From positions 3,663,001-3,727,000 of the forward strand of contig OZ014415.1 in NCBI GenBank assembly GCA_963965975.1: DNA of 64,000 nucleotides, in the 5' to 3' direction. Both the position numbers and the translations under genes were made by a program. This stretch comes from Xestospongia bergquistia. Lineage: Eukaryota; Porifera; Demospongiae; Haplosclerida; Petrosiidae. The notes below the pieces were generated by a model that saw only the letters and a program-made list of their open reading frames with translations, was not told the origin of the DNA and made no database searches. Positions 1 through 64,000 of the stretch are shown here, one piece after another. Each line of letters starts with the position of its first letter. The first letter of the stretch is position 1.

Positions 1-996
1 GATCTGTCTAATGTGATCACCAACAATATTGATGATGTCATTTTGAATTGTTAGTGATGTGTACGTGGCATTTCTTGAGGTGGTAGCAAAGTGGTCTTGG
101 AGTATTGTGTCTCCAGCTGAAATTCGAAATTTGATCAAGGCCCAGAAATTTCCATGATTTTTTGAGGTCGTCTCTTCAACATCTGAGTAGCTCTCAAAAC
201 TTCCACGAAGGGCAATGTTTTGTCGACCACAAAAGATTATTGTTTCAACAATAGACCGGAGTTTTTGTCTGTTTCGTTCTACCAACTTTCGTGTGGCATC
301 AGAGATTTGGACTGAAATTGATTGTGTCTGACCACTCATAGATTTCACAAAATTATCCATCACAATTATGGCATCCCTATGGTATTTCTTGTCACTGTGC
401 TTGTTGAATGTTTCGATCGCATGTTTAAAATCTGTCATTGGACTTTTGACAAGTATTCCAGGATCAGCACGCGAGCTAGTATTCTTGGCGAACATAACAC
501 ATGGGAGACAGTAACCACCATTCTTTTTCTCACTGTATTTCAGCCATGGATATTTCTGGAGCCAAGTGTATTGAAATGAACGGTGTTTTGCTCCTTTAGG
601 AAAGGTGTAATTTTGGTCGAAAGAAGGATTGGTATGAATGAACTGATATTTATCTGCTTCTGAAACATCACGTCTTAGAGAGAAATCACAAATATCAACA
701 AGTGCAAGAACTCGAGCCTGCTTTCTTGGTGGTTCAGCTTCAGGAACTCGAGCTTGTTTATATTGTTGTTCTTCCGACTCTTGAACTTCACTATGAAAAT
801 TTAAATATTGATTCTTGTATTAATTATTTCTGTTTGACTAATTATTCATTATTGTTGTACAATGCTATGCTGTTATTAAGTTGTAGAAACACATTGCTCT
901 TTAGTTAATTTACCTTGTTGATGAAGCAGTTTGAGTACTAGTTGATGGAATGTCCTGTGGTCGGGTACTAAAGTAATCTAGTAAATCTCTTGACAT
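1..996 (-). CDS. TTF-type zinc finger / DUF4371 hAT-transposase-like protein, 5' part (C-terminus beyond the window)
   Basis: Two exons on the minus strand: 914-996 (ATG at 994-996, first residues MSRDLLDYFSTRPQD) and 790 down to 1. The 123-nt intron has GT donor 912-913 and AG acceptor 791-792, phase 2. The second exon is open for all 263 codons to the window edge, so 291 residues are visible. It starts with a low-complexity linker in which QARV occurs twice, then a TTF-type zinc finger (TWLQKYPWLKYSEKKNGGYC, then LPC, later TDFKHAIETFNKHSDKKYHR) and the start of DUF4371 (ETIIFCGRQNIALRGSFE, NFWALIKFRISAGD, YTSLTIQNDIINIVGDHI). These are the hallmarks of hAT-derived ZMYM/THAP12-like proteins found in many copies in invertebrates. 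It may be an active hAT element or a domesticated gene. The catalytic C-terminal half and hAT dimerisation domain would lie left of the window. The frame shows no damage here. Confidence 0.85.
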
Positions 997-2820
997 AGTA
1001 TACTGTTACACCTGTACTTAGTTTCTATGCTGCTGGATAGCTGAGTGGACAGCTGCTAAATTAAAATTCTATATGATATATAGTTACAAAATAAGAAAAA
1101 AGTATTGCATCATAGGAACAAGCTGATCCATTGAGTCTTATTCAGTGGTTTGTAGGTGCTAATGGTGAGTTATGTTTGTGGTTTGTGCATGTAGCTGTAG
1201 CTAAGAAGCCTAACAGTGCATCAGCTCCACCTATTGATCAATTAAGTGTGGGTGTATTTTGGCCAAAGGGGGGGCTCAAGCCCCAAATGCCACCCCCCTG
1301 GCTACGGGCCTGGGACTAGTGGAAAAACTAGCTGACATTTGCAAGACCATTTCTAATGAAGATGATGCAGTCAAAGCGGAGAGAGTATAGTTACCATTTA
1401 CTTTGGCATGACAATTGATGATAGAATAGTTTAGCTTCTATCCATCACAATTTGATCATGAGAACTCAGTATGCTAGTTTTCATTATGACCTTTACGAGC
1501 GCGAAGTGGCAGACATTCAACAAACTTCACCCTTGATTTCTTGTAGGAATACGTTTTTGCAACGTCCTTGAACATTACTATGTCAGCAAACAGCCATGTT
1601 GCAAACTTGAAGAATCAAAAACTGAAGTTATCGAACTGGCCACGCGTAAACGATGAAGTTTCGCCTCTTATCGTCTACTTCTAACTTTAGTGCCACTAAA
1701 CTCTATACTTAGTACACGCTCACATATGTAAGTTTATGCAAAAACATCACTGTTTAGTTGCCTCCTACTAATAACAATAAGATACTACTGAAACTATTAT
1801 TAATCTCTGAGCTTCAATACGACTGAAATATAGTCATAAAGGTTTGTGTGTTACTGGCATGCAAATACTAGAGGCCTTATATTAACGCTATTGTTCTATT
1901 CTCTAGTCAAATATTAATGACTACGACTAGCAAACGAAAAGTAGTTCTATTACTAGTAGCATTGCTAAAGATTTGTGTTTCAAACTCCTAAATCTATAAT
2001 GAAATATAAAAATTGTTAAATTAAACTTACAGTTGTGTAGTCAAGAGGAAGAATGACGTCATAATGACATTTTTGTCAAACAGCTTTAGGGAAAACAGCA
2101 TGATCGTTACATGAATAAAATCTAAAGCAACTGAAAGGCAACCATTGCTTAAAAATTATAGTATAGCACATTAAAAGTAACCAAACTAAGTTGTAACATC
2201 TTTAATAGACGAACTATATAAAATAATTAAAAATGTTTTCTAAAGTAGTACATAAATTTATGGGATGTGTAATATCAATTCAATACAAAGAAGACAATAG
2301 GGATGACAAATGCATCATCCCTACATAATATCACAGGCACAGAATGCAACAATATATCTGTAATATTATTTAAGTGATCTATTTCATTTTTTAGAAAATA
2401 TCTTTATTCATTTTAATTCTTTGCATAATTTTTAAAAATGTAATTGTTTGATAGTCATTAACAAATGGCATGTTGGAAAGCAATGAGATTCCATGTTTAA
2501 CAAGCTCACAAAAAAGTTCTTATAACAGTTAATTTTTGAATAAGTAATTTTTATAAAGAATAATAATCAAAACATAAATTCAAAATAAATCATAACTTCA
2601 AAATGGATATTAGCCTACTACCTTAAATATTCTTAATAAGAAAATGAAAAGATGCATAACTAGTAATGCAAGTATAACAATAAAGTAATAACTAAACATA
2701 TAAATATAATTATTATGACACACACTGTAAGTGTAAGGGAAACATATATAATGAATCAAAGAAACAAGATTTATTAAAAACTAATACCACAACAATATAG
2801 TGTTAACACACTATGTACAT
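997..2820. other. Intergenic stretch with a dispersed-repeat tail
   Basis: No convincing gene. Around 1255-1316 there is a GC-rich island (GGGGGGGCTCAAGCCCC, then CCACCCCCCTGGCTACGGGC) that stands out from the AT-rich surroundings and looks like the end of a dispersed invertebrate repeat. The 62-codon frame over it is best seen as a by-product. From 1,900 to 2,800 the sequence is A/T-rich without recognisable coding potential. Confidence 0.45.
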
Positions 2821-3436
2821 GAATTGTTTAGTGTTGTTTTAGTTAACTATAGCTATAACTATAACTATTTTAGTAAGCACTTTTGTGATTTAGTTAACTA
2901 ACTATAACTGTAACTAAATTTATTTCAGGTAAGCACACTATAACTAAACTATAACTAAAATTTTTGACAATTTTAGTGAACATAGAGGTTTTATAGCCAC
3001 ACCTATACCCATGCTTCATTTCATTTACCACACCTATATTCACTTCACTAACCACACCTATATTCATTTCACTTACCACACCTATATTCACTTCACTTAC
3101 CACACCTATAGGTGTGCTAACTGCTACAGGAAGAGATTAGTGATACATAATAGGTGTGGTAAGTGATAATGAGTTCACAAGTTTACATAGTTATCAATTA
3201 GTAACACAGTAACTATAGAAGGAAACGTTCTGCACATTACCGAGAACATTGCCAGTTGAGACAGTAGAAGAAAACTTTAACTAAAACTAAAATAGACCTA
3301 ACTTTAACTATAACTAATTTGTGTTTAATTTTAGTAACTTTACTAAAACTAAAACTAAAACTCCTACCAGTAGGTTAACTTTACTATAACTATAACTAAT
3401 ATGAAAATATGTAACTAAAACAACACTAGAATTGTT
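2821..3436. mobile_element. hAT-type MITE, 600 bp, with 8-bp target-site duplication
   Basis: The element occupies 2829-3428. It is flanked by the direct repeat GAATTGTT at 2821-2828 and 3429-3436, and its ends are inverted copies starting TAGTGTTGTTTTAGTTA. An 8-bp duplication and a TAGTG terminus are hAT hallmarks. The body has no coding frame. It is made of degenerate subterminal repeats of the ACTATAACTAAA type, in opposite orientations in the two halves, around a central minisatellite. It is non-autonomous and would need a hAT transposase in trans. A hAT-like gene lies 1.8 kb to the left, but nothing here shows the two are partners. Confidence 0.8.
2998..3116. repeat. 24-bp minisatellite inside the MITE
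   Basis: About four tandem copies of a 24-bp unit beginning CACACCTATATTCA and ending near TTCACTTAC. The last copy runs into a short palindrome, CACACCTATAGGTGTG. An inverted single copy (GGTGTGGTAAGTGA) lies at about 3153-3166, so the centre could fold into a hairpin. The minus-strand 69-codon frame across it is only repeat translation. Confidence 0.8.
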
Positions 3437-3536
3437 AGAAGAAAAGAACTCATTACAAAATATCCATAAACATCACACAATATGCTTATTGAGCTTATAC
3501 AATGTGACTTACTAAATGTTCAGTTTTTCAGTTCCT

Positions 3537-4745
3537 TTAGATCTGCTTCATAGTTGGATGATCATGATGACCGTGTTTCAGACATCTCTTAATAAGAGCG
3601 GGCATAGGAGGCCATGACACATGACTAGTTTGTTGCTCTCTCTCTGGAACTGTCATAGCAAGTTTATGATGAAGCATCATCTCCATTAGAAGTATACAGA
3701 GTAACTATGACATCCATTGCTGGAGTTTGACTCTTAGGATCACCAGACTTTGACTCAGGAGAAGCATAGGCTGTGTCCTGGCATAAATGTTATTGCTCAT
3801 TGTTGAAGGTTAGCTGCTCCATAATCAGCTACTTTAGCTTTAAAGCTGTCACCTACTGATGGTTCTAATAGGATATTAGAGCTGCTAATGTCTCGATGGA
3901 TAATAGGGTCTGGTTTCTATAAATAGAGGTAATTAAGAGCCAAAGGTATATCACAACTGATACCAAGTATTTGTGATTGTGTCAAGACCTTCTTCTGGAG
4001 CTCACTGTAAAGACTTGTAGTCATGATCTCTTTAAGAATGATGTGTGTACCCACTGTGGTAGCTCCAATAAATTGGACAAGATTAGGATGATGTACTTTA
4101 GAGGCAATACCCATTTCTCTATAGAAAACATCTTGGTTATAGTCTGATATGATAATACGATGAAGAGACTTGGCAGGTACTCTTTAACCTCAGAAGATAA
4201 CCACTTTAACTTCACCATATGCTCTACCTCTAAGAACTTCTTGTGTCATGGTCACCTACTCTTTAGTCACAACCCAATTATGTTGGTTCTATTGAGAACA
4301 AAGGTGTTCTAACAGTTCTGAATACAAACAGTTTCTTGACACAATTGTACTTGTTGGTCTTGAGTATGAACTATTAGTTGAGACTGTTGTAGTTGTTGTT
4401 GAATATCTTGTCAAGCTTGCTCTGTATCTTGAATTCGTAGAAGATTTATTACTTTTTAGATATTGATCTCTAGCTTGTCTTGTCTCTTGTACCTCATCTT
4501 GACACTCTTGTAACTTTTGTTCTAATTCTTGTATCCATTGTTCTTGTTACCCTATCTGTCATCCATAATGATCTTTTGTCTGTTGTAACTCATCTGCAAG
4601 AGACTGAGCAATAGATTTAAAACATTTGTCAAGAAGTTTTATGTTTGGTTTCTCTCCTTGCTCTATCCTCCCTTGTCTGAGTCGTTTAAGTAATCCTTGT
4701 TGACAGTCATCATTTGATGTAAGTGCGTTAAAATCTAGTACAAAC
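3537..4745 (-). pseudogene. Decayed coiled-coil plus tyrosine-kinase-like (TKL) protein kinase
   Basis: Read right to left, a Gln/Glu-rich helical stretch (LLKRLRQGRIEQGEKPNIKL, QEQWIQELEQKLQECQDEVQ) leads into a kinase domain. Visible marks are RGRAYGEVKVVIF (glycine-rich loop), AKSLH (ATP-lysine), HPNLVQFIGAT, KEIMTTSLYSEL, the catalytic loop HRDISSSNILL, and ADYGAANL in place of DFG. The C-lobe is in another frame, ending MPALIKRCLKHGHHDHPTMK and a stop at 3537-3539. Stops interrupt the frame in the coiled coil, between the glycine loop and the lysine, and before the HRD loop, and there is a frame change in the C-lobe, so this is a host pseudogene. The HPNLVQFIGAT style is common in sponge TKL/RTK-like kinases. 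No intron is needed to explain the order, so a processed origin is possible but unproven. Confidence 0.75.
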
Positions 4746-4781
4746 CCTATAGACCACTGCTCATCATTTAGGACTATATGT

Positions 4782-5232
4782 TAGGGTTATCATTAAAAAA
4801 TTAAAGTTTCTTTATATGTTCTGTTTACTCCTTACAGTTGTAGTCCACCTATGACTAGTTACAGATCTAGTAAAATTTCTGCAGTTCTTCGTTTGGTTGT
4901 GACAAAAATTAATAATAATAATTTAATCAATTTACTCATAATTGGAATTTACGGTATACCTCGAGGGCAACTATTCAACTCGATTCTAATCTACTTTACC
5001 GGCAGTTCTCGTGAAAAAAACTTCATACCCTTCTTACTTAATCACAGGAGAGTTATTGGTAAGCGATAATAACTATATTGGCGCATTTTTATGATGCTCG
5101 ATATTTCATTTTAGAATTTTATTCCTACAAAACTTCAATCAATTGGGGGCATTTTGCGCTCATAAGGAAGTACTATTAGTCACCTTACTACTACGAAGTA
5201 ATCGTCTAGTATCTTGGTGATTTGTCATCTGA
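4782..5232 (+). repeat. Left terminal inverted repeat
   Basis: 451 bp, matching the reverse complement of 9676-10118 nearly throughout, from TAGGGTTATCA at the outer end to TTTGTCATCTGA at the inner end. It differs by a short A-rich insertion near 4793-4803 and scattered substitutions. A 72-codon frame at 4851-5069 lies wholly inside the repeat and is not supported as a gene. Confidence 0.9.
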
Positions 5233-5456
5233 ATTTGGTAATATTATTTTGATGCCCCACCCACATATTATTATTAACACTTTACAGTACACAGAATAAA
5301 CAGTAACATAATATGGGTAGTAGTTAATATGAAAGTACTATCTCTATATGCCCCTGTATACAGTTTTTGGGATGTGCCTGACATAATTACACAGTCACTA
5401 TACTGAATTCAGTTTTACGAGTCAATGGCAGGATATTAGAATTTATGTAATTATTT

Positions 5457-6422
5457 ATGAGTAGGTATACTATCATTATGATGCCTATTGCTTTGTCGGT
5501 GTTGAGGGAAAGGAAATTGTCAGGAGAAACTAGAGGACTAGACTACTATGATCCAATGGATTTGCTAACCTTAGCACATGGTTGCAGCATTAAGTTAATC
5601 AGAAATATGGGGAAACGAACACCGATTGAAAATATTGACAGTCAGCATGGATACCCTACAATAGCCAGCTTCAACATTAATTACAAGAATCGACAGAATA
5701 TATCGGAAACTCCATCTCATGTTTTAGTAGCTGATAATGAAGGACCAGTAGATATATATGACATCAAAAAAAAGACTTTGTTGCGTAGCTATCTTGAACA
5801 CGGGTCAAGAGTTACTGGACTTACCTGGTATGAAAAACAGTCATTTATCTCCTGTTCTGCTGATGGAACTGTTCGTTTATATGATCTTGCAAACTGCCAT
5901 AGTCATCTTTGTCTTAATCTTTCTGCCGGTACATGTAGGGTCCACATCAGCCCATTTTCTCCCCAATTAATTGCATTTGGGACAACAAAAGACAAGTTCT
6001 ATATCTATGACATACGAAATACAAGTAGTCCATTCATTGAAGCTAAGGCACATTTGAAGACAGTTAGTAATACTCTATTTTTGTCCGAGTTTGAGATGCT
6101 CACAATAGGCACTGATAACACAGCAAAACTATGGGATTTGAACCGAACTGTTTGTACAACTACTTTTGAAGATAATACACATGAATCATGTTTTGGTGGT
6201 GTTGACAGCTTCAGTGATTTCGTTGCTCTGGGTGGTGAAGATAATTTCATTCGTATATATACAAAATATGCTTCAAAAAGTATTATCACCAAAGCGCTTC
6301 ATCCATCATCAACATATGTTTGTGGTTGTGTTCTTGTACCTAAAGATGAATCAATACAGTTAATTGCAGCAGGAAATCAAGGTCACCTTGTATATTTCCA
6401 ACTAGACATTGTGGAACATTAG
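5457..6422 (+). CDS. COP1-like WD40 (seven-bladed beta-propeller) protein carried by a transposon
   Basis: A single uninterrupted frame of 321 codons. An in-frame TAA lies just upstream of the ATG. Seven WD-type blades can be traced at about residues 27-50, 68-110, 113-145, 157-190, 198-235, 240-272 and 285-318. Order and wording follow the propeller of the E3 ligase COP1 (RFWD2) rather than generic WD40 proteins: ISCSADGTVRLYDL, then ISPFSPQLIAFGTTKDKFYI, YDIRNT, then EMLTIGTDNTAKLWDLNRT, VALGGEDNFIRIYTKYASKS, and a last blade ending LIAAGNQGHLVYFQL. COP1's RING finger and coiled coil are absent, so on its own it should bind substrates but not act as a ligase. In COP1 this propeller binds Val-Pro-containing degron peptides. 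A decoy or adaptor role for the element is inference. It converges on the transposase gene and is intact while that gene is broken. Alternative: a host SPA/COP1-related retrocopy that landed in the element. Confidence 0.85.
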   Translation: MSRYTIIMMPIALSVLRERKLSGETRGLDYYDPMDLLTLAHGCSIKLIRNMGKRTPIENIDSQHGYPTIASFNINYKNRQNISETPSHVLVADNEGPVDIYDIKKKTLLRSYLEHGSRVTGLTWYEKQSFISCSADGTVRLYDLANCHSHLCLNLSAGTCRVHISPFSPQLIAFGTTKDKFYIYDIRNTSSPFIEAKAHLKTVSNTLFLSEFEMLTIGTDNTAKLWDLNRTVCTTTFEDNTHESCFGGVDSFSDFVALGGEDNFIRIYTKYASKSIITKALHPSSTYVCGCVLVPKDESIQLIAAGNQGHLVYFQLDIVEH

Positions 6423-6479
6423 AATGTTAAATTAATGTTATATTCATTAAAATTATGTAATATTAAATTAATGATAATA

Positions 6480-6755
6480 ATTAAGTTACGCAAAAAAGAA
6501 AGAGAATTGAGAAAGGGAAGAGGAGGACAAAAATGGGAGAAAGATGTCATTTATAAATTTAACTTAGAGGATTGAGAAAGGAAGAGGACAGAAAATGAGA
6601 GATATAATATGTCATTTTTAAATTTAAGTAATTAAGTTATGTAATAAAGAAAGAGGATTGAGAAAGGAAGTGGACAGAAAAAGCAATAAAGAAAGAATTG
6701 AGAAAGGAAGAAATGGATATATGTCATTTATAAATTTAAGTAATTAAGTTAAAAT
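6480..6755. repeat. Purine-rich tandem repeat between the convergent genes
   Basis: About three degenerate units of roughly 90-130 bp. Each carries AGAGGATTGAGAAAGGAAG-like purine runs followed by TGTCATTTATAAATTTAAG and TAATTAAGTTA. It fills the space between the two gene ends and probably contains both 3' untranslated ends. No canonical AATAAA sits close to the WD40 stop. Confidence 0.7.
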
Positions 6756-9659
6756 TTTTAAGTCACCTTGCAAAAGATCTTCTATTAAGTTGAAATGAAT
6801 AATTTCACTGCTATCTTCATATTCAATATGGTGCATTTCACCATCATAGTCCGATACAAAACCACTAAACCACTGTTCCTCTTCATCATCGATGATAAAC
6901 TTATGCATGATTTTACCAATAAGTGCATACGGATCACAATCAGTAGTTGAAGAGCATTGTCCTGAAACAGGTGAGTCTCTAATTAGTCTTCAAACTTCCT
7001 CTATTAACACACTTAAAGGACGCTTACGTCCATTGCTAGTGAAGGTGATCTTAGTTTTTTGCATGAGAAGCTTCTTTCTAATTCTGACTTGCTTGCTCCT
7101 TGAGTAAATTCAAAACCTTTGACTCTCGTTTTGCTTTTAGTAAATCTTCACCTTCAATATTACTTAATGCTGTTTCATACTCAGTGAGTGAGCTGATCAA
7201 ATGAAGTTTTGACAGTCGTTCTCTTTCATCTGCTTGTTTTTTTCTTAATGTGTCAATTTTTTTTCTTTTGGAGCATTCTACTTTGTCTCCTTTCAGAAAT
7301 GAACTTTCGTGTTTTGTTGAAATCTTCTCTAATGTCTTTTCATTTTTTCATAGCTAACTCAATAATTATTTTTCTTCTTTCCTCCAGTAAATCATTAAAC
7401 CACTCCATTGTGTGATTTTTTTAAATTTCAACTAAATTACTTTTAGTGAGCTGCACTAAATTTGGTATCGCCGTGCAGAGGTAGTCGTTAAGACCCAATA
7501 TTGATTCCGATAGATCATTGCTCGGTTCTAAATTCTTCAAAACATCTGCTGTCTTGTCATCAACATTCCAATAGAGACCATTCGGTAAGAAATCCTTTGC
7601 ACACGCTTTAAGTTTTTCCTTCATAGAAGATGCTCCAGCGGCAACTTTTAAATAAAAGGAACCATCATCAGGTAAGCTTTGGAAGAGATGTTCTTGAAAA
7701 CAGTCAGAAGCAGAGCAAGTGTGCTTATGGGTTCTGTGATTAAACTTTGTATCATGATAGAGTCTACATTCTGAAGGAAAAACTTCGAAGTAGCGATTAC
7801 GTACGATTTCAGGAGATTGTTCTAATTTTTCCCAAAAAATTTTTAGCTCTAAATAGTGTTCTCGCATACTGTATACAGTCTTTTTAAGTTCTCTGGACTT
7901 CGCTAATAAGACCAAGTCAGCGTACACATGATGGTACATGAAAGCATCAAGTTTCAGCAAATCTATAACACAGCTATCAGTCAACTTACAAAATACATCT
8001 TTCTCCAATTTATTTCAATCGTTAGACTTGTTGGTAAACTCCAGGAATTTAATGGCAGCATTAGAAAGAAAGACAATTTTAGTTGCATTGTGAGAAGTCA
8101 CGAAGTACCTACTTTCAATTTGACGAGAGAGTGATATATTACGACAAGTTTGATAATAAGTTTGGTTATCATCCATTTGACTCGCACGGTAACTTAAAAA
8201 GTCCTGAAATTGAATATGGACTCCATATTCAGGACTTCCATGACTACTAAATAGTTTACAACATTCATAAACAAATGAATCAATAGCTTCCTGCCATTCT
8301 ATTTGTGCTGTAACAAATGCTTTACGAAGGTTAACTCCTAAATGCATTGCACAGAAACTACGTACAATATCCATATTTTCACTGCCTGCCACAGGAAGTG
8401 CTTTTATGTCGTCATCTTTGCGTTGTTGTATGAGATCATTAGTGTTTCTGCGTAGATGCTGAATCAGAAGTCGAGGCACAAATCATTGACCAATTCAACT
8501 TCTTATTATTAGGAATACCTAACTCTTCAGCAAAACATCTAAGCTTCTTAAGTTGACGATCTATATCTCCAATAATTGAGTCAGCTGTGCCATCTGGAAC
8601 TTCACTAATTGAAAGAACGACACCATTAAAAGGAATAGCATTTAATTTATGTTGATTTTTTGTGGTACCATCACTATTCAGATATAAATTATCAGCCTCC
8701 GATAGCAGTTCAACCTGATGAGCCATACAAACTCTCTTTAGCTCTTCCCTGCGCATGTAATTAGCACAAGTGCTACCAGGTAACTGTTTCCACGTCAATA
8801 TCAAGAATAAAAGCCTTAACAACATCTTTTATTATGTTACGTATTTTTCCTGGGGGTATTTGTGAAGCCAGTAAAGAGTAATAAAGTGTTCGTACTGCAG
8901 GTAAGTACTTCTTTCCATCAAAAGTACACAGTGATTGGTCAGTCCTTGAAATGAGTATTTCTTCAGAGTCACCATTACGTAGAAAGTCTGCGTCCAATTT
9001 CTCAAAATCCAATATTGCCAGATTATACTGTTTTTGAAGCCTTTTTATCATTTTGTCCTTTTTCTCTTCAATGGTCTTAATATCTCGTTGAAGATTATTT
9101 ATAACTTCATCCTTTTTACTCACAGTCTTTTTTAATGCTTTTAATTCTCTTCTTAATGTTCATATTTTAATACGCTTACGGTTTTCACGTCTTTTTACAT
9201 TTTGCGGTGCATATCGAGCACGTTGATCAATGAATGATGGTACAGCTTCACACATACCAGAAGTACACATATCCTGAGTCTCCTAAATTTGTGATTCGGG
9301 ACTAAATCCAGGAATAGCTGCAGTGGCATGACACAATTGAAGCTTTCCTAAATGAGTGATAATTGTATCATTACAATTTCAATACTATATGGCTTACTCA
9401 AGTTTCGAATTCGTGGCCTCCAGATCTTTTCTCGGTATAAAAGTAATGCATCCCCCTCGATTGAAACTTTCCCTTTTGTAGACGGTATAGTTGGGGAAAT
9501 GATTCTTTTTACGGTCTGAATGAATCAATCTTTTCTGCCAATGTACACACTAGGATATGTACTTTTCACTTCAGCAATCACTTTCAGTGAATCTCCATCA
9601 TGAGCATGATAGGCATTGATGAGGAATCCATAAGGGATGCCGGCTCTGCTGGCTGCCAT
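6744..9659 (-). pseudogene. Broken transposase-like gene (coiled coil, probable RNase H-type core, Tudor-like tail)
   Basis: Order along the minus strand: an N-terminal piece from the ATG at 9657-9659 (MAASRAGIPYGFLINAYHAH); a basic and coiled-coil stretch near 9060-9230 (SKKDEVINNLQRDIKTIEEK); a conserved core at 7421-9123 with NSDGTT, VVLSISEVPDGTADSIIGDI, STSDSAST, AMHLGVNLRKAF, DAFMYHHVYADLVLLAKS, AAGASSMKEKLKA and PSNDLSESILGLNDYL; a helical Glu/Lys-rich piece; and a C-terminal piece near 6750-6930 (EEQWFSGFVSDYDGEMHHIE, EDLLQGDL) of Tudor/chromo-like pattern. The Asp in SDGT and in TSDSA could be catalytic, by analogy with DDE/D enzymes; this is inference. Frame changes near 8780 and 8450, stops near 9525 and 8012, and heavier damage below 7400 break it. 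I recall similar unnamed proteins as multicopy families in cnidarians and sponges. The final part may be a separate second gene. Confidence 0.7.
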
Positions 9660-9675
9660 TTTTTCAAAATTCTGC

Positions 9676-10118
9676 TCAGATGACAAATCACCAAGATACT
9701 AGACGTTTACTTCGTAGTAGTAAGGTGACTAATAGTACTTCCTTATGAGCGCAAAATACCCCCAATTAATTGAAGTTTTGTAGGAATAAAATTCTAAAAT
9801 GAAATATCGAGCATCATAAAAATGCGCCAAGATAGTTATTATCGCTTACCAATAACTCTCCTGTGATTAAGTAAGAAGGGTATGAAGTTATTTTTCACGA
9901 GAACTGCCGGTAAAGTAGATTAGAATCGAGTTGAATAGTTGCCCTCGAGGTATACCGTAAATTCCAATTATGATTAAATTGATTAAATTATTATTATTAA
10001 TTTTTGTCACAACCAAACGAAGAACTGCAGAAATTTTACTGGATCTATAACTAGTCATAGGTGGACTACAACTGTAAGGAGTGAACAGAACATATAAAGA
10101 AAGTTAGTGATAACCCTA
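9676..10118 (-). repeat. Right terminal inverted repeat
   Basis: 443 bp, the partner of 4782-5232. The inner end TCAGATGACAAAT lies just outside the transposase ATG, so the repeat probably also holds that gene's promoter. The left repeat should likewise serve the WD40 gene, which would give both genes near-identical upstream sequence. Confidence 0.9.
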
Positions 10119-10438
10119 CCTTTGGTGATGACCCTTACCAGCTCGACTCACAGCTGCAAGGGCGTCTCGTTTCCAACGGAAAGTATCGTGTTCTCAGCTT
10201 TAACTTAACAGAAAGCATATCATAAATAACAAAATACTGAACTTAAATAGACCAAAGTACAATAGACAAAGTAAGGTAACCACACAACAAAGAAGTGCAA
10301 AGTAAATATGACAAGATCTAATTAACACACATACACTACTTAACAAGTCATTCAGTAAGACAAATACTGATTAACAGGACATTCAGTAGGACAATCAACA
10401 AGGTGAAGTGTTGAGTGAACTCTGTTACATAAGTTATA
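10119..10438. other. Spacer between the two DNA transposons
   Basis: About 320 bp. On the minus strand a short frame reads RWKRDALAAVSRAG and then meets GTAAGG, which could be a relic exon with a donor, but it is too short to identify. The rest is A-rich, with repeated AACAAG/ATTCAGTA motifs and no further signal. Confidence 0.3.
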
Positions 10439-11240
10439 CTCTGTCCGAGTTGAGAAAAGCCACCCAGACGTGTGAATAACTTTGCCGTTTTACGTGCTAT
10501 CGACATGAAACTTGCACAATCGATTTATCTTGCAAATGCGCATTTTATATATAAAAATTGGCTCTCTAGCACTACGAGAAAGTACCAAACTAGAAAACTC
10601 CATACATTTTGAATGGCATACCTTTCGCATACTTTAAATTGCACACCTTCGAGCAGATAACAAAAATCGATTTTCACCTCGAAAAGTCAGCCGACTATCA
10701 CGTGGCAAGTCAAAATTACAATTCTAATTATACGAATAAATGCCTTTGTATCAATTATTACTATTAAAATAATAACCAGGAATCGTCTTTTGCGATTTTG
10801 GGCAGCTATAAAGCCACCATGGTTTTGAAAAAAACCTTTTGACAAAAAAGGAAAACTGAAAATGTCTAAAATTATTCGTCATCAGAACTGTCAGATTGAT
10901 CTTTCTCCTTCCGTATCTTTTTGATACTGGAACGTGAAAGTCCTGTGGCATCACAGGTTCGTTTCAGAGATCCTTCAGTCCGTTTGCGCCTGCCAAGTTC
11001 CTCGAAATATTCATAGACATTCACAGCAACCTCCTTTGTTTGTGATCGCAATCTTTTTCCACTTGGCATGTTTACAAGCACGAGAAAAAACGTGGTGTGT
11101 TCGCATGACATCCACGTGAACAAATAATGAATACACTTAACACGTACTTCAGCGCTAACAGGCAAGGAAATACCTCACCTTACATTCCATGCATAAAACA
11201 CCTTTTTTTTAATAAGGGGCTTTTCTCAACTCGGACAGAG
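10439..11240. mobile_element. Short Tc1/mariner-type element (about 800 bp) with 23-bp TIRs
   Basis: The ends are perfect 23-bp inverted repeats starting CTCTGTCCGAGTTGAGAAAA (10439-10461 and 11218-11240). TATA lies on each outer side, consistent with a TA target duplication, although TATA is itself palindromic and the TIR could be read as longer. The interior holds one short coding region on the minus strand and no DDE catalytic region, so this is an internally deleted, non-autonomous copy. Confidence 0.8.
10872..11069 (-). CDS. N-terminal helix-turn-helix part of a Tc1/mariner-like transposase
   Basis: 65 codons from the ATG at 11067-11069: basic start MPSGKRLRSQTKEVAVNVYE, then FEELGRRKRTEGSLKRTCDA and TGLSRSSIKKIRKEKDQ, ending in an acidic SDSSDDE tail. 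The region TCDATGLSRSSIKKIRKE is a typical recognition-helix pattern for the DNA-binding head of this superfamily. The catalytic domain is missing, so the product could at most bind element ends, perhaps as a repressor. The frame also extends upstream of this ATG, but the MPSGKR start fits the family better. Confidence 0.6.
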   Translation of the reverse strand: MPSGKRLRSQTKEVAVNVYEYFEELGRRKRTEGSLKRTCDATGLSRSSIKKIRKEKDQSDSSDDE

Positions 11241-11287
11241 TATAGTATTTTTAGTGCTAATGTCAGCATTATATACAAAATTAGTCA

Positions 11288-11650
11288 TTAGTAAACATTT
11301 AAATTCAGTGTTATACCAAGTTCTTTGTTTATTTCATCTTTCCAATACCCTCCGATAACCTTTGCTACACTTTCAACTGAACCACCTTGACTGGACAGGC
11401 TGTTCAGAAGTACTTGACAATACTCCTCTAAATCAGAGATACTTTTAAAATTCATTCCATTTTTGTAATCATTCATTACATCTTTAAAGTTTGGGTTATT
11501 ATAAACAGATTCTGTTATTAATTTCCTAGCAAACATTTGTGTAGCAACATTTGGTAGACAACTTGATAACAAGTTAGTTATAACACTGCAGGTTGTTCCT
11601 GAAGTATTCTCTTCAATATGCCTTTGACTCTTTCTTGGCTTACGATCTCA
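11288..11650 (-). pseudogene. Terminal exon of the partial paralogue: helical domain of unknown type
   Basis: The minus strand is open from about 11,650 to the stop at 11288. Identifiable text: KSQRHIEENTSG, SSCLPNVATQMFARKLITES, NFKDVMNDYKNGMNF, DLEEYCQVLLNSLSSQGGS, KVIGGYWKDEINKELGI. The pattern is all-helical, and the LP..A.QMFA+KLIT start recalls death-fold-like domains at the ends of sponge immune-type proteins, but I cannot assign it. Its likely acceptor lies within 11,640-11,660. This exon itself shows no damage, so it may be an alternative 3' end of the upstream gene instead of part of a dead copy. Confidence 0.5.
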
Positions 11651-12154
11651 GATCCTGTTTGAATAAAATAGATCAATTAAGATATTGAAACTGAATATTG
11701 AATATATAATGAAGTACATTGAGACAGAGTTGCATGTGATAAAATTAACTGCATAAAATTGCTGTTTTAAACTTGATTTAATAATTTTCATATTTATTTA
11801 GGGTAGGTGTGTCATCTCACTTCTTAAACAAGTGGTGACATAATAACGTAGCAGTTCAAAGTGCTAACGAGGTGCTCAGACTCAATAAAATGACATTTGT
11901 ATCCAAATATAGTGCTGACATCAATAATTATTGGGATGTGACATCTCTTTGAATTTCTATGGTATCAAGCCATAAGCATGTTATACTCCAACCTACATCA
12001 TACTGTGTTATACATTAATTTTGGTATGAACTGTGACATAACAATCCTCAGATTTGTTTTACTACATATATAGCACACTATATCTGTAATACATCCCAAA
12101 AAGTTGGCTATAACCAATACTTATGAGCCAATAACACTATACACTAAACTTTTA

Positions 12155-13430
12155 GAAGAGTTGGTCAGATATAGTTTCTATTTTGTCTTCATTTAATGGA
12201 GGATTGCTAGGTCCTATAATAGAATGAATTAAGATACAGTACAGAGTGGTGTAAGTATGATGAATTACAAAATTAGTGTGGTATAGGTATGATACACAAC
12301 AAATAGACAATAGATTTCTTGTACATGTACATTCTAACTAATTTATACTTACCAAAGGATTATGTCCAGCAAACACACTAAATTGACTGCAACATTCCTT
12401 TACTGACATGACTTGATGAACTTGATGATACGAATGAGGATTTGAAATATGAACACCTATTCTTTATGTGTTGACAATGGTCCTCTTGAAGTGCCATCTC
12501 AATATTGAAAAGCACTTTTGTCACTGAAGGAGCAATGCAAAAAAAAGATCATGGACTCCCACAATTTGTTTAATGTCCACATTATTGGTGTTATTGTCAT
12601 CACTAACATCACATTTTGCAAGCACTGATCGAGCAACATCTTTTATATTATAAAGCGTGCGTTCACTAACAGGAAGAGTATAAGCTTTTGTTTCATTGCT
12701 AGGAGCAATAAAGTATTTCTCACATTTAAATGAGTGCATCTCACTCAACTTTAATACAGTCTTAATAACATTATTAAAAAATATGCAGCTTTTTATGACA
12801 TTTTCCATTGATATAACTACTGTAACACAATGATACTTTCCTGTTACTTCAACAAATAACTTTGACTTTCTCCGTCTCCCAAAAAATGCCATTTGTCCAC
12901 ATATGGCAATTACAAGCTAGCATTTGAATTTTTTGGTTATCTTTAGCAATGTCACCAGCTTTAAATTTATTGTGGCGTTGCAGACAAACATTATATGAAA
13001 AGTAAAAAAAAAGGTGAAGGAATCATGTTGAGAGAAATTGGTTAAGATCAGGACACCAGACACACCACCCCAACCTGTTTATTATCTGTGGTGGCTTAGT
13101 ACTAATGAGAGATGGGATAAATAATAGCTCATCTGATGTCAGAGAAGTTGAAACTGAGATATTGGTTCTGAACTTTTGCAATGTATTTGATTCTAAAACA
13201 TGACAGAACTGAAGACTTTTAAGGAACCCAATTAACATATCAGTATTGTGCTTTTGAAAATTTTCTTGCAGAATAGACTTAGGCACAATACCAGTATTAC
13301 TAGCAATATTTCAATCGGCATGTTTGATTTCCTTAGGAGCAAATAGAACACCATTGACTTCAGTAAGAAGAGTAGCTCTGTCAATAACTATCCATCATTG
13401 AGCATCATGATATATTAATGATACTGTACT
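12155..13430 (-). pseudogene. Decayed tandem partial copy of the Roc/COR exon and linker exon
   Basis: Colinear with about 14,330-15,650 of the main gene. 13,023-13,420 repeats the COR-side text (MLIGFLKSLQFCHVLESNTL, then WCVWCPDLNQFLST). 12,521-12,892 repeats the next region (YHCVTVVISMENVIKSCIFF, RTLYNIKDVARSVLAKCDVS, IKQIVGVHDLFF). 12,155-12,213 repeats the small linker exon, with a one-base deletion and a stop near its end. The pieces lie in different frames with stops between them. The GTPase and ankyrin parts were never copied or have been lost. Same strand, directly 3' of its parent. Confidence 0.8.
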
Positions 13431-13837
13431 GAAAAATGTCGTCTTTTTAAAAATTAATCACACTTTTACAAAAGTAATCAATAGGGAAAAATCACAACTC
13501 AATTAGTGAAATAAAAAACTTCACTGTACCTGCACATGTACATAAAATTACAAAAATAAAATGTACATAATCAATTAAGGTCAAAAATTACATTGAACTA
13601 AAAGTTGTAAACTAAGTCAGATTACATATCTTGATATAGAAATAATCAACTTTAATAAAACAAAAAGAGAAGACAGATTTATCAGTCAAATTTACAAAGC
13701 AAAAATAAAGATATTACTCAAGCAGTGAGTAAAAATAACTACATTAAAGATACAACATAGGAAAATGTATGCAGTCTAATCAAAAGGAAAACATTTGTAA
13801 TCAGACAAAGTCCTTATTGTGGAGGAATTTCAAATGT

Positions 13838-14115
13838 TTATGAAGCTGTTTTCAGATATTGTTCATACTTATATGCTATATTATTTTGTCCAATTGCTCT
13901 TAAAGCAGATATTAATTTCCTTCGAGTTGCATTTTCAGCTTTCTCCATAATCCATAACTGATACATCTCAATACACGTATGACATCTAGCTAAAGCCACA
14001 TCACGCAATTCTAATTGCACACCTAAACGATTCCACTCTGCAGTTTCAGCATGTGTAGCTATTTCTAGAATTGGAGGTTGTTGATCCAAGTCCTGATCTA
14101 GCTTAGCAGGTACTC
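13838..14115 (-). CDS. Last exon: Death domain
   Basis: 278 nt, acceptor CTGTAG before 14115, stop at 13838-13840. After a Pro/Gln-rich lead (LDQDLDQQPP) comes a Death-domain pattern: AEWNRLGVQLELRDVAL, a cysteine-bearing helix (CHTCIEMYQLW), RRKLISALRAIGQNNIA and a final amphipathic helix. Trp, LG, LW and the ALRAIG core are where the family has them. The domain is complete. It sits at the extreme C-terminus, as is usual for sponge receptors and scaffolds of this kind. Confidence 0.8.
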
Positions 14116-17100
14116 CTACAGTCATGAAATTAAATACTAATTTCAACCACTATACTATACTTATATGCAATATTTATAATATAATAGTTTCTTCATTGAC
14201 AATCAGATATGCATATTTGTTCTATAGGTCTATAAGGCAAAATATTTACTAACTCTTAGGTATCTCATCTAAACTTTCAGATGCTAATAGGAGATACATT
14301 TAATAAAATAAGGAGCCACTAACACAATACACAAACCTTTAAAGTGGTGTTGCTCAGACATACTTTCTATATCGCGTTCAGTTAATGGAGGATAAGCAAG
14401 ATCCTATAATAGAATGCAGTATAAGTATGATGAAGTACAAAATGTGGTGTAAGTATGATCCAGTAGAGAAAGTGTAAAGTATGATGCAGTACAGAATGTA
14501 TGATACATGATGTAAAGTATGATGCAGTACAGAATGTATGATACATGACATTACATTTATTGTATGATCAAACTAACATATACTTACCAAAGGATTACGT
14601 CCAGCAAACACACTAAGTTGACTGCATTGTTCTTTTACTGAAATGTGACTTAATGATAAGAGTGATGATGAGAAAAAAGAACACCTATTCACAATGTGTT
14701 GACGGTGGTCTTCTCTAAGTGACAATTTATCACTGAAAAGTGTTTTTGTGACTGAAGGAGCAATGTGAAGAAAAGGGTCATCAGCTCCCACAATCTGTTC
14801 AATGCCCATCTTCTTGGAGTTGCTGTCATCTCCAACATTACCTTTTGTAAACACTGATCGAGCAATGTCTTTTATATTATAAAGGGTACGTTGATTCATG
14901 AGAAGACTACGAGCTTTTGCTACATCACTAGGAGCAATAAGGTATTCCTCACATCCAAACGAGTGCATCTGGCTCTTCAATGTTAATACGGTTTGAACAA
15001 CGTCATTGAAAACTTTGCGGCCTTTTTTAATGTCATTCATTGATGTAACTACTGTAACACAACGATAGTGCTCTGTCACTTCAACAATAACTTCAACTTC
15101 ATTCTCCCAATAAATACCATTCATCCATACATCACAACGACGAGCTAACATTAGGATTTGTGGATTTCTAGCAAATTCTCCAGCTCTATTATGGCATGGA
15201 AGACAAAAAATGTAAGAAAGGCTAAAAAGGAGAACATGAAGAAATCGTGTTGAGAGAAATTGGTTATGATCAGGACACCAGAGGCACCATCCTATCGCAT
15301 TTTCTATTTTGATATCTGTAGGGGGCTCAGCATGAATGAGAGATGGAAAAAATAAAAGCTTATCTAATGGCAGAGGAATTGAAGCTGATATATTGGTTTT
15401 GAACATTTGTAGTGTATTAGATTCTAAAACATGACAGAACTGAAGACTTGTAAGGAACCCAATTAACATATAAATATCATGCTTTGGAAATGATTTTTCC
15501 AGAACAGATGTAGGCACAATACCAGTATTACTAGCAATATCATGATGGGCATGTTTGATTTCCTTAGGAGCAAAAAGGACGCCATTGATTTCTGTGAGAA
15601 GTGCATCTCTGTCAATAACTACCCAACTTTCAGCATCATCTTCATTTTTAAGGAATAAGATGAGACCTTTGTCACATAAAGTGGTTAGGAATTCCAATAA
15701 GACTGACCTTTCTGAAGGAAGTGAAGGGTCATCACGCTCTCTTAATTTGCTACATAGCTCCTTTAAGCTAATAGCTACAATATTCTCTTCACTTCGAAGC
15801 AATTTCAAGAACGAGAATTGAACGTGGCAGTAGAAACTAATTTTATCAGATCGATCAAGTACAGCTTTACAGCTATAAGAAAGCATACCAACAAACTCCT
15901 TTACACCTTTTCCACCAGGACGATGACATTCCATTGGTAAGAACCCACAAAAGTCTTGTGAATGATCAGCATTTTTAGCAACTTCAGCAACTACTTTGGA
16001 AATTTCCTCCCAACCATCAGTCATCTCATCACGTCGACTTCCAATGACAAGTATTTGAGATGGCCTTGAGCTTGGTAAATGAAGACTGACATTCTTTATA
16101 AAATTAAACCAGTAATATAACTCACACTTAATGATGTGGAGATTGTTGGTCATCTTAGAAAGTATGGCAAAAACAGCAGGTGTGTTTAGCATGAGATTTT
16201 CGAGAATTGCTGCATGACTACTGTAATACTCCTTATGCCCTGCAAGATCATAAAGGACAATGTTTCCCACTTCGTGACTTGAAATGGTATTGGCATTAAT
16301 CCCAGTAGTAAGTAAATCCACTAGAATAGGATCAGATGTGTCAAACTCATAGTTAGGTGGCTTCTTAGCTCGTTCCATAATGACTGCTGCAAGTGAACTT
16401 TTACCTGCACCGGTATTGCCACAGAAAAAGACTTTGCTGTACGATTCTACTGGAAAGTCTTTTTGACATTGATCAAAAGGCTCAAACATCTTTAAAATGC
16501 CAAAGCGATTTATGTTGTCATGATAAACAAGCTCCATTGCTGTTTGATTATCTTGGTTCTTAGCAATTGGATTGACTTTTCCTGATGACAAAAGGGATTT
16601 CACAACATCACCATAACAACCCTTGCAAGCAGCATGGAGGGGCGTATCACCAAACTAAAAAAATATTTATTTATAGTAACTCTTCATTTATATCTAAATT
16701 TGAAAGTATTTTGCATATATTGCTAGTTAAGAATTATGTCACAAACCAACATTAACAATTTTGTACTAATATAAACATTGGTAGAATATTTTTGAAGAAA
16801 TGAGAATTAGACATTTTGAAAAAGGCTCAATTCTGCATATATTAGTGATATATAAACATCGAACTATGCATTTAAAGAGACTTTATTCCCCTTCACATTT
16901 TCTAATGGAAACCAGACTTAATTTTTCAGAAAAGCTTTAAAAATTTATCTAATCAATTATGCAGTAACTTTCTACAATGTTTTGAGTAAGTTCTTTAAAA
17001 TGTTTTAGGACGTAGTATATGTTCTATATTAATCTTATTAATGAATAAACCATTAATGCATGTCACAACTTACATAATCAGCAATGTCAGGGTTAGCACT

Positions 17101-20100
17101 GTTATTAAGAAGAAGCTGAACACATTCATTATTTCCTATCTCAGATGCAATGTACAAAGCAGTTTGGCCATCCTATGTAAAAGTAAAATCACATATATAT
17201 AACAAATGATTGTTAGTGTATATATAAATGACATAAAAATGTTTAATACAATACTGCATTCTCCTTCTAACTACAGTAATTATGAGAGAGTTATTTAACA
17301 AATGTTAGATCACTTATTAATAATTTATTAAAACACTTTGATGTGGTCAATATTTATCTGTTATTACATTCTTAACCTTTAAAAATGTAATGCAATGTTG
17401 CTCAGTTGTTATATGCCAAATCATTGTGCCATTACTTACTATCATAATTTTATAAGTAAGGTGGATAAAATAACATGTTATCTAGAATGTTAATTTGTCA
17501 TTCTATGTATATGTAAAACACAAATACATATACAATTCACATAAAAATATTTAAATAAAATGTATCATCTTCCTTCTAATTATAGACAGTCGTAAGCAAG
17601 CATGTTTTTAACATAATAACAAACTAATATTAGATCATTTATTAATAATTCATTAAGAAAAACACTGATATGGTCAATATTCAACTATCATTACATAAAG
17701 TCATAAATGGTGTATGGAAAATAGTCATGAATTTCTTATCAAATATTTATGAACCAGTATGGAGTATACACCACTTATTAATAGGAAAAACCTTTAATGC
17801 AGTATATTGTCAGACATTGTTGATAATGATTAGATGACCATTGTCTAAATTGTCATGCTTGGGCTGTTAAGTGTTTACATAATGACCACATTTATGTCAA
17901 ACTGTAACTATTACTAGGTAGCAGAGGTTGTTTTCTGTAACATGTTAATATGATACTAAGGAGTTCAAAGTGTCACTGACCACTTCCACTTATTAAATGA
18001 CTATATCATATATTGCGTAGCATTTTATCAGATACAAGGCTGTGATATCACTTTGAGCTACCAGGGTAATTATTTAAGCCACAAACACATTATAATCCAA
18101 CCTAGATCATACCGTATTGCACATGTGTTTTGCTGTGACATTAACAACTCTTAGGTTTGTTGGCCCCTGGGTTTGTTTACATCACAGCACCTGTATCTAC
18201 CATATAACCCTCATGGCTGTGTATGTATACTTAACACTATCAATTATAAGTCAGCATACTTCGTTGGCAATGTTAACATTAGCTCCCCTGGACAAAGCAT
18301 CCTTAGTACCTTCCAAACTTCCTTCTCTTAGAGACTCTAAAAGTAAAGTGTCCTAAATAGAAAGATAAAGTTTTACTTTTAATATTCAAACAGAATACTC
18401 TTACAGAATTGCAAGGTGTACATACACTCACATAGAAAGCTTATACTTAGAGTATGTATGAACTTTAAAATGTGATATTACCATGCTACACTAAAAAATG
18501 TTCATTTACCAAATATTCTTACTACTACACAAACAATATTGACTAACAATTGCTGTACCTGTTTGGTTTATAGAATATATATGTACAAATTTATATATTA
18601 TGAATGCTATAATTACATAAAGTGTACATCACAACAAGCACTACAAATAAAGAGTAAGTTAAAAAGAGATTTCATCCATAATACATAAAAATGTGTACAA
18701 ACTTAAAACATATGACTTACAGCCTGTACAGCCTCTAAATTGTTGGCATTAGCATTAACTAACATCTTTACAATGAAATCATTTTTACTCCAATAAGCTG
18801 AATGAAGAGCTGTACGTCCATACTAAATGATAATTATGACAAAGATAAAATGAGTCAAAATAAACAAACAAGCAAAACATTGATATAAAGATCAATGGCT
18901 AAAGTATTGGATACAAACTAGTCAAGCCTAATGTTGTTCATAGACAGCAAAGACCATATAAAGTTATAAAAGAATTGGAAGTTATGTCTCCTCTGAATTT
19001 ATGTACTACTTTAAGTTTAATTCAATTTGAAGGCTCATTTTATTAAAGGTTAAAATAGATGAGGAATTGGCAGTAACAGAGAGGGTACAGGAGAGCCTCT
19101 AACTAATAAGGATAACATTGCAGATGAAAGTTGGAAAAGAATTTACTCTGAGTGAAAGTGGACACAAACAATGCCAATGGCTCTTTAGTATTAAAGGAAG
19201 CATTCTGAATGGTGAAATGGAGTCACATCTACACATCATTTTCACAAAAAGTCATTTGAGGCAACAGTATAAAACCAAAATGGTTTCAATTTATTACAGA
19301 CAAACACTTCTACTAATCATCCAAAAATTTAGATTATACACAGCCACTGAAATCATTTGTTAGTACTTTCCAAACTATTTTCAGAGGAGAATGAAGTCAT
19401 TGTGTAAAACTCAGTGTAGAATCCTCTTGATGCTAGTACATTCACAAATCTGTTTGGGGTACTGTTGTCCTTTCTAGTTGCCAAAATCACTAACAAAGTG
19501 GGAAAAAGATTGTGGACTTTATGCAATGGCCACATCTTGTGAATTTATTTGAAGAAGGAAAATTATCACATTCCTTAAAGTACTACTATATTAATGAACA
19601 TTTCAAACCTGATAATTAAGAAAATTTAAAAATTATTCTTCTAAAAAGTAAACAAAGATGGAAATAATGTATTAATAATTGCTGAATTCATGTTTGGAAT
19701 TGCCATAAGTTCTATAATTTTGATTTTTATAAGTTGTGTATTAACAATTAAGCATCCTGTGATCCTGCAGCTTTGGATCTATTTGTAATAATGTTGTTTG
19801 TCTTCAAGTAATCAAACAATTCTATGAGCCCTTTTACTCCTAACATTTTTATAGTAGAGAGTTCAAAATCAATTAATTATAAGATAACTATTCAATGACC
19901 TAAGTCAAGTTCTTTCCATAAGTATCTGTCATAAGAAGTCCTTCGCTGACTTATTGACACTCAAATCTATGGGTTGTAGCCTATCTGTGCAATTTGCTGG
20001 AATTTTAACTACAAAGACATAATTACAAGAGGAGGCACTAAATTTTTCTTCAGTATCCAGGATGCACCTTTTGGTTATTGCGACATATTATTTATTGAAT

Positions 20101-23100
20101 TGATAAATTTAATGTGATCGTCAAGCAGGAAGTGTTCAGTTATCATGGCAACCAAGATGTGGTCTCTATGTCATGTTGGCATTGGCATATGAACAGTAGG
20201 TTGCACAGATGTATTAAGTTAAACTATCTCTTAAGTGACCTTATATAGTAATAATATAGTTCTCTCTGCCTGAGTCTATCTACTTTCTTTCCCTTTGACT
20301 GGCAGCAGGTTTGTAATGTTTAGTTGTGTCAATATAATATTGTACTAATATTTATTAACTATACTCTGTCATTAACTTTGGAATGTATAATCATGTGATG
20401 TTTGGTTGAGAGTTAGAACAACGCATGTTAAACTTTGTATCCATTGTCATTGACTATAGTCAGGGAGGATAAGTTATTATAACCAGCAACAAATGCTAAA
20501 CTACTTATATTACTTACTTGTTGCATAGAGAATCAGTGATCTTAGCTTTATAAGTCAACAGTAGAAAAGTTGGCAATGATGCTTTCAGATTTACCTTGTA
20601 ACCTAGAATATCACAGGTGACACCATAAAATGAGCTTTGTTGCTATATCAAGCTGGACAGGCAACACAGGAATTATTTGATATTATTCCAGATACTGGAG
20701 ATAACTATACAACTGCTATGACAGAACATTTCTTACCCAAGAAAAATGTAATTTAACAATTTTGACAAGCAATCCACCAAATGATGAAAGAGTTACTTTT
20801 TAACTGAGAAAATTAGAAACCTACTATAAATTCCCTGACTTTAGACAGACAATTGATGCCAGATATTACACAAAATTGTCATGTAAGTGTCTCTGAAGAG
20901 TTCTTCTTCATCAAAATACCTTCTCTCTTGATATACAACTTTATCAAGTTGAGCATTACTTATCGAACTCTGAACAGATGGTGTGACAATATCCAAACTC
21001 GTTTAAAAGAATTGGACTGTTGAAGAGTGTCAAGATCAAGCTACACATTCCTGTTCATATGTGAAAAAAGTCAAGAAAGAATTAGGTGGTTTAGAACAAC
21101 AGGAAATAATAAAGAAGGTTGAAGGATCAACTCTCTGGGTCTCTCACTTAATTGTTATTCCAAATAAAATGGTGCTGTTAGATTCTATTTTGTCAAGAGA
21201 ATGACTAGTTATTTACTGAGAAAGACATCCCAGTCCAGCAGTTGATCATTTGATTCATACATTAAATGGAACCACAATATTATCTGAGCTTGACTTGTGA
21301 CCTGAATATCAATGATTAGTATTATCACAAGAAAGATGTTATATAGCCATTTTTGCCAATTATTAAGGGTTATGATGATATGGCCAATTGAATTTTGGCA
21401 CAAGTTCAGGAACTGAAACATTCCAAAAGGTAATTGATGAACAAATTCATGATATTTCAGGTGTATTGATATCAGTGATGATGTTATAGTGTTTATAAAG
21501 ACACAAGCTACCAATTCAAGCAGTTTTCCAATAATTCTCTGAGGTTGGTCTAACTACGAAGTGCAAATTTAACATAAATTCTGTTACATTTTTGGTTTTG
21601 TGTTCTCAGTCACAGGAATTTCTGCAGACACAAAATAAAGTTTAAATAATCTAAAAGACCAATCCACCAACTATAATTGCTGGTGTTAGAACTATTTTGG
21701 GAATGAATATGTATTGTGTAAACTTAAATTTTAGTGAAGTGTAACAGCCACTTAGAGAACTAACCAGAAAAATCTTAATTTCAATTGATTGGGCAGACTA
21801 AGGCATTTTCGAAGAAGCAAAGATGAATAGACAATTAATAACAACTCAATTATCATTCTCTGTTGGAACTGTAATGTGATAGCAACATCTCTACATCAAA
21901 CAATCATCTCACTAGCTCATGAAAGTCATCATGAACTAATATAACCAAGACATTATTAAGAGATGTGTGATTTTTGAGAATTGATGAAAAAGTCAAAGAA
22001 ATTATTGACAAGTGTATCCTATACCAGACCAATAGACCTGAGAACCACCCAGACACATTACAGATGTCGCCTTTAGAGTATGTTATGATTCTGTTGATAA
22101 TTGATCTACTGTCAAGTAAATTCAGAAGTTAAAAACTTTATGAAATCTGCCACCAAAGTATTTAAATTTTCCCATGCTGAAGAGAGAAATTGAAAGAAGG
22201 ATCTTTACTGATTTGTGTTGAGGTCAAGTGCTAACAGTTCAGAGACTAAAGTTGGTTATAATGTATTGATTCAGCAACATAAGGACAACAAATGTTCTAA
22301 CAAATTTGATCCAACACCATTTCATGCTGTGAGATGAAAAAAACAATGATAACAACAGTTTCAAACAGAAATATGTGCTTGTAATATATCACAAATGGAC
22401 TCATCCCCTCATCTGTTGATCCTGTTTCACTAATCAATGAGATAGTCTCAAGAAGATATCCCACACAGGTTAAAAACAACCTCAATGGTATGGTCAGAAT
22501 ATGTACAACTGGTCAGTTTATAATTAACATTAAGTGACAATGAACAATATTATAGGTTGATAAAAATTTGTAAGTTCAGTTTATGATATTATATGTCATT
22601 GTGTTTATGTACTATTTGTCCTTTTGAAAGAAAGAGACATATGTAATGTTTAGTTACGTCATTAGAATATGGTATTTTTATTCAAATGAAGGGTTAATTA
22701 TACCATCTACTTAATTTTGTAATGTATAATCACATGGTGATTTCTGGAGAGTTAGAAGAACACGTTTAGAGCGTTAATGCAAACCAACTTATTAAACCGT
22801 TCATAGCATTTTATTTATTTAGTCCCTTTAAGTCCTTTTTTCCTAGCAGTTTACTTTGGAAAGATCACTCAATAGTATGAACCTTCTAAAGTCTGTAAAT
22901 TAAAGACTTTAGAGCGTTAATGCAAAGTTTGTATTCATTGTCATTGACAATAGTCAGGGCATATAAGACATTATAAGAGCTCTCTTTGTCTGGCAGGCTC
23001 CTTGTTCAGGGTAAGTAAAATATTTGAGGATCTTGAACAGTTAGTCCTCTCTTGTGAAGGGGGACAAGATTAAACTGACTTCAGGAACATTATTAAGGCA

Positions 23101-26100
23101 CCACTAAAATCAGAAGCATGGTGACAGTGTTTGACAGAATACCCTGACCAATGAGTGTCACAGTATGTCCAGGATGATATAAGATCTGGTTCAACCTACA
23201 GAAAGCAACGTTGAGGACAGTGCATCTCAATTTACCTTGAACAAGGGACAACCACAAACTTCTTAAGCAGAATTTAGAAGGGGAGGTATCAGAGGCCTTA
23301 ATGGAAGGGCTTTTCCACCTCAGTCACAGGGCTAGTTAACATATCAGGCCAGTATGTATTATCCCAAAACCCCATCTACCTGGGACATATTGTCTGATAG
23401 TGGATCTGTCATCCCCAAAACATTACAGTGTCAATAATGTCACAGACTCTAATTAATGTAGTCTCACCTATGCTAAATTAGACCATGCAGCAGCACTTGT
23501 AAACAAACTGGGCAAAGGCTCTCTTCTGGCAAAGCTGGAACTCCAGTCATCATCAGAAATATTCCGGTATGCACCCAAGATCAACCAATTTTGACTAACA
23601 AGTGAAAACTGTATCTACACATGTTATCATTCCATTTGGGTTATTATCAGCAACAAATATGTTCAACACAGTGGCAGACATGCTACTATGAGCTATATAT
23701 CCCAGGGAATGTAATAGGTTATTCACCTCCTTGATGATTATCTGTTACTGATGACTTAGCTCTGATATATATCAGCCTTTGCTAGAGATTACTCTACATT
23801 CCCGTCTTAAACTAGGGATGCCAGCAGTGCCTTACAAAACAGAAGGTCCTTCAATTTTCATCACATTCCTTGGTATTCAGATAGATATGTAAAGAGAAAA
23901 TAGGTCTACCCACCTGACAAGCTAAAGAAGCTAAAGACTCTCTAATTATATAGAGTGGGCACAAGGTTGCCTCAACGAGAGAGCTAAAATCTTTTTTGGG
24001 TACTTGTAACATGCCTGCATGAATTACTCAGGCCTGGTTGCTGTATTTCTTTACACATATTAACTTCTCTACAGTTGTAAGAGTTACGCTATAAGATACA
24101 GCTCAAAATGGATTTTAGGACAGACCTGGTGTGGTGACTACTCTTTATAGCAAGGAGGGATGGTATTGGGATGATATTTTTCATACTGTGTTACCTCAGC
24201 CTGAAGGTGAGACAGTTCCATTTGAATTGTCTTGAAACCTAGGTTATGGAGTCGCATAGACATCAGCTGTCAGAGCTAAATAGAGTAGTGAATGAGCAAA
24301 CAAGTTTTGTTGTTCAGTGTAACACAGAGACAACTATAGCTGAAGTGTACTCTAGTATGTATTAGCAAGTATTTACATATGATGCATCTGGTGAGAGTAC
24401 TCACTTTATAGCAGCATATTTTGACTGACTTAGCAGTTGGACAATAATTTAAGGCTTTCCACATTCAAATTATGGCTGAATGCATCTAAAAAAGATCCTT
24501 TCAGGCATGAATCATTCACTGGAGGCACACCTTGCCCTCCTTTTTCAGTGATGCTCTCAGCTACTATGTTGTAGTGCAGGATATAAAACAGGTCTGCTCT
24601 TTGTTCTCCAAGATGGATGACTAATGGCAAAACAGTGGCTAGTGGAGAGATTAGATCAACTCTTCTTATGGTAGGAGTACAACCAATTAAGTATACTGAA
24701 CATAGCTTTTAATTTCGGGGCAGCATCAACATCTGCACTCTGTGGGGTTAAGGACTCTATAGTCAAAACATTAGGAATAGTAAGGCATATATGCACTACT
24801 TAAAACTCCCTGGAGTAGCACTGTCTCATCACTCCTGAGTTCTGGTATTGGCCTCTGAAGGTCAGATTCGATAAGTAGGTGGCCTTATTCAGACAATATG
24901 TATATCCATGGTATTACAGGTATACTTCATGTTGTATTGTCTATTGTCTATTTTGTATTTTTTTCCTATTGTCATTATCTTTGTTGTCATCCATGTGCAT
25001 ATTCCCTAAGTTTCTGGGAGATTGCCTACAGTGGGTTTAGGCTGAATCAACGCCCAACCCACAAGGGACAATCAGGCACAAGCCAACTCAGAAATGACAG
25101 TAACTCATGGGTGCTAGAACTGGTGGGAAGGAAGTAATAACCAGAGCTGAGTTAGAAAGATGGTGGTAACATTTCCTTCAATGTCATACAAGGACAACAA
25201 TATAGGAGTGATCTGACCAAATTTCTTGTAATTTCCATAGAAATATCTTTTTAGACAAACTAATATAACTACTGGAGTCAATGATGGAGTTTAATTGCCA
25301 TGATTACTGGTATAGTAACAACTCATTCATGATCTCTTTATTAAGAACCTCTCCTAAGAGTAATTGCCTTCCTCTCTTCATTTATGGTAAAGTATTCACA
25401 CTCAGATCTATTTCTCCGGCTTTTTCTTTATGTCTTCAAAATTATGTATGCTATGTGTGTAAGAGCAAGAGTGGCAAATTATGGATAACAATAGTATGTA
25501 GACACTTGCCACAATCATATCCATACATGGACACAAGTATTTACATAACATGAGACAACTAGCCACACGATTAGTGTTAAGCCAGTTGTTTTGTACAGTG
25601 TAGCTGTTTCTCTTGCATTTGCAGTCTGTATTATTTGCTAGTGCTTGTTTGTATTGGTATGCATGTGTATTCTGAGGGCAATTTTTTGTGCAACATTCTA
25701 TGAACAAACTTGAAATTTGGTATAATTAAGAACATGATAAAAAGATGTATTTTTGGCATTATTAATTCTAGATAGACAAAGAAAAGATATACATAGTTAT
25801 GTCGTAATGTTCAGTTAAGGTAGTAGAGTGTGGACAGTGATTACTATTGAATATTTGGCCTATTATGGAAATTACTGTGCCAATGTGTTTTGTTATGTAT
25901 AGTGAGTTGTATGTACATACTATATTTTGTGTAGTCATATTTATTTTATTACTGTATTAACAAACATTTAGATAGTAGTTTCAAAGTCACCCCAGTGGAA
26001 GGAAGAAACACTTACAAAAAGCTTAGATGAACATAAAGAGATAAAACTATCTTGCCACCAAGCAGAAATTAAATATGGCAAATACTCTGTGACTATGCAA

Positions 26101-28099
26101 ATGGTAAAGTGTAATTTGGGAAACAACAAGGTTTGCAACCTGTATTTACACATGTTGAACAACAATGCTAACTACAGTGGGTTACTGATATATCTAAAAA
26201 AGGCTATGGTACAAAAAAGACAACAATATGTATTACTGTAAAGAAAAGTCTTATTAAAGAGAGAAGAGTAATTCCATTTGTAGTAAACAGACCAGCATAA
26301 ATTGGTTGTATGCCTTTTAACAAGCAACAACTCACCCTGAGTTATTTATCAAGTTTGGACATGTAATGAAAAAAGGCTCCAACTATAGTACATTGACTTT
26401 GAACAATTATACAATTTCAAGATCTTGATGATGACCAAAGATGTATTTGGGATTGCGATGAGAGTGTTTTCACCTTTGAACAGAGTCTGGCAAAGTCCTA
26501 GCTCCTATATGTGTCAAGACAATCTATGCTTCTTGTTCAGTTAGAAGCAGCAGATAGCAACACTTGTTCTCATTAATGAAATTGGAGATGTAAATCATAT
26601 ACATACACTTTTCCAGGGGAGATATTGATATACTTTCCATTAAGAGGATCAGTTAAAGATGCATACAATGTTTACCCAATTCTTGGATTAACACTCAACT
26701 ATTCTTTGGGTGGTTAAAAATCTTCTAGCAAAGGTATTGGGAGAGAGAGACCAGTATATTTGCTGCTCAATAGGCACTTACTTATATTGATTTGGAAATC
26801 TCTAATTTGTAAACAAGAGTTAATTACTCTTCATTGTCTTCTACTCCATTCATCACATATCACTTACTAGCCTCTTGATATAGGTTTTTTCTTAACTCTC
26901 AAAACTATTTGGAGAAGAGCTGTAGATGTATACAGAACGGCTAACATAGGAAAGCCTGTTTCAAAAGAGGTTTTTTGAAAAACCTGGATTGACACAGTTA
27001 AAGTGTGAACTAGAGTCAATGCTTTAACTAGACACATCCAAAGCACTTAAAGAAAAATAGTACTTCAAAGATCTACTCTGACCTATCACTTGTCACTTGT
27101 TTAACTGGAATACAACAGTCAACTCAAATTACCAAGTCTATACCTTTCCCCTTTGCGTATATACAAGAAGCTGAGAATATATCTAAGTTCCTTAAGTTAA
27201 CAGACAAGACTGTCTTCAAAATACCTCAAAATAAAAAATGACTTGGATTGTAGAACCAAAACTCTCATATTTATTAAAGGTGTGTGACTTTGCATCATTA
27301 CTTTTCATCCATTAACATACAATGTCAATAACATATGTTCAATATGTCATGCATATAGTAAGTATATTATAGTAGACAGATAATGAATATATTATATATA
27401 CTAAGAAGCTGCTGACCTTGTCTGGAACATTAACTTTCACACCAGCATCTAGAAGGACTTGAACAACCTTATCATCACTTTTATAACATGATATATGGAG
27501 AACAGTTTCGCCAATCTACATAAACAAAAAAATCAAAATACATGTGATAACAAAACTTAGTTATAAGTCATTCATTAATTTAAGTCAGTTGATAAATAGT
27601 ATGAAAAAGATATCAGAGGCAAGGACGTAATCATACTAGAGTATATGACAGAAGTATATAAGTGATTTATTAATACTTCATAACAAAAATTAAAATAAAT
27701 TCTACAATTACCATGACAATAAATTTGTTATATTTATTGTCATTTAATTCTTCAGTATTTAATGATATGAATGATATGATAATAAAGACAATTCATAATA
27801 AATTTAATAAAACCTAAATTGATTGTAAAGATGTATCAAAAAAGGCCATTGTCCATCATTAATGATCTCATTTATATCTTATTAAAACTTTAAATAGCTG
27901 TTGTAGTAAAACTGCTTCATTGTGTGTTGGACAATGACACTCATCTCAGACACTTGCTATTTATTGATCATTGTAGTTGTACAAGTACACCAAAAATTCT
28001 AGAAAACTTTGTGATGTAAAGATGATGGTATAAGCATCTGAAACAAGATTTTTAAAAATTCCTACATAGCAACCATACAGACTACAGAAAAGTCTTATT

Positions 28100-28156
<57 letters not shown>

Positions 28157-31100
28157 CCCTTATTTAGGAATTTCAATATTGCTATTCCTGCTGTTCAGAT
28201 GTTTTATTGCCATCCCTACATTTCAAGAACTTTTTATAAAATTTTATGTACTTGTTTGCATTGCTTTATTAGAAAACAGCTCCATAACATTATTGTTAAA
28301 TGAATATATGTAATTGTGCATATGTATGAATAAGTAACTTAAAATTGAGCTAACATTTACACTAAACACTCTCTAGTCACATATGTGTCCTGTCTTTATT
28401 ACTAGTAGGTTTGAGAAAAATGGAAAGTTACCCTCTCCTTTGAATGTATAATTTATCAAGATCAAGGTTCACTGTAGGATAGATAGACACTGACAATCCT
28501 CTATTTTCTTTCTCATGAATAATAAGAAATCAATTAATGTAAATAAAATGGTGCCTTTTGGGAAAGATACTTGCAAGTTTTGCAAAAATCACATTTTTAT
28601 TGTCTAAAATAGATCAGACACTTCATTTAAATTAAAACATAACTTTCTATCAAAAACAAAAATCTTACAAAACTGTCTAGTTTTATAGTTATTGTGGTTT
28701 AAAAAAAGAGAGAAGAAAGAACACTACATCATTCCCATGTAAACAGTGCTATCATGCACTTGCCTGATGTGTGAAAAATGGCGACTATTGAAAGTCTGAG
28801 TTCAGTTTTACCAAATACAGCAAAGAAACAAACTACATTAGCTTCTTCATATCTTTTAACATGGACTATTTAAAACTGTCCTACAAACTTAATTAAGAAG
28901 AATATTGGCTCTGTTCCAAGAAATAAGCAAGTTTTGAATTTCTGCCATCAATTAATAATATATAATATGATTAGATGAAGTAATCATTAGTCAACACTTA
29001 TATTAGAACAAATAAAAAAAAATCAGAAAAAATGATTAAATGGAGAGATGGCTATACAAACATCACAAAAATCCAAAAGTAGTAATGACAGTATGGACAT
29101 CCTTACATATTAGCCATGACACCAAGGGAACAATCATCTTTTTGTCATAACAGTTGTCATAGAATTTTGTAGAAAACACCTCATAAGTAAACAATTGTTC
29201 AGCACAGAAAAAATAATTTCATAATTTGTGGTCATGTACATTTATGTGGCTATGACGAAGGAATGTCCATGTTGCTATTCCTACTTTTGGCTTGTTGACC
29301 ACCATGACTACATTAAATGAAACTTTTGAAAAATTTTGTTTAATTGCTTTGTTATTATTTGGATTTCAAATTAGTTGAAATATGTTCATAATCAATGTCC
29401 TTTTGTGTATAATTATAGGATAGATGAGTCTACTCAGATATACTATACAACAGAGCATTACTAAAATTTATAATACTTATAATAAATAAAATTGCAAAAG
29501 AAGACAAAATGTATGCATCCAATAGTGGAATTTATGTATGGATGTGTAATTATACCAAAAACAACAAAGTAGAAATTAAACTGGTAATGTGCTGTAAACA
29601 TACCTGTTTCTTGACTACTAAAAGATAAGACTAATCTGATCTCGTTACAAAAATGAAACTGATAGATTATTTACAAACACTCAAGTTGACACCACTTAGA
29701 ACTGGCCTCATGGTAGAATAAAGAGATCTCCATTTTTCTTCATGAATATACGTATAACACATAAAATGATGTCTTTCACAAGGGATACTTTCAAGGTTTA
29801 TGTAAATCGTTACATTTATTACTAAAAGTGTCAATATAAGTCTTCTAAAGTAGACACTCGTGTGAAATCATGCCTTGCAGTGTAAATTTAATCTGTAAAA
29901 GTATCTTACTATTATAGTTATCATGTTTTAAACAGAAAAAAAAGTGAAGAAAGAACACCATGCCATACTTTATTTTATGTCTGACTAATGTAAGTCAAAT
30001 TGTCAATACTTATTCATACCATAAATGGTGGAACAATAAACAAAGTTAAACAGAAACAAGTAAGGAAAGATATGGTATAATAAATAAATTATGGACTTGT
30101 TAATGATAGCAAGAAGTATACCAGTTACAGCTGAGAAATATATTGGTGCTGTAATAATACTAATCTTCAAATTCTTTAATACTCAAAGCTAAACAAATGA
30201 TGCTTCAATTCATATCTTTTGCTGTGCTTTAGTGTAAGCAAAAGATATGAATTGATTATTGAAATATTCATGAAAAAATCGTGTTTATACAACCTTTCTT
30301 ATATTAGTTCAATAACAAATAGTATATTAGTAAAATAACTAAATAATTATTAATATTAAATTAGCAAAATAACTAATAGTTGTATTTAGGGAAAAGGAAT
30401 TACATTTTATCTTCACTTTTACAGCCTTTCTTATATAACATGCACACAAATGCTTACTTCATTGACAAGGTCTAAATTGGCTCCTTTCTGTTTTAAAATC
30501 ATAACAACATCTATGTGTCCATTCTCTGCTGCTAACATGACTGCGGTAGATCCACTCTGAATATGTTATAACAACACATTCAGATGACAGTAATCACAAA
30601 AACATAGATGTGAAAAACAAAATAACACATTAAACAAAATCACAACAACACATTCAATTACTGAGAATTCATAACACATTATATCAAAATTATATCCTAT
30701 CAAATTGTAAAATAGACATTCAGATTACAAGTAATAACAGAAACATAATATGAAAACAAAAAGCAATACAGTAAAAATGACAACAGCACATTCAATATGC
30801 ACACAATTCATACTAGACTATACCTAAAAATATCAAAATATAGCTTTAAAAAGTTAGTAAAAAGCTTCAAGCATTATTAGTGATACCCAATGTCATATCA
30901 CACACAGTTCATGTTAACAAAATTCATTGCTGATATAGGAATGAGCAGTTAAGGAGTAGACACAGTTTAATGTCATTTTTTTCTGCAGTTATAAGATGCA
31001 TGCACATTAATGTCATTATTGCTCTCATTGCATATAACATTATAATAAAAAGTAAAAGTGGATACAAAATAGATATAATACAATCCAAAACAATTATAGT

Positions 31101-34100
31101 ACAGCCTCCTGATTTTCCCAAGCAAGGCATTACAAAACTATTAACATCAATACAAACAATAAGGTAAATAAAATAACAACATTCAATTCAAGGACTTAGA
31201 ATGAATACTACATTATATCATACTTACCCACTATTATATTTAAACAACACATTCAGATGACAACCAATCACAGCAACATAAATGTGAAAAACAAAACAAC
31301 AGAGTAAACAGAATCATAACAACACATTAAATATACTTAGCACAGCTCATATCAAAATTACATCCTCTTATATTGTAAAGGACACATTCACATTATAAGT
31401 AATAATACAAACATAAATGTGGAAACCAAATGCAATACTGTAAACAAAATGACAACACATTCGATATGCTCAAAATTCATACTAGGCTTTAGTTATAAAA
31501 TGCTAAACATATAGGCAGAAAAACAGCTGAACATGAAGATTTAAGCATTATTAGTGATTTCTAATGTCATATCATATGCAGTTAGTGCTAACAAAATTCA
31601 TTGCTGATATTGGAATCAGCAGTTAGAGGATCCATTTTAATGTCATTTGTTGATCTCATAAGCTGCTATTACAATAATCATAGTAGGGAATAAAACTGTA
31701 AAAGTGGATACACATAGATACCACACAATCCAAAACATCTCTCGTACAGCATGCGAAGCTTTCTGTCCAAGGCATTAAAAACTATTAACGTCAATACAAT
31801 AGGGTAATAAAATACTACATTCAATTTAAAGACTTAGAATGAATAATACATTATATCACACTTACCAGCTATTATATTTTAAACAACACATTTAGATGAT
31901 AAGTAATAACAGCAACATAAATGTGAAAACAAAAATTAGAATAAGCAAAATCAAAACAACACATTAAATATACTTAGAGTACTTTATATCAAAATAACAA
32001 TCTCTTATTATGTAAACAACACATTCACATTATAAGTAATAATACCAACATAACACAGTAAAAAAACATTCAATATGCTCAGAATTCATACCAGGCTGTG
32101 GCTATACAATCTTCAAAATATTATTAGTGATAGATACCCAATGCCATAGCAATCACAGTTGGGGTTAACAAAATTCATTACTGTTATAGGAATCGGCAGT
32201 TATAGGATGCATGCACTTCAATGTCATTTGTTTGCTTTCATAGATTGCATATAACATTATAACAAAAAAGGAATAGTGGATACAAAATAGATATCATACG
32301 ATCCGAAACAAATATAGTATAGCCTGCTGATTTTCCAAAGCAAGGCATTAAAAAATATTAACATCAATACAAACAATGGGACAAATAAAATAACAACATT
32401 CAATTCAAAAGACTTAGAATTCATACTATATTATATCACACTTACCCACTATTATATTTAACAACGCATTCAAATGACAAGCAATCACAGCAACATAAAT
32501 GTGAAAAAAACAACAACAGAGTAAACAAAGTCACAACAACACATTAAATATACTTAGAATACTTTATATTAAAATTACATCCTCATATATTGTAAAGGAC
32601 ACATTCACATTACAAATAATAATACTAAAATAAATGTGGAAACCAAATGCAATACAGTAAACAAAATGAAAAAAAAAACATTCTATATGCTCAAAATTCA
32701 CACTAGGCTATTGCTATAAAATGCTAAAGATGTAGGTAGAGAAACAGCTTAGCAAGAATATTTTAGCATTATTAGTGATATCTATTGTCGTATCACATGT
32801 AATTAGTGTTATCAAAATTCATTGCTGATATTGAAATCAGTTGTTAAAAGGATCCACTTTAATGTCATGTGTTGATCTCATAAGCTGCTATTACAATATA
32901 GTAGCGAATAAAATTGCAAAAGTGAATACACATAGATACCACTCAATCCAAAACATCTATTGTACAGCATGTGAAGCCTTCTGTAAAAGGCATTAAAAAC
33001 CATTAAAGTCAATACAATAAGGTAAATAAAATAACAATATTCAATTCAAAGACTTAGAATAAATACTACATTATATCACATTTACCTCCTATTATATTTT
33101 AAACAACACATTTAGATGATAAGTAATCACAGCAACATAAATGTGAAAACAAAAAATAGAATAAACAAAATCACAACAGCACATTAAATAAACTTAGAAT
33201 ACTTTATATCAAAATTACATCCTCTTATATTGTAAAGGACACATTCGCATTATAAGTAATAATACCAACATAAATGTGGAAACCAAAAGCATTACTGTAA
33301 ACAAAATGAGAAATAAACATTTTATATGCTTACAATTCACACTAGGCTATAGTTATAAAATGCTAAAAATATAGGTAGAGAAACAGCTTAGCAAGAACAT
33401 TTTAGCATTATTAGAGATACCTAATGTCGTATCACATACAGTTAGTGTTAACAAAATTCATTGCTGATATTGGAATCAACAGTTAAATGATCCACTTTAA
33501 TGTCATTTGTTGATCTCATAAGCTGCTATTGCAATAATCATAGTAGTGAATAAAATTGCAAAAGTGGATACACATAGATACCACACAATTCAAAACATCT
33601 ATAGTACAGCATGTGAACCTTTCCATTCAAGGCATTAAAAACCATTAACGTTAATACAATAAGGTAAACAAAAAAACAATGTTCAATTCAAAGATTTAGA
33701 ATAAATATTACATTATATCACACTTACCAGCTATTATATTTTAAACAACACATTTAGATGATAAGTAATCACAGCAACATAAATGTGAAAACAAAAAATA
33801 GAATAAACAAAATCACAACAGCACATTAAATATACATAGAATGCTCATATCAAAATCACATCCTCTTATATTGTAAAGGAAACATTCACATTATAAGTAA
33901 TAATACCATCATAAATGTGGTAACCAAATCCAATACTGTAAACAAACTGACAACACATTCGATATGCTCACAATTCATACTAGGCTATTGCTATAAAATG
34001 CTAAACATATAGGTAGAGAAACAGCTGAGCAGAAAGATCTAAGCATTATTAGTGATATCTAATGTCGTATCACATGCAGTTCGTGTTAATAAGATTCATT

Positions 34101-37100
34101 GCTGATATTGAAATCAACAGTTAAAGGATCCACTTTAATCTCATTTGTTGATCTCATAACCTGATATTACAATATAGTAGTGAATAAAGTTACAAAAGTG
34201 GATACACATAGATATCACACAATCCAAAACATCTATATATTGTACAGCATGCGAAGCTTTCCGTCCAAGCTATTAAAAACCATTAACGCCAATACAATAA
34301 GGTAAATAAAATAACAATATTCAATTCAATGACTTAGAATGAATACTACATTATATCACACTTACCTCCTATTATATTTTAAAAAACACATTTAGATGAT
34401 AAGTAATCACAGCAACATAAATGTGAAAACAAAAAATAGAATAAACAAAATCACAACAGCACATTAAATAAACTTAGAATACTTTATATCTAAATTACAT
34501 CCTCTTATATTGTAAAGGAAACATTCACATTATAAGTAATAATACCATCATAAATGTGGTAACCAAATGCAATACTGTAAACAAACTGACAACACATTCA
34601 ATATGCTCAAAATTCATACTAGGCTATTGCTATAAAATGCTAAATATATAGGTAGAGAAACAGCTTAGCAAGAACATTTTAGCATTATTAGAGATACCTA
34701 ATGTCGTATCACATACAGTTAGCGTTAACAAAATTCATTGCTGATATTGGAATCAACAGTTAAAGGATCCACTTTAATCTCATTTGTTGATCTCATAACC
34801 TGATATTACAATATAGTAGTGAATAAAGTTGCAAAAGTGGATACACATAGATATCACACAATCCAAAACATCTATTGTACAGCATGCGAAGCTTTCCGTC
34901 CAAGCTATTAAAAACCATTAACGTCAATACAATAAGGTAAATAAAATAACAATATTCAATTCAAAGACTTAGAATAAATATTACAATATATCACACTTAC
35001 CCACTATTATATTTTAAACAACACATTTAGATGATAAGTAATCACAGCAACATAAATGTGAAAACAAAAAATAGAATAAATAAAATCACAACAGCACATT
35101 AAATATACTTAGAATAATTTATATCAAAATTACATCCTATTATATTGTAAAGGAAACATTCACATTATAAGTAATAATACCATCATAAATGTGGTAACCA
35201 AATGCAATACTGTAAACAAACTGACAACACATTCAATATGCTCAAAATTCATACTAGGCTATTGCTATAAAATGCTAAACATATAGGAAAAGAAACAGCT
35301 TAGCAAGAAGATTTAAACATTATTAGTGATATCTAATGTCGTATCACATGCAGTTAGTGTTAACAAAATTCATTGTTACTGATGTTGGAGTTTGCATTCA
35401 AAAAATCCACTTTAATGTCATTTGTTGATCTCATAACTGCTATTACAATATAGTAGTGAATAAAATTGCAAAGTGGATACACATAGATACCATACAATCC
35501 AAAACAAATATTGTACAGCATGTGAAGCTTTCCGTCCAAGCATTTAAAAACCATTAATGTCAATACAATAAGGTAAATAAAATAACAATATTCAATTCAA
35601 AGATTTAGAATAAATACTACATTATATCACACTTACCCGCTATTATATTTTAAACAACACATTTAGATGATAAGTAATCACAGCCACATAAATGTGAAAA
35701 CAAAAAATAGAATAAACAAAATCACAACAGCACATTAAAAATACTTAGAATACTTTATATCAAAATTACATCCTCTTATATTGTAAAGGACACATTCACA
35801 TTATAAATAATAATACCAACATAAATGTGGAAACCAAATCCAATACTGTAAACAAACTGACAACACATTCTATATGCTCAAAATAAACACTAGGCTATTG
35901 CTATAAAATGCTAAACATATAGGTAGAGAAACAGCTTAGAAAGAACATTTTAGCATTATTAGTGATACCTAATGTCGTATCACATGCATTTAGTGTTAAC
36001 AAAATTCATTGCTGATATTGAAATCAAAAGTTAAAGGATCAACTTTAATGTCATGTATTGATCTCATAAGCTGCTATTACAATATAGTAGTGAATAAAAT
36101 TGCAAAAGTGGACACATATAGATACCACACAATCCAAAACATCTATTGTACAGCATGCGAAGCTTTCTGTAAAAGGCATTAAAAACCATTAACGTCAATA
36201 TAATAAGGTAAATAAAATAACAATATTCAATTCAAAGACTTAGAATAAATACTACATTATATCATACTTACCTCCTATTATATTTTAAACAACACATTTA
36301 GATGATAAGTAATCACAGCAACATAAATGTGAAAACAAAAAATAGAATAAACAAAATCACAACAGCACATTAAATATACTTAGAATACTTTATATCAAAA
36401 TTACATCCTCTTATATTGTAAAAGGCACATTCACATTATAAGTAATAATACCAACATAAATGTGGAAACCAAATGCAATACTGTAAACAAACTGACAACA
36501 CATTCAATATGCTCACAATTCATACTAGGGTATCGCTATAAAATGCTAAACATATAGATAGTGAAACAGCTTAGCAAGAACACTTTAGCATTATTAGTGA
36601 TATCTAATGTCGTATCACATGCAGTTAGTGTTAACAAATTCATTGCTGATATTGAAATCAACAGTTAAAGGATCCATTTTAATGTCATTTGTTGATCTCA
36701 TAACCTGCTATTACAATATAGTAGCAAATAAAATTGCAAAAGTGGATACACACAGATACCACACAATTCAAAACATCTATTGTACAGCATGTGAAGCTTT
36801 CTGTAAAAGGCATTAAAAACTATTAACGTCAATACAATAAGGTAAATGAAATAACAATATTCAATTCAAAGACTTAGAATAAATACTACATTATATCACA
36901 CTTACCCGCTATTATATTTTAAACAACAACTTAGATAATAAGTAATCACAGTAACATAAATGTGAAAACAAAAAAAAGAATAAACAAAATCACAACAGCA
37001 CATTAAATATACTTAGAATACTTTATATCAAAATTGCATCCTCTTATATTGTGGACACATTAACATTAAAAAAAATAATACCAACATAAATGTGGAAACC

Positions 37101-40100
37101 AAATGCAATACTGTAAACAAACTGACAACACATTCGATATGCTCAAAATTCATATTAGGCTATTGCTATAATATGCAAAATATATACTAGGTAGAGAAAT
37201 AGCTTAGCAAGAAGATTTAAGCATTATTAGTGATATCTAATGTCGTATCACATGCAGTTAGTGTTAACAAAATTCATTGCTGATTTTGAAATCAGCAGTT
37301 AAAGGATCCACTGTAATGTCATTTGTTGATCTCATAAGATGCTATTACAATAATGTAGTGAATAAAATTGCAAAAGTGGATACACATAGATACCACACAA
37401 TCCAAAACATCTACTGTACAGCACGTGAAGCTTTCCGTCAAAGCTATTAAAAACCATTAACATCACTACAATAAGGTAAATAAAATAACAATATTCAATT
37501 CAGAGTTAAAATCCAAAACAATTATACTACAGACTGCCAAGTTCCCATGCAAGGCATTAAATGTTTTCATTTGATATAATCTATATTCTATTAGTAGACT
37601 CAAGCTAGGTAAACTTGAAGTTCTTTTATTTTCTTCATTCTTTTCTATTTCTTCACTAAAATTGTAGGTATCAATGTACTACAACTGACAACAGCATTGT
37701 ATAACTTATGTATAGAATTTCGCATCAATAAAAAAAGCGAGACAAACATGATAAGTCTCAATAAACGTCCAATTGATGGAATGAAAAGTAGAACTCTAAT
37801 CTTATAATGGATTTATGAGTATATGCTCTAAAAACAGAAGTCCACAATACAAGATTTTTTTGATATCAATCATTTCACATGGAGAGGTCTGAACAAGACA
37901 ATCTATTCCTTTAGATTACTAACTCATTGTTGTGCTACAATTGTAGCATATAATTGAAAACTTTCTCATTAAATGTAGGGATAGTACTACAATGACAGCA
38001 TGAACATCTATACATAACAGACACAATATCAAGAGCATGACGGTTATTTCTTGTAATGTTTACTTGTACCAGAAAACCATAACAAGATGTTTGAAGTTTA
38101 AACTGTTAACTTAGATAGAAAATTAGTACTTTCATTTGATAATGTGTATAAACCATGCAAAAAAATTTCAAATAAATCCAAATAAGAATATTTTGAAAAA
38201 ATGAAGTAAATGTCAGAAGCTACTCCAAGTTCTGTATAAACTACTAGTATCATTCTTAAAGCACTTGAAATAAAATTTCTAAAAGCATATACCTTAGGGA
38301 AAAACATTAATTTCTCTATAAAATAATATTTTAAATCTTCTAGCTTTGTAATTATCTATGCACAAAGACAACAATACGAACAATTAAGAAAAAAATCATG
38401 CTGCCCTTATACTGCTACTACCACATGCTTTATGTACTTGTTAGTGTTAGGTAAAGTGGTCTTATATTATTACAATATCTATGCTATGTCTTCTCTAACA
38501 GTTATTATCCATTCACACAACATAAAGAATACGGTTCATTATTGTGATCTCAATTACCGTAGTAACAACATTGATATCAGCATTATGGTTGACTAATACT
38601 TCAACGATGTCTGTATGTCCATTGAAACTTGCATAATGAAGAGCTGCCCATCCACTCTATTAGAAAAAACACACAATCAATCAACTGTAAAATCAAACTC
38701 TTAACACTCTACAATAACAGTACAAACATATAAACTCTGTCTATTGTCTTATATTCATGCACATTGTCCTTAACATTATAACATATTACATTCATATATT
38801 GTCTACATTTAAGTCATGTTGTACATGTAAGACTTGACAAAATCTATTACTAGTAAGCCATAATTATTTTTAAAAATTTTAAAGGACTAATTCATGCAAG
38901 ATGGATTAAAAGTATATACAGTGTAATATGAGGGACTGATAAACAAGATACAAACAGAAAATCAGTACAATTTAGACATATACTATTGACTAAACAGACC
39001 ACCATCTGACAAAAATAGAACATGTTGCTCTTTATGTGCTTAGCATATCAGCTATCATCATCTTTGCATTAACAAAGGGCTCTCTAATTATATTTTAAAC
39101 AAGTCTAACCAACATCATCTCTCTTTGACAATTATTGCATCTCACAAACTATAGGTCTATCTGTACAATAAAAAAGGTCAGCGTTTCAATTGGAGACTTG
39201 TTAATAATAACAAGAAGCATTCCAGTTTCAGAAATATACCACTGCTGGACTCATTATGACCATTAAATTATTCAATACTCCCTAGTTTTATAACAAGATG
39301 AAATCATGCTATCACCACTGTCAGAAAACCAAAAAACAATCTCATGTATTTATTTAGTACCCAAATTCAAGTAGTATGCATGACAATTGCTGTCCTATGT
39401 ATGTACACAACATTTCTACTTGTAAACAATTAAAATCGAATAATTCAAAGCTAAACAAATGGTTCTTCAATTCATGTCCATCGCTGCTATTTTGGTGTCT
39501 GCATCTCAATTGATTATTGAAAAATTTATGAAAAAGTGATGTCTGTACATCTGATGGTGTCTGATAGGAATAGGTATGAAAACTGATCAACACAAATGTT
39601 ATAAAAAGAAATGACACTTTTTTCTAATATTGTGATAAGGTCTTTGCATCCTCTTCTACTTTCAATATTCATATAAGCACAAAATTATAAAAAGTCATGT
39701 TATATGAGAAAGTCAGTTATATTGACTTTCTCATACACCATGTGTGCATGAACACTAACTTTGTTGACAAGATCTAGATTGGCTCCTTTCTGTGTTAAAA
39801 TCAAAACAACATCTTGGTGTCTGTTCTCTGCTGCTAACATGACTGCAGTAGATACACTCTAAATATATTATTAATTATCACATTAACATGAATCATAACA
39901 TCAGTATATTACCTTTACCAATACTTAGATGGATCAGTTATCAGAACACTAGTAACATTACAAACTTAGACAATATTATATATATTCAAACAAAATATGA
40001 GGCAAATCACTCTCAACAATTGGACATTATAAACACAAATTCGAAACTTCAAACTAGTTTGTGACTATAGTAAAAAAATTACTTTTCCGTAGCATAGAGG

Positions 40101-43100
40101 AAGAGCTAACAGTAATAGTTAATTGTTAGAAGAATAATAAGACAATTCTAACCAATACTAAATACTGTGAACAAACAATGAATAAAAAGCATTGTTTGTT
40201 TGTAAAAGAGTAACGAAATTATTATTAAATGTCCTCCTTTAATTTTTTAAAGATACTGACTTAAACTGACTAGATCTACATTGCATTATTAGCTACAATG
40301 TCTATGCATGACTATAGTTTTAAAATGATGAAACAATAGGCAGAGAAACAAACTAGCAAGAAACTTTAAGTATTCTAAGAAACACTTAATCTGCTCACAT
40401 TCACAGATTGGGATAACAAAATTTATTGTCATCTCAAAGGATCTACAATTAAAGGATGAATTTCATTCCCACTTTTTGGTCTTAAAGCTTGCATACAATG
40501 ACATAATAAAATTACAAAAGTGGATACACATAGATACCACACATTCCAAAACATTTAAACTACAGACTGCCAAGCTTCCCATGCAAACCATTAAAAACCA
40601 TTAACGTCAATATAAACAATAAGGTAAATAAAATAACAACATTCAATTCAAAAGACTTAGAATTCATATTACATTATATCACACTTACCGGCTAATATAT
40701 ATTTTAAACAACACATTCAGACGACAAGTAATCACAGCAACATAAATGTTAGAAACATAACAATAAAATAAACAAAATCACAACAACATATTGAATATAT
40801 TTAGAATACTTTATATCAAAATTACAATCTTATATTGTATAGGACTAATTAACATTATAAGTAATAATACCAACATAAATGTGGAAACCAAATGCAATAC
40901 CGTAAATCAACTGACAACACATTCAATATGCTCAAAATTCATACTAGGCTATTGCTATACAATGCTAAACATAGAGAAAATGCTTAACAAGAAGATTTAA
41001 GCATTATTAGTGATATCTAATGTCATATCACATGCAGTTAGTGTTAACAAATTCATTGCTGATATTGAAATCAACAGTTAAAGGATCAACTTTAATGTCA
41101 TGTATTGATCACACAAGTTGCTATTACAATATAGTTGCGAATAAAATTGCAAAAGTGGATACACATAGATACCATACAATCCAAAACATCTATTGTACAG
41201 CATGTGAAGCTTTCCGTAAAAGGCATTAAAAACCATTAACGTCAATACAATAAAATAAAATAACAGTATTCAATTCAATGACTTAGAATGAATACTACAT
41301 TATGTCACACTTACCTGCTATTATATTTTAAACAACACATTCAGACAACAAGTAATCACAGCAACATAAATGTTAGAAACAAAACAATAGAATTAACAAA
41401 ATCACAACAACACATTAAATATACTTAGAATACTTTATATCAAAATTACAAATCTTATATTGTATAGGACACATTCACATTATAAGTAATAATACCAACA
41501 TAAATGTGGAAACCAAATGCAATACTGTAAACAAACTGACAACACATTCGATATGCTCAAAATTCATACTAGGGTATCGCTATAAAATGCTACACATATA
41601 GATTGTGAAACAGCATAGCAAGAAGATTTAAGCATTATTAGTGATATCTAATGTCATATCACATGCAGTTAGTGTTAATAAAATTCATTGCTGATATTGA
41701 AATCAACAGTTAAAGGATCAACTTTAATGTCATGTATTGATCTCATAAGCTGCTATTATAATATAGTAGCGAATAAATTTGCAAAAGTGGACACATATAG
41801 ATACCAAACAATCCAAAACATCTATTGTACAGCACGTGAAGCTTTCTGTAAAAGGCTTAAAAAACCATTAACGTCAATACGATAAGGTAAATAAAATAAC
41901 AATATTCAATTCAATGACTTAGAATGAATATTACATTATATCACACTTATCTCCTATTTTATTTTAAACAACACATTTAGATGATAAGTAATCACAGCAA
42001 CATAAATGTGAAAACAAAAAATAGAATAAACAAAATCAGAGCAGCATCAGAACAAAATCAGAAAAAAAACATTCTATATGCTCAAAATTCACACTAGGCT
42101 ATATTTTGCATATAGCCTAGTGTGAATTTTGTCCAATCCAAAACATCTATTGTACAGCATGTGAAGCTTTCCTTAAAAGGCATTAAAAACCATTAACGTC
42201 AATACAATAAGGTAAATAAAATAACAATATTCAATTCAAAGACTTAGAATGAATACTACATTATATCACACTTACCGGCTATTATATTTAAACAACACAT
42301 TTAAATGATAAGTAATCACAGCAACATAAATGTGAAAACAAAAAAAAAAGAATAAACAAAATCACAACAGCACATTAAATATACTTAGAATACTTTATAT
42401 CAAAATTACATCCTCTTATATTGTAAAGGACACATTAACATTAAAAGTAATAATACAAACGTAAGTGTGGAAACCAAATGCAATACTGTAAACAAACTGA
42501 CAACACATTCGATATGCTCAAAATTCATATTAGGCTATTGCTATAATATGCTAAACATATACTAGGTAGAGAAACAGCTTAGCAAGAAGATGTAAGCATT
42601 ATTAGTGATATCTAATGTCGTATCACATGCAGTTAGTGTTAACAAAATTCATTGCTAATAATGAAATCAACAGTTAAAGGACCCACTGTAATGTCAGTTG
42701 TTGATCTTAAGAGTTAAAGGATAAACTTTAATGTCATGTATTGATCTCATAAGCTGCTATTACAATATAGTAGCGAATAAAATTGCAAAAGTGGATACAC
42801 ATAGATACCATACAATCCAAAACATCTATTGTACAGCACGTGAAGCTTTCCGTCAAAGCTATTAAAAACCATTAACATCAATACAATAAGGTAAATAAAA
42901 TAACAATATTCAATTCAGACTTAGAATGAATACTACATTATATCATACTTACCTCCTATTATATTTTAAACAACACATTTAGATGATAAGTAACCACAGC
43001 AACATAAATGTGAAAACAAAAAATAGAATAAACAAAATCACAACAGCAACTTAAATATACTTAGAATACTTTATATCAAAATTACATCCTATTATATTGT

Positions 43101-46100
43101 AAAGGACACATTCGCATTATAAGTAATAAAAGCAACATAAATGTGGAAAGCAAGAGCAATATTGTAAAAAAATGACAACAACACATTGATATGCTCAGAA
43201 TTCATACTCAGGCTATAGATAGATAAAATCTCCAAAATATACCTAAAAATAAACCTAGCATAAAGCTTTGACCATTATTAGTGATAGATGCCCAATGTCA
43301 TAGCAATCACAGTTAGGGTTAACGAAATTCATTTCTAATATTCGGAATCAGCAGTTACAGGATGAATCTATTTTAATGTCAGTTTTGATCACATAGCTTG
43401 CACTAACAATTATAATAAATAAAATTATGGGAAAGTGGATAAATATAGATACCACATAATCCAAAACAATTATACTACAGCCTGCCAAGTTCCCATGCAA
43501 GGCATTAAATGTTTTCATTTGATAGAATCTATATTCTATTAGTAGACTTTGGCTAGGTAAACTTGAAGTTCTTTTATTTTCTTCATTCTTTTCTATTTCT
43601 TCACTAAAATTGTAGGTATCAATGTACTACAACTGACGACAGCATTGTATAACTTATGTATAGAATTTCGCATCAATAATAAAAGCCAGACAAACATGAT
43701 AAGTCTCAATAAACGTCCAATTGATGGAATGAAAAGTAGAACTCTAATCTTATAATGGATTTATGAGTATATGCTCTAAAAACAGAAGTCCACAATACAA
43801 GATTTTTTTGATATCAATCATTTCACATGGAGAGGTCTGAACAAGACAATCTATTCCTTTAGATTACTAACTCATTGTTGTGCTACAATTGTAGCATATA
43901 ATTGAAAACTTTCTCATTAAATGTAGGGATAGTACTACAATGACAGCATGAACATCTATACATAACAGAAACAATATCAAGAGCATGACGGTTATTTCTT
44001 GTAAAGTTTACTTGTACCAGAAAACCATAACAAGATGTTTGAAGTTTAAACTGTTAACTTAGATAGAAAATTAGTACTTTCATTTGATAATGTGTATAAA
44101 CCATGCAAAAAAATTTCAAATAAATCCAAATAAGAATATTTTGAAAAAATGAAGTAAATATCAGAAGCTACTCCAAGCTCTGTATAAACTACTAGTATCA
44201 TTCTTAAAGCACTTGAAATAAAATTTCTAAAAGCATATACCTTAGGGAAAAACATTAATTTCTCTATAAAATAATATTTTAAATCTTCTAGCTTTGTAAT
44301 TATCTATGCACAAAGACAACAATACGAACAATTAAGAAAAACATCATGCTGCCCTTATACTGCTACTATCATCATATGTACTTGTTAGAGTTAGGTAAAG
44401 TGGTCTTATATTATTACAATATCTATGCTATATCTTCTCTAACAGTTATTATCCATTCACACAACATAAAGAATACGGTTCATTATTGTGATCTCAATTA
44501 CCGTAGTAACAACATTGATATCAGCATTATGGTTGACTAATACTTCAACGATGTCTGTATGTCCATTGAAACTTGCATAATGAAGAGCTGCCCATCCACT
44601 CTATTAGAAAAAACACACAATCAATCAACTGTAAAATCAAACTCTTAACACTCTACAATAACAGTACAAACATACAAACTCTCTCTATTGTCTTATATTC
44701 ATGCACATTGTCCTTAACATTATAACATATTACATTCATATATTGTCTACATTTAAGTCATGTTGTACATGTAAGACTTGACAAAATCTATTACTAGTAA
44801 GCCTTAATTATTTTAAAACATTTTAAAGACTAATTCATGCAAGATGGATTAAAAGTATATACAGTGTAATATGAGGGACTGATAAACAAGATGCAGACAG
44901 AAAATCAGTACAATTTAGATCTTTACTATTGACTAAACAGACCAGCATCTGACAAAAATAGAACATGTTGCTCTTTATGTGCTTAGCATATCAGCTATCA
45001 TCATCTTTGTATTAACAAAGGACTCTCTAATTATATTTTAAACAAGTCTAACCAACATCATCTCTCTTTGACAATTATTACATCTCACAAACTATAGGTC
45101 TATCTGTACAATAAAAAAGGTCAGCGTTTCAATTGGAGACTTGTTAATAATAGCAAGAAGCATTCCAGTTTCAGAATATACCACTGCTGGACTCATTATG
45201 ACCATTAAATTATTCAGTACTCTCTAGTTTTATAACAAGATGAAATCATGCTATCACCACTGTCAGAAAACCAAAAAACAATCTCATGTATTTATTTAGT
45301 ACCCAAATTCAAGTAGTATGCATGACAATTGCTGTCCTATGTATGTACACAACATTTCTACTTGTAAACAATTTAAATCGAATAATTCAAAGCTAAACAA
45401 ATGATTCTTCAATTCATGTCCATCGCTGCTATTTTGGTGTCTGCATCTCAATTGATTATTGAAAAATTTATGAAAAAGTGATGTCTGTACATCTGATGGT
45501 GTCTGATAGGAATAGGTATGAAAACTGATCAACACAAATGTTATAAAAAGAAATGACACTTTTTTCTAATATTGTGATAAGGTCTTTGCATCCTCTTCTA
45601 CTTTCAATATTCATATAAGCACAAAAGTATAAAAAGTCATGTTATATGAGAAAGTCAGTTATATTGACTTTCTCATACACCATGTGTGCATGAACACTAA
45701 CTTTGTTGACAAGATCTAGATTGGCTCCTTTCTGTGTTAAAATCAAAACAACATCTTGGTGTCTGTTCTCTACTGCTAACATGACTGCAGTAGATCCACT
45801 CTAAATATATTATTAATTATCACATTAACATGAATCATAACATCAGTATATTACCTATACCAATACTTAGATGGATCAGTTATCAGTACACTAGTAACAT
45901 TACAAACTTAGACAATATTATATATACTCAAACAAAATATGAGGCAAATCACTCTTAACAATTGGACATTATAAACACAAATTCGAAACTTCAAACTAGT
46001 TTGTGACTATAGTAAAAAAATTACTTTTCAGTAGCATAGAGGAAGAGCTAACAGTAATAGTTAATTGTTAGAAGAATAATAAGACAATTCTAATCAATAC

Positions 46101-49100
46101 TAAATACTGTGAACAAAGAATGGATAAAAAAGCATTAAAGTTTGTAAAAGAGTAACGAAATTATTATTAAATGTCCTCCCTTAATTTTTTAAAGATACTG
46201 ACTTAAACTGACTAGATCTACATTGCATTATTAGCTACAATATCAATGCATGACTATAGTTTTAAAATGATGAAACAATAGGCAGAGAAACAAACTAGCA
46301 AGAAACTTTAAGTATTCTAAGAAACACTTAATCTGCTCACATTCACAGATTGTGATAACAAAATTTATTGCCATCTCAAAGGATCTACAATTAAAGGATG
46401 AATTTCATTGCCACTTCTTGGTCTTAAAGCTTGCATACAATGACATAATAAAATTACAAAAGTGGATACACATAGATACCACACATTCCAAAACATTTAT
46501 ACTACAGACTGCCAAGTTTCCCATGCAAACCATTAAAAACCATTAACATCAATACAAACAATCAAGTAAATAAAATAACAACATTCAATTCAAAAGACTT
46601 AGAATTCATACAACATTATATCACACTTACCGGCTATTATATTTTAAACAACACATTCAGACGACAAGTAATCACAGCAACATAAATGTTAGAAACAAAA
46701 CAATAGAATAAACAAAATCACAACAACACATTAAATATACTTAGAATACTTTATATCAAAATTACAATCTTATATTGTATAGGACTAATTCACATTATAA
46801 GTAATAATACCAACATAAATGTGGAAACCAAATGCAAACCATTAACGTCAATACAATAAGGTAAATAAAATAACAATATTCAATTCAATGACTTAGAATG
46901 AATACTATATTATATCACACTTACCACCTATTATATTTCGAGCAACACATTCAGACGACAAGTAATCACAGCAACATAAATGTAAAAACAAAAAAATAGA
47001 ATAAACAAAATTACAACAGCATATTGAATATACTTAGAATACTTTATATCAAAATTACATCCTCTCAAATTATAAGCAACATAAATGTGGAAACTAAATG
47101 CAATACTGTAAACAAACTGACAACACATTCGATATGCTCAAAATTCATACTAGGCTATAGCTATACAATGCTAAACATATACTAGGTAGAGAAACACCTG
47201 AACAAGAAGATTTAAGCATTATTACGTATATCTAATGTCGCAGTTAGTGTTAACAAAATTCATTCCTGAGATTGGAATGAGCAGTTAAAGGATCCACTTT
47301 AATGTCATTTGTTGATCTCATAAGCTACTATTACAATAATCATAGTAGTGAATAAAACTGTAAAAGTGGATACACATAGATATCACACAATCCAAAACAT
47401 CTCTCGTACAGCATGCGAAGCTTTCTGTCCAAGGCATTAAAAACCATTAACATCAATACAATAATGTAAATAAAATAACAATATTCAATTCAATGACTTA
47501 GAATGAATACTACATTATATCACACTTACCACCTATTATATTTTAAACAACATATTCAGACGACAAGTAATCACAGCAACATAAATGTTAGAAACAAAAC
47601 AATAGAATTAACAAAGTCACAACAGCACATTAAATATACTTAGAATACTTTATATCAAAATTATATCCTATTATATTCAAAAGGGCACATTCACATTATA
47701 AGTAACAATACCAACATAAATATGGAAACCAAATGCAATATTGTAAACAAACAGACAACACATTCGATATGCTCAAAATTCATACTAGGCTATAGCTATA
47801 CAATGCTAAACATATACTAGGTAGAGAAACAGCTGAACAAAAAGATTTAAGCATTATTAGTGATATTTAATGTCGCAGTTAGTGTTGACAAAATTCATTG
47901 CTGATATTGAAATCAACAGTTAAAGGATCCACTTTAATGTCATTTGTTGATCTCATAACCTGCTATTACAATATAGTAGCGAATAAAATTGCAAAAGTGA
48001 ATACATATAGATATCACACAATCCAAAACATCTATTGTACAGCACGTGAAGCTTTCCGTCCAAGCTATTAAAAACCATTAACGTCAATACAATAAGGTAA
48101 ATAAAATAACAATATTCAAATAAAAGACTTAGAATGAATGCTACATTTTATCACACTTACCTCCTATTATATTTTAAACAACATATTTAGATGATAAGTA
48201 ATCACAGCAACATAAATGTGAAAACAAAAATTAGAATAAACAAAATAACAACAACACATTAAATATACTTAGAATAATTTACATCAAAAATACATCCTAT
48301 TATATTGTAAAGGACACATTCACATTATAAGTAATAATACCAACATAAATGTGAAAACCAAATGCAATACTGTAAACAAACTGACAACACATTCGATATG
48401 CTCAAAATTCATACTAGACTATTGCTATAAAATGCTAAACATATAGGCAGAGAAACAGCTTATCAAGAAGATTTAAGCATTATTAATGATATCTAATGTC
48501 GTATCACATGTAGTTAGTGTTAACAAATTCATTGCTGATATTGAAATCAACAGTTAAAGGATCCACTTTGATGTCATGTATTAATCTCGTAAGCTGCTAT
48601 TACAATATAATAGTGAATAAAATTGCAAAAGTGGATACACATAGATATCACACATCTATTGTACAGCACGTGAAGCTTTCCGTCCAAGCCATTAAAAACC
48701 AGTAATGTCAATACAACAATGTAAATAAAATAACAATATTCAATTCAAAGACTTAGAATGAATACTACATTATATCACACTTACCCACTATTATATTTTA
48801 AACAACACATTTAGATGATAAGTAATCACAGCAACATAAATGTGAAAACAAAAAATAGAATAAACAAAATCACAACAGCACATTAAATATACTTAAAATA
48901 ATTTATATTAAAATTACATCCTATTATATTGTAAAGGGCACATTCACATTATAAGTAATAATACCAACATAAATGTGGAAATCAAATGCAGTACTGTAAA
49001 CAAACTGACAACACATTCGATATGCTCAAAATTCATACTAGAATATTGCTATAAAATGCTAAACATATAGATAGTGAAACAGCTTAGGAACAACATTTTA

Positions 49101-52100
49101 GCATTATTAGTGATACCTAATGTCTTATCACATGCAGTTAGTGTTAACAAAGTTCATTGCTGATATTGAAATTAGCATTTTAAGGATCCACTTTAATGTC
49201 ATTTGTTGATCTCATAAGCTGCTATTACAATATAGTAGCGAATAAAATTGCAAAAGTGGATACACATAGATACCACACAATCCAAAACATCTATTGTACA
49301 GCACGTGAAGCTTTCCTTAAAAGGCATTAAAAACCATTAACGTCAATACAATAAGGTAAATAAAATAACAATATTCAATTCAAAGACTTAGAATGAATAC
49401 TACATTATATCACACTTACCCGCTATTATATTTTAAACAACACATTTAGATGATAAGTAATCACAGCAACATAAATGTGAAAACAAAAATTAGAATAAAC
49501 AAAATAACAACAACACATTAAATATACTTAGAATAATTTACATCAAAAATACATCCTATTATATTGTAAAGGACACATTCACATTATAAGTAATAATACC
49601 AACATAAATGTGGTAACCAAATGCAATACTGTAAACAAACTGACAACACATTCGATATGCTCAAAATTCATACTAGACTATTGCTATAAAATGCTAAACA
49701 TATAGGCAGAGAAACAGCTTATCAAGAAGATTTAAGCATTATTAATGATATCTAATGTCGTATCACATGCAGTTAGTGTTAACAAATTCATTGCTGATAT
49801 TGAAATCAACAGTTAAAGGATCCACTTTGATGTCATGTATTGATCTCATAAGCTGCTATTACAATATAATAGTGAATAAAATTGCAAAAGTGGATACACA
49901 TAGATATCACACATCTATTGTACAGCACGTGAAGCTTTCCGTCCAAGCCATTAAAAACCAGTAATGTCAATACAACAATGTAAATAAAATAACAATATTC
50001 AATTCAAAGACTTAGAATGAATACTACATTATATCACACTTACCCACTATTATATTTTAAACAACACATTTAGATGATAAGTAATCACAGCAACATAAAT
50101 GTGAAAACAAAAAATAGAATAAACAAAATCACAACAGCACATTAAATATACTTAAAATAATTTATATTAAAATTACATCCTATTATATTGTAAAGGGCAC
50201 ATTCACATTATAAGTAATAATACCAACATAAATATGGAAATCAAATGCAGTACTGTAAACAAACTGACAACACATTCGATATGCTCAAAATTCATACTAG
50301 ACTATTGCTATAAAATGCTAAACATATAGATAGTGAAACAGCTTAGGAACAACATTTTAGCATTATTAGTGATACATAATGTCTTATCACATGCAGTTAG
50401 TGTTAACAAAGTTCATTGCTGATATTGAAATTAGCATTTTAAGGATCCACTTTAATGTCATTTGTTGATCTCATAAGCTGCTATTACAATATAGTAGTGA
50501 TTAAAATTGCAAAAGTGGATACACATAGATACCACACAATCCAAAACATCTATTGTACAGCATGTGAAGCTTTCCTTAAAAGGCGTTAAAAACATTAATG
50601 TCAATACAATAAGGTAAATAAAATAACAATATTCAATTCAATGACTTAGAATGAATACTACATTATATCACACTTACCCGCTATTATATTTTAAACAACA
50701 CATTTAGATGATAAGTAATCACAGCAACATAAATGTGAAAACAAAAAATAGAATAAACAAAGTCACAACAGCATAGATAGAAAATTACTACTCTCATTTG
50801 AATAAATCCAAATAAGAATATTTTGAAAAAATGAAGTAAATGTCAGAAGCTACTCCAAGCTCTGTATAAACTACTAGTATCATTCTTAAAGCACTTGAAA
50901 TAAAAATTCTAAAAGCATATACCTTAGGGAAAAACATTAATTTCTCTATAAAATAATATTTTAAATCTTCTAGCTTTGTAATTATCTATGCACAAAGACA
51001 ACAATACGAACAATTAAGAAAAAAATCATGCTGCGCTTATACTGCTACTACCACATGCTTTATGTACTTGTTAGAGTTAGGTAAAGTGGTCTTATATTAT
51101 TACAATATCTATGCTATATCTTCTCTAACAGTTATTATCCATTCACACAACATAAAGAATACGGTTCATTATTGTGATCTCAATTACCGTAGTAACAACA
51201 TTGATATCAGCATTATGGTTGACTAATACTTCAACGATGTCTGTATGTCCATTGAAACTTGCATAATGAAGAGCTGCCCATCCACTCTATTAGAAAAAAC
51301 ACACAATCAATCAACTGTAAAATCAAACTCTTAACACTCTACAATAACAGTACAAACATACAAACTCTCTCTATTGTCTTATATTCATGCACATTGTCCT
51401 TAACATTATAACATATTACATTCATATATTGTCTACATTTAAGTCATGTTGTACATGTAAGACTTGACAAAATCTATTACTAGTAAGCCTTAATTATTTT
51501 AAAACATTTTAAAGACTAATTCATGCAAGATGGATTAAAAGTATATACAGTGTAATATGAGGGACTGATAAACAAGATGCAGACAGAAAATCAGTACAAT
51601 TTAGATCTTTACTATTGACTAAACAGACCAGCATCTGACAAAAATAGAACATGTTGCTCTTTATGTGCTTAGCATATCAGCTATCATCATCTTTGTATTA
51701 ACAAAGGACTCTCTAATTATATTTTAAACAAGTCTAACCAACATCATCTCTCTTTGACAATTATTACATCTCACAAACTATAGGTCTATCTGTACAATAA
51801 AAAAGGTCAGCGTTTCAATTGGAGACTTGTTAATAATAGCAAGAAGCATTCCAGTTTCAGAATATACCACTGCTGGACTCATTATGACCATTAAATTATT
51901 CAGTACTCTCTAGTTTTATAACAAGATGAAATCATGCTATCACCACTGTCAGAAAACCAAAAAACAATCTCATGTATTTATTTAGTACCCAAATTCAAGT
52001 AGTATGCATGACAATTGCTGTCCTATGTATGTACACAACATTTCTACTTGTAAACAATTTAAATCGAATAATTCAAAGCTAAACAAATGATTCTTCAATT

Positions 52101-55100
52101 CATGTCCATCGCTGCTATTTTGGTGTCTGCATCTCAATTGATTATTGAAAAATTTATGAAAAAGTGATGTCTGTACATCTGATGGTGTCTGATAGGAATA
52201 GGTATGAAAACTGATCAACACAAATGTTATAAAAAGAAATGACACTTTTTTCTAATATTGTGATAAGGTCTTTGCATCCTCTTCTACTTTCAATATTCAT
52301 ATAAGCACAAAAGTATAAAAAGTCATGTTATATGAGAAAGTCAGTTATATTGACTTTCTCATACACCATGTGCGCATGAACACTAACTTTGTTGACAAGA
52401 TCTAGATTGGCTCCTTTCTGTGTTAAAATCAAAACAACATCTTGGTGTCTGTTCTCTACTGCTAACATGACTGCAGTAGATCCACTCTAAATATATTATT
52501 AATTATCACATTAACATGAATCATAACATCAGTATATTACCTATACCAATACTTAGATGGATCAGTTATCAGTACACTAGTAACATTACAAACTTAGACA
52601 ATATTATATATATTCAAACAAAATATGAGGCAAATCACTCTCAACAATTGGACATTATAAACACAAATTCGAAACTTCAAACTAGTTTGTGACTATAGTA
52701 AAAAAATTACTTTTCAGTAGCATAGAGGAAGAGCTAACAGTAATAGTTAATTGTTAGAAGAATAATAAGACAATTCTAACCAATACTAAATACTGTGAAC
52801 AAACAATGGATAAAAAGCATTGTTTGTTTGTAAAAGAGTAACGAAATTATTATTAAATGTCCTCCCTTAATTTTTTAAAGATACTGACTTAAACTGACTA
52901 TGCATGACTATAGTTTTAAAATGATAAAACAATAGGCAGAGAAACAAACTAGCAAGAAACTTTAAGCATTCTAAGAAACACTTAATCTGCTCACATTCAC
53001 AGATTGTGATAACAAAATTTATTGCCATCTCAAAGGATCTACAATTAAAGGATGAATTTCATTGCCACTTCTTGGTCTTAAAGCTTGCATACAATGACAT
53101 AATAAAATTACAAAAGTGGATACACATAGATACCACACATTCCAAAACATTTATACTACAGACTGCCAAGCTTCCCATGCAAACAATTAAAAACCATTAA
53201 CATCAATACAAACAATAAAGTAAATAAAATAACAACATTCAATTCAATAGATTTAGAATTCATACTACATTATATCACACTTACCGGCTAAACAACACAT
53301 TCAGACGACAAGTAATCACAGCAACATAAATGTTAGAAACAAAACAATAGAATAAACAAAATCACAACCACATATTTAATATACTTAGAATACATTATAA
53401 TTCACATTATAAGTAATAATACCAACATAAATGTGGAAACCAAATGCAAACCATTAACGTCAATACAATAAGGTAAATAAAATAACAATATTCAATTCAA
53501 TGACTTAGAATGAATACTACATTATATCACACTTACCACCTATTATATTTCGAGCAACACATTTAGATGATAAGTAATTACAGCAATATAAATGTGAAAA
53601 CAAAAAAATAGAATAAACAAAATTACAACAGCATATTAAATATACTTAGAATACTTTAATAAAGTATCAAAATTACATCCTCTTACATTGTATAGGACTA
53701 ATTCACATTAAAAGCAACATAAATGTGGAAACTAAATGCAATACTGTAAACAAACTGACAACACATTCGATATGCTCAAAATTGTTGCTAAGCTATAACT
53801 ATACAATGCTAAACATATACTTGGTAGAGAAACACCTGAACAAGAAGATTTAAGAATTATTAGTGACATCTAATGTCGCAGTTAGTGTTAACAAAATTCA
53901 TTGCTGAAATTGGAATGAGCAGTTGAAGGATCCATTTTAATGTCATTTGTTGATCTCATAAGCTACTATTACAATAATCATAGTAGTGAATAAAACTGTA
54001 AAAGTGGATACACATAGATATCACACAATCCAAAACATCTCTCGTACAGCATGCGAAGCTTTTTGTCCAAGGCATTAAAAACTATTAACGTCAATACAAT
54101 AAAGTAAATAAAATAACAATATTCAATTCAATGACTTAGAATAAATACTACATTATATCACATTTACCTCCTATTATATTTTAAACAACACATTCAGACG
54201 ACAAGTAATCACAGCAACATAAATGTTAGAAACAAAAAATAGAGTAAACAAAATAACAACAATATATTGAATATACTTAAAATACATTATATAAAAATTA
54301 CAAATCTTATATTGTATAGGACACATTCACATTATAAGTAATAATACCAACATAAATGTGGAAACCAAATGCAATATTGTAAACAAACTGACAACACATT
54401 CGATATGCTCAAAATTCATGCTAGGCTATAGCTATACAATGCTAAACATATACTAGGGTAGAGAAACAGCCGAACAAGAAGATTTAAGCATTATTAGTGA
54501 TATCTAATGTCGTATCACATGCAGTTAGTGTTAACAAAATTCATTGCTGAAATTGGAATGAGAAGTTAAAGGATCCACTTTAATGTCATTTGTTGATCTC
54601 ATAAGATGCTATTACAATATAGTAGTGAATAAAACTGTGAAAGTGGATACACATAGATACCATACAATCCAAAACATCTCTCATACAGCATGTGAAGCTT
54701 TTTGTCTAAGGCATTAAAAACCATTAACGTCAATACAACAAGGTAAATAAAATAACAATATTCAATTCAATGACTTAGAATGAATACTACATTATATCAC
54801 ACTTACCTCCTATTATATTTTAAACAACACATTTAGACGATAAGTAATCACAGCAACATAAATGTGAAAACAAAAAATAAAATAAACAAAATCACAACAG
54901 CACATTAAATATACTTAGAATACTTTATATCAAAATTACATCCTATTATATTGTATAGGACTAATTCACATTATAAGTAATAATACCAACATAAATGTGG
55001 AAACTAAATGCAATACTGTAAACAAACTGACAACACATTCGATATGCTCAAAATTGTTGCTAAGCTATAACTATACAATGCTAAACATATACTTGGTAGA

Positions 55101-58100
55101 GAAACACCTGAACAAGAAGATTTAAGAATTATTAGTGACATCTAATGTCGCAGTTAGTGTTAACAAAATTCATTGCTGAAATTGGAATGAGCAGTTGAAG
55201 GATCCATTTTAATGTCATTTGTTGATCTCATAAGCTACTATTACAATAATCATAGTAGTGAATAAAACTGTAAAAGTGGATACACATAGATATCACACAA
55301 TCCAAAACATCTCTCGTACAGCATGCGAAGCTTTTTGTCCAAGGCATTAAAAACTATTAACGTCAATACAATAAAGTAAATAAAATAACAATATTCAATT
55401 CAATGACTTAGAATAAATACTACATTATATCACACTTACCTCCTATTATATTTTAAACAACACATTCAGACGACAAGTAATCACAGCAACATAAATGTTA
55501 GAAACAAAAAATAGAGTAAACAAAATCACAACAACATATTGAATATACTTAAAATACATTATATAAAAATTACAAAGCTTATATTGTATAGGACACATTC
55601 ACATTATAAGTAATAATACCAACATAAATGTGGAAACCAAATACAATATTGTAAACAAACTGACAACACATTCGATATGCTCAAAATTCATGCTAGGCTA
55701 TAGCTATACAATGCTAAACATATACTAGGTAGAGAAACACCTGAACAAGAAGATTTAAGAATTATTAGTGACATCTAATGTCGCAGTTAGTGTTAACAAA
55801 ATTCATTGCTGAAATTGGAATGAGCAGTTGAAGGATCCATTTTAATGTCATTTGTTGATCTCATAAGCTACTATTACAATAATCATAGTAGTGAATAAAA
55901 CTGTAAAAGTGGATACACATAGATATCACACAATCCAAAACATCTCTCGTACAGCATGCGAAGCTTTTTGTCCAAGGCATTAAAAACTATTAACGTCAAT
56001 ACAATAAAGTAAATAAAATAACAATATTCAATTCAATGACTTAGAGTAATACTACATTATATCCCACTTACCTCCTATTATATTTTAAACAACACATTCA
56101 GACGACAAGTAATCACAGCAACATAAATGTTAGAAACAAAAAATAGAGTAAACAAAATCACAACAATATATTGAATATACTTAAAATACATTATATAAAA
56201 ATTACAAATCTTATATTGTATAGGACACATTCACATTATAAGTAATAATACCAACATAAATGTGGAAACCAAATGCAATATTGTAAACAAACTGACAACA
56301 CATTCGATATGCTCAAAATTCATGCTAGGCTATAGCTATACAATGCTAAACATATACTAGGGTAGAGAAACAGCCGAACAAGAAGATTTAAGCATTATTA
56401 GTGATATCTAATGTCGTATCACATGCAGTTAGTGTTAACAAAATTCATTGCTGAAATTGGAATGAGAAGTTAAAGGATCCACTTTAATGTCATTTGTTGA
56501 TCTCATAAGATGCTATTACAATATAGTAGTGAATAAAACTGTGAAAGTGGATACACATAGATACCATACAATCCAAAACATCTCTCATACAGCATGTGAA
56601 GCTTTTTGTCTAAGGCATTAAAAACCATTAACGTCAATACAACAAGGTAAATAAAATAACAATATTCAATTCAATGACTTAGAATGAATACTACATTATA
56701 TCACACTTACCTCCTATTATATTTTAAACAACACATTTAGACGATAAGTAATCACAGCAACATAAATGTGAAAACAAAAAATAAAATAAACAAAATCACA
56801 ACAGCACATTAAATATACTTAGAATACTTTATATCAAAATTACATCCTATTATATTGTATAGGACTAATTCACATTTTAAGTAATAATACCAACATAAAT
56901 GTGGAAACCAAATACAATATTGTAAACAAACTGACAACACATTCGATATGCTCAAAATTCATGCTAGGCTATAGCTATACAATGCTAAACATATACTAGG
57001 TAGAGAAACACCTGAACAAGAAGATTTAAGAATTATTAGTGACATCTAATGTCGCAGTTAGTGTTAACAAAATTCATTGCTGAAATTGGAATGAGCAGTT
57101 GAAGGATCCATTTTAATGTCATTTGTTGATCTCATAAGCTACTATTACAATAATCATAGTAGTGAATAAAACTGTAAAAGTGGATACACATAGATATCAC
57201 ACAATCCAAAACATCTCTCGTACAGCATGCGAAGCTTTTTGTCCAAGGCATTAAAAACTATTAACGTCAATACAATAAAGTAAATAAAATAACAATATTC
57301 AATTCAATGACTTAGAATAAATACTACATTATATCACACTTACCTCCTATTATATTTTAAACAACACATTCAGACGACAAGTAATCACAGCAACATAAAT
57401 GTTAGAAACAAAAAATAGAGTAAACAAAATCACAACAACATATTGAATATACTTAAAATACATTATATAAAAATTACAAATCTTATATTGTATAGGACAC
57501 ATTCACATTATAAGTAATAATACCAACATAAATGTGGAAACCAAATACAATATTGTAAACAAACTGACAACACATTCGATATGCTCAAAATTCATGCTAG
57601 GCTATAGCTATACAATGCTAAACATATACTAGGTAGAGAAACACCTGAACAAGAAGATTTAAGAATTATTAGTGACATCTAATGTCGCAGTTAGTGTTAA
57701 CAAAATTCATTGCTGAAATTGGAATGAGCAGTTGAAGGATCCATTTTAATGTCATTTGTTGATCTCATAAGCTACTATTACAATAATCATAGTAGTGAAT
57801 AAAACTGTAAAAGTGGATACACATAGATATCACACAATCCAAAACATCTCTCGTACAGCATGCGAAGCTTTTTGTCCAAGGCATTAAAAACTATTAACGT
57901 CAATACAATAAAGTAAATAAAATAACAATATTCAATTCAATGACTTAGAATAAATACTACATTATATCACATTTACCTCCTATTATATTTTAAACAACAC
58001 ATTCAGACGACAAGTAATCACAGCAACATAAATGTTAGAAACAAAAAATAGAGTAAACAAAATCACAACAACATATTGAATATACTTAAAATACATTATA

Positions 58101-61100
58101 TAAAAATTACAAATCTTATATTGTATAGGACACATTCACATTATAAGTAATAATACCAACATAAATGTGGAAACCAAATGCAATATTGTAAACAAACTGA
58201 CAACACATTCGATATGCTCAAAATTCATGCTAGGCTATAGCTATACAATGCTAAACATATACTAGGGTAGAGAAACAGCCGAACAAGAAGATTTAAGCAT
58301 TATTAGTGATATCTAATGTCGTATCACATGCAGTTAGTGTTAACAAAATTCATTGCTGAAATTGGAATGAGAAGTTAAAGGATCCACTTTAATGTCATTT
58401 GTTGATCTCATAAGATGCTATTACAATATAGTAGTGAATAAAACTGTGAAAGTGGATACACATAGATACCATACAATCCAAAACATCTCTCATACAGCAT
58501 GTGAAGCTTTTTGTCTAAGGCATTAAAAACCATTAACGTCAATACAACAAGGTAAATAAAATAACAATATTCAATTCAATGACTTAGAATGAATACTACA
58601 TTATATCACACTTACCTCCTATTATATTTTAAACAACACATTTAGACGATAAGTAATCACAGCAACATAAATGTGAAAACAAAAAATAAAATAAACAAAA
58701 TCACAACAGCACATTAAATATACTTAGAATACTTTATATCAAAATTACATCCTATTATATTGTATAGGACTAATTCACATTTTAAGTAATAATACCAACA
58801 TAAATGTGGAAACCAAATGCAATACTGTAAACAAACTGACAACACTTTCGATATGCTCAAAATTCATGCTAGGCTATAGCTATACAATGCTAAACAAACA
58901 CTAGGTAGAGAAACAGCTGAACAAGAAGATTTAAGCATTATTAGTGATATCTATTGTCGTATCACATGCAATTAGTGTTAACAAAATTCATTGCTGATAT
59001 TGAAATCAAAAGTTAAAGGATCAACTTTAATGTCATGTATTGATCTCATAAGCTGCTATTACAATATAGTAGCGAATAAAATTGCAAAAGTGGATAAACA
59101 TAGATATCACACAATCCAAAACATCTATTGTCCAGCATGTGAAGCTTTCTGTAAAAGGCATTAAAAACCATTAACATCAATACAATAAGGTAAATAAAAT
59201 AACAATATTCAATTCAATGACTTAGAATAAATATTACATTATATCACACTTACCGGCTATTAATTTTTAAACAACACATTTAGATGATAAGTAATCACAG
59301 CAACATAAATGTGAAAACAAAAAACAAAATCACAACAGCACATTAAATATACTTAGAATACTTTATATCAAAAATACATGCTCTTATATTGTAAAGGACA
59401 CATTCACATTATAAGTAATAATACCAACATAAATGTGAAAACCAAATGAAATAATGTAAACAAACTTACAACACATTCGATATGCTCAAAATTCATAATG
59501 CTAAACATATAGGTAGAGAAACAGCTTAGCAAGAAGATTTAAGCATTATTAGTGATATCTAATGTCGTATCACATGCAGTTAGTGTTAATAAAATTCATT
59601 GCTGATATTGAAATCAGCAGTTAAAGTATCCACTTTAATGTCATTTGTTGATCTCATAACCTGCTATTACAATATAGTAGTGAATAAAGTGGATACACAT
59701 AGATATCACACAATCCAAAACATCTATTGTACAGCACGTGAACCTTTCCGTCCAAGCCATTAAGAACCATTAACGTCAATACAATAAGTTAAATAAAATA
59801 ACAACATTCAATTCAAAAGACGTAAAATTCATATTACATTATATCACACTTACCTCCTTTAATATTTTAAACAACACATTCAGATGACAAGTAATCACAG
59901 GAATATAAATGTGAAAATCAAAACAACACCTTAAATATATACTTAGAATACATTGCATTAAAAATTACATACTCTTATGTTGTAAAGGACACGTTCACAT
60001 TAAAAGTGATAATAGCAACATAAATGTGGAAAGCAAGTGCAATATTATAAAAAAATGACAACAACACATTGATATGTTCAGAATTCATACTCAGGCTAAA
60101 GATAGATAAAATCTCCAAAATATACCTAAAAATAAACCTAGCAAGAACCTTCAAGCATTATTAGTGATAGATGTCAAATGTCATAGCAATCACAGTTAGG
60201 GTTAACGAAATTCATTTCTAATATTTAGCATCAGCAGTTACAGGATGAATCTATTTTAATGTCAGTTTTGATCTCATAGCTTGCACTAACAATTATAATA
60301 AATAAAATTATTGGAAAGTGGATAAATATAGATACCACATAATCCAAAACAATTTTACTACAGCCTGCCAAGTTCCCATGCAAGGCATTAAACGTTTTCA
60401 TATGATAGAATCTATATTCTATTAGTAGACTTTGGCTAGGTAAACTTGAAGTTCTTTTATTTTCCTCATTCTTTTCTATTTCTTCACTAAAATTGTAGGT
60501 ATCAATGTACTACAACTGACGACAGCATTGTATAACTTATGTATAGAATTTCGCATCAATAATAAAAGCCAGAGAAACATAATAAGTCTCAATATAAACT
60601 TCCAATTGATGGAATAAAAAGTAGAACTCTAATCTTATAATGGATTTATGAGTATATGCTCTAAAAACAGAAGTCCACAATACAAGAGTTTTTTGATATC
60701 AATCATTTCACATGGAGAGGTCTGAACAAGACAATCTATTCCTTTAGATTACTAACTCATTCTTGTGCTACAATTGTAGCATATAATTGAAAACTTTCTC
60801 ATTAAATGTAGGTATGGTACTAAAATCACAGCATGAACATCTATACATAACAGACACAATATCAAGAGCACGACGGTTATTTCTTGTAATGTTTACTTGT
60901 ACCAGAAAACCATAACAAGATGTTTGAAGTTTAAACTGTTAACTTAGAGAGAAAGTTAGTACATTCATTTGAGAATGTGCACAAACCATGCAAAAAATTT
61001 CAAATTCTAAAAGCATATACCTTAGGGAAAAACATTAATTTCTCTATAAAATAATATTTTAAATCTTCTAGCTTTGTAATTATCTATGCACAAAAACAAC

Positions 61101-64000
61101 AATATGAACAATTAAGAAAAACATCATGCTGCCCTTATACTGCTACTACCACATGTTTTATGTACTTGTTAGAGTTAGGTAAAGTGGTCTTATATTATTA
61201 CAATATCTATTGTATGTCTTCTCTAATAGTTATTATCCATTCACACAACATAAAGAATACGGTTCATTATTGTGATCTCAATTACCGTAGTAACAACATT
61301 GATATCAGCATTATGGTTGACTAATACTTCAACAATGTCTGTATTTACTTTGAAACTTGCATAATGAAGAGCTGCCCATCCACTCTATTAGAAAAAAAAC
61401 ACACAATCAATCAACTGTAAAATCAAACTCTTAACACTCTACAATAACAGTACAAACATACAAACTCTCTCTATTGTCTTATATTCATGCACTTTGTCGT
61501 TAACATTATAACATATTACATTCATATATTGTCTACATTTAAGTCATGTTGTACATGTAAGACTTGACAAAATCTATTACTAGTAAGCCTTAATTATTTT
61601 TTAAAAAATTAAAGACTAATTCATGCAAGATGGATTAAAAGTATATACAGTGTAATATGAGGGACTGATAAACAAGATGCAAACAGAAAATTACTACAAT
61701 TTAGATCTATACTATTGACTAAACAGACCAGCATCTGACAAAAATAGAACATGTTGCTCTTTATGTGCTTAGCATGTCAGCTATCATCATCTTTGTATTA
61801 ACAAAGGGCTCTCTAATTATATTTTAAACAAGTCTAACCAACATCATCTCTCTTTGACAATTATTACATCTCACAAACTATAGGTCTATAATAATCTGTA
61901 CAATAAAAAGGTCAGCTTTTCAAATGGAGACTTCTTATTAATAGCAAGAAGCATTCCAGTTCCAGAAATATACCACTGCTGGACTCATTATGACCATTAA
62001 ATTATTCAATACTCTCTAGTTTTATAACAAGATGAAATCATGCTATCACCACTGTCAGAAAACCAAAAAACAATCTCATGTATTTATTTAGTACCCAAAT
62101 TCAAGTAGTATGCATGACAATTGCTGTCCTATGTATGTACACAATAATTCTATTTGTAAACAATTTAAATCGAATAATTCAAAGCTAAACAAATGATTCT
62201 TCAATTCATGTCCATCGCTGCTATTTTGGTGTCTGCATCTCAATTGATTATTGAAAAATTTATGAAAAAGTGATGTCTGTACATCTGATGGTGTCTGATA
62301 GGAATAGGTATGAAAACTGATCAACACATATTGTTATAAAAAGAAATGACACTTTTTTCTAATATTATGATAAGGTCTTTGCATCCTCTTCTACTTTCAA
62401 TATTCATATAAGCACAAAAGTATAAAAAGTCATGTTATATGAGAAAGTCAGTTATATTGACTTTCTCATACACCATGTGTGCATGAACACTAACTTTGTT
62501 GACAAGATCTAGATTGGCTCCTTTCTGTGTTAAAATCAAAACAACATCTTGGTGTCTGTTCTCTACTGCTAACATGACTGCAGTAGATCCACTCTAAATA
62601 TATTATTAATTATCACATTAACATGAATCATAACATCAGTATATTACCTATACCAATACTTAGATGGATCAGTTATCAGTACACTAGTAACATTACAAAC
62701 TTAGACAATATTATATATACTCAAACAAAATATGAGGCAAATCACTCTCAACAATTGGACATATAAACACAAATTCGAAACTTCAAACTAGTTTGTGACT
62801 ATAGTAAAAAAATTACTTTTCAGTAGCATAGAGGAAGAGCTAGCAGTAATAGTTAATTGTTAGAAGAATAATAAGACAATTCTAACCAATACTAAATACT
62901 GTGAACAAACAATGGATAAAAAGCATTAAAGTTTGTAAAAGAGTAACGAAATTATTATTAAATGTCCTCCCTTAATTTTTTAAAGATACTGACTTAAACT
63001 GACTAGATCTACATTGCATTATTAGCTACAATGTCTATGCATGACTATAGTTTTAAAATGATGAAACAATAGGCAGAGAAACAAACTAGCAAGAAACGTT
63101 AAGTATTCTAAGAAACACTTAATCTGCTCACATTCACAGATTGGGATAACAAAATTTATTGCCATCTCAAAGGATCTACAATTAAAGGATGAATTTCATT
63201 GCCACTTCTTGGTCTTAAAGCTTGCATACAATGACATAATAAAATTACAAAAGTGGATAAACATAGATACCACACATTCCAAAACATTGATATTACATAC
63301 TGCTAAGCTTCCCATGCAAACTATTAAAAACCATTAACATCAATACAAACAATCAAGTAAATAAAATAACAACATTCAATTCAAAAGACTTAGAATGAAT
63401 ACTACATTATATCACACTTACCCGCTATTATATTTTAATCAACACATTCAGACGACAAGTAATCACAGCAACATAAATGTTAGAAACAAAACAATAGTGT
63501 AAATAAAATCACAACAACACATTAAATATACTTAGAATACTTTATATCAAAATTACAAATCTTATATTGCATAGGACACATTCACATTATAAGTAATAAT
63601 ACCAATATAAATGTGGAAACCAAATGCAATATTGTAAACAAACTGACAACACATTCAATATGCTCAAAATTCATGCTAGGCTATAGCTATACAATGCTAA
63701 ACATATACTAGGTAGAGAAACACCTGAACAAGAAGATTTAAGCATTATTAGTGATATCTAATGTCGTATCACATGCAGTTAGTGTTAACAAAATTCATTG
63801 CTGAAATTGGAATGAGAAGTTAAAGGATCCACTTTAATGTCATTTGTTGATCTCATAAGATGCTATTACAATATAGTAGTGAATAAAACTGTGAAAGTGG
63901 ATACACATAGATACCATACAATCCAAAACATCTCTCGTACATCATGCGAAGCTTTCTGTCTAAGGCATTAAAAACCATTAACGTCAATACAATAAGGTAA
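13838..64000 (-). CDS. Giant ankyrin-Roc/COR-Death gene, 5' end beyond the right edge (introns included in the span)
   Basis: Sixteen exons, 5' to 3': 62495-62593, 61286-61384, 52388-52486, 51188-51286, 45702-45800, 44502-44600, 39760-39858, 38558-38656, 30458-30556, 27417-27515, 18721-18822, 18260-18352, 17074-17172, 14588-16654, 14337-14403, 13838-14115. All have GT/AG borders. All introns are phase 0 except the last (phase 1). They sum to 3,696 nt, 1,231 codons plus stop, without interruption. Domains: about 14 ankyrin repeats, a Roc-like GTPase, a COR-like region and a C-terminal Death domain. Known Roc-COR proteins act as GTP-dependent signalling scaffolds, and Death domains recruit partners by homotypic contact, so a cytoplasmic immune or stress signalling role is likely but inferred. 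Over 93 percent of the span is intron. The start codon and first exons are not in the window. Confidence 0.8.
14337..14403 (-). CDS. Linker exon between COR-like region and Death domain
   Basis: 67 nt, 22 codons plus one base (DLAYPPLTERDIESMSEQHH, then FK). Acceptor TATTATAG, donor AAAG|GTTTGT, giving the only phase-1 junction of the gene. A decayed copy lies at about 12,155-12,213. No known domain. Confidence 0.75.
14588..16654 (-). CDS. 689-codon exon: last ankyrin repeat, Roc-like GTPase and COR-like region
   Basis: Starts after the acceptor TTTTTTTAG with an ankyrin repeat (FGDTPLHAACKGCYGDVVKS) and a partial one (NQDNQTAMELVYHDN). The GTPase follows: Walker A GNTGAGKS at exon residues 79-86, DLAGHKEYY (G3) at 136, and a hydrophobic strand ILVIGSRRDE with GSRRD in the G4 position at 205-209 in place of NKxD, as in many divergent Roc domains. 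The COR-like part has SLKELCSKLRE, LLEFLTTLCDKGLILFLKNE, SWVVIDRDALLTEINGVLFA, then LIGFLTSLQFCHVLESNTLQ and WCLWCPDHNQFLSTRF. The last 200 residues (HYRCVTVVTSMNDI, QRTLYNIKDIARSVF) are not assigned. The exon is exactly 2,067 nt, phase 0 on both sides, donor CCTTTG|GTAAGT. Loss of splicing here would add only VSIC before a stop. Confidence 0.85.
17074..17172 (-). CDS. Ankyrin exon (33 codons)
   Basis: Starts DGQTALYIASEIGNNECVQL and ends NSANPDIADY. Acceptor TTTACATAG, donor GTAAGTTG, phase 0. A good ankyrin consensus, with TALYIA in place of TPLHLA. The 419-bp intron to the next exon is plain A/T-rich sequence. Confidence 0.85.
18260..18352 (-). CDS. Ankyrin exon (31 codons, lacks the usual first two residues)
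   Basis: Starts DTLLLESLREGSLEGTKDAL and ends SRGANVNIANE. Acceptor TATTTAG, donor GTATGC, phase 0. Two codons shorter than its neighbours because the usual xG start is missing. The text resembles the first repeat of many ankyrin proteins, so it may once have been an N-terminal repeat. The 1,087-bp intron downstream has no recognised feature. Confidence 0.75.
18721..18822 (-). CDS. Ankyrin exon (34 codons)
   Basis: Starts YGRTALHSAYWSKNDFIVKM and ends VNANANNLEAVQA. Acceptor TCATTTAG, donor GTAAGTCA, phase 0. One codon longer than normal, in the loop between the two helices. Clear TALHSA motif. Confidence 0.85.
18823..20311. other. Intron, left part, no assignable feature
   Basis: Part of the 8.6-kb intron between 18822 and 27417. 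No ankyrin exon was found on the minus strand. Fragments on the plus strand near 19,100-19,500 look like worn transposon coding sequence, but too little remains to name a family. Confidence 0.4.
20312..22990 (+). mobile_element. Ty3/Gypsy LTR retrotransposon fossil
   Basis: Two related LTR-like segments start TGTAATGTTTAGTT at 20312 and 22642 and share a stretch with GTATAATCA and AGTCAGGG. A purine-rich tract precedes the right one. Between them, on the plus strand, are recognisable remnants in the usual order: a gag-like piece near 20,630-20,900, reverse transcriptase near 21,120-21,500 (WVSHLIVIP; FGTSSGTETFQKVIDEQIHD) and integrase near 21,990-22,330 (CILYQTNRPENHP; NKFDPTPFHAV). It is short for the family, with parts missing, and thoroughly broken: many interruptions, no long frame. 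The two LTRs differ widely, so the insertion is old. It lies antisense in the intron. Confidence 0.75.
22765..22926. repeat. Insertion inside the right LTR, flanked by an 18-bp direct repeat
   Basis: TTAGAGCGTTAATGCAAA occurs at about 22765 and again at about 22909, framing roughly 125 bp that is absent from the left LTR. This could be a small element with its target duplication, or a duplication formed during repair. No coding content. Confidence 0.55.
23010..24890 (+). mobile_element. DIRS-like tyrosine-recombinase retrotransposon fossil
   Basis: Remnants on the plus strand follow the DIRS order. Reverse transcriptase lies near 23,400-23,960 (LGKGSLLAKLELQSSSEI; HLLDDYLLL; PSIFITFLGIQID; LPDKLKKLK). 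Near 24,690-24,830 is the end of a tyrosine recombinase (EHSFNFGAASTSALCGVKDS, then IVKTLGI), where the family has GHSFRIGAA and IKTLGRW. It is broken throughout, with many interruptions, and is old. The outer inverted repeats were not found, so both ends are approximate. It sits next to the Gypsy fossil in the same intron and orientation. Confidence 0.7.
24891..27416. other. Intron, right part, no assignable feature
   Basis: Slightly less A/T-rich than the satellite region. Short frames occur on both strands, but none shows a domain. Some of this is probably further worn transposon sequence. No ankyrin exon was found. Confidence 0.35.
27417..27515 (-). CDS. Ankyrin exon (33 codons)
   Basis: Starts IGETVLHISCYKSDDKVVQV and ends LDAGVKVNVPDK. 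Acceptor TTTATGTAG, donor GTCAGC, phase 0. It follows exon 30458-30556 in the transcript and takes the place that exon A holds in the later duplicates, so it is probably a diverged A-type partner. Confidence 0.8.
28104..28155. repeat. (AG)n microsatellite
   Basis: An uninterrupted run of about 26 AG dinucleotides in the intron. A minus-strand frame over it would encode a poly(Leu-Ser) run and is rejected as a gene. Likely polymorphic in length. Confidence 0.95.
28170..30060. repeat. Diverged direct duplication within the intron
   Basis: About 28,170-28,780 and 29,260-30,000 are related: both start near TTGCTATTCCTxCT and later share GGGAxAGATACTT-like text and GAAGAAAGAACAC. The offset grows from about 1,090 to 1,230 bp through indels. 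It is much older than the satellite and block duplications to the right. Confidence 0.6.
30206..30254. repeat. 18-bp perfect hairpin in the intron 3' of exon 30458-30556
   Basis: CAATTCATATCTTTTGCT (30206-30223) is the exact reverse complement of 30237-30254, with a 13-nt loop. The matching place in the four later blocks keeps the left arm in part, but the right arm is worn. Confidence 0.75.
30458..30556 (-). CDS. Ankyrin exon, ancestral B type (33 codons)
   Basis: Starts SGSTAVMLAAENGHIDVVMI and ends KQKGANLDLVNE. Acceptor TATTCAG, donor GAA|GTAAGC, phase 0. It keeps the canonical GH that the four later B copies have replaced by RH, and differs at several other places. The flanking intron (30,090-30,300) is homologous to the introns beside the later B copies, so this looks like the older source of the block. 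The satellite array begins directly at its acceptor. Confidence 0.85.
30557..37509. repeat. Satellite array 1 (about 11 units of ~635 bp)
   Basis: Head-to-tail units with junctions near 31224, 31863, 32445, 33083, 33724, 34361, 34998, 35634, 36269 and 36901. Landmarks on the plus strand: CTTACC-NN-CTATTATATT at the junction, AACATAAATGTGGAAACC, GGATCCACTTTAATGTCAT, AAAAACCATTAACGTCAATA, AATAAGGTAAATAAAATAAC. The first unit, abutting exon 30458-30556, is the most diverged. Short plus-strand frames of 65-69 codons recur by phase and have no domain. The whole array is intron of the minus-strand gene. Confidence 0.95.
38558..38656 (-). CDS. Ankyrin exon A, copy 1
   Basis: 33 codons: SGWAALHYASFNGHTDIVEV up to VNHNADINVVTT. 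Acceptor TTCTAATAG, donor ACG|GTAATT, phase 0. Strong ankyrin consensus (ALHYAS, GHTDIVEVL, GADIN-like). Confidence 0.85.
39703..39735. repeat. Conserved hairpin just downstream of the exon B donor, copy 1
   Basis: TATGAGAAAGTCA and its inverse TGACTTTCTCATA, 7 nt apart, ending 24 nt before the exon edge at 39760 (downstream of the donor in the transcript). The same hairpin is at 45645-45677, 52331-52363 and 62438-62470. Confidence 0.85.
39760..39858 (-). CDS. Ankyrin exon B, copy 1
   Basis: 33 codons: SVSTAVMLAAENRHQDVVLI up to TQKGANLDLVNK. Acceptor TATTTAG, donor AAA|GTTAGT, phase 0. Differs from copies 2-4 by Val for Gly at position 2 and Ala for Val in LAAEN. Confidence 0.85.
40601..43449. 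repeat. Satellite array 2 (about 5 units, rearranged)
   Basis: Junctions near 40683, 41309, 41947, 42270 and 42950. The short interval between the third and fourth marks a partial unit, where an inverted fragment also occurs (42084-42130). Confidence 0.9.
42084..42130. repeat. Inverted satellite fragment forming a hairpin
   Basis: AAAATTCACACTAGGCTATA (42084-42103) is followed after 7 nt by its exact reverse complement (42111-42130). The following sequence jumps to a different point of the unit, so this is a rearrangement breakpoint with a local inversion. Confidence 0.9.
44502..44600 (-). CDS. Ankyrin exon A, copy 2
   Basis: Same 33-codon product as copy 1 with the same splice sites. Phase 0. 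Confidence 0.85.
45702..45800 (-). CDS. Ankyrin exon B, copy 2
   Basis: 33 codons: SGSTAVMLAVENRHQDVVLI up to TQKGANLDLVNK. Same splice sites as the other B copies. Phase 0. Confidence 0.85.
46551..50774. repeat. Satellite array 3 (about 8 units, two-unit higher-order repeat)
   Basis: Junctions near 46626, 46921, 47525, 48157, 48780, 49416, 50040 and 50672. The pair of units at about 48,160-49,410 is repeated almost exactly at 49,420-50,670, a 1.26-kb higher-order period. The first interval is a shortened unit. Confidence 0.9.
51188..51286 (-). CDS. Ankyrin exon A, copy 3
   Basis: Same 33-codon product as copies 1 and 2 and the same splice sites. Phase 0. Confidence 0.85.
52388..52486 (-). 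CDS. Ankyrin exon B, copy 3
   Basis: Same product as B copy 2 (SGSTAVMLAVENRHQDVVLI start). Phase 0. Confidence 0.85.
53211..60344. repeat. Satellite array 4 (about 12 units, three-unit higher-order repeat)
   Basis: Junctions near 53280, 53532, 54165, 54804, 55436, 56068, 56708, 57341, 57972, 58611, 59249 and 59851. Marker variants such as AGAGAAACAGCCGAACAAG recur at about 54466, 56366 and 58266, a 1.9-kb higher-order period of three units with near-identity between copies. This is the most recently amplified array. The edges hold older, more varied units. Confidence 0.95.
61286..61384 (-). CDS. Ankyrin exon A, copy 4 (altered turn)
   Basis: 33 codons, same frame and splice sites, but ASFNGHTDIVEV has become ASFKVNTDIVEV. 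The Gly-His pair that caps the second helix of an ankyrin repeat is lost. The frame stays open. Confidence 0.8.
62495..62593 (-). CDS. Ankyrin exon B, copy 4 (most 5' exon seen)
   Basis: Same product as B copies 2 and 3 with intact splice sites. Phase 0 at its 5' side means at least one more coding exon must lie to the right, beyond another stretch of satellite. Confidence 0.85.
63351..64000. repeat. Satellite array 5, start (runs off the window)
   Basis: One unit with junction near 63417, of the same type as in array 4. The window ends inside the next unit at AATAAGGTAA. Confidence 0.9.

What the first reader, a model, noticed from the sequence alone, without database searches (positions are those of the whole stretch)
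4782..10118. A DNA transposon carrying a complete COP1-like WD40 propeller as cargo
The sequence shows ~450-bp inverted repeats around exactly two convergent genes, one a transposase-like gene and one a 321-residue protein. Blade order and motifs of the latter (FGTTKDKFYIYDIRNT, IGTDNTAKLWDL, LIAAGNQGHL) match the substrate-binding propeller of the E3 ligase COP1/SPA family. The RING and coiled coil are absent. COP1's propeller recruits Val-Pro degrons, so a mobile element encoding it could act as a decoy or adaptor on host protein turnover. I know of no described transposon family with this cargo.
Basis: partly seen in the sequence, partly recalled or inferred. Interest (0 to 1): 0.82.

Follow-up and report, generated by a model that had tools for sequence, protein, structure and literature searches.

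The report
Jumping gene carrying COP1-like propeller
A DNA transposon in this animal-like genome carries, beside its transposase, a whole extra gene for a protein related to the substrate-reading half of the ubiquitin ligase COP1, and three scattered copies show that the pair jumped together, although the parts of COP1 that grip its usual targets have been lost.

Summary
Window 4782-10118 is a transposon with ~430-450-bp terminal inverted repeats (98% alike), an intact intronless 321-codon WD40 gene, and a convergent, broken transposase-like gene. The genome holds two more insertions with the WD40 gene between the same repeats at unrelated sites (one with an exact 7-bp target duplication), plus one deletion derivative. 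Relatives of the transposase sit in long-TIR elements without the WD40 gene, so it is an added gene of one subfamily. The propeller groups with COP1/SPA (100/99 support in a 9-row tree, SPA1 recalled), as a sister on a long branch. It is only 23-29% identical to COP1, including the host's intron-bearing COP1, so it is no recent copy of that gene. The copies drift neutrally after insertion (dN/dS about 1), but the gene could hardly have stayed open over its long stem without selection. The likeliest reading is an old accessory gene of the element. A role against the host COP1-DET1 ligase is attractive but untested (in Chlamydomonas, DET1 loss mobilises a TIR transposon). The transposase's superfamily is open.

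The parts
4782..10118 (.). whole transposon copy (ends TAGGGTTATC...GATAACCCTA)
   Evidence: ends set by where similarity to the C1 and C7 copies stops; the 1-kb flanks of the three copies share nothing
4782..5232 (+). left terminal inverted repeat
5457..6422 (+). intact WD40/COP1-related propeller gene, 321 codons
6423..6743 (.). AT-rich intergenic stretch with short direct repeats between the two convergent genes
6744..9659 (-). transposase-like gene, broken by frame changes and stops; open pieces include 6744-6989, 7078-7347, 7421-8014, 8015-8482, 8439-8828, 8773-9159
9676..10118 (-). right terminal inverted repeat; the transposase ATG lies 16 bp inside it, the WD40 ATG 224 bp inside the left one

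Best explanation
SHOWN: a two-gene TIR DNA transposon that moved as a unit, with the WD40 gene inside it in 3 of 4 copies (the fourth is a deletion derivative); the WD40 protein is a diverged relative of the COP1/SPA propeller without RING or coiled coil and without the VP-degron contacts. INFERRED: the propeller gene was acquired long ago (not from the present host COP1), was kept under selection as a second gene while the element lineage was active, and both genes are expressed from the near-identical repeats close to their starts. INFERRED, weaker: the protein is an accessory factor that keeps some COP1-type partner contacts but not degron reading. The single molecular role I hold likeliest (about 1 in 5) is interference with the host COP1-DET1 ligase by a propeller that cannot deliver substrates, favouring transposition. 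The copies seen now are decaying.
For: Mobility: 3 insertions with unrelated 1-kb flanks and the same TIR-WD40-transposase-TIR layout. An exact 7-bp duplication CAAAAGG flanks the C7 copy; of 7 elements with both ends read, 3 have exact 7-bp duplications, 2 have 6 of 7, and 2 (this window and the C1 copy) have none. Added gene: sister elements L026, L027, L030, L031 have inverted repeats and a transposase, and the genome-wide WD40 search hits only the three elements at E<=0.001. COP1 kinship: phmmer of the window protein against 177635 PDB sequences gives COP1 first (2e-24), next natural protein RUP2 (2.9e-15); the C1-copy protein scores 92-97 bits with three COP1s against 13-32 bits with 8 other WD40 proteins; clade with COP1/SPA 100/99, with COP1 only 93/92. 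E511, R515 and K600 (human numbering) are shared by the element and all four COP1/SPA rows and by none of three outgroups. Past selection: simulated neutral drift to about 31% protein identity leaves 11 stops on average and no open frame in 500 runs. Host DET1 is present. Transposition of a TIR MITE is enhanced in a Chlamydomonas det1 mutant (PMC12445801, passages).
Against: After insertion the WD40 gene shows no constraint: 5 synonymous to 16 nonsynonymous changes C5-C1; dN/dS 0.89, 1.00 and 1.40 for the three pairs; one of three copies is broken. All three copies share a frame change in the transposase at a homopolymer near window 7256 (relative to L026), so a full-length transposase in their last common ancestor is not shown. 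A COP1 profile scores WDR5 (122 bits, summed over five partial domains) about as high as the element (113 and 124 bits, one main domain). One of the two COP1-DET1 contact patches (human 686-691) is absent and the other only partly kept (E492, E511, H512 kept; T494 to P, D525 to E). No expression data. No other eukaryote genome could be searched, so persistence of the gene in the element lineage is inferred. Structure predictions are poor (pLDDT 37.6 and 50.9).
Confidence: 0.75

Rival explanations
1. Passenger: the element picked up a COP1-like gene (from a lost host gene or another species) shortly before its last burst; the gene does nothing for the element, as in Pack-type gene capture.
For: dN/dS about 1 between copies, one copy broken; [quoted passage not shown]
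Against: No donor found in this genome: the spliced host COP1 is 23% identical and has introns, and the element protein finds only the three elements at E<=0.001. The gene is complete and intronless. Neutral decay after insertion is expected for any element gene, and the transposase decays too.
Confidence: 0.22
2. VP-degron decoy or adaptor: the propeller binds Val-Pro degrons of host proteins and shields or redirects them.
For: COP1/SPA kinship; R515, K600 and F645 kept.
Against: K472, Y491, W517 and H578 are replaced by G, N, T and D/G; W467A and Y441A in Arabidopsis COP1 disrupt or strongly reduce VP binding (PMC6745501, passages), and K472G/H578A/Y491G abolishes c-Jun binding of human COP1 (PMC12808801, passages). 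The host's own COP1 keeps all four.
Confidence: 0.06
3. Transposition cofactor: the propeller binds the element's own transposase or transpososome (or chromatin) and has no link to ubiquitin any more.
For: Two-gene layout with a repeat arm close to both starts; the degron surface is lost.
Against: A sister element (L026, TIR arms 99% alike, exact 7-bp duplication) moved without the gene, so it is not needed by the transposase family as such.
Confidence: 0.2
4. Chance juxtaposition: host sequence with a WD40 gene caught between two solo repeats.
For: This window's copy lacks a target-site duplication.
Against: Two more insertions with the same layout (5.4 kb on C1; internally deleted on C7) at unrelated sites, and an exact duplication at C7.
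Confidence: 0.01

Closest known systems
COP1 / SPA substrate-receptor propeller (and plant RUP)
   Same: best sequence match among solved structures, clade support 100/99, shared E511, R515, K600 (human numbering)
   Different: RING and coiled coil missing, VP contacts lost, no introns, element-borne, 23-29% identity, sister branch
KAONASHI/KIU Vandal MULEs with a Ulp1 domain (plants; PMC13317346, passages)
   Same: a class II element lineage that has kept a captured domain of a ubiquitin-like pathway in one of its own genes
   Different: plant non-TIR MULE and a Ulp1 protease domain (SUMO link recalled); here a TIR element and a ligase substrate-receptor propeller
Mu13 of maize (PMC3276141, passages)
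   Same: a TIR DNA transposon containing pieces of a WD40 gene
   Different: Mu13 has two short stretches (73 and about 42 residues, 88% and 95% identical) of a maize WD40 gene; here a complete gene with no close donor found
hAT-like and KDZ/Zisupton TIR transposons (features recalled)
   Same: TAGGG ends; a CxxH-like motif after the second Asp motif
   Different: 7-bp duplications, TIRs of about 430-650 bp, no Pfam, PDB or fold match for the transposase

Membership tests
COP1/SPA propeller | sequence kinship closer than to other WD40 families | tested here: met
   SPA1 was recalled, COP1 sequences came from or were verified against PDB; the reverse COP1-profile score is less clean
COP1/SPA propeller | VP-degron pocket (human K472, Y491, W517, H578) | tested here: not met
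   G, N, T, D/G in the element; host COP1 keeps K, Y, W, H; the alignment at K472 is the least certain
COP1 E3 ligase | RING and coiled coil in the same protein | tested here: not met
   the stop-to-stop frame begins 6 nt before the propeller's ATG; a C3HC4-type pattern scan of the copy found nothing, though that scan also misses RINGs split by introns
COP1-DET1 partner | both DET1 contact patches | tested here: inconclusive
   patch a partly kept, patch b absent
TIR DNA transposon | TIRs, target-site duplication, several dispersed copies | tested here: met
   duplication absent at this window's copy and at C1
hAT superfamily | detectable hAT transposase domains | tested here: not met
   no Pfam match near cut-off, no PDB match, hhalign to one hAT ORF fragment of L025 Prob 0.2, no Foldseek match with a poor model
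hAT superfamily | TSD usually 8 bp, ends YARNG (recalled) | tested here: inconclusive
   ends fit, TSD is 7 bp
Pack-type capture elements | non-autonomous element with fragments of identifiable host genes (recalled definition) | tested here: not met
   complete gene, a transposase gene beside it, no close donor found in the genome

The most novel reading that the evidence does not exclude
A DNA transposon lineage has carried its own COP1-derived propeller over long evolutionary time as a weapon against the host ligase: having lost degron reading but keeping part of the DET1-facing surface, it poisons COP1-DET1 and so stabilises factors that let the element move, the opposite side of the DET1 restraint on a transposon seen in Chlamydomonas.
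Probability: 0.1. Interest if true: 0.88.

Novelty: new variant of a known kind. Interest (0 to 1): 0.55.

Why it matters
Transposons with captured host sequences are known, but complete, long-maintained regulatory genes are few (recalled). A mobile propeller from a conserved E3 ligase would link ubiquitin-dependent proteolysis with transposon control in animals, and it gives a testable partner (COP1-DET1). It also marks a transposase family that I could not assign, with very long TIRs and 7-bp duplications.

Tried and rejected
VP-decoy mechanism: rejected as the leading idea after comparing pocket residues. Recent capture from host COP1: rejected, 23% identity and an intron-bearing host gene. 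Host COP1-like loci as further mobile cargo: rejected where looked at; L050 and L052 share one >9-kb duplication of intron-bearing genes (with a piece upstream that by eye resembles a RING end), and the 42-bp inverted pair in L050 is not at the ends of the duplicated unit. Purifying selection on the copies after insertion: not found. Transposase breaks all private to single copies: I first thought so from the gap list; one search showed one frame change, at a homopolymer near 7256, in all three copies. Relatives in viral contigs (WD40, transposase) and in prokaryote genomes (WD40): none confirmed. Structure predictions gave poor models; Foldseek of the WD40 model lists COP1 chains first, but at pLDDT 37.6 this is weak and partly sequence-driven; the transposase model matched nothing. 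F645 as a COP1-only mark: dropped, because WDR5 also has F there in the alignment. Literature searches for a transposon carrying COP1 or a complete WD40 gene found none beyond the Mu13 fragments, in the held open-access library only. Dropped rows: of six host WD40 stretches fetched, L058 (188 aa) was left out of the tree; of the 13 rows, five outgroups were left out.

Full report
OBSERVATION. The window lies at G000:C5:3663001-3727000 of a 146-Mb, 21-contig genome. Between 4782 and 10118 there are two inverted arms of about 430-450 bp, 98% alike, an open, intronless WD40 gene 5457-6422 (+), and a convergent gene on the minus strand from about 9659 to 6744, broken into pieces. The quoted motifs are present.

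MOBILITY. The WD40 protein gives 4 matches at 3 loci in the genome: this one, C1:4.009 Mb (95% identical, intact) and C7:6.227 Mb (split in two matches, with a stop and a frameshift). The left TIR gives 7 matches: both ends of those three copies and one end of a fourth at C1:23.243 Mb, which keeps only about 20 bp of the other end and lacks everything from there into the transposase, so it cannot tell whether it once had the WD40 gene. The C7 copy also has internal deletions in the transposase. The 1-kb flanks of the three WD40-bearing copies share nothing. The C7 copy is flanked by an exact 7-bp duplication. Of the seven elements whose two ends I read, 3 have exact 7-bp duplications (C7, L026, L030), 2 have 6 of 7 (L025, L031) and 2 have none (this window, C1). 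The ends of L027-L029 were not determined. The ends read TAGGG or one change from it.

WITH AND WITHOUT THE EXTRA GENE. A 155-residue piece of the transposase has relatives of 41-49% identity elsewhere in the genome. Four fetched sister elements show inverted repeats around a transposase: L026 (606 bp, 99%), L027 (321 bp, 93%), L031 (650 bp, 88%) and L030 (624-bp arms 100% alike, with a rearranged left end). None has a WD40 match at E<=0.001. In L026 no ORF of 120 aa or more lies between the repeats besides the transposase, save one antisense to it; in L030 the non-transposase ORFs are under 100 aa. The WD40 gene is therefore an addition of one subfamily. The transposase has no Pfam hit near a cut-off, no PDB hit and no fold match (poor model); its superfamily stays open. 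A D...D...CxxH-like order and TAGGG ends recall hAT-like elements (recalled, not a test); hhalign to a hAT fragment gave nothing.

WHAT THE PROPELLER IS. phmmer against PDB: COP1 2e-24, designed Tako8 1e-15, RUP2 2.9e-15, LST8 1e-11 (381 sequences matched, 60 shown). Against a small panel, the C1-copy protein scores 92-97 bits with three COP1s and 13-32 bits with eight other WD40 proteins. The reverse test with a COP1 profile is less clean: element 113 (C5) and 124 (C1) bits, mostly one continuous domain, but WDR5 122 and GNB1 101 bits as sums of several partial domains. Trees: sister to COP1 93/92 with 13 rows; with recalled SPA1 and 9 rows, element+COP1+SPA 100/99 and COP1+SPA without the element 90/89. 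The element branch is long (1.6-1.8 changes per column), so its exact place is unsure.

RELATION TO THE HOST COP1. Human COP1 as query finds exon-sized stretches of 36-60% identity at about a dozen loci. One, C12:4.918 Mb, splices into a propeller from ten exon pieces, 51% identical to human COP1. Seven more fetched loci are intron-bearing relatives of it. The element gene is 23% identical to the host COP1, 26-27% to Arabidopsis and 29% to human COP1: not a recent copy.

FUNCTION. In COP1, W467A disrupts and Y441A abolishes or greatly reduces VP-peptide binding (PMC6745501, passages), and human K472G/H578A/Y491G abolishes c-Jun binding (PMC12808801, passages). In the element, human K472, Y491, W517, H578 are G, N, T, and D (C5) or G (C1), while host COP1 keeps all four; the alignment around K472 is the least certain. 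E511, R515, K600 and F645 are kept; WDR5 also has F at the last one in another alignment. Of the DET1 contacts named in PMC12808801, patch a keeps E492, E511, H512 and changes T494 and D525 (host COP1 has D for E492); patch b (686-691) is missing, though it is also poorly conserved in the host and Arabidopsis COP1. The host has DET1 (C10:883 kb). In Chlamydomonas, transposition of a TIR MITE is enhanced when DET1 is lost (PMC12445801, passages). This makes interference with COP1-DET1 a coherent but untested idea; I give it about one in five as the molecular role.

SELECTION. Between copies: 5 synonymous/16 nonsynonymous (C5-C1), 5/18 (C5-C7), 4/20 (C1-C7), dN/dS 0.89, 1.00, 1.40; WD40 divergence 2.2-2.7%, transposase 2.6-3.4%, TIRs 1.8-4.4%. 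So the copies drift without visible constraint. Most frame-changing gaps in the transposase are private (C5: three, plus one in an A-run at the ATG; C1: four), but a frame change at a homopolymer near 7256, relative to L026, is in all three copies; it may be an old lesion, a natural shorter end, or a missed intron, so whether their last common ancestor had a full transposase is open. No frameshift in the 0.97-kb WD40 gene of two copies is not significant at this density (my estimate, P about 0.1). Over the long stem, however, simulated neutral change to about 31% protein identity leaves 11 stops on average and no open frame in 500 runs, so the gene was selected for most of its history, in the element or in an unknown donor.

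LIMITS. No eukaryote collection other than this genome was available; viral and prokaryote scans confirmed no relative. That the host is a sponge was not tested. No expression data.

NOVELTY. Precedents: Mu13 carries WD40 fragments (PMC3276141, passages); Vandal/KAONASHI MULEs keep a Ulp1 domain (PMC13317346, passages). I found no report of a transposon with a complete COP1-like gene in five searches of the open-access library.

Noticed in passing
L035-L041, L043, L050-L053 (C12, C1, C2, C4, C13): The host COP1 gene family is expanded: eight fetched intron-bearing COP1-like loci, two of them within a >9-kb duplication 97% alike (L050/L052); L043 has a stop inside an exon-like stretch.
   Followed up: partly
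window 30561-64000: Long array of units of roughly 630-640 bp (mostly 80-92% alike) with blocks of 6.4-6.7 kb repeated, interrupted by 3.4-kb segments 97.6% alike; about 28% GC with strong skew.
   Followed up: no
window 10435-11244: 27-bp perfect inverted repeats around 756 bp with a 100-residue ORF on the minus strand: perhaps a second, small TIR element directly beside the first.
   Followed up: no
window 14573-16654: 693-residue minus-strand ORF with an ankyrin-like start and a P-loop (GNTGAGKSSL), by eye a Roc/COR-type protein; partly duplicated at 12125-13408 (75%).
   Followed up: no
L030 1810-7557: Sister transposon on C9 with a rearranged left end: the outer end at 1810 matches the 7-bp duplication, but 2038-3039 is a 100% inverted copy of the right end together with 378 bp of its outer flank.
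   Followed up: partly
L025 319-2063: A hAT element (Dimer_Tnp_hAT, 7e-21) in the same locus as the deletion derivative of the WD40 transposon.
   Followed up: no
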